DNA from: Arenibacter amylolyticus
Lineage (GTDB): Bacteria; Bacteroidota; Bacteroidia; Flavobacteriales; Flavobacteriaceae
Assembly (NCBI RefSeq): GCF_002150785.1
Contig: NZ_MTAZ01000031.1
Span: 1-45,516, forward strand
Length of the DNA stretch: 45,516 nt
Direction of reading: 5' to 3'
The position numbers and the translations under genes are program-made. The notes beneath the pieces were generated by a model that had not been told where the DNA came from, did not search any database, and was given only the letters and a program-made list of their open reading frames with translations. Below are positions 1-45,516 of the stretch, in pieces (the first letter of the stretch is position 1; the number at the start of each line of letters is the position of its first letter).

Positions 1-26
1 CAAAACTCCCTTCCTTTTTTAAACGT

Positions 27-662
27 TTAGGACGCTATTGGTTCATGACCATACCCTAAAATTTTATCGATTATCTGGCGGAGCAATAAATAGTTGGTGT
101 TTGAGTACTCATAGCCTTGATCAGGCTCAAAACTTGCGGGCAGATCTAAAGCAAATTCCAGTGCCCTTTTTCCATTTTCCTGTTCGTTCTCCCAATAGGC
201 GGGATTATCGGTAAAATTGGGAATACCACTTCGGTGTTGAACCATGGATCGGAGGGTGATCTTATTGGCATTTTCAATCCTACCAACCAATTCAGGAAAA
301 TAATCCGCGAGTGTCCCATCTAAAGACAAGCGTTTGCTCATGACCAGTTTGGAAATGGCAACGGCAGTATAGAGTTTGCTAATGCTTGCTATTTTGAACA
401 ATGCATTGGGGTCTGCCGGTATTTTGTTATCACGGTCTTTCCAACCGCCTACATAGAACGCTGGTGGTTTACCCCCTTCATCCACATAAACGATCATCCC
501 ATCAAAGCCATGACCAATCGCTTCATCTACTTGTTCTTGAACCGTATCCGGAAGGGGCAAGATCCATGCCTTTACCAAAATCCATGGCACAAAGAATAAG
601 GAAATTGCCGTGCCTAATAATAATACAATCCTAAATAGTTGTTTGGTTGGTTTATTTCTCAT
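27..662 (-). CDS. Serine hydrolase (beta-lactamase/class C family), C-terminally truncated
   Basis: The 211-residue product has an N-terminal membrane segment (about 9-33), then the first half of a penicillin-binding/beta-lactamase-like fold. The nucleophile motif S93-I-S-K96 (SxxK) and the Y186-S-N188 (YxN) motif are both visible. Intact members of this family are usually 350 residues or more and carry a third motif (HxG/KTG type) in the C-terminal half. Here the frame stops about 20 residues after YxN, and neither of the other two frames continues the fold in the 26 bases left before the window edge. It is therefore probably a decayed or truncated gene, although an assembly error or a frameshift beyond the edge cannot be excluded. 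It is the last gene of the minus-strand group that starts near 4.8 kb. If still made, it would sit in the inner membrane with a periplasmic domain lacking part of its active site. Confidence 0.7.
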   Translation of the reverse strand: MRNKPTKQLFRIVLLLGTAISLFFVPWILVKAWILPLPDTVQEQVDEAIGHGFDGMIVYVDEGGKPPAFYVGGWKDRDNKIPADPNALFKIASISKLYTAVAISKLVMSKRLSLDGTLADYFPELVGRIENANKITLRSMVQHRSGIPNFTDNPAYWENEQENGKRALEFALDLPASFEPDQGYEYSNTNYLLLRQIIDKILGYGHEPIAS

Positions 663-749
663 TTTTGTTAGTGTTGATTGCTTTTGCTTTTATTGCCCGT
701 CATTTATTTTTTTGTGGAAACGTTCAACTACCACATTGTTAGAGGTGTT

Positions 750-2183
750 TTATTTTACAGATGCCAAGTTTTCCAAATACCTTAATGCAGAAGCCATAAG
801 ATTCTTTCTGTTCCTTGCCTTTTCATTAAAAGAAACCAAAGTCTCCCTTTCCAACTTTCGTCCCTTAATAAAAACGCTGGTTGGATTTTCAAGAGTTGAC
901 AATGTCAGTAGTGGGTTATTCTCCAATAGTAATAAATTAGCGATTTTACCTTCTTCAATGGTTCCTAATGAATTCAAGATGTCGTGGGTTGTAGAAGCAT
1001 TAACCGTGGCTGTTTTCAATACTTCGTAATTGGAAAGACCTGCTTCTTTGTAAAATTTCAGTTCCTTATGAATTGAGAATCCCGGAAGGGTAACCCCAAT
1101 ACCTGCGTCGGTGCCGCAAATAATTTTTACGCCTGCCTCGTGTAGCTTTTTTACAATGGTCAAATGAAAATCATGCTGACTTTTGATTCGATCAATGGTT
1201 TTGGCATCCTCCTGTTTGGCAATAAACCAGCGCTCAAATTGGTTCTTGCTATCTACCATTCTAATCAAGGGATTCATATATGTTAAGTTTTTAGTGTCCA
1301 GAATGGAATCGTTCATCATCATCTGATAAATGTTATTAAATACGGTAATGGTTGGGCAATATATAGCGTCTTTGTAAACCGCAATAGTGTCAATGATTGG
1401 TCTTAATTTTAGCGTATCCAAATCAAAATTTAAAGATTGCTGTACGATGTCCTCAGCATGTTCTATAGATTTGATCTGCGGATTTAAATGGTAAGAAAAC
1501 GGAACCTTTTGAGAAGGATGTGCAACAATGTCCATATCTGAAATTCTAGCCTGAATTAAAACGGCATCAAATAAATCTTTTGGAAGACCGTTATAGGTTT
1601 TGATAAAGTCGTAACCACTTTCCTTATAAGCTTTAATTTTTTCTTGGGCTTCATCGGGTAAATACAGGTTAAGGTTATCATCTCCAATAAATTCCGGTCC
1701 AGTTAGTTTAGGACCTGTAGTGAAAAAAGATGGTGATACTATTTCATTGGACTCGATCTCTTTCTTTAACCTTAGATGCATGGGCATACCCCATAAGTTT
1801 CTTACAGCGGTAACCCCATTGGACAAGTATATCCCCAATTCGTACTTATCCCAAACATGAACATGCATATCGATAAGACCTGGCGTTAGATAGCGGTTTT
1901 TTGCATCCAGAATTTGAATGTCATCGACCTGAATTGTATCCGCAATTTTATTAATGATGCCATCTTTTATGTGTACCATTTTGTTGACCAAAACCGTATC
2001 TATATTCATAGGTAGGACATTGACGTTGGTAATTAGATAAGTGTCATTGAATGTTGGTTCGTCCTTATCGATTTTAAGATAGCTGGTTTTTCGTGAATCA
2101 ATCCAAAGTATAATCAGTGCAGTTATTGCCATTGCACCAATGAGTGCTATGAAAATTTTCAATAAACGCTTAAATATTTTCAT
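750..2183 (-). CDS. Membrane-anchored amidohydrolase (imidazolonepropionase/prolidase-like)
   Basis: This 477-residue protein has an N-terminal membrane anchor (about 8-28) and an amidohydrolase superfamily body. Metal-site residues are visible: H107-V-H109 after the 'LTPGLIDMH' strand, K195 as the possible bridging lysine, H222 and H242 as later histidine ligands, and D359 in 'CGTDAG'. The C-terminal 'GTIEEGKIANLLLL' block is the typical strand that closes the small beta-sandwich domain. The fold hydrolyses amide or ester bonds using one or two metal ions; the substrate cannot be told from sequence. The anchor suggests action in the periplasm. It lies 18 nt downstream of the DUF6090 gene on the same strand, so co-transcription is likely. 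Confidence 0.85.
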   Translation of the reverse strand: MKIFKRLLKIFIALIGAMAITALIILWIDSRKTSYLKIDKDEPTFNDTYLITNVNVLPMNIDTVLVNKMVHIKDGIINKIADTIQVDDIQILDAKNRYLTPGLIDMHVHVWDKYELGIYLSNGVTAVRNLWGMPMHLRLKKEIESNEIVSPSFFTTGPKLTGPEFIGDDNLNLYLPDEAQEKIKAYKESGYDFIKTYNGLPKDLFDAVLIQARISDMDIVAHPSQKVPFSYHLNPQIKSIEHAEDIVQQSLNFDLDTLKLRPIIDTIAVYKDAIYCPTITVFNNIYQMMMNDSILDTKNLTYMNPLIRMVDSKNQFERWFIAKQEDAKTIDRIKSQHDFHLTIVKKLHEAGVKIICGTDAGIGVTLPGFSIHKELKFYKEAGLSNYEVLKTATVNASTTHDILNSLGTIEEGKIANLLLLENNPLLTLSTLENPTSVFIKGRKLERETLVSFNEKARNRKNLMASALRYLENLASVK

Positions 2184-2201
2184 TTGTATAAGATGTAAAT
2201 T

Positions 2202-2972
2202 TTAAAGATTTCTCTCTGTGAAGAGATCTATTTCTTCGATGATGCTTTCCCCTAACTCCCTTAATTTATTATACAAAATAATCATAGTATCAAACTGCCA
2301 AGCTGCTAGGCTAATGACGTTCCTATAGGGGGCTGAGGCCGTGTAGGCCGCGAAATCCTCCAAGTATTCAGCTTGCGTTGTTGCCCTATTATTTAGGGAA
2401 TCTGGGGGTACAAAAGCGAAAGCGAGCATCAAAGACCTATCGAACTGGGTGGAAAGATACGCCTGCTGACTTTTTGCATAATCATTATAACTTTTTTCGC
2501 TTGCTGCAATTTCGTCTATTAAACTATGGTATCTGATTAACAGGGAATCCAGGGGCGTATTGTTGATCTTGCCAAAATAGTTTGAATTTATTAACGCTTC
2601 ATACCCTCCTGCATTCGGTTTGAAATATAAATCTGCAAAGGCGAACCCACTAGACATAAGAAGGATAAGATTCTGGTCTTCTGTCTTATCCAAGATACTT
2701 GCACGGGCCTTTTTACAAAGCTCGGCTATTTGTGTTCTACCTCTTGTTATGGAGTCTAGTTTATAAAGGTCTTCTATGGTGTGGGACTTAATTTTAACTA
2801 AATACTCTTTTAGCGCCTTGTTATCCTTTTTGGCCTGATTCCAATTGTTGATCTGTAATGCAATCAGAATCCCAATTACAACAAGTGCAATTTCGCCAAA
2901 AGCGTATTTTAAATACTTACCTGTCTTATTATTCCCGATTAAGTTATAGCGTATTTTTCGAAAGACTTTCAT
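2202..2972 (-). CDS. DUF6090 family membrane protein
   Basis: The 256-residue product begins with a basic 'MKVFRKIRYNLI' segment, then 'TGKYLKYAFGEIALVVIGILIALQINNW', the hallmark start of the DUF6090 family seen widely in Flavobacteriaceae. One membrane helix spans about 25-42. The remainder is soluble, helix-rich and presumably periplasmic. Function is unknown in the family; copies often occur in tandem near regulators and hydrolases. Here it sits between an acyltransferase gene and an amidohydrolase gene, all on the minus strand. No catalytic motif is visible. Confidence 0.8.
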   Translation of the reverse strand: MKVFRKIRYNLIGNNKTGKYLKYAFGEIALVVIGILIALQINNWNQAKKDNKALKEYLVKIKSHTIEDLYKLDSITRGRTQIAELCKKARASILDKTEDQNLILLMSSGFAFADLYFKPNAGGYEALINSNYFGKINNTPLDSLLIRYHSLIDEIAASEKSYNDYAKSQQAYLSTQFDRSLMLAFAFVPPDSLNNRATTQAEYLEDFAAYTASAPYRNVISLAAWQFDTMIILYNKLRELGESIIEEIDLFTERNL

Positions 2973-3046
2973 TTTTGTTTGCGGATTTCAAGGGTTGCCT
3001 TCACACAATCAAAGCATTGGTTTTGAAGCATATAATGAACTTAAAG

Positions 3047-4150
3047 TTACGATATTCTTTTTTCAGGTATAGCCTTGAAGTTCGGATCTTTAGATTTTTT
3101 TTGAGACCAATTTAGCCCAAACAATGGCCTTAAGAAAGCAATTCTCCGAAGGATGAACTCATAAAAAAGGTAGCATAGGAGCATCGTAAACACTGTAATT
3201 GCAATGAATTTTAGGAGAACGGGCATATCCATTGGTAAAAAAACCATGGCCCCAGCGTACAATACCACCATGTGAATAATGTATATAGGATAGGCCGCCT
3301 TGCTTAAGTAGCTCAGTATTTTGCTTGGCCTATTCAAATACCTATAACCCATCCCAAATACCCCAAAAATCCAGGAATTAGATTCAATGGCCATAAGATA
3401 TCCGGGAGCTTCTGTTGCAAACACAAAGTATCTGAATCCATACAGAACAGTAGCTAACCCAATATATAGCCATCGCCATTTTAAAACGGTTTGCCAGAAT
3501 GATTGGCCGCAATACACAAATATAAAACCAAAGAAGAAGGCCAGCAGGCCTAGGGAAAATCCATGCCAGGTCTCTGCATACAAGGCGAAGAGTGGAGGTT
3601 TAACTACCAGCGCTTCTACAACAAAAAACAGGGTAATACCTAAGGGCCCACTAGGGGTACTCATTATGGTAGACAGCCATCTTCTAAACCTTCCGTTCTC
3701 TTTCCTTTTCAGATACAAAAACAACGGTAGTAATAAGAGTACATAGGCGAAAATATTCCCTAAGAACCATAAATGGCCTGCATGCGGAAAGTAGCCCAAG
3801 GGTATATCGTAATACTTCTGAAAGATAAACATATGTAAAGTGGTTATGGCCACAAAGCCGAAAGCGAAGGGTAAAAGAATTCGCTTGGTCCGTTCCATAA
3901 GCAATTGCTTCCAGGTTCTCTTTCGCATGGCAAAATAAAGTCCCATTCCCGAGACGAAGAACAATAGGGGGATTCTCCACACATTGAGCATGGTCATCGG
4001 TTTCCATAACCCCTCTAAGAATTCATCACTTCTAACAAATCCTATAAGCATGGCCCAAGGTTGAAAAATGATGGCTATGTGATAGATGAGTAGTAGACCA
4101 ATAGCAATGACCCTGAGCCAATCTATATCGTGTCTTCTTTCTGTTTTCAT
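3047..4150 (-). CDS. Acyltransferase-3 family integral membrane protein (OpgC-like)
   Basis: This 367-residue protein is almost entirely membrane helices (about ten). It opens with 'DIDWLRVIAIGLLLIYH', matching the acyltransferase-3 signature in which an N-terminal Asp/Arg pair is followed by a conserved His (H24) in the first helix. A second conserved segment, 'WRIPLLFFVSGMGLYF', follows near residue 60. The family transfers acyl groups from cytoplasmic donors to sugars or glycans at the membrane; OpgC, which succinylates periplasmic glucans, is a member with similar opening motifs. The actual acceptor here is unknown. It starts 22 nt downstream of the ankyrin lipoprotein gene, so it is probably in the same operon. 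Confidence 0.85.
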   Translation of the reverse strand: MKTERRHDIDWLRVIAIGLLLIYHIAIIFQPWAMLIGFVRSDEFLEGLWKPMTMLNVWRIPLLFFVSGMGLYFAMRKRTWKQLLMERTKRILLPFAFGFVAITTLHMFIFQKYYDIPLGYFPHAGHLWFLGNIFAYVLLLLPLFLYLKRKENGRFRRWLSTIMSTPSGPLGITLFFVVEALVVKPPLFALYAETWHGFSLGLLAFFFGFIFVYCGQSFWQTVLKWRWLYIGLATVLYGFRYFVFATEAPGYLMAIESNSWIFGVFGMGYRYLNRPSKILSYLSKAAYPIYIIHMVVLYAGAMVFLPMDMPVLLKFIAITVFTMLLCYLFYEFILRRIAFLRPLFGLNWSQKKSKDPNFKAIPEKRIS

Positions 4151-4172
4151 TCTTGTATTGGTTTAGGGTTTA

Positions 4173-4775
4173 TTACTGCAACATCATGGCAATGACCGGA
4201 CGGGTTTTTTCAATTTCGGTCAAATCTAGTTGCATGCCAAGCGGGGCCAGTTGTTGCCGTAACATTTCATAGATGGGTTTAACCTCGGCATAGGGCCCCA
4301 TTATCGATTCTCTTGGGGTCATTCCAAAATTGTTTTTTGCAGTCTTGTCTGCCTTGGCGTCCATTAGCATTTGAACAACCTCTATCCTACAAAAGAACGC
4401 GGCAGTATGCAGAGCCGTGGCACCATCCTTATTTTTAACAGTTAAATCGGCCCCGGCATCGATAAGTTCTTGGGCAATCTTAATTTTACCAAAGCTCGAG
4501 GCAGTAATTAGGGGTGTAGAACCACTCATAGCATCTTTTATATTTAAATCCGTTCCTGCTTTGATATGTTGTTTAACCGCCTCCAAATTATCAGAAAGTA
4601 CTGCAGTGTGAAGATCGATTTTCGGTTTAGCGACCACAGATTTAGTTTCACCATTAATGGTAGTCTCCGCTTTTGTTTTGTTGTTGGATTGACCGCATGC
4701 TGAGGTAAGCACAAGAAGAACTATTGACATGTATTTCAAGGTTCTTATTGAAGCAATTCTAACTGTTTTTCTCAT
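4173..4775 (-). CDS. Ankyrin-repeat lipoprotein
   Basis: From the ATG at 4775 the product is 200 residues, with a signal peptide ending in the lipobox 'LTSAC' (lipidated Cys at residue 27). About three ankyrin repeats follow; 'GSTPLITASSFGKIKIAQ' and 'GATALHTAAFFCRIEVVQ' are recognisable repeat cores. An alternative in-frame ATG at 4823 would add 16 residues (MKSKIYEYLLELNKIA) that do not look like part of a signal peptide. However, the conserved leader repeat ends exactly at that upstream ATG, so the start is uncertain. Ankyrin repeats mediate protein binding; the protein is probably anchored in the envelope facing the periplasm. It appears to be first in the minus-strand operon with the acyltransferase and may share regulation with the small ORFs upstream through the duplicated leader. 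Confidence 0.8.
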   Translation of the reverse strand: MRKTVRIASIRTLKYMSIVLLVLTSACGQSNNKTKAETTINGETKSVVAKPKIDLHTAVLSDNLEAVKQHIKAGTDLNIKDAMSGSTPLITASSFGKIKIAQELIDAGADLTVKNKDGATALHTAAFFCRIEVVQMLMDAKADKTAKNNFGMTPRESIMGPYAEVKPIYEMLRQQLAPLGMQLDLTEIEKTRPVIAMMLQ

Positions 4776-4823
4776 GGCTATTTTATTTAATTCTAATAGG
4801 TATTCGTAAATCTTGGATTTCAT

Positions 4824-4915
4824 GCTGTTAAATTTTTAAATTGTTTGTTATAATTTTATTGTTATAAAAGCGCCATAGAAATTGAAACAACTCCTATGAG
4901 CTATTGGTAGAACTA
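4824..4915 (-). repeat. Leader repeat copy X, in front of the ankyrin lipoprotein gene
   Basis: About 92 nt immediately upstream of the ATG at 4823 align, by eye at roughly two-thirds identity, with 5281-5371, which lies in front of small ORF A. The 22-nt core (AATTATAAC, A or G, then AACAATTTAAAA) differs at a single base, and the distal end (TAGTTCT...ATAGCT) is also conserved. Two copies in the same orientation, each ending at an ATGAAA, look like a duplicated promoter or 5' leader. No perfect TAnnTTTG element is visible inside it. Confidence 0.6.
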
Positions 4916-4934
4916 ATCAAATTGCTTCACAAAT

Positions 4935-4966
4935 AAAGGATAGACTTTGATGAGGGCCTATCCTTT
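4935..4966 (-). terminator. Hairpin terminator after small ORF B
   Basis: A perfect 9-bp inverted repeat (AAAGGATAG / CTATCCTTT) encloses a 14-nt loop. On the minus strand it is followed by ATTTGTG, a short U-rich tail. It lies 25 nt past the stop of small ORF B and before the ankyrin gene's leader, so it would end a short transcript coming from the 5.3-kb region. The arms are A/T-rich, so strength is uncertain. Confidence 0.5.
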
Positions 4967-4990
4967 ATCCAACCCTTTGAGGTAGGATTC

Positions 4991-5125
4991 TTAAGGAAGG
5001 TAATGTCTCCATGCTGCGCAACGGATTCTCTTGCTGCTCTTTAAGTGGTAAAAGAAATTGAACCTTCTAGATTCCGTTGGCGATTGACCTGCCTTTCCAG
5101 CAGACAGGTTGATAATAGTTTTCAT
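4991..5125 (-). CDS. Putative small ORF B (44 aa), unknown
   Basis: The reading frame ATG at 5125 to TAA at 4991 gives 44 residues, starting MKTIINLSAGKAG and ending RCAAWRHYLP. It is basic and aromatic at its C-terminus, with no membrane helix or signal peptide. Codons 6-13 coincide with a degenerate palindromic repeat (5087-5109), so part of the peptide would derive from a repeat element. It lies between small ORF A and a hairpin terminator. Its C-terminal third loosely resembles that of ORF A (aromatic residues, a K/R-S-x-K-R stretch, then A and Y). I do not recognise it; it may be a real small protein, a decayed gene, or chance. Confidence 0.3.
   Translation of the reverse strand: MKTIINLSAGKAGQSPTESRRFNFFYHLKSSKRIRCAAWRHYLP
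5087..5109. repeat. Degenerate palindromic repeat (CCTGCCT...AGACAGG type)
   Basis: The 21-nt core CCTGCCT-TTCCAG-CAGACAGG resembles the reverse complement of the 20-nt palindrome CCTGTCTGCCGACAGGCAGG found twice in tandem at 45440-45479. The arms ACCTG/CAGGT are intact while the centre has diverged. It lies inside small ORF B. This points to a dispersed palindromic repeat family in this genome. Confidence 0.5.
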
Positions 5126-5166
5126 GACTGTGATCTTATTTGACTAATTGTTATTATGAACCGTGA

Positions 5167-5280
5167 TTATCGGTTAAAATTCCTGTATTGTGCCCATTGC
5201 GCTCTTTTGGTAGAACGGAATAATGAAAAATACTGTCCTGTTTTGGCTTCTGTCGTTGTTCTTGTGAATGATGCTTTCAT
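5167..5280 (-). CDS. Putative small ORF A (37 aa), unknown
   Basis: The frame ATG at 5280 to TAA at 5167 encodes 37 residues, starting MKASFTRTTTEAK and ending AQYRNFNR. It is strongly basic and rich in Thr and aromatics, with no signal peptide or membrane helix. It directly follows leader repeat Y and is 41 nt upstream of small ORF B. Leader, two ORFs and terminator together look like a compact minus-strand transcription unit of about 400 nt. No family is recognised, and the possibility that the RNA rather than the peptide is functional should be kept open. Confidence 0.3.
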   Translation of the reverse strand: MKASFTRTTTEAKTGQYFSLFRSTKRAQWAQYRNFNR

Positions 5281-5371
5281 GATTTTAATTTTAAATTGTT
5301 CGTTATAATTTTTGTTGATACAAAGGTTCTAAAGATCTTGAAGCAACAGGTATAAGCTATGCGGAGAACTA
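5281..5371 (-). repeat. Leader repeat copy Y, in front of small ORF A
   Basis: These 91 nt are the second copy of the leader described at 4824-4915, in the same orientation and again ending at an ATGAAA. The shared parts are the distal TAGTTCT...ATAGCT block, a GTTG-TTCAA block and the AT-rich core next to the start codon. Its distal end overlaps the repeated CATAG motifs that extend towards the divergent regulator gene. Confidence 0.6.
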
Positions 5372-5429
5372 TGTAAAGTTTCAATGGAGTGTAAAAACTA
5401 TGGCGCAGTGATATAAATTATGACGCAAT
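5356..5429. promoter_or_regulatory. Operator-like repeats between the regulator and the small ORFs
   Basis: A 13-nt direct repeat, ACTATGGCGCAGT at 5397 and ATTATGACGCAAT at 5417, recurs with a 20-bp period (two helical turns). Two further CTATG motifs lie at 5357 and 5369. AraC-family proteins often bind direct half-sites about 21 bp apart, and an AraC-HTH gene starts 90 bp downstream, so these are plausible binding sites. Binding itself is inference. Confidence 0.4.
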
Positions 5430-5516
5430 TGATGACTTTAAAATACATATGCTGTACTGAAAAACCGCTTATTTGTTTGGATTTTCCCTAAATTTAGAAC
5501 TGCAAATAAAACCAAC

Positions 5517-7568
5517 ATGTCAAACGAATCGGCCAATACATCCACCTTTATTAAACAAGCGGAAGCCCTGATTCTACAACATTTGGCCAATGAGCATTTT
5601 GGGGTGTCCGAATTGGCAGATGCTATGAATATGAGCAGGTCCAACCTGTTGCGAAAAATCAAGAAACAAACCCAACTTTCCGCAAGCCAGTTCATTCGTC
5701 AAGTCCGTCTTAAAGAAGCAATGGAGCTGCTAAAGGAAGATTCCTTAACCGTTTCCCAAATTTCGCATCAAGTAGGCTTTGGAAGCACCTCATACTTCAT
5801 AAAATGTTTTCGGGAATTTTATGGATATTCGCCTGGGGAGATTGGAAAAGGCACTGTAGCGATAGAAACAGAAAAGGTCCGGATCAATTTATTGAAGCGA
5901 TTCAAATGGATCTTTATTGCTGCAATGACCGTAGTCCTGCTCGTTGTTTCCTTCTTGCTCTTTAATAGAAAGGATGCGCTAGAGAAGATAGAAATTGAAA
6001 AATCCATAGCCGTTCTGCCCTTTAAAAATGAAAGTAGCGATTCCACGAACCTTTATTTTGTCAACGGACTTATGGAATCTGCTTTGAATAACCTACAAAA
6101 AATAGAAGACCTGCGGGTCATCAGCAGAACCTCGGTAGAGAAATACAGAAATACGGATATGGGCATCCCCGAAATTGCCGAAGAACTGCAGGTAAACTAT
6201 TTGGTAGAAGGTAGTGGACAACGCGTTGGAAATCAAGTTTTGCTGAATATCCAGTTGATCAAAGCTTCCACGGACACCCCAATCTGGGCAGGACAGTACA
6301 ATCAGGAAGTTAAAGACATTTTTGAGTTACAGAATGATGTTGCCAGGAAAATTGCGGATGCCATTGCGGCAGTGGTTACACCGGCCGAATTAGAGCAAAT
6401 GGAGAAAAAACCAACTGAAAATCTTGTGGCTTATGATTACTACCTACAAGCATTGGATCCTTATTATTCGCGTACTAAGGAGGGGTTGGAAAAGGCCATT
6501 CCCTTATTTGAAAAAGCCATTGCACAAGATTCAGAATTCGCCCTAGCATATGCCAACATCGCTATTTCATACTATCTTCTAGAAATGTCTCAAAGTGAGA
6601 AACAGCACACTGATAAGATAAATAGCTTTGCGGATAAGGCCTTACTTTATGATTCAAAATTAGCTGAAAGCTTGGTCGCCAAGGCTTTTTACTACATTCA
6701 AACCAAGGAGTACCAATTAGCTTTACCACATCTTGAAAAGGCGTTGGAGTATAATCCTAATTCTTCTCTGGCGGTACAAATACTTGCGGATTTCTATTAT
6801 CGTTTGTCTCCTAACACCAACAAATACCTAGAGTACGCCTTAAAAGGGGTTCGTCTTGCTATTGACCGTGATTCCGTCACTCAGAGCTATACGTATCTAC
6901 AGCTAAGTAATGCCCTGGTGTCATCAGGATTTAAAGAGGAAGCTTTAGAATACATCAATAGGTCGTTGGATTACAATTCCGAAAATTATTTTGCACCACA
7001 TTTAAAGGCATTTATTCTGTTCGCTAAGGATGGTACTATTGAGAGAACCAGGAATTTGCTTATAAGAGAATGGAATAAGGATACTACTAGGCTGGACATT
7101 TTACAGGACATTGGGAAGCTGTACTATATCGAAGAAGATTATAGCAGCGCCTATTTCTATTTTAAAAAATTTGTCAATGTCAGGGAGGCTAATGGTCTCG
7201 ACATTTATGTGCAGGAAAACGCTAAAATTGCGTTAGTCTATAAAAGCATGGGATTATTTAAAGAAGCTGAGCAACTTTTCAGGGATTATTCAAGGTATTG
7301 CGAAGAAGACAAATCTAAATACAAAAGCATTAATCTGGTTTGGAAATACGCCTATGAGGGGAAGATTGATGAAGCTATAGACCAACTCAGAATTTTTTCC
7401 GAAGAAGAAAACTACCTGTACTGGTTTTTGTTGATTGAAGATGAACCACTGATTAAATCACTTAAAATACATCCTGATTTTGGGCCCATTATGCAGAAAA
7501 TAAAAGACAACTTCTGGGAAAATCAAGCTAAGCTGAGAACTTCTTTAGAGAAAAAAGGGCTTATTTAA
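5517..7568 (+). CDS. Membrane-anchored AraC-type HTH / TolB-like / TPR regulator
   Basis: The 683-residue product has an AraC/XylS helix-turn-helix domain at about 12-112: first helix pair 'FGVSELADAMNMSRSNLLRKI', second pair 'LTVSQISHQVGFGSTSYFIKCFREFYGYSPGE'. A single membrane helix follows (131-149), then a TolB/FlgO-like domain starting 'KSIAVLPFKNESSD' (about 162-285), and a long TPR-type helical region to about 640. This architecture resembles one-component membrane regulators of the CadC/TPR kind: a cytoplasmic DNA-binding head with a periplasmic sensing domain. It is transcribed divergently from the small ORFs and the ankyrin operon, with operator-like repeats between, so it probably controls that side, itself, or both. 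Signal and targets are unknown. The start is the ATG at 5517, giving a complete HTH. Confidence 0.88.
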   Translation: MSNESANTSTFIKQAEALILQHLANEHFGVSELADAMNMSRSNLLRKIKKQTQLSASQFIRQVRLKEAMELLKEDSLTVSQISHQVGFGSTSYFIKCFREFYGYSPGEIGKGTVAIETEKVRINLLKRFKWIFIAAMTVVLLVVSFLLFNRKDALEKIEIEKSIAVLPFKNESSDSTNLYFVNGLMESALNNLQKIEDLRVISRTSVEKYRNTDMGIPEIAEELQVNYLVEGSGQRVGNQVLLNIQLIKASTDTPIWAGQYNQEVKDIFELQNDVARKIADAIAAVVTPAELEQMEKKPTENLVAYDYYLQALDPYYSRTKEGLEKAIPLFEKAIAQDSEFALAYANIAISYYLLEMSQSEKQHTDKINSFADKALLYDSKLAESLVAKAFYYIQTKEYQLALPHLEKALEYNPNSSLAVQILADFYYRLSPNTNKYLEYALKGVRLAIDRDSVTQSYTYLQLSNALVSSGFKEEALEYINRSLDYNSENYFAPHLKAFILFAKDGTIERTRNLLIREWNKDTTRLDILQDIGKLYYIEEDYSSAYFYFKKFVNVREANGLDIYVQENAKIALVYKSMGLFKEAEQLFRDYSRYCEEDKSKYKSINLVWKYAYEGKIDEAIDQLRIFSEEENYLYWFLLIEDEPLIKSLKIHPDFGPIMQKIKDNFWENQAKLRTSLEKKGLI

Positions 7569-7913
7569 TGGACTTTATTTATAGGAATACCAACGCACCC
7601 GCAAAATCGCAAACTGGAAGCTTTTGAGGCAAATTACATCTCTGACAAAAAGAACAGATAAGATTCTGAAACATGGAATTAGCACAGCTCAGAGGGATGA
7701 AAAAGATAGGATTTTTCCTGTCGGACTCTTAAATATTTTTGCCTAATTCCAGCATCCCACAACTTTTTGACTTGATCCAACTTTTTGACTTGATCCAGTA
7801 TAACTGGCATAAGAAAAAGAAGTCCTGCTCAAATCAACATTAATATTTTACCTAAACACAACAATTAGTCATGATCCAAAAAAATGTTTATAAATAGTTT
7901 ATAAATGGAAATG
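7569..7913. other. Gap after the regulator gene, no gene seen
   Basis: About 345 nt between the regulator stop and the tRNA-Asp terminator contain no convincing ORF on either strand and no clear terminator for the regulator. The only structure noticed is the 18-bp tandem repeat at 7760-7795 and a short TTTATAAAT direct repeat near 7885-7903. Confidence 0.6.
7760..7795. repeat. Two perfect tandem copies of an 18-bp unit
   Basis: CAACTTTTTGACTTGATC occurs at 7760-7777 and again, without a mismatch, at 7778-7795. It is non-coding and lies downstream of the regulator gene. Two perfect copies suggest a recent slippage duplication. Confidence 0.85.
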
Positions 7914-7914
7914 A

Positions 7915-7944
7915 AAAAGGCCTTCAATTTCTTGAAGGCCTTTG
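7915..7944 (-). terminator. Terminator of tRNA-Asp
   Basis: A 12-bp perfect stem (AAAGGCCTTCAA / TTGAAGGCCTTT) with the loop TTTC is followed by a T-run on the minus strand, 10 nt beyond the tRNA 3' end. It has A/T runs on both sides, so it could also act on plus-strand transcripts. Confidence 0.85.
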
Positions 7945-7953
7945 TTTACTTAG

Positions 7954-8027
7954 CGGTCCGGACGGGACTCGAACCCGCGACCCCCTGCGTGACAGGCAGG
8001 TATTCTAACCAACTGAACTACCGAACC
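7954..8027 (-). tRNA. tRNA-Asp (GTC)
   Basis: On the minus strand the acceptor GGTTCGG pairs with CCGGACC. The D-arm (TAGTTCAGTTGGTTAGAATA), the anticodon arm CTGCC-TGTCACG with anticodon GTC, and the T-loop GGTTCGAGTCC are all canonical. CCA is not encoded, as is common in Bacteroidota. A strong promoter lies just upstream and a hairpin terminator just downstream, so it is a single-gene transcript. Confidence 0.95.
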
Positions 8028-8044
8028 GTGGCGTTTAGCGAGTG

Positions 8045-8075
8045 CAAATATACACCCCTTATTCGATTGCACAAA
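8045..8075 (-). promoter_or_regulatory. Promoter of tRNA-Asp
   Basis: On the minus strand TTTG (8072-8075) is followed, after exactly 19 nt, by TATATTTG (8045-8052). This matches the Bacteroidota housekeeping consensus TTTG-N19-TAnnTTTG and is placed about 18 nt before the tRNA 5' end. Confidence 0.85.
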
Positions 8076-8099
8076 CATTTTTCGAAAAAATTTTAATTT

Positions 8100-9029
8100 T
8101 TATGCGAAATTTTTTCTTTCCACCATAAAAGTGTTCATCACCATGGCAAAATCTGCCCGTACATCGACCTCCACATACTTAATTTTGTATTGGGCGCATT
8201 TCAGCTTTATCGCGTTAAAATAATGCTGCACCTCCTTTTGATACCCCTCTCTAATAGTATCTGCATACAAATCTACATGGGCACCTGTTTCCATATCCAA
8301 AAATCGCTTGGGTGTATTGTCAAAATTAAAGGAAAGCTCCGTTTCCCGATCCATCACATGGAATAATACCACTTGGTGTTTGTTGTACTTTAGATGTTGC
8401 AAGGCATCAAAAAGCTTTTCATCATCCACAGTGGTCTGAAACATGTCCGTAAAAAGGATTACGAGGCTGCGTCGCTTTAGTTTTTCCGCAATTAGGTGCA
8501 AATAATCATAGGTCTCCGTTTTCTTTGCAGGTGCGTTTTCCTTACTAATCTCACTTAATTTGGCCAACAGCATCCGATGGTGTCTTTCACTACTCTTTTC
8601 GGCCGCGTAATAGCTATAACGATCAGAATATACACTTAACCCAACGGCATCGCGCTGTTTTTTTAGTATTTGCATTAAGACGGCCGTGGCAAGCACGCTA
8701 AAACCTATTTTATTTAAATTATCCAGTCCCAGTTTTTTTACCTCCGGATAATACATGGAAGCAGAATTGTCCAAAATAATATGGCAACGTAAATTAGTCT
8801 CTTCCTCATAGCGCTTGGTGTACAGTTTATCTGTCCTAGCAAAGAGCTTCCAATCTATATGCTTGGTACTTTCCCCCTTGTTATAAATCTTATGCTCTGC
8901 AAATTCGGCCGAGAACCCGTGAAAGGGACTTTTGTGAATTCCACTGATAAAGCCTTCCATAATCTGGTTGGCCAATAACTCCAAATTTGGAAATAGCTGG
9001 GCTTTCTGTATCTCGGACGATGGGTTCAT
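8100..9029 (-). CDS. DUF58 domain protein (von Willebrand A-like)
   Basis: This 309-residue protein carries the DUF58 signature 'HIDWKLFARTDKLYTKRYEEE' at about 58-78, followed by 'DNSASM' (D87, S89, S91), which fits the DxSxS metal-ion motif of a von Willebrand A fold. No signal peptide or membrane segment is seen, so it is probably cytoplasmic. DUF58 proteins usually work with MoxR-type AAA ATPases in maturation or stress functions; no MoxR gene is nearby, so a partner must be encoded elsewhere. It is downstream of trxA on the same strand, but a hairpin at 9147-9180 separates them. Confidence 0.85.
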   Translation of the reverse strand: MNPSSEIQKAQLFPNLELLANQIMEGFISGIHKSPFHGFSAEFAEHKIYNKGESTKHIDWKLFARTDKLYTKRYEEETNLRCHIILDNSASMYYPEVKKLGLDNLNKIGFSVLATAVLMQILKKQRDAVGLSVYSDRYSYYAAEKSSERHHRMLLAKLSEISKENAPAKKTETYDYLHLIAEKLKRRSLVILFTDMFQTTVDDEKLFDALQHLKYNKHQVVLFHVMDRETELSFNFDNTPKRFLDMETGAHVDLYADTIREGYQKEVQHYFNAIKLKCAQYKIKYVEVDVRADFAMVMNTFMVERKNFA

Positions 9030-9146
9030 ACTGCTAATATAATGAAGAAACCCGCTTATCGGAAATGTGTACCGTAAAAACCGACACTGTATAAATTAGC
9101 CTCCCAGTCCATTCTTGAATCCATCCCACTTGGAAGAATTAATACC

Positions 9147-9180
9147 AAAAAAAATCCCGCCAAAGGGCAGGATTTTTTTT
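9147..9180 (-). terminator. Terminator of trxA
   Basis: The inverted repeat AAAATCCCGCC / GGCAGGATTTT has one internal mismatch and the loop AAAG, with A-runs and T-runs flanking on both strands. It lies 36 nt downstream of the trxA stop. Confidence 0.8.
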
Positions 9181-9215
9181 CAAAGTTTTATGCTTTTGGT
9201 TCAACCTCAGCAAAA

Positions 9216-9533
9216 CTACAACAATGCGTCAATAGCATCGGTATATACCTTCTTAGGAGAAACGCCAACTTGTCTGTTTACAATTTCACCATCTTTAAAT
9301 ACCAATACGGTAGGAATATTTCTTACTCCGTATTTAGCGGCAAATTCTTGGTTGGCATCCACGTCCACTTTACCTACAACGGCTTTGCCTTCGTATTCAG
9401 CACTTACCTCTTCAATGATAGGTCCTACCATTCTACAAGGTCCGCACCATGCTGCCCAAAAATCTACTACTACTGGTTTGTCACTTTTTAATACTACCTC
9501 TTCAAAGGATTCATCTGTTATTTCTAATGCCAT
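9216..9533 (-). CDS. trxA: Thioredoxin
   Basis: The 105-residue product is a classical thioredoxin: 'VVDFWAAWCGPCR' places the redox pair at C30 and C33, and 'VRNIPTVLVFKDGE' supplies the conserved cis-proline loop. It reduces protein disulfides in the cytoplasm, using electrons from thioredoxin reductase. The length is standard and there is no signal peptide. A TAAGTTTG element at 9557-9564 (minus strand) about 24 nt upstream is a likely -7 promoter element, and a hairpin terminator follows, so it appears to be transcribed alone. Confidence 0.97.
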   Translation of the reverse strand: MALEITDESFEEVVLKSDKPVVVDFWAAWCGPCRMVGPIIEEVSAEYEGKAVVGKVDVDANQEFAAKYGVRNIPTVLVFKDGEIVNRQVGVSPKKVYTDAIDALL

Positions 9534-9556
9534 GTTTCGTTATTTTAAATATTATA

Positions 9557-9564
9557 CAAACTTA
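9557..9564 (-). promoter_or_regulatory. -7 element of the trxA promoter
   Basis: TAAGTTTG on the minus strand fits TAnnTTTG and is 23 nt upstream of the trxA ATG. No TTG was found at the usual distance upstream, so only the -7 half is supported. Confidence 0.5.
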
Positions 9565-9686
9565 GACAATTATTTTGCCTTTTCCTTACATACTCTTTAT
9601 TGGTTTTGGTTATGCTGATATCAACAAATCCTATTCCTATATTGCAACCAGCCTACTGCCAACCAAGCGCTTGCAAATCTTGCGAA

Positions 9687-12600
9687 TTAATTCAATTTGT
9701 AATTTACATCTTTTTCCCTTAATTGCGTAAGCAGCTCCGTTGAAATATTAATCTTCTGCTTTCTACTGGTCATATCTACCCTTATCTTTTCTTTCATTTC
9801 ATATACCACAAAGTGCAGCGGATGGTTACCCATATGAGCATCCAGCGTATCCTTTAAGTCACGTATATTATCTTCCTTGAGTTGATCTACATCTATTCTT
9901 ATGGTCAGTTTTCTGGCAAAAGTCTCCATTACCTCCTGCAACATCATTATCATATTATACTGCATCCTAGGATCTCCTTTCTTACCAGTATCCCGGTTAA
10001 CCCATCCTTCCTTGATAAACACTTTAAAATAGGCAAAGGAGTTGATCATAAAGAAATGCCTATACTTCAAATACTCTTCCCCAAAAATTCTAAATTCCAA
10101 TGAATCGGCATAATCCTCTACAACAAAAGTGGCCCATCCCTTTCCATTTTTGGAAACCCTATGCTGCACATCGGAGATTACCCCTGCAAAGGTTAGCTCT
10201 TTGTTTACATGATCGGCCATATTGGCTACTGCGGTGATATTGGCATTGGTAAAAGCCTTGATTTCTACTGCAAAATCATCCAAAGGATGCCCAGATATAT
10301 ATATTCCGACCACTTCTTTTTCCCTTCGGAGTTTCTCCATGGTGCCCCATTCTTCACAAGGTGGCACAACCGGTTCTGGGATCTGCACCTCACTGGCATC
10401 CCCAAATAAACTTACTTGGGCCGAGTTTTCGTTCTCTTGAAATTTGTTCCCATAGCGGATCACCTTCTCCAAAAAGGTAATTCCGTCCCCTTCGTCATGG
10501 AAATATTGCGCCCTATGGGTATCCCCAAACGAATCGAACCCTCCGGCCAGGGCTAGGTTTTCAAAAGCTCTTTTATTGGCTGCCCGTAGATCGATACGTT
10601 TTGCCAGATCAAAAACAGACTTATAAGGTCCATCTTTCCTTCTATGCTCCACTATAGTTTCTACTGCACCGCGGCCCACCCCTTTAATGGCCCCCATTCC
10701 AAAACGAACTGCCCCTTCGGCGTTTACGGCAAACTTATAGAACGATTCATTAACGTCTGGTCCTAGTACTTCTAATCCCATACGCTTACACTCCTCCATA
10801 AAGAAGGTAACCTGCTTAATATCGTTCATGTTATTGGAAAGCACCGCCGCCATATATTCTGCCGGATAATGCGCTTTTAAATAAGCGGTCTGATAGGCGA
10901 TATAGGCATAGCAGGTAGAGTGACTCTTGTTAAAGGCATAGGAAGCAAAGGCCTCCCAGTCTTTCCAAATTTTTTCGAGCACCTCCCTAGGGTGACCTCT
11001 TTCCTCACCCCCATCCAGAAACTGAGGCTTTAATTTTTCTAGGAGGGCAAAGATCTTTTTCCCCATAGCTTTCCTCAAAACGTCGGCATCACCCTTAGAA
11101 AAGCCCGCCAATTTCTGGGACAGCAACATCACCTGCTCCTGATACACGGTAATACCATAGGTCTCCTGTAGGTATTCCTCCATATCGGGCAGGTCATAGG
11201 AAATCTCCTCATCCCCATGCTTACGGGCAATAAAGCTAGGAATGTATTCCATTGGCCCTGGTCTGTAAAGGGCGTTCATAGCAATAAGGTCATCAAACAC
11301 CGTAGGCTTTAGGTCCTTCATGTGTTTCTGCATCCCTGGGGATTCGTACTGGAACACCCCTACGGTCTCCCCTCTCTGGAACAGCTCATAGGTCTTCTGG
11401 TCGTCCAAAGGAAAATCGTCTGGCACCAAATCTATCCCGTGTTTGGCCTTTACAATTTTCACCGTATCCTTAATCAGGGTCAAGGTTTTTAATCCCAAGA
11501 AATCCATCTTTAGGAGTCCGGCATTCTCAACCACCGAGTTATCGAACTGCGTAACATATAGGTCCGAATCCTTTGCCGTTGCCACGGGAACAAAGTTGGT
11601 GATATCGCTAGGGGTAATGATCACCCCACAAGCATGGATTCCGGTATTTCTCACGGACCCCTCTAATATCCTCGCCATTTTTACGGTCTGCCCTTCCAGA
11701 TCTTCACCTTCGGAAATATTGAGCAGCTCATTGATTTTTTCCAGGTCTTCGGATCGGAACTTCTTTTTTAAATCGGCCTCACTAACCCCAAATATCTTAC
11801 TCAATTTGGACATGTTCGGGATTAGCTTGGAAATCCTATCGGCATCTCCCAACGGCAGGTCTAATACCCTTGCCGTATCCCGTATAGAAGATTTTGCTGC
11901 CATGGTACCGTAGGTAATAATCTGCGCTACCTGGTTGGCTCCATATTTTTTAATCACATAATCCATTACACGTCCCCTTCCCTCGTCATCAAAATCGATA
12001 TCGATATCGGGCATGGACACCCTGTCCGGATTCAAGAACCGCTCAAAAAGCAGGTCATATTTTAGCGGGTCTATATTGGTAATAGTAAGACAATAGGCTA
12101 CAACCGAACCCGCTGCAGAACCCCTTCCGGGCCCTACGGAAACATCCATTTTCCTAGCCTCCCGAATAAAGTCTTCCACAATGAGAAAGTACCCTGGATA
12201 CCCCGAGTTCTCAATAATGGAGAGCTCAAAATCCAGTCGTTCCCTAATCTCATCGGTAATTTCCCCATAGCGCACCTTGGCGCCCTCATAGGTAATATGC
12301 CTTAAGTAGGCGTTCTCCCCTCTTTTACCACCATCCTCTTCATCTTGGGCCACCTTAAACTCCTCTGGAATATCGAACTTAGGCAGTAGTACGTCGCGTG
12401 CAAGCTCAAAAGGCTCCACCTTATCCACTACCTCTTGGATATTGATGATAGAGTCTGGCAGGTCTTTGAAAGCCTCCTTCATCTGGTCTGCCGACTTAAA
12501 ATAATATTCTTGGTTGGGGAGCCCAAATCTATAACCACGTCCCCGCCCGATAGGGGTGGCCTGTTTTTCTCCGTCCTTTACACACAAAAGCACATCATGG

Positions 12601-14072
12601 GCATCTGCATCTTCTTTAGATCCATAGTAGGTATTATTGGTCGCCACCAATTTCACCTGATGCTTTTTGGCAAAGGCTATTAACACCTGGTTTACCCGGT
12701 CTTCGTCTTCCTGCCCATGGCGCATGATTTCGATATATAGGTCATCGCCAAACTGTTCTTTCCACCACAGCAGGGCTTCTTCCGCCTGATTCTCCCCTAC
12801 GTTCAATATTTTCCCGGGCACCTCCCCATAAAGGTTCCCCGTAAGGACAATCAAGTCTTCCTTGTATTGCTCTATGATCTTACGATCTATTCTAGGCACA
12901 TAATAAAATCCGTCTGTATAGGCGATAGACGACATCTTGGCCATATTGTGGTATCCTCTTTTATTTTTGGCCAAAATAACGATCTGATACCCGTTGTCCT
13001 TCACACTTTTATTGGTATGGTCCTCACAGACATTGAATTCGCACCCCAAAATTGCCTTGATCTCCTGCTCGGTAGGTTCCTCTCCATTCTCCACCGCTTC
13101 GGCATTCTTAGCCTTTACTTTGGCATTGTGGGAGTTTACCGCACTCACAAAATGGAAAGCCCCCATCATGTTTCCATGATCGGTAAGCGCTACGGCAGGC
13201 ATCTTTTCCTGGGCCGCTTTTTGCACCAACTCTGCAACGGACATGGTAGACTGTAATACGGAGAACTGAGAGTGGTTGTGGAGATGTACAAATTGTGCCT
13301 CTTCTAGCGCCTTTAAATTCTCCTGAATTTCCTCCTTTGAAACAACCTCAGTATCCTTTGCCCATAGTTTATCGGCAATTTTCTTGGAAGCTTTTTTAAG
13401 GTTGATATGCTTTAAACCTATCAGTTGGATCTCCTGCGGATTGGCTTCCGAGAAATTCTTAAAGTAATCTGGCCCCACATCCAATTGCTCCGTGGTGTAT
13501 TCCTTACGCCTTACCAGCTCTAGAAAACAACGGGTAGTAGCTTCCACATCGGCGGTAGCGTTGTGGGCCTCAGCAAAGGGTTCTCCAAATAGGTATTCAT
13601 GAAGTTCGGTAAGCGTAGGCAACTTAAAGCGCCCTCCCCTTCCTCCAGGAATCTGACATAACTGGGCGGTATGTTCGGTACAAGTATCAAGCACTGGCAG
13701 CTCTTGCAAGCTATTTTCCACTTCGTATCGGTGGAACTCGGCCCCCATAATATTTAGGTCGAACCCCACATTTTGTCCTACCACAAACTTGGCCTTCCCC
13801 AGGGCGATATTAAACTTTTCTAAGACCTCGTGTATGGGCACCCCTTGCTCCTGGGCCAATTCGGTAGAAATCCCATGAATCTGCTCTGCGTCATAGGGAA
13901 TATTAAATCCGTCTGGCTGCACCAAAAAATCCTGACTTTCCACAAGCCTCCCCATTTCATCGTGCAACTGCCAGGCTATCTGGATACATCTCGGCCAGTT
14001 ATCCACGTCTGTATGCGGCGCATTCCAACGCTTGGGTAATCCTGTGGTCTCGGTATCAAAAATTAGGTACAT
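9687..14072 (-). CDS. dnaE: DNA polymerase III alpha subunit with fused N-terminal exonuclease
   Basis: This 1461-residue replicative polymerase starts with a DnaQ-type DEDDh 3'-5' exonuclease domain (about 1-190): D6 and E8 in 'FDTETTG', D105 in 'NVGFDLN', H170 and D175 in 'EAHNATADVEAT'. A PHP domain follows from about 261 ('FVHLHNHSQFS'), then the family C polymerase core with 'GPGRGSAAGS' (647-656) and the catalytic 'PDIDIDFDD' (687-695), fingers, helix-hairpin-helix and a C-terminal OB fold near 1290. It copies the chromosome and can probably proofread in cis, so it should not depend on a separate epsilon for this activity. The fusion is known from Bacteroidota. The ATG at 14072 starts directly at the exonuclease, and the gap downstream to trxA is 153 nt. 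Confidence 0.97.
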   Translation of the reverse strand: MYLIFDTETTGLPKRWNAPHTDVDNWPRCIQIAWQLHDEMGRLVESQDFLVQPDGFNIPYDAEQIHGISTELAQEQGVPIHEVLEKFNIALGKAKFVVGQNVGFDLNIMGAEFHRYEVENSLQELPVLDTCTEHTAQLCQIPGGRGGRFKLPTLTELHEYLFGEPFAEAHNATADVEATTRCFLELVRRKEYTTEQLDVGPDYFKNFSEANPQEIQLIGLKHINLKKASKKIADKLWAKDTEVVSKEEIQENLKALEEAQFVHLHNHSQFSVLQSTMSVAELVQKAAQEKMPAVALTDHGNMMGAFHFVSAVNSHNAKVKAKNAEAVENGEEPTEQEIKAILGCEFNVCEDHTNKSVKDNGYQIVILAKNKRGYHNMAKMSSIAYTDGFYYVPRIDRKIIEQYKEDLIVLTGNLYGEVPGKILNVGENQAEEALLWWKEQFGDDLYIEIMRHGQEDEDRVNQVLIAFAKKHQVKLVATNNTYYGSKEDADAHDVLLCVKDGEKQATPIGRGRGYRFGLPNQEYYFKSADQMKEAFKDLPDSIINIQEVVDKVEPFELARDVLLPKFDIPEEFKVAQDEEDGGKRGENAYLRHITYEGAKVRYGEITDEIRERLDFELSIIENSGYPGYFLIVEDFIREARKMDVSVGPGRGSAAGSVVAYCLTITNIDPLKYDLLFERFLNPDRVSMPDIDIDFDDEGRGRVMDYVIKKYGANQVAQIITYGTMAAKSSIRDTARVLDLPLGDADRISKLIPNMSKLSKIFGVSEADLKKKFRSEDLEKINELLNISEGEDLEGQTVKMARILEGSVRNTGIHACGVIITPSDITNFVPVATAKDSDLYVTQFDNSVVENAGLLKMDFLGLKTLTLIKDTVKIVKAKHGIDLVPDDFPLDDQKTYELFQRGETVGVFQYESPGMQKHMKDLKPTVFDDLIAMNALYRPGPMEYIPSFIARKHGDEEISYDLPDMEEYLQETYGITVYQEQVMLLSQKLAGFSKGDADVLRKAMGKKIFALLEKLKPQFLDGGEERGHPREVLEKIWKDWEAFASYAFNKSHSTCYAYIAYQTAYLKAHYPAEYMAAVLSNNMNDIKQVTFFMEECKRMGLEVLGPDVNESFYKFAVNAEGAVRFGMGAIKGVGRGAVETIVEHRRKDGPYKSVFDLAKRIDLRAANKRAFENLALAGGFDSFGDTHRAQYFHDEGDGITFLEKVIRYGNKFQENENSAQVSLFGDASEVQIPEPVVPPCEEWGTMEKLRREKEVVGIYISGHPLDDFAVEIKAFTNANITAVANMADHVNKELTFAGVISDVQHRVSKNGKGWATFVVEDYADSLEFRIFGEEYLKYRHFFMINSFAYFKVFIKEGWVNRDTGKKGDPRMQYNMIMMLQEVMETFARKLTIRIDVDQLKEDNIRDLKDTLDAHMGNHPLHFVVYEMKEKIRVDMTSRKQKINISTELLTQLREKDVNYKLN

Positions 14073-14458
14073 AGGTTAGAGTGAGATTTAAGGTTTATTG
14101 TTTAAAGTTAATACTAAAGGATCATCGTCCAATCTTCTGAAAGAAATTCCTTGTATGCTACCAGCTCTGTGCTACTGCATAGGAAGGTCTTCCTTGGCAA
14201 TTCCTCCTTTGGATACGCCCCGCTGGGCAATATCCAAGACCTTTAGGGTATATCCTAAAAAAACAGCGGGTAAAATTAAGCAAATCCCATGCGCAATAAA
14301 AACCGAATTATTCGGAGATGTCTACACGTGCAAAAAGGAGAGCTGTTATCCTCCCTCGTTTTGCCCTTAAAAATGGGGAAATAAGGCAAAACTCAGCATC
14401 CAAATAGCATTAAAAGTCTTTGCAGCCCTATTAAGCAGTAGTTTAATGAAAAAATACA
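14073..14458. other. Divergent gap between dnaE and the rpsP promoter
   Basis: No convincing gene is present. A 90-codon plus-strand frame here lacks any recognisable domain and promoter. An inverted repeat at 14358-14392 (GTTTTGCC...GGCAAAAC) has no T-run after it. The dnaE promoter must lie near 14075-14150 on the minus strand; the best match is an imperfect TAnnTTTA. Confidence 0.5.
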
Positions 14459-14488
14459 TTGCAACATCAAATAGAAATATTATATTTG
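14459..14488 (+). promoter_or_regulatory. Promoter of rpsP-rimM
   Basis: TTG at 14459-14461, a 19-nt spacer and TATATTTG at 14481-14488 match the Bacteroidota consensus perfectly. The following GCACCCGC is typical around the start of strong stable-RNA and ribosomal transcripts in the group. The resulting 5' leader would be about 65-70 nt. Confidence 0.85.
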
Positions 14489-14561
14489 CACCCGCTTTGG
14501 AAGAACCAAGCGAAAAAAGAATTAATAATCAGGGGTCGGGCACCCTACAAATTAATGTGAT

Positions 14562-15092
14562 ATGCCAGTTAGAATTAGATTACAGAGACACGGAAAAAAA
14601 GGAAAACCATTTTACTGGGTAGTAGCTGCGGATTCCCGCGCTAAAAGAGACGGTAAATATTTGGATAAAATTGGAACCTACAACCCAAACACCAACCCTG
14701 CCACTATTGAATTGGATGTGGACGGTGCGGTAAAATGGCTTCAAAACGGGGCTCAGCCTTCAGATACTGCTAAAAGAATCCTTTCTTACAAAGGTGCTCT
14801 TTTAAAGCATCATTTATTAGGTGGCGTACGTAAAGGAGCGTTCACCGAAGAGCAGGCCGAAGAAAAATTCAACGCTTGGTTAGAGGAAAAAGAAAAGAAA
14901 GTTGGTTCTAAGGTAGAAGATTTGGCTAAGGCCGAAGCGGAAGCCAAGGAAAAAGCCCTTGCTGCCGAAAAAGAAGTTAACGAAAAGAGAGCCGCAGAAT
15001 TGGCAGCAGCTGAAGCTCCTGCTGAAGAAGAAGCAGCTACCGAAGAGGCAGCAGCTGAGGATACTGCAGAAGCAACTACAGAAAAGGAATAG
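14562..15092 (+). CDS. rpsP: 30S ribosomal protein S16
   Basis: Residues 1-80 form the standard S16 core ('[22 protein letters not shown]', '[11 protein letters not shown]'). The remaining ~95 residues are a low-complexity tail rich in Ala, Glu and Lys, so the 176-residue protein is about twice the length of the E. coli protein. S16 is needed for assembly of the 30S body. Long tails on S16 are common in Bacteroidota; their role is unknown. The gene is followed 13 nt later by rimM, whose product acts on the same 30S assembly step. Confidence 0.97.
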
Positions 15093-15105
15093 TTATCTAG
15101 AAGCG

Positions 15106-15633
15106 ATGACAAAGGAAGAGTGTTTTTACCTCGGAAAAATCGTTTCTAAATATAGCTACAAGGGAGAGGTACTCATTAAATTGGATACCGACGAACCCGA
15201 ATTATACGAAGAATTGGAATCAGTATTTGTTTCTCTTGGAAACAATCTGGTTCCTTTTTTTATTGAAAGAAGCAGACTCCACCGATCTAGCTTGCTCCGC
15301 GTAAGATTTGAAGAAGTGGCCGATGAATCGGATGCCGATAAGGTAATGGGCTCCGAAATTTACTTACCGCTATCCTTCCTTCCCAAACTAAAAGGGAATA
15401 AATTCTATTATCACGAAGTAATCGGGTTTGCCATGGAAGACAAAGTCCACGGCAATATTGGAATCATAGAAAGTGTAAATGATAGTACCCCCCAAGCACT
15501 ATTTGAGGTAAAAAAAGGGGAAAAACAATTACTTATCCCCGTCCGCGATGAGATTATCGTTCAAGTAAATCGCGATGAGAAAACCATATTTGTGGATACT
15601 CCAGAAGGTCTTGTAGACCTTTATCTTTCCTAG
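15106..15633 (+). CDS. rimM: 16S rRNA processing protein RimM
   Basis: The ATG at 15106 gives a 175-residue protein of normal RimM length. It starts 'MTKEECFYLGKIVSKYSYKGEVLIKLDTD', which fits the N-terminal beta-barrel, and ends 'LLIPVRDEIIVQVNRDEKTIFVDTPEGLVDLY', the conserved PRC-barrel end. The frame is open further upstream through rpsP, but that extension is simply rpsP in another frame. RimM binds the 30S head and helps late 16S rRNA maturation. It is co-transcribed with rpsP; trmD and rplS, often next in other phyla, are not here. Confidence 0.95.
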   Translation: MTKEECFYLGKIVSKYSYKGEVLIKLDTDEPELYEELESVFVSLGNNLVPFFIERSRLHRSSLLRVRFEEVADESDADKVMGSEIYLPLSFLPKLKGNKFYYHEVIGFAMEDKVHGNIGIIESVNDSTPQALFEVKKGEKQLLIPVRDEIIVQVNRDEKTIFVDTPEGLVDLYLS

Positions 15634-15835
15634 TAAATTTTATTAGTAGCAGTTTAATAGCCGGTATTTTCCCCAACACCTATCCATAGCCTATAGCTAA
15701 TTGCGACTGGGACCTCACTCGCCTGCCTATTAGCCACCTCACATTCTCACCCCACCCCTTGATGTCCCATTTAATGGCAATTCCGTATTTTAGCCTAGCA
15801 CCAAACCAAATAACCCATCATTAAAAACCAACCCT

Positions 15836-17260
15836 ATGTCCCGAACCCTAATTTTAATTCCGCTATTTTTTCTATTACTGTCCTGCGGGGATAAAAAGGA
15901 AACTAAAACCAATCCGCCCAACGTAATATTAATTTTCACGGATGACCAGGGGTATCAAGATGTGGGAACCTTTGGATCCCCCGATATAAAAACTCCTCAC
16001 TTGGACCAGATGGCAAAGGACGGAGTTAAGCTAAGCAGCTTTTATGCAGCACAGGCCGTTTGCTCGGCCTCCAGGGCCGGAATACTCACCGGCTGCTATC
16101 CTAACCGGGTTGGCATCCACAACGCCTATATGCCCAATGCCAAAACAGGATTGAACACCAAGGAAACCACCATCGCCAAGATGTTGAAATCCATAGGTTA
16201 CAGCACCGCCATCTATGGCAAATGGCATTTAGGTGACCATCAGAAATTTATGCCCAATAATCACGGCTTTGATGATTATTTTGGCATTCCCTATTCCAAT
16301 GATATGTGGCCCCAACACCCCCAACAGGGCCCCGTTTTTAATTTTGGCCCGCTACCCCTTTACGAGAATGAAAAAATACTGGACACCCTAACAGACCAAT
16401 CGGATCTCACCACCCAAATAACGGAGAGAAGCGTCGCTTTTATCGAGAAAAACAAGGACAAACCCTTTTTCTTATACGTAGCACATCCGCAGCCCCACGT
16501 TCCTCTATTTGTATCGGATAAGTTTAAGGGGAAATCTGAAGGCGGACTCTATGGAGATGTCATTATGGAGATCGATTGGTCTGTGGGAGAGATTATCAAG
16601 TCCTTAAAAAGAAATGGCCTAGAAGAAAACACGGTAGTCATTTTCACTTCGGACAATGGGCCCTGGTTAGCATACGGAAATCACGCAGGAAGCGCACTGC
16701 CCTTTAGCCAGGGCAAGGGAACTGCTTGGGAAGGTGGCCAGCGCGAACCTTTTATAATAAAATATCCGGAAAAATTATCCCCCGGCAGAACTATAGATAT
16801 CCCGGTAATGGCCATTGATATTTTACCCACCATTGCTGAAATTACTGGCGCCCCATTGCCAGAACTACCCATTGACGGAAAAAGCATTTGGCCTGTACTT
16901 ACAGGGGATAGCACGGAGAGTCCCCAGGAAGCTTACTTCTTTTACTATCGAGTAAACGAGCTTCATGGAGTACGCTATGGTAAGTGGAAAATGTATTTTC
17001 CACACACCTACAGAACTATGGATGGGCAAGTACCTGGAGCAGATGGACTCCCAGGAGAATACAAAATGGTTGCCTTGGAAGACATTGCCCTTTACGATGT
17101 GGTAGCAGACAAGGCTGAGACCAAGAATGTAACTGCAGACCACCCAGAAGTGGTGAAAAAAATTAGATTACTAGCCAATGATATGCGACAAAAACTAGGC
17201 GATTCACTACTAGACTTGGAGGGCTCGGAAAATAGAGAAGTAGGGAGGCTCAATAATTGA
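15836..17260 (+). CDS. Cys-type sulfatase, lipoprotein
   Basis: The 474-residue product has a lipoprotein signal peptide ending at 'LLSC' (C17). The sulfatase motif 'CSASRAGILTG' starts at C76, which would be converted to the formylglycine nucleophile; D36-D37 in 'FTDDQGY' are calcium ligands, and 'YGKWHLG' is the conserved second block. It is an alkaline-phosphatase-superfamily arylsulfatase-like enzyme that removes sulfate esters, most likely from sulfated polysaccharides or glycans at the cell envelope. A formylglycine-generating enzyme or radical-SAM maturase must be encoded elsewhere. No polysaccharide-utilisation genes (susC/susD) are adjacent, so it is an isolated sulfatase. Confidence 0.93.
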   Translation: MSRTLILIPLFFLLLSCGDKKETKTNPPNVILIFTDDQGYQDVGTFGSPDIKTPHLDQMAKDGVKLSSFYAAQAVCSASRAGILTGCYPNRVGIHNAYMPNAKTGLNTKETTIAKMLKSIGYSTAIYGKWHLGDHQKFMPNNHGFDDYFGIPYSNDMWPQHPQQGPVFNFGPLPLYENEKILDTLTDQSDLTTQITERSVAFIEKNKDKPFFLYVAHPQPHVPLFVSDKFKGKSEGGLYGDVIMEIDWSVGEIIKSLKRNGLEENTVVIFTSDNGPWLAYGNHAGSALPFSQGKGTAWEGGQREPFIIKYPEKLSPGRTIDIPVMAIDILPTIAEITGAPLPELPIDGKSIWPVLTGDSTESPQEAYFFYYRVNELHGVRYGKWKMYFPHTYRTMDGQVPGADGLPGEYKMVALEDIALYDVVADKAETKNVTADHPEVVKKIRLLANDMRQKLGDSLLDLEGSENREVGRLNN

Positions 17261-17291
17261 AAGCAACCTAAAGCAAATTCATATATATTTG
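17257..17291 (+). promoter_or_regulatory. Putative promoter of the trmN6-like gene
   Basis: TATATTTG at 17284-17291 is a perfect -7 element 41 nt upstream of the ATG. A TTG at 17257-17259 is 24 nt further upstream, slightly beyond the usual spacing, and overlaps the sulfatase stop codon. Confidence 0.4.
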
Positions 17292-17331
17292 ACTTATAGA
17301 AAAACACTACTAGCGAAAAAGCTACCTCCAC

Positions 17332-18045
17332 ATGAGCAAACCTTTTGTATTTAAACAATTTGAAATAAAACAAGATCGCTGCGCGATGAAAATTGGCACG
17401 GATGGCGTACTCTTGGGCGCTTGGACCTCCGTAGACAACTACCCCTCCTCCATTCTAGACATAGGAGCCGGAACAGGGATTATAGCCCTTATGCTGGCGC
17501 AGAGAAGCGATGCCGAGATAATTGATGCCCTAGAAATTGATGAAGCGGCCTACGAACAATGCGTGGAGAATTTTGAAGCATCCTCTTGGGGAGACCGTTT
17601 ATTCTGTTACCACGCAGGCCTAGATGAGTTTGCCAATGAGATAGACGACCAATACGAGCTAATTGTTTCTAACCCACCCTTCTATTCCGAAACGGTTTCC
17701 AGTGGCAACCAGTCTAGGGACATGGCACGGCAGAGCGTCTCACTTCCTATTTCCGAACTAATGGAGGGCGTATCTAAACTACTATCTGAAACAGGCCGAT
17801 TTTCTACCATCATCCCCCATAAAGAAGAACAAGAACTTTTAGCTATAGCCGAGAAATTCCACCTATTCCCAAGCAAAATCACCCATGTACGCGGTACCCC
17901 AGCAGCACAGGTGAAACGCAGCCTTTTGGAAATGCAATTTCAAAAAAACAAAATAAGTAGGAAGGAGCTCATTATTGAGAAGGAACGACATTGTTATACG
18001 GAAGATTATATTGCATTGACCCAAGACTTTTACCTTAAAATGTAA
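17332..18045 (+). CDS. trmN: tRNA1(Val) adenine-37 N6-methyltransferase (TrmN6/YfiC-like)
   Basis: This 237-residue protein is a class I SAM-dependent methyltransferase, with SAM-binding 'DIGAGTGI' at 43-50 and the N6-adenine catalytic motif 'NPPFY' at 114-118. The opening 'FVFKQFEIKQDRCAMKIGTDGVLLGAW' is characteristic of the TrmN6 (YfiC) family, which methylates A37 of tRNA-Val in gamma-proteobacteria. Specificity in this organism is inferred from the family. It may have its own promoter just upstream. Confidence 0.88.
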   Translation: MSKPFVFKQFEIKQDRCAMKIGTDGVLLGAWTSVDNYPSSILDIGAGTGIIALMLAQRSDAEIIDALEIDEAAYEQCVENFEASSWGDRLFCYHAGLDEFANEIDDQYELIVSNPPFYSETVSSGNQSRDMARQSVSLPISELMEGVSKLLSETGRFSTIIPHKEEQELLAIAEKFHLFPSKITHVRGTPAAQVKRSLLEMQFQKNKISRKELIIEKERHCYTEDYIALTQDFYLKM

Positions 18046-18092
18046 CTGTTAAATGCATTATTGTTATATTTTTACCAGAGTGATTATTTCTT

Positions 18093-18100
18093 TATGTTTG
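18093..18100 (+). promoter_or_regulatory. -7 element upstream of the acyl-CoA dehydrogenase
   Basis: TATGTTTG matches TAnnTTTG 15 nt before the ATG at 18116. No TTG is seen 17-23 nt upstream of it, so support is partial. Confidence 0.4.
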
Positions 18101-18115
18101 ATTTAAACTTTTGAT

Positions 18116-19294
18116 ATGCGACCAGATTTATTTGAATCCCCCGATTACTACCAAATGGACGATCTTTTGTCCGAAGAACATATTTTGGTTCGTGATGCCG
18201 CAAGGGCATGGGTAAAACGCGATATCTCCCCTATTATAGAGGAGTATGCCCAAAAGGCAGAATTCCCCAAGCAGATACTTGGTGGACTGGCAGAAATTGG
18301 CGCTTTTGGCCCTTACATTCCAGAGGAATATGGTGGCGCGGGACTAGATCAAATAAGTTACGGATTAATTATGCAAGAAATTGAACGTGGAGACAGCGGG
18401 GTACGCTCTACTGCCTCCGTACAATCTTCACTGGTAATGTATCCAATTTTCGCTTATGGATCTGAGGAACAACGAAAAAAATACCTCCCAAAATTAGCAA
18501 GCGGGGAATTAATGGGCTGTTTTGGACTAACCGAACCCAACCACGGTTCCAATCCCAGTGGTATGGAAACCAAGTTTAAGGACATGGGAGACCATTACCT
18601 TTTAAACGGTGCCAAACTCTGGATATCTAACTCTCCTTTCGCGGATATCGCCATTGTATGGGCAAAAAATGAAGAAGGCAGAATCCATGGTCTCATCGTA
18701 GAGCGAGGCATGGAAGGCTTTACCACTCCTGAAACCCACAATAAGTGGTCTTTACGTGCCTCGGCAACTGGGGAACTCATCTTTGACAATGTAAAAGTCC
18801 CCAAGAAGAACCTCCTACCAAAGAAAAATGGACTTGGCGCCCCCTTGGGTTGCCTAGATTCTGCACGTTACGGAATTGCTTGGGGAGCCATTGGTGCTGC
18901 AATGGATTGTTACGATACCGCCTTGCGTTATTCCAAGGAGCGCATCCAATTTGGAAAACCCATAGGGGCCACCCAATTACAACAGAAAAAATTGGCCGAA
19001 ATGATTACCGAAATCACCAAGGCCCAATTATTAGCATTTAGGTTGGGGCAGTTGAAAAATGAGGGAAAGGCAACCACCGCCCAAATTTCTATGGCCAAAC
19101 GAAATAATGTAGACATGGCACTTACCATAGCCCGCGAAGCCAGACAAGTACTAGGCGGAATGGGGATTACGGGAGAATACAGCATTATGCGCCATATGAT
19201 GAATTTGGAGAGTGTAATAACCTATGAGGGCACACATGACATTCACCTACTGATTACGGGAGCAGATATAACCGGGATGCCAGCATTTAAATAG
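18116..19294 (+). CDS. Acyl-CoA dehydrogenase, glutaryl-CoA dehydrogenase-like
   Basis: The 392-residue product has the full acyl-CoA dehydrogenase layout: an N-terminal helical domain, a middle beta domain ('CFGLTEPNHGSNPSGM', FAD/substrate site), and a C-terminal helical domain with 'RIQFGKPIGATQLQQKKLAEM' and 'QVLGGMGITGEYSIMRHM'. The catalytic base is E371 in 'TYEGTHDIH'. The C-terminal 'LITGADITGMPAF' block and overall length resemble glutaryl-CoA dehydrogenases of lysine and tryptophan breakdown. It uses FAD and passes electrons to electron-transfer flavoprotein in the cytoplasm. A TATGTTTG -7 element at 18093-18100 lies 15 nt upstream of the ATG, so it is probably transcribed separately. 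Confidence 0.9.
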   Translation: MRPDLFESPDYYQMDDLLSEEHILVRDAARAWVKRDISPIIEEYAQKAEFPKQILGGLAEIGAFGPYIPEEYGGAGLDQISYGLIMQEIERGDSGVRSTASVQSSLVMYPIFAYGSEEQRKKYLPKLASGELMGCFGLTEPNHGSNPSGMETKFKDMGDHYLLNGAKLWISNSPFADIAIVWAKNEEGRIHGLIVERGMEGFTTPETHNKWSLRASATGELIFDNVKVPKKNLLPKKNGLGAPLGCLDSARYGIAWGAIGAAMDCYDTALRYSKERIQFGKPIGATQLQQKKLAEMITEITKAQLLAFRLGQLKNEGKATTAQISMAKRNNVDMALTIAREARQVLGGMGITGEYSIMRHMMNLESVITYEGTHDIHLLITGADITGMPAFK

Positions 19295-19374
19295 GCCTTA
19301 TACATTCCTAGATTAAAGGCGTTGAAGAATTAAGATCTCTTTGTAGGTTTTAAATTCATTCTAATAGCCATTTC

Positions 19375-19413
19375 TGCCGTCTTCCATGTATTATTTGATA
19401 CCGGAAGACGGCA
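19375..19413. terminator. Long hairpin between convergent genes
   Basis: An 11-bp perfect stem (TGCCGTCTTCC / GGAAGACGGCA) encloses 17 nt that can form an additional GTAT/ATAC stem. It lies between the acyl-CoA dehydrogenase (plus) and the histidine kinase (minus), where a bidirectional transcription stop is expected. There is no T-run on either side, so it is not a canonical intrinsic terminator. Confidence 0.5.
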
Positions 19414-19573
19414 CTAATTCTTGGAGCCATAGCTAGTATTGGGCTTCAATGGGTACTCTTGGGAGTTCCAAACAAAAGAACCAAATAAAGCAAGCTCCTA
19501 AGCCGTAGAACATCTGAGAACTTAGAAAATACCGTATACGGCAGGGGAACGTCAGGGGTAGTAGAAAAGTGCG

Positions 19574-21616
19574 CTAAACTTTAATGAGGTAATTGGCCAG
19601 GTTCTGCTTTAGTTTATCAAAAGACATGGGTTTGGTAAAATAATCGTTCATTCCAACATCCTTGGCCCCTTGTATGGTTTCCTTGGTTACATCGGCAGAG
19701 AAGCCAATAATTACAATATCCTTGTTGGTCTTTCTTATTTCCTTAGTAGCCTCAAAACCGTCCATTTCGGGCATATGGACATCCATAAAAACTAGATCGT
19801 ACTCCCCATTTGCCACTGCCTTCACCGCCTCCTTTCCATTGGAAACACAGCTAGAGTGAACCCCAAAATTATCCATGGTTTTTTTCAACACCATCATATT
19901 GATCTTATTATCATCTACGATCAAGATCCTAAAACCACTTAAGTCTATAGATTCTGGCGAGCGTTCCGCACGTATTTGAGTCACTTCGGAAAGCGGAAAA
20001 TTAAATTTCAAAATAAATTCCGTCCCTTCATTTTCAACACTGTCCACCTCAATATGTCCTTCCAAAAGCTCTATTAAGATATAGGTGATATACAAGCCCA
20101 GCCCACTCCCCTCGTGCTTTTTGGAAATTCCGGAGTCTACCTGTATAAAGCGATCAAAAATGGTTTTCAATTTCTCTTTAGGAATCCCAATACCCGTATC
20201 CTTAATACTGATCCTAACTTGCAATTTACGGGCTACCACCTTTTCCGAATAGGACACCTCTATGCTTCCTGCTTCGGTAAACTTTAACGCATTCCTTAAT
20301 AGGTTGGTGAGTATTTGCCCATACTTCCCCATATCCCCAATTACCTTGCAGTTGTCTTGAGAGCGCACATTTAGCAGCACCTGTAATCCCTTTACCTCCA
20401 TACTGGGCCTATAGATACTTAGAATACTCCGCAATTCTGCGGAGGGAGAGAACTCTTCCTTGTTAAATTCTATCTTCCCCGATTCTATTTTATCAATTTC
20501 CAAGATGTTATTCACCAGCATCAATAATTTATTGGACGATATATCCATTAGCGAAACACATTCCAAGGACGACTTGTCCAATTCGGATGCTTTAAGGATT
20601 TCAATAAAGCCTAAAATGGCATTCAATGGCGTACGTATTTCGTGGCTCATATTGGAAACGAACTCCGTTTTAGCTTTGGAAGCCTTTTCGGCCTTCAATT
20701 GTTCTTTCCTAATAGTTGCGTTTAGATCATTGAGCTTTGCATTTAATTCCCTAAACCTACCATTCTCCCTACGGGAAACCAGGTAGAAATAGATCATGGA
20801 ACTAGTAAGCACGGACAGTAATATCCCAAATATTAAATCGCTATAGGCTTCTCTTCTTTGCGCCTGAAGTATATTGATATCGCTTGGCATCAAGGAAAAG
20901 GTCCAATGCTGTCCGTCTAGTTCGTCTACTAAGTACGACTTCTCATATACCAGCTCGTCCTCAAAATATTCCGGATTTGGGTTGTTATAACGGTAGAATT
21001 CGGTCCCCTCATCGTCTTTCATTACGATGGAAAAATCGTTCATTCCCGTAGTAAGCTGATTAAATGGAACGGTAAAATCCATACCAGCGGTGATGGTTCC
21101 CTGAAAAGCGCCATTGAAGAATACGGGTACATCCACCAAAAAGACTCTTCCCCCTTGGGTCAAGGGAATCCAGGAGGTGATATTGGTAGAGGAATCTTTT
21201 ACGTGGCGAGACCACCCGTCTTTTCTAGGATGCCTTGAAATATCCAAACCGATAGCCGCCTCGTTGCCCGCTAGCGGGGTAATTTTTCTTATGATCATGG
21301 TGCTATCAATCCATTGCACAAACTTAAAGGAGGGGTTTTGTGCTAAGATAAGGGCCGCATCCTCCTCCCAATAGTCGAAGTACCCTCCATTGGTCATCTC
21401 AATGCGCTCCTTTAAGTTTTCTAAGGCCGCGATGTCATCTTCACAAGAAGACAGGAACTCTTTAAATCTAAAATATCCATTGGTGTCTACCCTATGCTGC
21501 AATAATTCCTTATGCCCATCCAAGGAACTATTCCACAACAGGATAACCACAGTAAGCAGCCCCAGAAAAACAATGGTAGGTAAGAGTAATGGCTTTGAAG
21601 TGAATCTAATGGTCAT
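19574..21616 (-). CDS. Hybrid sensor histidine kinase with CHASE sensor and receiver domain
   Basis: From the ATG at 21616 the protein has 680 residues. A TM helix (about 9-28) is followed by an extracytoplasmic CHASE-type domain ('NPSFKFVQWIDSTMIIRKITP', 'GNEAAIGLDI'), then a second TM (about 262-280), a short coiled coil, and HisKA with the phospho-acceptor H325 in 'FVSNMSHEIRTPLN'. An HATPase domain ('DTGIGIPKEKLKTIFDRF', 'GSGLGLYI') and a C-terminal receiver with 'MDVHMPEMDG' (D612) complete it. CHASE domains sense small extracellular ligands. There is no dedicated response regulator gene adjacent. An alternative start at 21709 would add 31 residues that do not fit; the chosen ATG is preceded by an A-rich stretch typical of the group. 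Confidence 0.92.
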   Translation of the reverse strand: MTIRFTSKPLLLPTIVFLGLLTVVILLWNSSLDGHKELLQHRVDTNGYFRFKEFLSSCEDDIAALENLKERIEMTNGGYFDYWEEDAALILAQNPSFKFVQWIDSTMIIRKITPLAGNEAAIGLDISRHPRKDGWSRHVKDSSTNITSWIPLTQGGRVFLVDVPVFFNGAFQGTITAGMDFTVPFNQLTTGMNDFSIVMKDDEGTEFYRYNNPNPEYFEDELVYEKSYLVDELDGQHWTFSLMPSDINILQAQRREAYSDLIFGILLSVLTSSMIYFYLVSRRENGRFRELNAKLNDLNATIRKEQLKAEKASKAKTEFVSNMSHEIRTPLNAILGFIEILKASELDKSSLECVSLMDISSNKLLMLVNNILEIDKIESGKIEFNKEEFSPSAELRSILSIYRPSMEVKGLQVLLNVRSQDNCKVIGDMGKYGQILTNLLRNALKFTEAGSIEVSYSEKVVARKLQVRISIKDTGIGIPKEKLKTIFDRFIQVDSGISKKHEGSGLGLYITYILIELLEGHIEVDSVENEGTEFILKFNFPLSEVTQIRAERSPESIDLSGFRILIVDDNKINMMVLKKTMDNFGVHSSCVSNGKEAVKAVANGEYDLVFMDVHMPEMDGFEATKEIRKTNKDIVIIGFSADVTKETIQGAKDVGMNDYFTKPMSFDKLKQNLANYLIKV

Positions 21617-21898
21617 ATTTTTATTTGGGGTCGACACAATGTTATCGCTAAAATGCAATAATACAGGCACAAAGATACTACTGATCCAAGAAATGTTCCT
21701 TATCATCAATAAGAAAATTTCCCTTGGATTGATTGTAGGCCCAGTTTAATAAAGGAAAAACACGCCATTTTATTAACCGCGGTTTTAGAGGATTAGTCCG
21801 GGAAAACTTACACAAACCACCTATTTGGATGCTGGTCTAATTCTTAATATCCACTAAAATAATTCTCGGGTTTGTGGATAAACTTTTTTGAAAACACA

Positions 21899-21906
21899 TA
21901 TCTTTG
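21899..21906 (+). promoter_or_regulatory. -7 element of the TerB-like gene
   Basis: TATCTTTG matches TAnnTTTG, 27 nt before the ATG at 21934. A TTG at 21872-21874 is 24 nt upstream, slightly long for the usual spacing. Confidence 0.45.
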
Positions 21907-21933
21907 TTAAAAACCATAAATTTTATATACAAT

Positions 21934-22356
21934 ATGTCTTTCGTAGATCTTTACAGTAGTGGTGCCCACAGAAGAAATTTAGCCCATTTTGCGGCTATTG
22001 CGACCTTGGCTGCTGTTGACGGAGAAGTTAATGAGGAGGAAAAACAATTACTAGACCGTTTTGCCCAAAAATTGGATATTACCGAGGAGGAATACAAGGA
22101 GGTTATGAAGGCCGAAAACAAATATCCCATTAATCCTCCTACAAGTGCAGAAGAACGCTTGGAAAGACTTTTCGATCTTTTTAGAATTATTTTTGCAGAC
22201 CATGTTATAGAGGAGGAAGAACGCAATTTAATCACCAAATATGCGATAGGCCTGGGTTATAAATCTGAAGCTGCCGAAATTATTATACAAAAATCCATTG
22301 ATATTTTTAGCGGAAAGATAAGTCTGGAGGACTATATCTACCTCTTAAAGCATTAG
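21934..22356 (+). CDS. TerB-like (tellurite-resistance fold) protein
   Basis: The ATG at 21934 yields 140 residues, all helical. The 'HFAAIATLAAVDGEVNEEEKQLLDRFAQKLDI' segment and its second-half counterpart 'IIFADHVIEEEERNLITKYAIGLGY' form the duplicated acidic helix pairs of the TerB fold, with the Asp/Glu positions that bind a metal ion in TerB. The frame is open 10 codons further upstream from a TTG, but the -7 element overlaps that TTG, so the ATG is preferred. Its role is unknown beyond possible metal-dependent stress sensing. A bidirectional terminator separates it from the convergent fbp. Confidence 0.75.
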   Translation: MSFVDLYSSGAHRRNLAHFAAIATLAAVDGEVNEEEKQLLDRFAQKLDITEEEYKEVMKAENKYPINPPTSAEERLERLFDLFRIIFADHVIEEEERNLITKYAIGLGYKSEAAEIIIQKSIDIFSGKISLEDYIYLLKH

Positions 22357-22370
22357 AACAAGCACAAGGA

Positions 22371-22402
22371 ATTAAAAAAAAGGAGCCCTGGGCTCCTTTT
22401 TT
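22371..22402. terminator. Bidirectional terminator between terB-like gene and fbp
   Basis: AAAAAAAGGAGCCC-T-GGGCTCCTTTTTTT is a near-perfect palindrome with A- and T-runs on both sides, placed between two convergent genes. It would stop transcription from both. Confidence 0.9.
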
Positions 22403-23406
22403 TATGCCTGCTGCATAAATTCCTCTGCTTTCTCTACCATTTTCCGACTGCCACAAAAGAAGGGCACGCGTTGATGTAATTCGGTGGGTTTTATATCCAT
22501 AATAGCCCTATAGCCATCACTGGCTTTTCCCTTGGCCTGTTCAGCAAGAAATGCCATGGGGTTACATTCGTACAACAGTCGCAGCTTCCCCTCTGCCGCA
22601 ACACTGCTTTTGGGATAGATGTAGATCCCTCCCTTAATCATATTCCTGTGAAAATCGGAAACCAAGGATCCGATATATCGGGAAGTATAGGGCCTATCTC
22701 CCTCTTCCTGTTGGCAGTATTTAATATAATCCTTTACACCTTGTGGAAAATGCACATAATTACCCTCATTTATAGAATATATCCTTCCTGTCTCCGGAAA
22801 TTCCATTTTAGGGTGCGAAAGGTAAAAAGTCCCCAAAGCCGGATTTAGGGTAAATCCATTTACCCCGTCCCCAGTAGTATAGACTAACATGGTAGAAGTT
22901 CCGTAAACAATATAACCCGCAGCAATCTGATTTCTACCAGGCTGTAAGAAGTCTTCCAAGGTTACTGGGGTACCCAAAGGGGTAATACGCCTATAGATAG
23001 AAAAGATGGTCCCCACGGACACATTAACATCAATATTGGAAGAACCATCCAAGGGATCGATAAGCACAATATATTTGTTTTGATTTTTATTATCGTTGCT
23101 GTTGATACAGATAAAACTATCCTCCTCCTCGGAAGCGATTCCACATACTATCTCCCTATTCGTAAGGGTCTGAATGAATTTATCATTAGCCAGAACATCT
23201 AGCTTTTGCTGTTCCTCCCCCTGAATATTAGTATCCCCTACATTCCCGATTATATCTATTAAACCGGCTTTATTTACCTCGTGGTTTACTACTTTTGCAG
23301 CTAGTCTTAGGGCATTTATCAATTTGGACAGCTCTCCCGAAGAGTAGGGAAAAGAAGACTGGTTTTCAATGATGAACTCTCCAAGCGTGGTGTTTTTCTG
23401 AACCAT
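22402..23406 (-). CDS. fbp: Class 1 fructose-1,6-bisphosphatase
   Basis: The 334-residue product has the class 1 FBPase metal and substrate motif 'DPLDGSSN' (117-124) preceded by 'ASEEE', and the '[23 protein letters not shown]' sugar-binding block. It removes the 1-phosphate from fructose-1,6-bisphosphate, the committed step of gluconeogenesis, in the cytoplasm. The length is normal and there is no extension. It is divergent from the GNAT-aspartate kinase pair, with 111 nt between. Confidence 0.97.
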
Positions 23407-23490
23407 GGTTTGTGTTGTTTATTTAAGCACAAATATCGGTTAATTTGTGAAACTACAACGTTTTCGTGAATTATTGTTTTTTAATTTTTA

Positions 23491-23498
23491 TAACTTTG
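23491..23498 (+). promoter_or_regulatory. -7 element of the GNAT-aspartate kinase pair
   Basis: TAACTTTG fits TAnnTTTG 19 nt before the ATG at 23518. The nearest TTG upstream is only about 14 nt away, so the -33 part is not convincing. Confidence 0.4.
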
Positions 23499-23517
23499 TG
23501 TTTTATTTGTAACAATT

Positions 23518-23997
23518 ATGAAGTATAGTATTCGAGACGCACAGGCCGATGATATGGCCCAGGTACATCAGCTGATCAAGGAATTGGCGGTATTTGAGAA
23601 GGAGGAGGATGCCGTAGAGGTTACCGTAGAAGACCTTAAGCGCGATGGATTTGGCTCAGAAAAGCTATTTCATTGTTACGTGGCCGAATCTGAAGGGGAT
23701 ATTGTAGGTATGGCGCTATTATTTAAGCGGTATTCTACATGGAAAGGCCCCATCATTCATTTGGAAGATCTGGTAGTGACGGAAAAGATGAGAGGCAGTG
23801 GTTTAGGAACCGCCTTACTGACCAAGGTAGTGGAGCACGGCAAGAAATTGGGCGTTAAACGTATTAATTGGGAGGTATTGGATTGGAACGAAAATGCCAT
23901 AGCGCTGTATGAAAGTAAAGGTGCCCAAGTGAAACGCGATTGGAATGTGGTGCATTTGGACGAAAAAGGAATTGAAACATTTTTAGAAAGGATATGA
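23518..23997 (+). CDS. GNAT family N-acetyltransferase
   Basis: This 159-residue protein is a single GNAT domain. The acetyl-CoA pyrophosphate loop is 'RGSGLG' (92-97), and the C-terminal 'NWEVLDWNENAIALYESKGAQV' motif is typical of small-molecule or protein amine acetyltransferases (diamine acetyltransferase-like). The substrate cannot be told. Its stop overlaps the start of the aspartate kinase gene by 4 nt (ATGA), so the two are translationally coupled. Confidence 0.9.
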   Translation: MKYSIRDAQADDMAQVHQLIKELAVFEKEEDAVEVTVEDLKRDGFGSEKLFHCYVAESEGDIVGMALLFKRYSTWKGPIIHLEDLVVTEKMRGSGLGTALLTKVVEHGKKLGVKRINWEVLDWNENAIALYESKGAQVKRDWNVVHLDEKGIETFLERI

Positions 23998-25250
23998 GGG
24001 TTTTTAAGTTTGGGGGAGCATCGGTAAAAGATGCAGCAGGAGTAAGGAACGTTGTTAATGTTTTACAACAGGTTGGACACGAAAATACATTGGTAGTGGT
24101 ATCGGCCATGGGCAAAACCACCAATGCCATGGAGGTAATCGTAAATGCTTATTTTAAGGATAAGGCGGCTATACAGTCTAGTATCCAGGAGGTCTATAAT
24201 TACCACACCTCTATCCTTAAAGACCTATTTCCCAATGACCAGCATCCCGTATACGGGAGTGTGAAAACACTTTTTGACGAGGTACAAGGATTTTTAGCAT
24301 GGAACAAATCCCCAAAACATAGCTTTGTCTATGATCAAGTGGTGGGTTATGGCGAATTGCTGTCCTCTACCATCCTAAGCGCCTACTTTAATGAGATAGG
24401 AATCACCAATACTTGGTTAGATGTAAGAAACCTTATTAAGACCAACGACGACTATAGAGATGCGCAAATAGACTGGGAGCAGACGCAGGAAAATGTGACG
24501 AAATTGGTAGATAAGCGTAAACTGAATATTACCCAAGGATTTTTAGGTAGTGACGAGAATAATTTCACCACTACCTTAGGAAGGGAGGGCTCGGATTATA
24601 CGGCCGCCATCCTAGCCTACTGCCTCAATGCCAATGAAGTAACCATCTGGAAAGATGTCCCTGGGGTGCTCAATGCAGATCCCAGGTATTTTGAAAATGC
24701 CGAACTACTCAACAGCATTTCTTACCGCGAAGCGATAGAACTAGCCTTTTATGGAGCTTCGGTAATTCACCCAAAAACCCTACAACCCTTACAGAGAAAG
24801 GAGATACCGCTTCACGTAAAATCCTTTATCAACCCGTTAGACAAAGGGACTACCGTTGGAAAGGGCGTAGGAATAGAACCAAAAGTACCTTGTTTTATCC
24901 TAAAGAAGGACCAGGTATTAATGAAATTGTCGTCCTTGGATTTCTCCTTTATCGTAGAAGACAGCATTAGCGAATTGTTTAAAATGCTGCACGATCATCA
25001 GATGAAGGTAGACCTTATACAGAGCTCTGCCATTAGCTTCTCCGTCTGTGTAGATAACAAGTTTGGCAAACTGGAAAGTTTATTGAGCCATTTAAAGGGA
25101 CGCTTCAAGGTAACCTGCCACGAAGGAGTATCACTTTATACCATTAGGCATTTCAATAAAGAAGCCGTAGACTCGCTACAGAACGGAAGGGAAGTACTAT
25201 TAGAGCAGCGAGGTAGAGAAACCTTGCAGTTGGTAGTTAAACAAAATTAG
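23994..25250 (+). CDS. Aspartate kinase
   Basis: The 418-residue protein begins 'MRVFKFGGASVKDAAGVRNV', the amino-acid kinase N-terminal signature, and contains 'TTLGREGSDYTAAILA' (nucleotide/aspartate site) and 'IWKDVPGVLNADPR'. A C-terminal ACT-like region from about 300 ('DQVLMKLSSLDFSFIVEDS') probably binds a feedback inhibitor. It phosphorylates aspartate, the first step to lysine, threonine and methionine. It is monofunctional, with no homoserine dehydrogenase domain. Translation is coupled to the upstream GNAT gene. Which of several aspartate kinase paralogues it is cannot be decided. Confidence 0.93.
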   Translation: MRVFKFGGASVKDAAGVRNVVNVLQQVGHENTLVVVSAMGKTTNAMEVIVNAYFKDKAAIQSSIQEVYNYHTSILKDLFPNDQHPVYGSVKTLFDEVQGFLAWNKSPKHSFVYDQVVGYGELLSSTILSAYFNEIGITNTWLDVRNLIKTNDDYRDAQIDWEQTQENVTKLVDKRKLNITQGFLGSDENNFTTTLGREGSDYTAAILAYCLNANEVTIWKDVPGVLNADPRYFENAELLNSISYREAIELAFYGASVIHPKTLQPLQRKEIPLHVKSFINPLDKGTTVGKGVGIEPKVPCFILKKDQVLMKLSSLDFSFIVEDSISELFKMLHDHQMKVDLIQSSAISFSVCVDNKFGKLESLLSHLKGRFKVTCHEGVSLYTIRHFNKEAVDSLQNGREVLLEQRGRETLQLVVKQN

Positions 25251-25332
25251 CAAGATATGGACCTTCCTGTTATTTAAAGGGCGGACTTATGGGTTTTTCC
25301 CTATCTTAGTGGTGACCAAATTTCAATAATAC

Positions 25333-27162
25333 ATGGGTTTAGTAACCGCAAAAGAAGTAGCTAAGGCGATACATCTTCAAAACTATGGTTTTCTTGGAAC
25401 ATTTGTAGGGTGGTTGCTCATGCGAGTAACCAAAATAGCCAGTATCAATCGTTTCTACGATCGCCACCAGCACTTAGATGGTGTTGCCTTTTTGGATGCC
25501 ATATTAGATGAGTACAAAATAAAATTTGAAATCCCTGAAGAAGATTTTAAACGCCTTCCAAAAGACGGAAGCTATATCACTATCTCCAACCACCCTTTAG
25601 GCGGGATAGATGGGGTATTGCTATTAAAACTGCTGTTACACCAGCGGTCCGACTTTAAGATTATTGCCAACTTTCTATTAAATCGTATAGAACCCTTGGC
25701 GCCCTTTATCCTCCCGGTAAATCCTTTTGAAAACCACAAGGATGCCAAAAGCAGCTTAGTAGGATTTAAAAATGCCTTAAAACATTTACAGGAAGGACAT
25801 CCATTAGGAATATTCCCTGCGGGGGAAGTATCCACCTATAGGGATGGAAAACTAATTGTAGACCGCCCATGGGAAGAGGCTGCCTTAAAGTTAATCCGTA
25901 GGGCCGAAGTACCGGTGGTACCTATCTATTTTCATGCAAAGAACAGCAGGATGTTTTACACCCTGTCCAAAATCAGTGATGTCTTTCGCACTGCAAAACT
26001 CCCCTCTGAGCTTACTACTCAAAAGAAGCGGGTGATAAAAGTACGAATAGGGAAACCAATTTCCGTAAAGACCCAAAAAGAACAGGCGACCTTAGCAGAT
26101 TTCACGGAGTTACTACGTCGTAAAACCTATATGCTTTCCAATGCTTATGAGAAGGAGAGTTTATTACATCAACTTCCCACCAGTTTAAAAATTCCAAAAG
26201 CCCCCAGAAAGATTGCAGAGGCCGTTGGGACCGAGGTAATTATAGAGGACATCAATAGGCTACGGGAGATGGACTGCAGACTTTTGCAGAGTAAAAACTA
26301 CGAGGTTTTCCTAGCCAAGGCCTCAGATATGCCTTTTGTGCTACAAGAAATTGGAAGGCAGCGAGAGGTTACTTTTAGAGCTATTGGCGAAGGCACCAAT
26401 AATTCCATAGACCTGGATGAGTTTGACAATTACTACCGCCATCTCTTTCTTTGGGATGACCAAGCACAAGTAATTGTAGGAGCCTATAGAATGGGAATGG
26501 GGTCCGAAATTTTTGCTGAACACGGCATCAACGGATTTTATCTACAAGACCTGTTTCGCTTTGAGCCAGAACTCTATAGCATGATGCAGCAATCCATAGA
26601 AATGGGAAGAGCTTATATCATCAGTGAATATCAGCAAAAACCCATGCCTTTGTTTCTGCTATGGAAAGGAATTGTACATACTACCCTACGTTTCCCCGAT
26701 CATAAATACTTGATTGGCGGGGTGAGTATTAGCAACCAATTTTCCAATTTCTCCAAGTCCTTGATGATAGAGTTTATGAAAAGCAACTACTGGGATCCTT
26801 ATGTGGCGCAATACATTCGCCCCAAAAAAGCGTTTAAGGTTAAACTGAAAGACGCAGATAAGGAGTTTATTTTTGATGAGACTGCTGCGGATTTAAATAA
26901 GTTTGACAAGCTAATTGAGGAAGTGGAACCCGGAAGCCTACGCTTACCGGTATTAATAAAAAAATACATTAAGCAGAATGCCAAGGTTGTGGCCTTTAAT
27001 GTAGACCCCCTCTTTAACAATTCCGTGGACGGACTTATGTATATTAAGATCGCCGATCTTCCGGAAGGAACTGTAAAGCCCGTAATGGAGGAATTTCAGG
27101 CCGAGTTGGAGCGCAAATTGGCGGAGGGACAACAGATGGAAGAAAGTAACTTAAAATCTTAA
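25333..27162 (+). CDS. olsF: Two-domain lipid acyltransferase (OlsF-like: PlsC plus GNAT)
   Basis: This 609-residue protein joins two acyltransferases. The N-terminal PlsC-like domain (about 60-270) has 'ISNHPLGGIDG' (H87, D93; HX5D spacing) and 'FPAGEVS'. The C-terminal half (from about 290) matches the OlsB/hemolysin-type N-acyltransferase fold ('RLLQSKNYEVFLAKASDMPFVLQEIGRQREVTFRAIGEG', 'EMGRAYIISEYQQKPMPLFLLWKGI'). OlsF proteins of this layout in Bacteroidota and some proteobacteria make ornithine lipids: the C-terminal domain N-acylates the amino acid and the N-terminal domain adds the second, O-linked chain. Glycine or other amino-acid lipids are possible alternatives. It follows the aspartate kinase gene after 82 nt and ends at a strong terminator. 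Confidence 0.85.
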   Translation: MGLVTAKEVAKAIHLQNYGFLGTFVGWLLMRVTKIASINRFYDRHQHLDGVAFLDAILDEYKIKFEIPEEDFKRLPKDGSYITISNHPLGGIDGVLLLKLLLHQRSDFKIIANFLLNRIEPLAPFILPVNPFENHKDAKSSLVGFKNALKHLQEGHPLGIFPAGEVSTYRDGKLIVDRPWEEAALKLIRRAEVPVVPIYFHAKNSRMFYTLSKISDVFRTAKLPSELTTQKKRVIKVRIGKPISVKTQKEQATLADFTELLRRKTYMLSNAYEKESLLHQLPTSLKIPKAPRKIAEAVGTEVIIEDINRLREMDCRLLQSKNYEVFLAKASDMPFVLQEIGRQREVTFRAIGEGTNNSIDLDEFDNYYRHLFLWDDQAQVIVGAYRMGMGSEIFAEHGINGFYLQDLFRFEPELYSMMQQSIEMGRAYIISEYQQKPMPLFLLWKGIVHTTLRFPDHKYLIGGVSISNQFSNFSKSLMIEFMKSNYWDPYVAQYIRPKKAFKVKLKDADKEFIFDETAADLNKFDKLIEEVEPGSLRLPVLIKKYIKQNAKVVAFNVDPLFNNSVDGLMYIKIADLPEGTVKPVMEEFQAELERKLAEGQQMEESNLKS

Positions 27163-27221
27163 CACCGAGGCCCTATAGGACTATCACCACTCTTAAACTA
27201 GTCTACCACAAAAAAATGCAT

Positions 27222-27258
27222 AAAAAAAGCCAGTGATGTAGTATCACTGGCTTTTTTT
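27222..27258. terminator. Bidirectional terminator after the OlsF-like gene
   Basis: AAAAAAAGCCAGTGAT / ATCACTGGCTTTTTTT forms a perfect stem around a 5-nt loop (GTAGT). It lies between convergent genes and has A- and T-runs on both sides. Confidence 0.93.
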
Positions 27259-27274
27259 AAATAGTTTTTTGAGT

Positions 27275-27709
27275 TTAGAACCAAGGCTTTTTACCAACTT
27301 GATAGGTATTATAAAATTCTTCGTCTGTCTTGGTGAGATAGATAATTCCTTCTATAATTCCGATAACTGCGGTAGCCATTACAATAAAGCTCCCAACAAT
27401 TAGACACATGGTAGCATAGCCAATTATAGTGCTCACCAATAGTATGATCCCTTCCTTTTGATAGCCCAACAAGAATTTATGGACTCCCAATTGACCAAAA
27501 ATAATGGCGAGGACTCCCACTAACACCTTTTTATTTTCTCCACCGGCACTAGCCAAGCCTTCTTTAAACTCATTGGCTGTTTTTTTGGCTTCATCACCTA
27601 TATTTTTTGCGGATTCCTTACTCTCCTGGGAGAATTCCTTTGCCGATTCCTTAGCGTTGTCAAAAGCATCTTTGGCTTTATCATCTTTATCTTTGTTGTC
27701 TTCTGTCAT
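27275..27709 (-). CDS. TM2 domain membrane protein with charged N-terminus
   Basis: The ATG at 27709 gives 144 residues. A highly charged, LEA-like N-terminal half (Lys/Asp/Glu/Ser repeats with 'AKE' and 'ANEFKEG' heptad-like spacing) is followed by a TM2 domain: two membrane helices linked by the short turn after 'FGQLGVHKFLLGYQKEG'. An upstream alternative start at 27781 would add 24 hydrophobic residues and is less likely. TM2 proteins are widespread and of unclear function. The charged region may be cytoplasmic and disordered. Confidence 0.8.
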   Translation of the reverse strand: MTEDNKDKDDKAKDAFDNAKESAKEFSQESKESAKNIGDEAKKTANEFKEGLASAGGENKKVLVGVLAIIFGQLGVHKFLLGYQKEGIILLVSTIIGYATMCLIVGSFIVMATAVIGIIEGIIYLTKTDEEFYNTYQVGKKPWF

Positions 27710-27792
27710 GGTTGTGTTGGTAATTTTGATTATTAATAATTTAAAGGGTCGAACAATAAATATAACGATTAAATTTAACAATTATTTTTAAC

Positions 27793-28179
27793 TTACAAAA
27801 ACGCCTTATCCACTGGCTCCCAAAGCTCTAATTTATTGCCATCCGGATCTAAGATCCATCCAAATTTACCATAGTCGTAGGTTTCCATCTCTCCCACTAC
27901 CGTTACCCCCTCCTCTTTTAAAACTTCTAGGAGTTCTTCTAGGTTTTCTACCCTAAAATTCATCATAAAAGAAGACTCACTAGGTTTAAAATAGGTAGTA
28001 TCGTCTTTCATGGGACTCCACTGGGTACTACAATCGTTCCCCTCCTTGTCTTTCCACCAGAAGGTACAGCCGTATTGATCGGTATTTAAGCCTAGGTGTT
28101 TGTTATACCAGGATTTTACCTTGTCCGGGTCCTTTGTTTTAAAGAAAAATCCGCCCAATCCTGTTACTCTTTTTTTCAT
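27793..28179 (-). CDS. VOC family (glyoxalase-like) protein
   Basis: This 128-residue protein has one vicinal-oxygen-chelate unit pair: 'GGFFFKTKDPDKVKSWYNKHLGL' at the start and the closing 'YDYGKFGWILDPDGNKLELWEP', in which the last Glu is the usual metal ligand. Small single-domain VOC proteins act as dimers in isomerase, lyase or resistance roles; the substrate is unknown. It is 41 nt downstream of the DUF1801 gene on the same strand. Confidence 0.88.
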   Translation of the reverse strand: MKKRVTGLGGFFFKTKDPDKVKSWYNKHLGLNTDQYGCTFWWKDKEGNDCSTQWSPMKDDTTYFKPSESSFMMNFRVENLEELLEVLKEEGVTVVGEMETYDYGKFGWILDPDGNKLELWEPVDKAFL

Positions 28180-28220
28180 CTCGGTTGGTTATAATTTATA
28201 GTAGATAGCTTGACTTTCAA

Positions 28221-28682
28221 TTATCTTTTACCCTCAATTTTCCCCTCGTACAGGGCAACCCACTCCTCCATCGTCATCTTGGAACAAAGTTCCCCAATAA
28301 GAGCGTAGGGGATAGTTTTCATATTCTTAAACCGGATACAGCTTTTCCCCATATCTGGCTTGGTGCTTAGGTGTTTGGGATACTCGCCCAGAAACCAATG
28401 TAACAGCTCCTCACTGGCATAAACCCCCATATGGTATACCGCCACAAAATTCTTTTGGGAAGCCAGACTCATAAAAGGAAGGGGAAGTTTGGGATCGCAA
28501 TGATACCCTTTGGGATATTTGGAATGCGGTACCACGTAGCCCAACATACCATAACTTATCTGCTCTTCAAAGCCGGGAGGCAGGTTATCCAAGACAACCT
28601 GCCTTAGCTTACTTAACACCAGTTTGCGGTCTTCGGGAAGCTGTTCTAAATATTCCGTTGGGGAATTTGCCTGATATTGCAC
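28221..28682 (-). CDS. DUF1801 family protein
   Basis: The 153-residue product shows the DUF1801 (YdhG/YjbR-like fold) signature: 'YLEQLPEDRKLVLSKLRQVVLDNLPPGFEEQISYGMLGYVVP' near the start, then 'YHMGVYASEELLHWFLGEY' and 'GKSCIRFKNMKTIPYALIGEL' towards the end. It is cytoplasmic and of unknown function. It lies 15 nt downstream of the serA-like gene and upstream of the VOC gene, so the three probably share a transcript. Confidence 0.88.
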   Translation of the reverse strand: MQYQANSPTEYLEQLPEDRKLVLSKLRQVVLDNLPPGFEEQISYGMLGYVVPHSKYPKGYHCDPKLPLPFMSLASQKNFVAVYHMGVYASEELLHWFLGEYPKHLSTKPDMGKSCIRFKNMKTIPYALIGELCSKMTMEEWVALYEGKIEGKR

Positions 28683-28697
28683 ACCTTGGTTTTAGGG

Positions 28698-29648
28698 TTA
28701 TTCCTTAAAGTTAGGAAAATTTTCCACAACTTTATCTACCACTGTCTGTGCTAATTTCACCTTACTCTCCACGGTCCAGCCTGCCACATGGGGCGAAAGC
28801 AGTACATTTTCTGCTTCTATTAGGTAATTGAAAGCTGGAGGCAGCGCCGCATCATCGAACATATCCTCAAAGGACTTCTTTTCGTATTCCAACACATCCA
28901 AGCCGGCTCCCAACACCTTACCGTCTTTGAGGGCGGCTACTAGATCTTCCGTTACTACGCATTTACCCCTAGCGGTATTAAATAGCCAAATAGGGTTTTT
29001 AAACCCCTCTAGAAATTCTGTATTCACCATGTTTATGGTAGTTGGGGTCTGTGGCACATGAAGACTTACAATTTGGGATCGTTGTTTAAATTCCATGATA
29101 CCTACCTGCCTGGCATTGGCATCCCCTACTCCCCCCACAATATCATAGCAGATAACCTCCACATCAAAACCTCTGAGTTTTTTGGCAAATGCCTTTCCCA
29201 TATTACCATACCCAATAATTCCAACGGTTTTTCCATCGAGCTCCAGTCCCCTATTCCCTTCTCGGTCCCACGTACCGCTTCGCACCTCTTTATCTGCCTT
29301 GTTCAACTTATTAAAAAGGGATAAAATCATTCCTAGGGTATGTTCTCCCACTGCATTTCGGTTTCCTTCCGGGGCTGCAGCTAAGAATATCCCCCTGTCT
29401 TTTGCGTATTTGGTATCTATATTTTCTAGTCCAGCTCCCAACCGACCAATAAATTTTAAGTTGGTGGCCTTATCCAAAAACTGTTGGTCCAAGGTAAACC
29501 TACTGCGAATGATAATGCCGTCATAGGCGGCAATTTTATTTTCCACCTCCTCTTTGGTGGAGGTGTAATCTTCATGGTTTTCAAAGCCGTGGGCGGCAAA
29601 CTGCTCCATGATTAATGGATGGTTAACATCTAGATGAAGTACTTTCAT
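28698..29648 (-). CDS. D-2-hydroxyacid dehydrogenase (phosphoglycerate dehydrogenase-like)
   Basis: The 316-residue protein has a NAD-binding 'GIIGYGNMG' (143-151) and the catalytic triad of D-2-hydroxyacid dehydrogenases: R227 in 'FNTARGK', E254 in 'GAGLDVLEYE' and H287 in 'LSPHVAGWT'. The length and absence of a C-terminal ACT domain fit short 3-phosphoglycerate dehydrogenases of Bacteroidota, which would start serine synthesis. Other 2-oxoacid substrates are possible, and no serC is adjacent. It appears to head the unit with DUF1801 and VOC. Confidence 0.87.
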   Translation of the reverse strand: MKVLHLDVNHPLIMEQFAAHGFENHEDYTSTKEEVENKIAAYDGIIIRSRFTLDQQFLDKATNLKFIGRLGAGLENIDTKYAKDRGIFLAAAPEGNRNAVGEHTLGMILSLFNKLNKADKEVRSGTWDREGNRGLELDGKTVGIIGYGNMGKAFAKKLRGFDVEVICYDIVGGVGDANARQVGIMEFKQRSQIVSLHVPQTPTTINMVNTEFLEGFKNPIWLFNTARGKCVVTEDLVAALKDGKVLGAGLDVLEYEKKSFEDMFDDAALPPAFNYLIEAENVLLSPHVAGWTVESKVKLAQTVVDKVVENFPNFKE

Positions 29649-29853
29649 AGGTAGTTTATTTTTTATGGTTGTTTGTCTTCGGTTGTTTCTCTAATATAGC
29701 TTAGCGCTCGCCAATTCTTGGTAGCTGCCCCCTTTACGGTTGTAAAACCAGCAATTTAGGCTAGCAACAAACACCCTTGTGGCTGCACTAGGGATTGCAG
29801 CAAGCTACCGTGTAGCGCGGAAAGCCCGACACCGCCCTAAGCGGTGGAGTGCC

Positions 29854-31212
29854 CTAAAAATTTAAAATATGCTTGGCAATGGTAAAATAGATCAATATTC
29901 CCAAAACGTCATTGCTGGTGGTTATAAACGGCCCGGTGGCAATGGCAGGGTCTATCCCCCGCTTGTTAAGAAATATGGGGATAAAGGTGCCGATAACCGC
30001 CGCGTTTACAATTACGCTCACCAGGGCCACCCCGATGGTGATAGACACCATATAACTGGTGTTAAAGCCAAAATGACTGATCAGGATAAAGATTAAAGCC
30101 AGTGCCAATCCGTTTACCAGCCCCAGCAAGAGTTCTTTTCCTAGACGGCCCAGCAAATCCCCTTTCTTAATGGTATCATTGGCCAGACCCTGCACCACAA
30201 TCGCCGAGGATTGCACCCCCACGTTCCCCGCAGTTGCCTGCATAAGCGGTATAAAGGCCAACAAAATGGGGAATTTGACAAAAGCGCCCTCGTAAACGTT
30301 GATTATACTTGCGGCCCCAATACCGCCCATCATCCCGATAAACAGCCATGGCAAACGGGCTCGGGTAAGGTCTAGGATGCTGTCATCTGCCTCTACATCC
30401 TGCGAAATACCTGCTGCTAACTGGTAATCCTTTTCGGCTTCCTCCCTAATGACGTCTACAATATCATCAATGGTAATCCTACCTACCAATCTGCCTATCT
30501 CATCGATCACCGGAATAGCTTCCAAGTCGTATTTAGACATAATCCTAGCAACCTCATCGGGCCGTTCGTTCACATTTACGTAATCTACCTTTGGGATATA
30601 GACATCCTTAATATTGGCTTTGGTAGAAGTTGTAAGCAGATCCTTTAGGGAGAGTCTGCCCTTTAATTTCCCTTCATCATCTACTACGTAAATGGAATGC
30701 ACCCGGGTCACATTTTCTGCCTGCGCCCTCATTTCCTTCACACAGGTAAGCACGTTCCAATTCTCATTTACCTTCACCAACTCCTTCGCCATGAGTCCAC
30801 CTGCAGAATGCTCATCGTATCGCAGCAGGTCTACAATATCCTTGGCGTGTTCCTTATCCTCCAGTTCAGAAATTACTTCCTGGATCATATTTTTGGGAAG
30901 CTCGCCAATGATATCTACCGCGTCATCGGTATCCAATTCATTTAACTCCTCCGCAATTTCCTTGGAAGAAAGGTTACCCAAAATGGCTTCCCTTACATCC
31001 TCATCGAGCTCAGTTAGGGTTTCCGAAGTTTTTTCGGTATCCAGTAATTTTATTAGATAGGTGGCATGATCCTCATCTAGCTCATTCATCAACTCTGCCA
31101 CATCAGCATAGTGCACATCTACCAAAAGGGCAGTAATGGCCGCATCCTGCTGATTTTCTATGAGCTTTTCTATCTCATCTACAAATTCTTCGGTGAGTTT
31201 AAACGGTGTCAT
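29854..31212 (-). CDS. mgtE: Magnesium transporter MgtE
   Basis: The 452-residue product has the MgtE layout: a helical N domain (about 10-130), a CBS pair ('[23 protein letters not shown]', '[31 protein letters not shown]') and five membrane helices from about 285. The pore-region sequence '[21 protein letters not shown]' is also present. It is an inner-membrane Mg2+ channel gated by Mg2+ binding between the N and CBS domains. Its start overlaps the end of rsmA by 14 nt on the same strand, so it is co-transcribed with it. No Mg2+ riboswitch is recognisable. Confidence 0.95.
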
Positions 31213-32068
31213 CCTGTATTTTCTTTGTCAACGCAATAAAATCGGTAACAGTCATTTGCTCGGGTCTGTACCCCAACATACCATCTTCCTTAAGAACATC
31301 GGAAAGGTTAAACACCTTTAAACTGTTCCGCAATGTTTTTCTGCGTTGGTTAAAAGCGGTTTTTACCACTCTTTTAAATAGTTTTTCATCCACCCCCAAT
31401 TCAAGGTCGGCTTTCCTAGTTAACCGCAATACGCCCGAATCTACCTTAGGCGGGGGGTCAAAGACCTGTGGGGGAACGGTAAACAAGTATTCCGCATCGT
31501 AAAATGCCTGCACCAGTACAGAGAGAATTCCGTAGGCTTTGCTCCCATTATTTTCACAGATACGCTCTGCCACCTCTTTTTGGAACATCCCTGAAAACTC
31601 GGGGATATACTCCTTGTAGTCCAGCATTTTAAAAACAATCTGGGAAGAGATGTTATAAGGGAAATTACCAGTTATGGCAAATTGCTCCTCTCCAAAGAGG
31701 CTTTTTAGATCGTATTTTAGGAAGTCGGCCTCCAGGACCTTAAAACTCCCATTGGGGTGTTTAGATTTTTGGTGTTCCAATGAAAAGCTTTGGTTGAGAT
31801 ATTCAATGGACTCCCGGTCCAAATCCATCGCTACCAAATCTATATTCTTTTCTAACAGATATTTAGTGAGCACCCCGGTTCCCGGACCAATTTCAATCAC
31901 ATTCCGCACTCCCTGCAAGCGAAGCGTATCTCCAATATCTTTTGCTATAGCCTCATCCTTAAGAAAGTGCTGTCCCAGATGTTTCTTTGCCTTTACGGGG
32001 CCTTGTTCCTTCCTAGGCCTTGTAGGTGTACCTTGGGATCTATATGTTTTTTTCGCCTTTTTGCTCAT
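31199..32068 (-). CDS. rsmA: 16S rRNA A1518/A1519 N6-dimethyltransferase
   Basis: This 289-residue enzyme carries '[11 protein letters not shown]', the SAM-binding 'EIGPGTG' (59-65), and the catalytic 'NFPYN' (135-139), the classic KsgA/RsmA order. It dimethylates two adjacent adenines at the 3' end of 16S rRNA, a late 30S checkpoint. The first ~27 residues are a basic extension before the usual start of the family; no alternative ATG exists between, so it is retained. It overlaps mgtE by 14 nt downstream and is 20 nt from the DUF4286 gene upstream. Confidence 0.96.
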
Positions 32069-32088
32069 GTAGAAAAGTTGGAGTTTTA

Positions 32089-32400
32089 TTAATGTTCACC
32101 TACCACGGCCAATTCTGTCCTAAAGGTGACAAACTTACCTCCAAAAAGTGACATTCCTTTACTACGTAGTCGCTCCGCATCTTCGGCATAGTATCTTTCC
32201 AAGGTTTCTTTAGAGTCTGTGGTGTATTGCACGGAAAATGTATATCCGCCCATCTCCTCCTCTACCATCACCCTGGTCATCAAGGCCTTGGAGAATTTTC
32301 CCGTTGCTAGCATTTCTGGAATATGGGTATCCTGCATCCATTGTAGCCAGTCTTGCTCAATGGATTCCTCTATGTTTATTGTTACGTTGTATATGTACAT
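32089..32400 (-). CDS. DUF4286 family protein
   Basis: The 103-residue product matches DUF4286: '[39 protein letters not shown]' at the start and a ferredoxin-like alternation of strands and helices throughout, ending '[14 protein letters not shown]'. The family is small, cytoplasmic and of unknown function, and is conserved next to rsmA in Flavobacteriia as I recall. It is 20 nt upstream of rsmA, indicating an operon. Confidence 0.88.
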
Positions 32401-32526
32401 CTTTTTATTTTATGCTTCCGGGGAAGCGCATTCCTATTTAATTTACGGGAGCCTCTTTTGGGGATAGGCTTTGCCCTCATTGATTTCCCATCCTTAGGTG
32501 CTTTTTAATTGGCACCGTCTTCTCCA

Positions 32527-34311
32527 CTAGTTAATGCGGTCTCCCCGCAATTCCCTATAGTATTTCCTTGCTCGGGGAAAGAAATAACTATCCTGATGGT
32601 TAAAAATAATTTGCTCATAATGGGATTTAGCCTTGATAGGATTATCCAATACGGTACGGTACAGTTCTGCCAAGGCAAAATGGGCATCGTCTGCCAAGAT
32701 ATCCTGACCATAAAATTCCACAATTTTCAGATAATTATATTCTGCTTTCCCATATTCTTTTAACTCAGTTAATATATTCCCTTGTTTCAGCAAGGCTTCA
32801 TCCTCTATTTTCTCGCCCTTATGATTTTTCAATATTTCGTCTAGCAACAGCACGGCCTCCGTCTTTTTATTCTGGTAATTTAGAAAACTGGCCCTGGCAT
32901 ATTTTTTTAAGGCCGTCTGGGTAGCGTCTTCCAAAGAGTTGTCTGCAATAAGTAAACTCAATTGCATGGCATCGTTGGCAATCAACTGGGAAGTAGCTGC
33001 CCGCAATACTTTTAATTGTGTTAGGGCCCAATCAAAATCCCCTTTATAAAAACTGGTCTGGGCCACTTTAAAGCGGGCTTCCTGTCCCAACACATCATTC
33101 TTTAAGTCGCGCTGAATTTGGGAATAGTAGATTAAAGCGCGATTAAATTCTTGGTTGTACACCAAAATATCTCCCAGCGTATTTTTTACATAGGCTTGCC
33201 CATAGTTGTTTAAGGGTAGCTCCATACATTGTTCCAAGATCGCTATAGCCGGGCCTGGCTGGTCTCGCTTAAAAGTCAGGAATTCTGCATACGCAATCTG
33301 CAGGGACAAGGTTTCTATCTTAAGTCCGTACTCTGCTACTAATTGGGCATATTTCTTTTCTACAGCCTGTAGCTTCTTATCATCTGCATCCTTTAATTCC
33401 AGTTCAATCAGATTCAACTGGGCGTCTAACACCACTCCTAGGTTACTGCTAGTAGCTTCAATAAAAGAATATACTTCTGTTGCCACATCAAATTCCTGTT
33501 CTTCCATGGCCATTTTCCCCAATCCCTGTAATCGCTGCAACGATTTTTCCTCGCTACGCCTATAGATGGCCCGTTCTTGACCAAAGGCACTACGGTATTC
33601 CTTTTGTTGCACAAAGAGCCAACTCAATAGTTCGTTCCAAAGCACGTTGGGATGTTGCTGTGCATTTTGTAAAAGGATACGTTTAAATTTTAGATTATTG
33701 GGATGCTCGGCATCGGAGGTGATAAAATCGCTTATACTGCGAAGCACATTGGCCGTAGACACCCTGGTGTTGCCAATTAACTCTAGGTACGATTTAAACA
33801 TCATCTCTATATTGCCCTGTTCCCCATAGATTCTTGCTATTTGAAAATTGAAATTCTGAGCCGGGTTTAATTCCATGGCGCGGGAAAAAGCCTTTAGGGC
33901 ATAGTCCAACAATACGTATTGTTGAAATTTATAACCGATGCCATAGCCAAAGTTTGGGTGCTTTTCTAATTCTGCAAGGGCGCGATCGTAATTCTCGGTA
34001 GCCTTTTCCTGCATACCCTGCAGCGCATAATTTCGGCCCAGCTCTATAAAAACCGTTGGGTACTGATTTCCGGCACCAATAAGCTGTTGCAGCAATTCTT
34101 CCGCCTTATGATACTGCTCCAATTCCTGATAGCAGGCGATTAGCTGTTCCCTATAATCCGTACGATGCGGATTTTTGTCCACCAGCTTCTCATAAAATAC
34201 CATGGCCTTGTCAAAATCCCCCTCCTCAAAATACTGTCTTGCCAGAAAGTCTTCTTGTGAAAAGGCCGACAGGGAACAAAAAAAGATAAAAATGAGGAAA
34301 ATGGTTCGCAC
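32527..34311 (-). CDS. Exported tetratricopeptide-repeat protein
   Basis: From the GTG at 34311 the product has 594 residues, with a clean signal peptide (VRTIFLIFIFFCSLSAFS, cleaved before QEDF). TPR helices run through nearly the whole length ('AMVFYEKLVDKNPHRTDYREQLIACYQELEQYHKAEELL' is a typical pair). A TTG at 34347 would add 12 residues before the signal peptide, but a TATCTTTG -7 element (34321-34328, minus strand) lies in that extension, which favours the GTG. TPR proteins scaffold complexes; this one should act in the periplasm or outer membrane. Partner unknown. It is 126 nt upstream of the DUF4286 gene. Confidence 0.85.
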   Translation of the reverse strand: MRTIFLIFIFFCSLSAFSQEDFLARQYFEEGDFDKAMVFYEKLVDKNPHRTDYREQLIACYQELEQYHKAEELLQQLIGAGNQYPTVFIELGRNYALQGMQEKATENYDRALAELEKHPNFGYGIGYKFQQYVLLDYALKAFSRAMELNPAQNFNFQIARIYGEQGNIEMMFKSYLELIGNTRVSTANVLRSISDFITSDAEHPNNLKFKRILLQNAQQHPNVLWNELLSWLFVQQKEYRSAFGQERAIYRRSEEKSLQRLQGLGKMAMEEQEFDVATEVYSFIEATSSNLGVVLDAQLNLIELELKDADDKKLQAVEKKYAQLVAEYGLKIETLSLQIAYAEFLTFKRDQPGPAIAILEQCMELPLNNYGQAYVKNTLGDILVYNQEFNRALIYYSQIQRDLKNDVLGQEARFKVAQTSFYKGDFDWALTQLKVLRAATSQLIANDAMQLSLLIADNSLEDATQTALKKYARASFLNYQNKKTEAVLLLDEILKNHKGEKIEDEALLKQGNILTELKEYGKAEYNYLKIVEFYGQDILADDAHFALAELYRTVLDNPIKAKSHYEQIIFNHQDSYFFPRARKYYRELRGDRIN

Positions 34312-34658
34312 TGTTACTTTTTTATCAAAGATACGTAGAATGAACAAAGTGAATGGCAGCTATTGTTGGCATTTTTAACACAAAGCACAATTAGCAGGCA
34401 TTTAGGACCGTAAAGAGCCCTGGAAATTGCTTACACGTCTCCTATTAGATTAGAATTGCCCCCGGCATGCATCCGAGGGCAGTTTATAATAAGGAGGGCT
34501 ACTCATAGATGCCCTTACGTTTTCAACTTAGCGCTACAACCCCTTGTATGGGCTTGGCGCTTCTCCGCTCCTTTTTAGGAATTAGGAAAGTGAATAGCGC
34601 CACACCGCTGTAGTTATTGGAAGCTTAACAACCAAGGTACCTACCGACTAACAACTAT
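34312..34658. other. Gap between serS and the TPR gene
   Basis: No gene is seen. On the minus strand it holds a TATCTTTG -7 element (34321-34328) for the TPR gene and, further away, a GC-rich hairpin at 34457-34481 (8 bp with one mismatch, loop CATGCAT). The hairpin may help terminate serS, although no T-run follows on that strand. Confidence 0.5.
34457..34481 (-). terminator. GC-rich hairpin downstream of serS
   Basis: TGCCCCCGG / CCGAGGGCA pair with one mismatch around a 7-nt loop. The position, about 180 nt after the serS stop, allows a terminator role. The lack of a T-run on the minus strand makes this uncertain; on the plus strand GTTTAT follows. Confidence 0.35.
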
Positions 34659-35930
34659 TTAGTCTATTCTATCAAAGCCCGTATAGGGTCTTAGCACCTC
34701 TGGAATTTCGATTCCATTTTCGGTCTGGTAATTCTCCAATATTCCTGCCAACACTCTAGGCAAGGCTAGGGAGCTTCCGTTAAGCGTATGTGCCAACTGC
34801 ATTTTTCCATTCTCGTCCCTAAAACGGAGTTTTAAGCGGTTAGATTGGAAGGTTTCAAAATTGGAGACCGAGCTAATTTCCAACCAACGGTCCTGTGCTG
34901 TGGAGAACACTTCAAAATCGAAGGTCAAAGCCGAGGTAAAACCAAGGTCTCCTCCACAAAGTCGGAGTATCCTGTAAGGAAGTTTCAATTCCCTTAGAAT
35001 TCCTTTTACGTGTTCTACCATCCCGTCCAAGGCCTCATAGGATTTTTGAGGATGTTCTACGCGTACCAATTCTACCTTATCAAATTGATGCAATCTATTC
35101 AACCCTCTTACATGGGCTCCATAGCTACCCGCTTCTCTCCTAAAACAGGGAGTGTATGCGGTATAGGTGAACGGCAGGGCAGCTTCCGAAACAATCTCAT
35201 CCCTAAAAAGGTTGGTAATTGGGACTTCTGAAGTCGGAATTAGGTAAAGGTCATCTGCACCTATATGATACATTTGCCCTTCCTTGTCTGGCAATTGTCC
35301 CGTTCCATAGCCCGAAGCTTCGTTTACCAAATGCGGAACCTGTATCTCCTGATACCCCGCCTCGGTGTTTTTATCCAAAAAATAGGCAATCAAAGCTCTT
35401 TGGAGTTTAGCTCCCTTCCCTTTATACACGGGGAAACCTGCTCCAGTAACCTTAGCGCCCAGCTCAAAATCTATGATGTCGTATTTTTTTGCCAGCTCCC
35501 AATGAGGAAGTGCATTTTCTACCAATACAGGAATATCCCCTTCCTTAAAAATCTCTTCATTGTCTTCCTCAGAATTCCCTGCGGGTACGGAAGGATGTGG
35601 AATATTCGGAATTTGGTAAAGCAAATCTTGCAATTCCTTGGCCGTGTTCGCAAGTGAGTCCTGCAATTCTTTAGCCTCTTCCTTTAGTTTTCCGGTACGT
35701 TCCTTAAGCGCATCGGCCTCTTCTGCCTTACCACTTTTGTATAGCCCCCCAATTTCTTTGGACAGCTTATTGGACGTAGCCAAGGTATTGTCCAGACGAG
35801 TCTGAGCTGCCCTTCGCTCTTCATCTAACTGAAGCACCTTATCCAAAAGTGGAAGCGCCGCTATATTGCGTTTTGCCAACGCCGCTATCATCCGTTCCTT
35901 ATCTTCGCGTATCGCCTGTAACTGTAGCAT
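34659..35930 (-). CDS. serS: Serine--tRNA ligase
   Basis: The ATG at 35930 gives 423 residues, the normal SerRS length. The N-terminal coiled-coil arm that holds tRNA-Ser spans about 25-105 (Lys/Glu/Leu-rich). The class II catalytic core contains 'YLIPTSEVPITNLFRDEIV' (motif near the Ser site), motif 2 'TPCFRREAGSYGAHVRGLNRLHQF', and motif 3 'NGSSLALPRVLAGILENYQ'. It charges tRNA-Ser in the cytoplasm. A TTG eight codons upstream is also in frame but would make an atypical N-terminus. Confidence 0.97.
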   Translation of the reverse strand: MLQLQAIREDKERMIAALAKRNIAALPLLDKVLQLDEERRAAQTRLDNTLATSNKLSKEIGGLYKSGKAEEADALKERTGKLKEEAKELQDSLANTAKELQDLLYQIPNIPHPSVPAGNSEEDNEEIFKEGDIPVLVENALPHWELAKKYDIIDFELGAKVTGAGFPVYKGKGAKLQRALIAYFLDKNTEAGYQEIQVPHLVNEASGYGTGQLPDKEGQMYHIGADDLYLIPTSEVPITNLFRDEIVSEAALPFTYTAYTPCFRREAGSYGAHVRGLNRLHQFDKVELVRVEHPQKSYEALDGMVEHVKGILRELKLPYRILRLCGGDLGFTSALTFDFEVFSTAQDRWLEISSVSNFETFQSNRLKLRFRDENGKMQLAHTLNGSSLALPRVLAGILENYQTENGIEIPEVLRPYTGFDRID

Positions 35931-36072
35931 GAATTCTATTTTTTTGGAGGTCAAATTTAAGCTTAATTGGAGAAGGAATCAATTTATTGCTAGAACAATT
36001 TGTTCTGCTCTACTATGGAAGGTAGATTCCCCCTAAAAACCATACTTTCTTATTGGCCCTAGAAGAAGGTCT

Positions 36073-37386
36073 TTACTGCTTTGGAGGCAGTATCCAGGGA
36101 TTATGGCAAAAATAGTTCCACCGCACCTCGGCTAAGTCTGTCTCAGGATCTATAAAGGGCTGCTTGGGCTTCCCATTTACCCCTACGTTGGCATCCACAA
36201 ATACCGAGACCTCTATCCCCTCTGCCTTATACTCCCGTTTTAAATACTGGGCAAACTGCCACATAAAATCTGGATAACTGGCTACCTTCCGCTGTTGGGC
36301 TTTGGTTAAATAGGTGTTTAAATCTACCAAATAAACATCGTTCGTAGCCTTATTCACCACCCTATAGGTGGCCATTCCCTCCCTGCTTCGCAACATCATC
36401 CTCCAACTCATCCTATGCCCCTCCTCGGTCCACAACACATCTCCCTTAATAAAATGATGCCTTACCGGAAGTATTAATTGCACCAAAAGATAAAGACCCC
36501 AAAGGGCAACAATCCAATTTCTATCAGGCGGCGCCACTGACTCCACCTCCAAATAAGGGGCTTTCTTCTTTAAAAAGAGCTTTCGTATTACCTCTGGCGG
36601 AAAGAAGAATACGGTAAAAGCCAATGCCAAATAGGGAAATATCCCAATTTGAAAAATTATGGAATTGAATAGGTGGAAAAAGACGGAGGCAATAAAGGCC
36701 CACTTCCTTGTGGGTTTCCAAAGCAGGGCGGGAACAATCAACAGATCGAAAAGGAATCCGGAAACACCTATAAACTGATGCAAGCTAGTATTTTGCAACC
36801 AATGACCCACCACGGGGTAATGCGCCTTTCCTTTAAAGAGAATTTCAATCACACTAAAGTCTAACCAATCCCCATACAGCTTAGCGATAGCCGCATAGGT
36901 ATATACGATGAGCAACTGAAGTACAATTACCCATTTCACATAAGCATACATGCTATGCGCTCGGATCCTAGGATGACGTTTTGCATCTAGTGAATAGTCC
37001 TTATGCGCCGGTAAAAAGAACATCATACCGGAAATGAGCAACAACAGGTAGTAATGGTTGTTATAAGCCGTTTTCTGCATAAAATACACGCCGGCCCATA
37101 GGATGGTAAAGCTAAGGACGCTTATGCGGTATTTATATCCCAACGCAATACAGATCCCTAGGGTGCCCATGGCAAAGAAATAGAAATACATGCCAAATCC
37201 CGGCAAAGGCTGCAGCCATTCTAAACCTATAAAAGAAAAGGTAAAGCTAGGGTCTATCAAATTGCGTTTCACCCATCCAGTAAGTATAGACCCATAGCAT
37301 TCAAAGCTCACCAATACGCCAAACAACATCCGAAAAACAACTAGCGGACTGTTATCTATCTTGGTGAACAGGAATCGTTCTAACAT
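36073..37386 (-). CDS. HTTM domain membrane protein (vitamin K gamma-carboxylase-like)
   Basis: This 437-residue protein has about six to eight membrane helices in its first 300 residues, starting 'MLERFLFTKIDNSPLVVFRMLFGVLVSFE', which is typical of the HTTM family of bacterial relatives of vitamin K-dependent gamma-carboxylase. A periplasmic-looking C-terminal domain follows ('GDVLWTEEGHRMSWRMMLRSREG'). Enzymatic activity in bacteria is not established. Its ATG overlaps the ribF stop codon by one base (TAATG), so it is translationally coupled to ribF, an arrangement I recall from other flavobacteria. Confidence 0.88.
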   Translation of the reverse strand: MLERFLFTKIDNSPLVVFRMLFGVLVSFECYGSILTGWVKRNLIDPSFTFSFIGLEWLQPLPGFGMYFYFFAMGTLGICIALGYKYRISVLSFTILWAGVYFMQKTAYNNHYYLLLLISGMMFFLPAHKDYSLDAKRHPRIRAHSMYAYVKWVIVLQLLIVYTYAAIAKLYGDWLDFSVIEILFKGKAHYPVVGHWLQNTSLHQFIGVSGFLFDLLIVPALLWKPTRKWAFIASVFFHLFNSIIFQIGIFPYLALAFTVFFFPPEVIRKLFLKKKAPYLEVESVAPPDRNWIVALWGLYLLVQLILPVRHHFIKGDVLWTEEGHRMSWRMMLRSREGMATYRVVNKATNDVYLVDLNTYLTKAQQRKVASYPDFMWQFAQYLKREYKAEGIEVSVFVDANVGVNGKPKQPFIDPETDLAEVRWNYFCHNPWILPPKQ

Positions 37387-38312
37387 TATTTGGGAATTAA
37401 GGAGAGGGAGGTTTCCCTATCTTTTCCCAACTGTATCTTTAAAGCTTCCAAGGAGTCAAACTTATATTCGTCCCGTATACGATCTACGATATCTATCTGA
37501 ATAAGCCTTCCGTAGAGATCCTGGTCAAAATCGAAAAAATTAATTTCAATGCTGCGTTTGGTCCCTGCAACGGTGGGGTTTACCCCGATATTCATCATCC
37601 CGTAGACCTTTTTTCCATCTAGGACACTACTAACCACGTATACCCCATTTTTGGGGATCAACTTATACTCTTCGGCAATGGATAGGTTTGCGGTTGGGAA
37701 ATCTAACTTTCTTCCCAGTCCTTTCCCCTTTACCACGGTACCCGTAAGCATATATTGATACCCTAAATAATTATTGGCCGTACGTACATCCCCCGCTTCC
37801 AAGGCCTTTCGTATTTTGGTAGAACTCACGGAAACATCGTCTATTTCTTGGGCCGATATTTCTTCCACCTTAAAGTCTAACGCCTCCCCGAATGAAATGA
37901 GATCATTGATATTGGCATTCCTATTCCGTCCGAAGCGATGGTCATAACCGATGATTATTTTCTTCACTTTTAGCTCGTTCACCAGTATATCCCGAACGAA
38001 TTCCGTTGCAGATAAGCGAGAAAAATCCCTGGTGAAGGGATGGATAATCAGATAATCTAGCCCCAAGGATCTAAGTATTTTAATCTTTTCATCTATGGTA
38101 TTCAGGAGTTGTATAGACACATCTTGCTGCAAAACCATTCTTGGATGTGGAAAGAAAGTGAGGACGGTAGATTTTAGTCCCAGATCTTTGGCGTTTTTTA
38201 TAAGTCGCTCCAATATCTTTCGATGACCTACATGAACACCGTCAAAAGTGCCAATCGTAATGGCGGTGGAATGCGCTTTATCGTACCTAGAGATGCCTTG
38301 AACTGTTATCAC
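37386..38312 (-). CDS. ribF: Bifunctional riboflavin kinase/FAD synthetase
   Basis: The 308-residue product combines an N-terminal FMN adenylyltransferase ('ITIGTFDGVHVGHRKIL', with the nucleotidyl-transferase HxGH-like motif near H27-H30) and a C-terminal riboflavin kinase domain ('GTVVKGKGLGRKLDFPTANLSI', about 191-212). It converts riboflavin to FMN and then FAD in the cytoplasm. The start codon appears to be GTG at 38312; no ATG lies close by that keeps the N-terminal strand. Only about 50 nt separate it from the divergent metalloprotease gene, so their promoters must interleave. Confidence 0.95.
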   Translation of the reverse strand: MITVQGISRYDKAHSTAITIGTFDGVHVGHRKILERLIKNAKDLGLKSTVLTFFPHPRMVLQQDVSIQLLNTIDEKIKILRSLGLDYLIIHPFTRDFSRLSATEFVRDILVNELKVKKIIIGYDHRFGRNRNANINDLISFGEALDFKVEEISAQEIDDVSVSSTKIRKALEAGDVRTANNYLGYQYMLTGTVVKGKGLGRKLDFPTANLSIAEEYKLIPKNGVYVVSSVLDGKKVYGMMNIGVNPTVAGTKRSIEINFFDFDQDLYGRLIQIDIVDRIRDEYKFDSLEALKIQLGKDRETSLSLIPK

Positions 38313-38315
38313 AAA

Positions 38316-38342
38316 TTGAAATAATAAAAAATCCTATCTTTG
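38316..38342 (+). promoter_or_regulatory. Promoter of the T9SS metalloprotease gene
   Basis: TTG at 38316-38318, a 16-nt spacer and TATCTTTG at 38335-38342 fit the Bacteroidota promoter with slightly short spacing. The element starts four bases from the divergent ribF start codon, so binding here could interfere with ribF transcription. Confidence 0.55.
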
Positions 38343-38364
38343 AGTATGTACTAATATCTTGTTG

Positions 38365-41300
38365 ATGGTTGTAAAATTACGCCTTGTTTTATCAATATCC
38401 ATATTTTTTCTCAGCTTTTACGGGGCGGCACAATCTCCCTATTGGATAAAATCAGGTTCCTACAGCCAAAACACCCAACAGCAAGTAGTACCCTTAGAGG
38501 TTAAAAACGCCCAAATTTTCACACTAGATTCCCGTGTTTTTGGGGACCAATTACAGGCTACCATGGCTAGCAAGGGCAAAAAGACCTTGGCCTTCCCAAA
38601 TGCAGCGGGGGAACTTACCTCCTTCCAAATTGAAGAGGCTTCCGTATTCTCACCAGCCCTGGCACAAAAATATCCAGCAATTAAATCGTACATAGGCCAT
38701 AGCCTAGATGCTTCCGGAGACCGCATACGTTTTAGCGTATCCCATAAGGGACTTCAGAGCATGATTATCCATGGCAATGGGCAGCCTGCCACCTTTATGC
38801 AAAAAACCTCTCGCGCCAACAATGAGTATATGGTTTACAGGAGGGAGGATACCTATAGGATGAATACGGATTTTATCTGCGACACCCAATCTGTCACGGG
38901 ACCAGAAAAAAGAATTTCCTCTCAGAAATTAGTAGATGGCCAGGAACTGCGAAAATACAGGGTGGCCATTTCCGCTACTGGGGAATACACGGCCTACCAC
39001 GGGGGAACGGTTGCGGACGCCCTTGCAGGAATAAATGCGACCCTAACCCGTGTCAATGAAGTTTTTGAGCGCGACCTAGGGGTGCGGTTAGAACTGGTAG
39101 CAGCAACAGAACAGGTAATCTACCTCAACAAGGATACAGACCCCTATGGGGTGAATTTAAATTCTGAGGTGCAACACACCTTAACCACGGTAGTAGGGCC
39201 AGAAAATTACGATGTAGGACACCTTTTCCATAAAGACTTCAATGGAGGAAATGCCGGATTTATAGCCTCTGCATGCATCGATTCCAGGAAAGGAAGTGCC
39301 TACTCCTCTGGGAGTATGCCAGAAGGGGATATGTTTGACCTGGATTTTGTGGCCCATGAATTTGGACACCAGTTTGGGGCCAACCACACCTGGTCCTATG
39401 AATCTGAAGGCACCTTAGTGCAGGCGGAGCCGGGAAGCGGCACTACCATTATGGGATACGCAGGCATATCGGGAAAAAACAATGTGGCCTTGAAGGGGGA
39501 CGATTATTTTCATTATTACAGCATTCTACAAATACTAGATTACATAGAAACGGCCAATTGCGGGGAAGTTATCCCTATTACCAACAACCCGCCTCAGATA
39601 ACGCCTTCTGGAGATTACACCATCCCAAAATCTACCGCCTTTGCACTTACTGCCCATGCCGTAGATATAGATTCAACGGATATACTCACTTATAATTGGG
39701 AGCAGATTAATGACGGGATTGTCACCTATTCCAGCTTTGGTCCCACCAACCTTAGCGGAGCCAATTTTAGATCCATAAAGCCCAGTGTACAACCTACTAG
39801 GTATTTCCCTAGGCTAAGTAGTATTGTCAATGGCAACCTCACCCAGACCAATCCAACGAACAATAGCACTTGGGAAACCGTTTCGGACGTAGAAAGAGAT
39901 CTCAGCTTCGCCTTAACGGTTAGGGACAATGCCCCGGGAGGGGGACAAGTAGATGCCGACCTGGTAACCGTAAAGGTGACAGACCAGGCCGGGCCTTTTA
40001 AAATAACCTCCCAAGCCGCGAATGAAACCTACCTAGCTGGCACTAGGCAGGAGGTCACCTGGGATGTAGCCAATACCAACCAATTTCCCGTGAACACACA
40101 AATGGTGGATATTTATTTTTCTGCCAACGGAGGGATCTCCTTTCCTATATTACTTGCGGAAGGGGTGCCAAATGATGGGCAACACGATATTATCATCCCC
40201 AGTACCGCTACCAATTTAGCACGAATAATGGTACAGGCCCACGATAATATATTTTTGGCGGTAAACGCATCCAATTTCAGTATTGCCACTTCCGAGATAG
40301 TTTTGGACTTCCCTAAATTACAATATGAAGTATGCCAAGGAGACAACCTAACCACCTCCTTCACCTATAAAACCTTTGGAGGATTTTCTGAGGAAGCCAC
40401 TTTTTCGGCCACTGGGATTCCTGCCGGACTTACTGTTGATTTTTCCCCTACCTCCACTGCTGTAAATGACACCTTGGTGAACCTCAGCTTTTCTAACACT
40501 AATGCAGTAACCCCAGGCAATTACCCCATCAATATATTAGCCACCACCCCAAGTATCACCAAGACCATCGCCATAGACCTAAGGGTATTGGACACTAATT
40601 ATACCGACGTGGTGCTTCAATCCCCTGCCAATGGCGCCACCAATACCAATGTGGCCACGGTATTGGAATGGGCTCCCAACCCTTCACATACCTCCTACGA
40701 GTTGGAAATTGCCGAAGACCCCAGTTTCACTAATATTATTAGAGCAGATAGCACGTTATTTACCACCTACCTAACAGACAATCTAAGCGAAGGGAATACC
40801 TATTTTTGGCGGGTAAAGCCTAAAAACAGCTGTGGGGAGGGGACTTTTGGACCTGCCTTTAGCTTCTCTACCATTGATCTGGACTGCAATACCAAAACCG
40901 CTAACGGACTCCCCATGGCCATATCCACTACCGGGACCTCTACCATCACTGCCTCTATAGATATTATTAACGATCTGCCAATTGCAGATATGAATGTTAC
41001 TATAGACCTTAAACACACTTTTCTGGCCGATTTGGAAATAGATCTAATTTCCCCGTCGGGCACCAGGGTAACCCTAGTATCCAATTCCTGTGGTGCAAGC
41101 GAGAATATCAATGCGACTTTTGATGATGATGCCAATAGTTTTATCTGTGGCACTAATCCTGCTATCCAAGGCACCGTAAAACCCCTAGGCTCGTTAAGCG
41201 CCTTTAACGGGGAGTCTAGCTTTGGTCAATGGACACTGGAAGTTAGGGATGTAGCACCCTCAGACGGGGGATTCCTAAATACCTTCTCTATAGATTTTTG

Positions 41301-42138
41301 CGTAGAGGGCACCCTAAGAATAGACGATGACAATGACGGTGTCTTTGATGATGGGGACGACCTCTGCCTAGGAACCCCACCAGGAACGCTGGTAGATTTA
41401 AATGGATGTCCGTTATACCTATTCCCAGCAGATAATTTTGAGATAGCAATTAATAGTGCTTCCTGCCGGGGGAAAAGTGATGGTTCCATTGACCTACACG
41501 CCAATAAGACGCTAAATTACCAAGGGACAATTACAGGAGGCTCCATAAGCACCACCTTCAATTTCACGGAATCCTACACTATTCAGAACCTAGCCTCAGG
41601 AACCTATGGGATTTGCATTGAAGGAACAGAGGGAGGAAAGACCTATGAACCCTATTGTTTTGAAACCGTGATAAGCGAACCTCACCCCCTAACGGTGAAC
41701 GCCAATCTAACCGCTGATGGGAAACAGGTAATAATCACCATGGAAGGAGCAGAGGAATACCATATTGAACTTAACGGGGCGCTCACAACCACCACCTCCC
41801 CTGCTTTGGTGCTAAACCTCTCCAAAGGCATCAATCACTTAAAAGTGCAAAGCAAGATGGCTTGTCAAGGAGTTTTTGAGAAACAATTCTTATTGTTAGA
41901 CAAGCCGCAGGCGTATCCCAACCCATTTGACGAAATTGTATCTATTCGCCTAGACCAGACAGTGGAAGAGCTTAGCGTTGCCACCTATACCTTAGCAGGA
42001 AAATTTATTAAAGAGAAAACGTACCGACCCACGGGTCACAGCTTAAATTTAGATTTTTCGGGACTCCCTTCTGGAAGCTACCTCCTAAGACTAAAAGGCA
42101 GTGTTACAAACACCACAATACATGTAATTAAAAAATAG
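38365..42138 (+). CDS. Secreted reprolysin-like metalloprotease with P domain and T9SS sorting domain
   Basis: From the ATG at 38365 the protein has 1257 residues. A signal peptide ends near 'SFYGAAQ'. A propeptide-like region (to about 195) is followed by an M12B-like zinc protease domain with 'HEFGHQFGANH' (H331, H335, H341; E332 catalytic), then Ig/fibronectin-like modules. A proprotein-convertase P domain lies at about 845-985, a short Asp-rich calcium-type segment ('DDDNDGVFDDGDD') follows, and the C-terminal type A sorting domain ('AYPNPFDEIVSIRL'...'SGSYLLRL') spans about the last 75 residues. The sorting domain marks export through the type IX system and attachment to or release from the cell surface. 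A pair of in-frame TTGs precedes the ATG. It is co-transcribed with the lipoprotein 4 nt downstream. Confidence 0.93.
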   Translation: MVVKLRLVLSISIFFLSFYGAAQSPYWIKSGSYSQNTQQQVVPLEVKNAQIFTLDSRVFGDQLQATMASKGKKTLAFPNAAGELTSFQIEEASVFSPALAQKYPAIKSYIGHSLDASGDRIRFSVSHKGLQSMIIHGNGQPATFMQKTSRANNEYMVYRREDTYRMNTDFICDTQSVTGPEKRISSQKLVDGQELRKYRVAISATGEYTAYHGGTVADALAGINATLTRVNEVFERDLGVRLELVAATEQVIYLNKDTDPYGVNLNSEVQHTLTTVVGPENYDVGHLFHKDFNGGNAGFIASACIDSRKGSAYSSGSMPEGDMFDLDFVAHEFGHQFGANHTWSYESEGTLVQAEPGSGTTIMGYAGISGKNNVALKGDDYFHYYSILQILDYIETANCGEVIPITNNPPQITPSGDYTIPKSTAFALTAHAVDIDSTDILTYNWEQINDGIVTYSSFGPTNLSGANFRSIKPSVQPTRYFPRLSSIVNGNLTQTNPTNNSTWETVSDVERDLSFALTVRDNAPGGGQVDADLVTVKVTDQAGPFKITSQAANETYLAGTRQEVTWDVANTNQFPVNTQMVDIYFSANGGISFPILLAEGVPNDGQHDIIIPSTATNLARIMVQAHDNIFLAVNASNFSIATSEIVLDFPKLQYEVCQGDNLTTSFTYKTFGGFSEEATFSATGIPAGLTVDFSPTSTAVNDTLVNLSFSNTNAVTPGNYPINILATTPSITKTIAIDLRVLDTNYTDVVLQSPANGATNTNVATVLEWAPNPSHTSYELEIAEDPSFTNIIRADSTLFTTYLTDNLSEGNTYFWRVKPKNSCGEGTFGPAFSFSTIDLDCNTKTANGLPMAISTTGTSTITASIDIINDLPIADMNVTIDLKHTFLADLEIDLISPSGTRVTLVSNSCGASENINATFDDDANSFICGTNPAIQGTVKPLGSLSAFNGESSFGQWTLEVRDVAPSDGGFLNTFSIDFCVEGTLRIDDDNDGVFDDGDDLCLGTPPGTLVDLNGCPLYLFPADNFEIAINSASCRGKSDGSIDLHANKTLNYQGTITGGSISTTFNFTESYTIQNLASGTYGICIEGTEGGKTYEPYCFETVISEPHPLTVNANLTADGKQVIITMEGAEEYHIELNGALTTTTSPALVLNLSKGINHLKVQSKMACQGVFEKQFLLLDKPQAYPNPFDEIVSIRLDQTVEELSVATYTLAGKFIKEKTYRPTGHSLNLDFSGLPSGSYLLRLKGSVTNTTIHVIKK

Positions 42139-42142
42139 GCTC

Positions 42143-42826
42143 ATGAGACTCCCCTTCTTACTTCTATTTTTAATGATTCTAATGGCCTGCGGGGGTAAAG
42201 ACGCACCCCAGGCCCCTGCTGCCGCACAATTAACCTTCCCCCTTAAAAACTCTGAATGCACCACAGGAGAAACCGTAATCGGGACCAACACCTCGGTAGT
42301 AACGTTTAACTGGGTAGCTTCCAATCACACAGAAACCTATGAGCTTAGAGCTACCAACCTCAATACCAATACCACGCAAACAATTATGTCTACTGCCCCA
42401 ACAGCAAAGCTGACTTTAGAAAAAGGGAGCCCCTACTCGTGGTCTGTCATCAGCAGGAACAAGGCCGTTCAAGAGACCGGAAAAAGTGAAACTTGGCTTT
42501 TTTATAATGCCGGATTCCAAACTACTTACGCCCCCTTCCCTGCGGAAGTAAAGGCACCCAGAATGGGGAGTACGGTGGCCAAGGACATCAATAATGAAGT
42601 GGTGTTAATCTGGGAAGGTGCAGATGTAGACAATGACCTGGCTGGTTACGAGGTGTATTTTTCCACGGACAATCCACCAACCACCCTTTTGGCATCCCTC
42701 ACCTCCAGTCAGTCGGAATTAAACGTAAGTGTAACCAGCAACACCAGTTATTACTGGCGTATTGTAAGCTTTGATCTGGAAGGCAACAAGGCTACGAACG
42801 CCATTGCCTCTTTCAAGGTCCGCTAA
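42143..42826 (+). CDS. Lipoprotein with fibronectin-type modules
   Basis: The 227-residue product has a lipoprotein signal peptide ending at 'LMAC' (C16), then about two beta-rich modules. Aromatic/hydroxyl strand patterns such as 'YELRATNLNTNTTQTI', 'YSWSVISRNKA', 'YEVYFSTDNPPTT' and 'SYYWRIVSFDLEGN' resemble fibronectin type III domains. Similar modules are present in the preceding metalloprotease ('YELEIAEDPSFTNII', 'YFWRVKPKN'). With only 4 nt between the genes, it probably works with the protease at the cell surface, for example as a partner or anchor; this is inference. Confidence 0.75.
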   Translation: MRLPFLLLFLMILMACGGKDAPQAPAAAQLTFPLKNSECTTGETVIGTNTSVVTFNWVASNHTETYELRATNLNTNTTQTIMSTAPTAKLTLEKGSPYSWSVISRNKAVQETGKSETWLFYNAGFQTTYAPFPAEVKAPRMGSTVAKDINNEVVLIWEGADVDNDLAGYEVYFSTDNPPTTLLASLTSSQSELNVSVTSNTSYYWRIVSFDLEGNKATNAIASFKVR

Positions 42827-42834
42827 ATAACTGC

Positions 42835-43401
42835 TTAGGTATTGTTAAAATGGTTCATGGTTCTTTCCATGCCGGACAGCACAAAAGACCGAACCAATTC
42901 GGTAGTTCTCTCGAACCGCTCTTTCAGCCTGTCCCGTTCATCTTGACTCCACTCCCCTAGTACGTAATTTATTTGCCCCCCTTCGCCAAAGTCGGCCCCA
43001 ACGCCAAATCGCAATCTATTGTATTTCGTAGTATTTAAATGCAACTGGATATCCTTCAACCCATTATGTCCACCATCGCTACCTTTTTTCTTCAACCTTA
43101 AGGTTCCAAAATCCAAGTGGATGTCGTCTGTAATTACCAGCACATTTTCTAAGGGGATTTTTTCTTTCTCCATCCAATACCGAAGGGCCTTTCCACTGCG
43201 GTTCATATAGGTAGAGGGCTTTAGGCAGAGTATACTTCTCCCTTTCACCTTAAACACCCCAACATCCCCCAACTTTTGGGTTTCAAAGGAGAATTCCTCC
43301 TTTTTGGCCAAGGCATCCAATATTTTAAACCCAACATTATGTCGAGTTTCAACATATTCGTCACCGATATTACCAAGACCAACTATTAAAAATTTTTTCA
43401 T
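42835..43401 (-). CDS. pth: Peptidyl-tRNA hydrolase
   Basis: The ATG at 43401 gives 188 residues, the usual length, starting 'MKKFLIVGLGNIGDEYVETRHNVGF', which contains the catalytic His (in TRHN) and Asn of the family. Other blocks are 'CLKPSTYMNRSGKAL' and 'DDIHLDFGTLRLKKKGSDGGHNGLK'. It frees stalled peptidyl-tRNAs in the cytoplasm. The frame continues to an upstream ATG at 43464, adding 21 residues; such short extensions are, as I recall, also annotated in other flavobacteria, so the start is not certain. It follows rplY on the same strand with a terminator between, as in many genomes. Confidence 0.95.
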   Translation of the reverse strand: MKKFLIVGLGNIGDEYVETRHNVGFKILDALAKKEEFSFETQKLGDVGVFKVKGRSILCLKPSTYMNRSGKALRYWMEKEKIPLENVLVITDDIHLDFGTLRLKKKGSDGGHNGLKDIQLHLNTTKYNRLRFGVGADFGEGGQINYVLGEWSQDERDRLKERFERTTELVRSFVLSGMERTMNHFNNT

Positions 43402-43494
43402 TCCGTCTGTTTCGTCCAGTAGTAGTCCGTTCACCTTAAAAAGCGCCCTTAAATAGTGGAACATAGACCTGTTTTTGGAGTTTATAAAAATACA

Positions 43495-43520
43495 AAAGCA
43501 TCTGCTTTCGCAGATGCTTT
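43495..43520 (-). terminator. Terminator of prs-rplY
   Basis: An 11-bp perfect stem (AAAGCATCTGC / GCAGATGCTTT) around the loop TTTC is followed by TTGTATTTTT on the minus strand, 20 nt after the rplY stop. It would separate rplY from pth. Confidence 0.85.
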
Positions 43521-43540
43521 GATAATAAATTGAATAAGAT

Positions 43541-44167
43541 CTATTCGTTAGCAGCCTCAGCAGCTCCTCCTTCGGTAGCTTCTGCTTCTAACTCTTCGTC
43601 CTCATCATCTTCGATTATAACGTTACGTGCCGCTTTAACCTGCACTATGGTAGTAGCGTCTGGGTGTAGGATTGTAAATTCGTCCTTCTTAAGTGACTCC
43701 ACTGAAATATGGTGACCAATCTTCAATTTAGAGATATCCACCTCAAAGAAATCGGGCAAATCACCAGGAAGTGCCTTAATACTAAGTTTTCTCTTTCTAA
43801 ATAGTAATCTACCACCATTACGAACACCAGGAGAGTTTCCTACTAATTTCACAGGAATATCCATAGAAACTTCTTTGTCCGGGAACAATTGGTAGAAATC
43901 AATATGTAGAATATTGTCCGTTACAGGGTGAAATTGGATGTCTTGCTTAATGGCATCATATTTACCTGCTTCTCCCAAATCAATCACAACAGTATGCGCG
44001 TTTGGAGTGTACACTAAATCTTTGAACGACAGTTCATCTGCTGTAAAGTGTAATGGTTTTTCCCCTCCGTAAATAACGCAAGGTACCTTTCCAGCATTAC
44101 GTAAGGCCTTTGTCGCTTTTTTGCCCACGCTTTCTCTTTCTGATCCTTTAATTGTAATTGACTTCAT
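43541..44167 (-). CDS. rplY: 50S ribosomal protein L25 (Ctc/general stress type)
   Basis: This 208-residue protein has the L25 5S-rRNA-binding domain at 1-90 ('[26 protein letters not shown]'), then the C-terminal beta domain of the longer TL5/Ctc type ('[49 protein letters not shown]'). A short acidic Ala/Glu tail ends it. It stabilises 5S rRNA in the large subunit. It is 45 nt downstream of prs on the same strand, the common prs-rplY(-pth) arrangement. Confidence 0.96.
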
Positions 44168-44212
44168 TGTATATAATTAAATATTAATTAATTTCCTTTT
44201 CCCACTAAGCTC

Positions 44213-45154
44213 CTACATCAAGAATTTAGAGCTTATGGAGGTGTTATGATGTACCCTATGCATAACATCTGCAAACAATTCTGCACAACTAATCACCCTT
44301 ATTTTTTTACTTTCTTTTCGCAAAGGTATGGAGTCTGTAACAATCAGCTCGGACAATTGCGAATTTTCTATTCTTTCATAGGCCTTCCCAGAAAGCAATG
44401 CATGGGTTGTAATAGCCCTTACACTTGCTGCTCCTCGTTCCATCATTAGATCTGCCGCAGTGGTCAGGGTCCCAGCAGTATCTACCATATCATCGGCCAA
44501 TACCACATTCTTACCTTTTACATCCCCAATCAGCTCCATATGTGAAATAACATTGGCTCCACCTCTTTGCTTGTAACAGATTACCACATCGCAATCTAGC
44601 GCTCTAGAATAGGCATAGGCTCTTTTAGAACCACCCATATCCGGGGAGGCTATCGTAAGATTTGGAAGATTTAAGCTCTCCAGATAGGGCAAAAACAAGG
44701 TGGACGCAAACAAATGGTCTACCGGTTTTTCAAAAAACCCTTGAATCTGATCGGCATGCAGGTCCATCGTAATAATACGTGTGGCCCCAGCAGCTTCCAA
44801 CATATTGGCAATCAACTTAGCGGCTATAGGCACTCTCGGTTTATCCTTCCGATCTTGTCTTGCCCACCCAAAATAGGGAATTACTGCAGTGATATGTCGG
44901 GCAGACGCGCGTTTGGCCGCATCCAACATAAGCAATAGTTCCATTAGATTCTCGGAGCTTGGATTGGTTGAACCGATAATAAAAACCCTTCTACCTCTTA
45001 TAGACTCCTCAAAAGAAGGCTGAAACTCACCATCACTGTATCTGGAAAAAATTACATTCCCCAGCTCTGTTCCAAAAGATTCAGCTATTTTCTCGGACAG
45101 TTTTGCACTTTGTGTACAGGTGAAAATTTTAGGTTCCGGTACTTGATATGACAT
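44213..45154 (-). CDS. prs: Ribose-phosphate pyrophosphokinase
   Basis: The 313-residue product has the class I PRPP synthetase blocks: 'GRRVFIIGSTNP', 'YFGWARQDRKDKPR', 'DLHADQIQGFF' (divalent cation site), and the PRPP-binding loop 'VVLADDMVDTAGTL'. It makes PRPP from ribose-5-phosphate and ATP for nucleotide, His, Trp and NAD synthesis. It is probably co-transcribed with rplY. A TAAATTTG (45206-45213, minus strand) about 52 nt upstream is a possible -7 element. Confidence 0.97.
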   Translation of the reverse strand: MSYQVPEPKIFTCTQSAKLSEKIAESFGTELGNVIFSRYSDGEFQPSFEESIRGRRVFIIGSTNPSSENLMELLLMLDAAKRASARHITAVIPYFGWARQDRKDKPRVPIAAKLIANMLEAAGATRIITMDLHADQIQGFFEKPVDHLFASTLFLPYLESLNLPNLTIASPDMGGSKRAYAYSRALDCDVVICYKQRGGANVISHMELIGDVKGKNVVLADDMVDTAGTLTTAADLMMERGAASVRAITTHALLSGKAYERIENSQLSELIVTDSIPLRKESKKIRVISCAELFADVMHRVHHNTSISSKFLM

Positions 45155-45205
45155 TTATAACGTCTTGTTTTTTAGATTATTGGAGGTTCGTCTTTCTAAG
45201 CAGGT

Positions 45206-45213
45206 GCAAATTT
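45206..45213 (-). promoter_or_regulatory. -7 element of the prs promoter
   Basis: TAAATTTG on the minus strand fits TAnnTTTG, 51 nt before the prs ATG. The -33 TTG was not found at standard spacing. Confidence 0.35.
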
Positions 45214-45255
45214 AGAAATTTATTTGGGTTGCTAAAGTATAATTCTTGATATTTT

Positions 45256-45289
45256 TTTGTGGGATTAAACAAAATATTTTCTACTTTTG
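45256..45289 (+). promoter_or_regulatory. Strong plus-strand promoter in front of the tRNA-Leu-like gene
   Basis: TTTG just after the T-run near 45256-45259, a 22-nt spacer and TACTTTTG at 45282-45289, followed by CAGTCGC, fit the consensus used by rRNA/tRNA genes in this phylum. No ORF follows within 120 nt; the next feature is the tRNA-Leu-like sequence at 45417. Confidence 0.6.
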
Positions 45290-45416
45290 CAGTCGCTATC
45301 AAAATTTATGCCCTGCAGCATAGCAAGGAATACATTAAAAGCAGATTGCGAATTAGGAGGTTCAAGAGTTTTACAAAGAACAACTGAGATCCCTTAGAGA
45401 TAAAAATAATTAGTTT

Positions 45417-45516
45417 GCTCGAGTGGCGGAACTGGTAGACCTGTCTGCCGACAGGCAGGCCTGACTGCCGTTAGGCAGGCGCGCTAGGATTGAAATAATG
45501 AATTAAATGGTTTGGG
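45417..45516 (+). tRNA. tRNA-Leu-like gene, 5' part, with a D-loop insertion (runs off window)
   Basis: GCTCGAGTGGCGGAACTGG-TAGAC (45417-45440) matches the acceptor 5' strand, the U8/G9 linker, the D-stem and most of the D-loop of bacterial tRNA-Leu. Normally GCGCTAGG would follow directly; here it appears only at 45481-45488, so exactly 40 nt are inserted in the D-loop (45441-45480). After CTAGG no complementary CCTAG is present in the remaining 28 nt, so the anticodon arm does not close inside the window and the anticodon cannot be read. It could be a functional tRNA with insertions, an intron-containing gene, or a pseudogene. The 3' half is outside the window. Confidence 0.55.
45440..45479. 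repeat. Two tandem 20-nt palindromes in the tRNA D-loop
   Basis: CCTGTCTGCCGACAGGCAGG (45440-45459) is followed immediately by CCTGACTGCCGTTAGGCAGG (45460-45479). Each is an imperfect palindrome and the pair differs at a few positions, some compensatory (GTC/GAC versus a TGAC/GTTA pair), which suggests an element duplicated in place that keeps its hairpin. A degenerate relative is at 5087-5109. Confidence 0.8.

Follow-up and report, generated by a model that had tools for sequence, protein, structure and literature searches.

The interrupted tRNA-Leu copy at the end of the Arenibacter amylolyticus DNA analyzed here (the window, corresponding to the whole of contig C28, 45516 bases) probably represents the left-hand end of a homing-type element that targets a tRNA gene, displaces half of it and leaves a complete tRNA. 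The original prediction did not contain the recurring element of which this half-tRNA forms one end. The unit comprises a promoter, a displaced tRNA 5′ half with one or more hairpins, mostly in the D-loop, an ORF encoding a GIY-YIG protein of ∼80 aa, a short tail and a complete tRNA. In a mirror form, a complete tRNA is followed by a terminator-like hairpin, the GIY-YIG ORF and a displaced 3′ half whose hairpin lies in the anticodon arm, the variable region or the T-loop. The relevant features of the window are as follows.

44213–45154, minus strand: ORF of 313 aa, named by eye ribose-phosphate pyrophosphokinase (prs); all 18 genus genomes have a match to this flank
45282–45294, plus strand: promoter-like TACTTTTGCAGTC; the same motif stands before the tRNA in genus genomes
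45373–45413, plus strand: remnant similar to the 3′ tail of a nuclease unit, scoring 30 in the tail test against a shuffled 95% level of 18
45417–45439, plus strand: displaced tRNA-Leu(CAA) 5′ part, nucleotides 1–23, assigned by identity to the gene on contig C51
45440–45459, plus strand: first palindrome, in the D-loop, CCTGTCTGCCGACAGGCAGG; an identical 20-mer is known from other genera
45460–45479, plus strand: second palindrome, CCTGACTGCCGTTAGGCAGG, in tandem with the first and imperfect as judged by eye
45480–45485, plus strand: CGCGCT, where the tRNA match resumes (nucleotides 24–29); CGCGCTAGG from 45480
45507–45516, plus strand: start of the GIY-YIG ORF, ATG GTT TGG G (M-V-W), truncated by the contig edge; M-V-W also opens the ORF in G003, G004, G011 and G015

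Positions 45417–45439, GCTCGAGTGGCGGAACTGGTAGA, are identical to nucleotides 1–23 of the genome's intact tRNA-Leu(CAA), GGTAGACGCGCT, which lies on contig C51. Comparison with this gene bore out the two tandem 20-nt palindromes originally predicted, which occupy 45440–45479, as well as the insertion of exactly 40 nt, which lies on the 3′ side of the D-loop and leaves both D-stem strands in place. The match to the tRNA stops after CGCGCT, and the contig ends inside the ORF opened by the ATG at 45507. When up to three mismatches were allowed, the 20-mer occurred twice in the window compared with 0.00 expected from 100 shuffles. The tRNA searches suggested in the original prediction yielded no call on the 45417–45485 copy in the window, either by ARAGORN or by Rfam; the suggested count of genes with the same anticodon returned one intact tRNA-Leu(CAA), located at the end of contig C51, among the 37 Rfam tRNA matches of the genome. 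The designation of TACTTTTGCAGTC as promoter-like is based on the Bacteroidetes promoter form, and TTTTGCA(A/G)TC precedes the tRNA in all 17 resolved genomes of the 18 in the genus. Judging from its letters, the remnant at 45373–45413 may be the scar of an earlier unit. Elsewhere in the window, positions 14521–14556 match the S16-Flavobacteria ribosomal protein leader (RF03138). On contig C62 of G000 (L084, 1–50), the sequence opens with a stretch of A and then one of T that together resemble an assembly artefact.

Across the genus, the flank was matched in 18/18 genomes, and a complete tRNA-Leu(CAA) was present at the site in 17/17 relatives. In G003, G004, G011 and G015, whose contigs run on, the displaced 5′ half with its palindrome(s) is followed by the ORF and, ∼10 nt after it, by the complete tRNA-Leu(CAA). 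The tRNA 3′ half that the original prediction expected downstream, and that a functional tRNA-Leu requires to close its acceptor and T stems, is absent after the displaced copy in all four; the window contig ends before this point. G015 contains two tandem units of 321 bp. Five genomes have an empty site (G002, G005, G008, G010 and G014), with the promoter motif 21–27 nt before the tRNA. Another seven (G001, G006, G007, G009, G012, G016 and G017) have a longer spacer without a unit; in six of these, all except G006, a nuclease-tail match exceeds the shuffled 95% level, and by sequence these tails appear scar-like. The empty site of G005 scored 15 in the tail test against a shuffled level of 12. 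In G013, the displaced fragment contains two palindromes, and there is no ORF. The site-state comparison resolved 17 of the 18 genus genomes, and the state of G003 was read directly from its locus. Beyond the genus, the site is empty in G364 and filled in G190, two genomes of the same genus with flanks that are 93% identical. Together with the five empty genus sites, this pair demonstrates that the nuclease gene lies at its target and that element-free alleles exist, as is required for the homing-element class.

The piece missing beyond 45516 in the source strain is most likely the nuclease and the complete tRNA, because a repeated unit would break the assembly at exactly that place. The original prediction had also allowed for an assembly artefact, which is unlikely: the junction of tRNA, palindrome and CGCGC is found in 25 of 397 family genomes and 22 of 237 genera (reversed-pattern control, 0 of 397), and the double palindrome occurs at the same site in G003 and L159 and is therefore not the product of the source assembly alone.

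The ORF of the four relatives encodes a GIY-YIG protein of ∼80 aa. The G015 protein matches PF01541 with an E-value of 1.6e-18, and residues Y5, Y16, V17, G18, R26, H30 and E62 are invariant in eight aligned proteins, so that both the domain and its conserved residues are present. The best matches with solved structures are the UPF0213 proteins 1ywl and 1zg2 (E-values of 1.3e-4 and 7.5e-4), which are both recorded as hypothetical proteins and are likened here by sequence alone. No match to the Leu nuclease was found in the phages and plasmids searched. Nucleases cluster in the tree according to tRNA and side, with 33 changes compared with a least possible 21 and a shuffled mean of 84.3 (0 of 200 shuffles as low); the tree is built on few columns, 61 of its 136 inner branches remain open, and its clustering owes something to near-copies. 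The last codons of the Arg-type ORF are also the first bases of the tRNA, so that this tRNA half is carried along with the nuclease.

A protein search returned 34 loci. A tRNA-Leu follows the ORF in 29 of them, at a distance of 8 to ∼90 nt, including loci from MAGs labelled Chitinophagaceae, Spechtbacteria and Buchananbacteria; one locus has a tRNA-Thr and no fragment. The nuclease is present at 23 of 29 loci found by the junction pattern, and of the six without it, two (the window and L166) reach a contig edge within the ORF. A profile built from tRNA-linked proteins had matches in 67 of 110 genomes, a sample chosen independently of the palindrome pattern; 152 matches came down to 136 units once a 38-bit limit was applied and identical units were removed. 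A tRNA follows 31 of these, 26 of which have a displaced fragment, and precedes another 34, 23 of which have one; the remaining 71 are in neither position. Units scoring at least 75 bits adjoin a tRNA in 27 of 32 cases, and GIY-YIG matches with lower scores are mostly not linked to tRNA. Every genome-scale count is for the named samples, in which each genome represents one species. Testable units carry displaced fragments in 90 of 99 cases in the 5′ class and 23 of 35 in the 3′ class at a cut-off of 22; among 2680 shuffled scores, the 99% level was 19 and the highest value 27. Plain letter shuffles were used in the fragment, hairpin and tail tests. The tRNAs concerned are Leu, Arg, Pro, Ser, Asn, Ala, Met and Asp on the 5′ side, and Met, Val, Arg, Pro, Asn, Asp, Phe and Leu on the 3′ side. 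Tandem arrays reach up to five ORFs (L283), and the ARAGORN names Stop and SeC within arrays probably denote hairpin-bearing fragments. Small GIY-YIG ORFs also occur several hundred nucleotides downstream of a tmRNA gene in L254 and L265.

The displaced halves usually carry a hairpin that the intact gene lacks. A perfect stem of at least 7 bp is found in 52 of 113 displaced fragments, compared with 45 of 1130 letter shuffles, 12 of 113 ORF stretches and 55 of 113 intact tRNAs, and only three of the fragment hairpins are also present in the corresponding intact tRNA. New stems of at least 6 bp occur in 74 of 90 5′-class and 19 of 23 3′-class fragments. For Arg(TCG) only 6 of 13 were counted, since longer hairpins fell outside the loop limit of 14; a leader of this kind folds at z −2.8. 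Of the 27 distinct places to which insertions were mapped, 24 involve a loop or linker base against an expected share of 0.54, and cloverleaf stems survive because of this placement; the binomial value of 1.2e-4 assumes an independence that related units do not have, and of the 113 fragments 2 are without structure and 48 without a mapped insertion. In the Leu units the D-loop pattern fits 38 of 48, a count that, like the others taken from these 48 units, is biased because 24 of them belong to loci chosen through the palindrome pattern; among the remaining ten, judged by eye, the hairpin sits at the same site in six, on the 5′ side of the D-loop in two and only near nucleotides 8–9 in two. Mean identity among 15 protein-found Leu units is 94% for the palindrome, 61% for the ORF DNA, 39% for the next 15 nt and 86% for the first 44 nt of the intact tRNA. 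The 6-bp palindrome stem pairs in 96.7% of cells, with two-sided changes at two pairs in 3 of 60 cells; this register gains over shuffles, whereas an 8-bp register does not. The window leader RNA folds weakly better than shuffles (z −1.5; −1.6 in a second run), and the Leu leader folds gave −1.5, −0.6 and −1.6. Different nuclease clades and hosts have unrelated palindromes. Outside these units, palindromes of the CCTGCC/GGCAGG type are scattered in Arenibacter genomes, often as doublets (L179–L198; motif in 20 of 20, a tRNA in 0 of 20, a GIY-YIG match in one, L197), and by eye a 19-nt palindrome of the same family lies within transposase-like sequence on contig C51 of G000 (L002, 1171–1189). 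Displaced tRNA-Leu 5′ pieces with a palindrome and no nuclease ORF are seen in L152, L164, L173 and L176, two of them at tRNA-Leu(TAG)-like genes; these are possibly non-autonomous or decayed units.

Displaced halves, nucleases, complete tRNAs, empty sites, scars and arrays are read from the DNA; cutting and homing are what we infer. The nuclease would cut its tRNA gene in chromosomes without the element, and repair would copy the cassette into the cut gene. The original half would thereby be pushed aside, and the tRNA is proposed to stay functional because the element supplies a replacement half. Tandem units could arise by repeated cutting or unequal recombination, and loss or scars by recombination between repeats. 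Transcription presumably runs through the unit, with the tRNA freed by normal processing; RNase P acts in tRNA processing. The least certain step concerns the hairpin, which most likely protects the displaced half from re-cutting or from folding with the other half of the tRNA; we favour protection of the displaced copy, and an RNA role is the main rival.

Several observations speak against the homing reading. The complete tRNA holds the uninterrupted sequence and would have to escape cutting. No tRNA lies within the set limits of 71 of the 136 family units, and 16 of 65 tRNA-adjacent units are without a displaced fragment. Displaced halves with palindromes but no nuclease exist (L152, L164, L173, L176 and G013), and the Leu nuclease lacks phage or plasmid matches. 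A foreign replacement half is rarely visible because the first 8 nt of the displaced copy equal those of the intact tRNA in 39 of 48 Leu units, an identity that may reflect recent insertion, conversion or constraint; in G352, it is the intact copy, not the displaced one, that matches the genus relative. The foreign tRNA of G190 was dropped as proof of homing, because the native 3′ half lies next to an attachment-like repeat of the same contig, at a distance of ∼37 kb. There, on contig C23 (L171, L347), an insertion of ∼37 kb splits the native tRNA-Leu(CAA) near the end of the anticodon arm, with a different tRNA-Leu at one end and GGTACAACATAGGTACAAC-like repeats near both ends.

Four other explanations were weighed. 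A tRNA-Leu that has an extended D-loop and either works as it is or is processed as RNA would suit the exact 40-nt insertion, the retained D-stem and the upstream promoter-like motif, but this reading of the copy is almost certainly wrong: the four relatives read through have no 3′ half, ARAGORN and Rfam are silent on the copy, Rfam reports only complete tRNAs and no intron in the scanned relatives, and an intact tRNA-Leu(CAA) exists elsewhere in the genome. Among the three fates offered in the original prediction, a dead gene is supported, and a tRNA gene carrying the D-loop insert is not. A self-splicing intron was rejected, as no intron family reached the gathering score in the window or in the sets of 20 and 18 loci and the complete tRNA lies outside the insert. 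It is also quite improbable that the palindrome serves its nuclease as a recognition or mobility signal, as REP sequences do for their RAYT transposases. The strict conservation of the Leu palindrome and its scattered relatives would agree with such a signal, whereas unrelated palindromes accompany different nuclease clades and hosts, and the 20 scattered copies include none with a tRNA and a single one with a GIY-YIG match.

Those scattered copies, 20 of 20 stretches from genus genomes holding the motif without a tRNA, and two further loose matches in the own genome lend some credit to a dead tRNA piece hit by chance by a common genome palindrome beside an unrelated nuclease gene. This explanation is nevertheless unlikely, given that mostly the same 20-mer occupies the same site in many genera at an identity far above that of the ORF DNA and the next 15 nt, that displaced halves of different tRNAs repeatedly carry new hairpins, and that the nuclease clade tracks the tRNA. 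Somewhat better placed, albeit still rather doubtful, is an RNA device, in which the hairpin-bearing half-tRNA would act in a toxin–antitoxin-like manner as a decoy, antidote or leader controlling the nuclease or its action on the tRNA. The loop and linker placement with surviving cloverleaf stems and the pairing and two-sided changes of the 6-bp stem favour it, as does the statement, in the part of the source drawn on here, that hairpins regulate segB and other T4 homing genes (PMC2988022). However, the Leu leader folds barely beat shuffles, the 8-bp register brings no gain, the mirror class has its displaced half after the nuclease, and such a device would need neither an adjacent complete tRNA nor tandem units.

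We found no paper in the open-access literature on chromosomal bacterial tRNA-linked GIY-YIG elements or on hairpins in displaced tRNA halves. The tRNA-targeted cassette may, as a tentative proposal, belong to an undescribed, widespread class of bacterial chromosomal selfish elements, each lineage being directed at one tRNA gene that it splits from either end and rebuilds, with the hairpin-armoured half-tRNA as an immunity determinant or RNA antidote. A selfish element aimed at a tRNA gene must spare the tRNA, and a replacement half, from either side, appears to solve that problem. Such elements would explain why flavobacteria show half-tRNA pieces, tandem tRNA–nuclease repeats and contig breaks at tRNA genes, and they provide ∼80-aa nucleases, each possibly directed at a single tRNA gene. 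The recurrent placement of hairpins in displaced halves represents a sharp, testable puzzle.

REP sequences and Rickettsia palindromic elements are short palindromes that spread through genomes, also inside genes; in contrast, the palindromes described here have a fixed place in displaced tRNA halves and occur together with a nuclease. As far as the cited parts of the sources extend, the nearest tested case appears to be SegB and the nearest architecture, by analogy, that of the fungal mitochondrial mORFs. SegB, a GIY-YIG enzyme of phages T4 and T6, has cuts that map inside tRNA genes, and tandem tRNA–segB amplification needs nuclease activity and phage recombination genes, according to the portion of PMC13096335 used here. 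Like the units described above, it is a small, free-standing GIY-YIG enzyme beside tRNA genes with tandem tRNA–nuclease units (PMC13096335, PMC2988022); it differs in being phage-borne and, in the same portion of PMC13096335, in being associated with tRNAs without isotype preference, whereas our units are chromosomal, clade-specific for a tRNA and equipped with a hairpin-bearing displaced half, the Leu type having no phage match. In fungal mitochondria, endonuclease ORFs of the mORF type make gene hybrids, for example of atp6 in Allomyces and Glomus, and are flanked by a replaced gene end on one side and the displaced native end on the other (PMC3630166). A complete gene beside a nuclease, with the displaced half kept, is likewise what the 90 5′-class and 23 3′-class fragment-bearing units display. 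The mORF cases covered in that part of PMC3630166 concern protein genes in organelles and the 3′ end only, whereas the units described here affect tRNA genes of bacteria at either end and carry hairpins in the displaced half.
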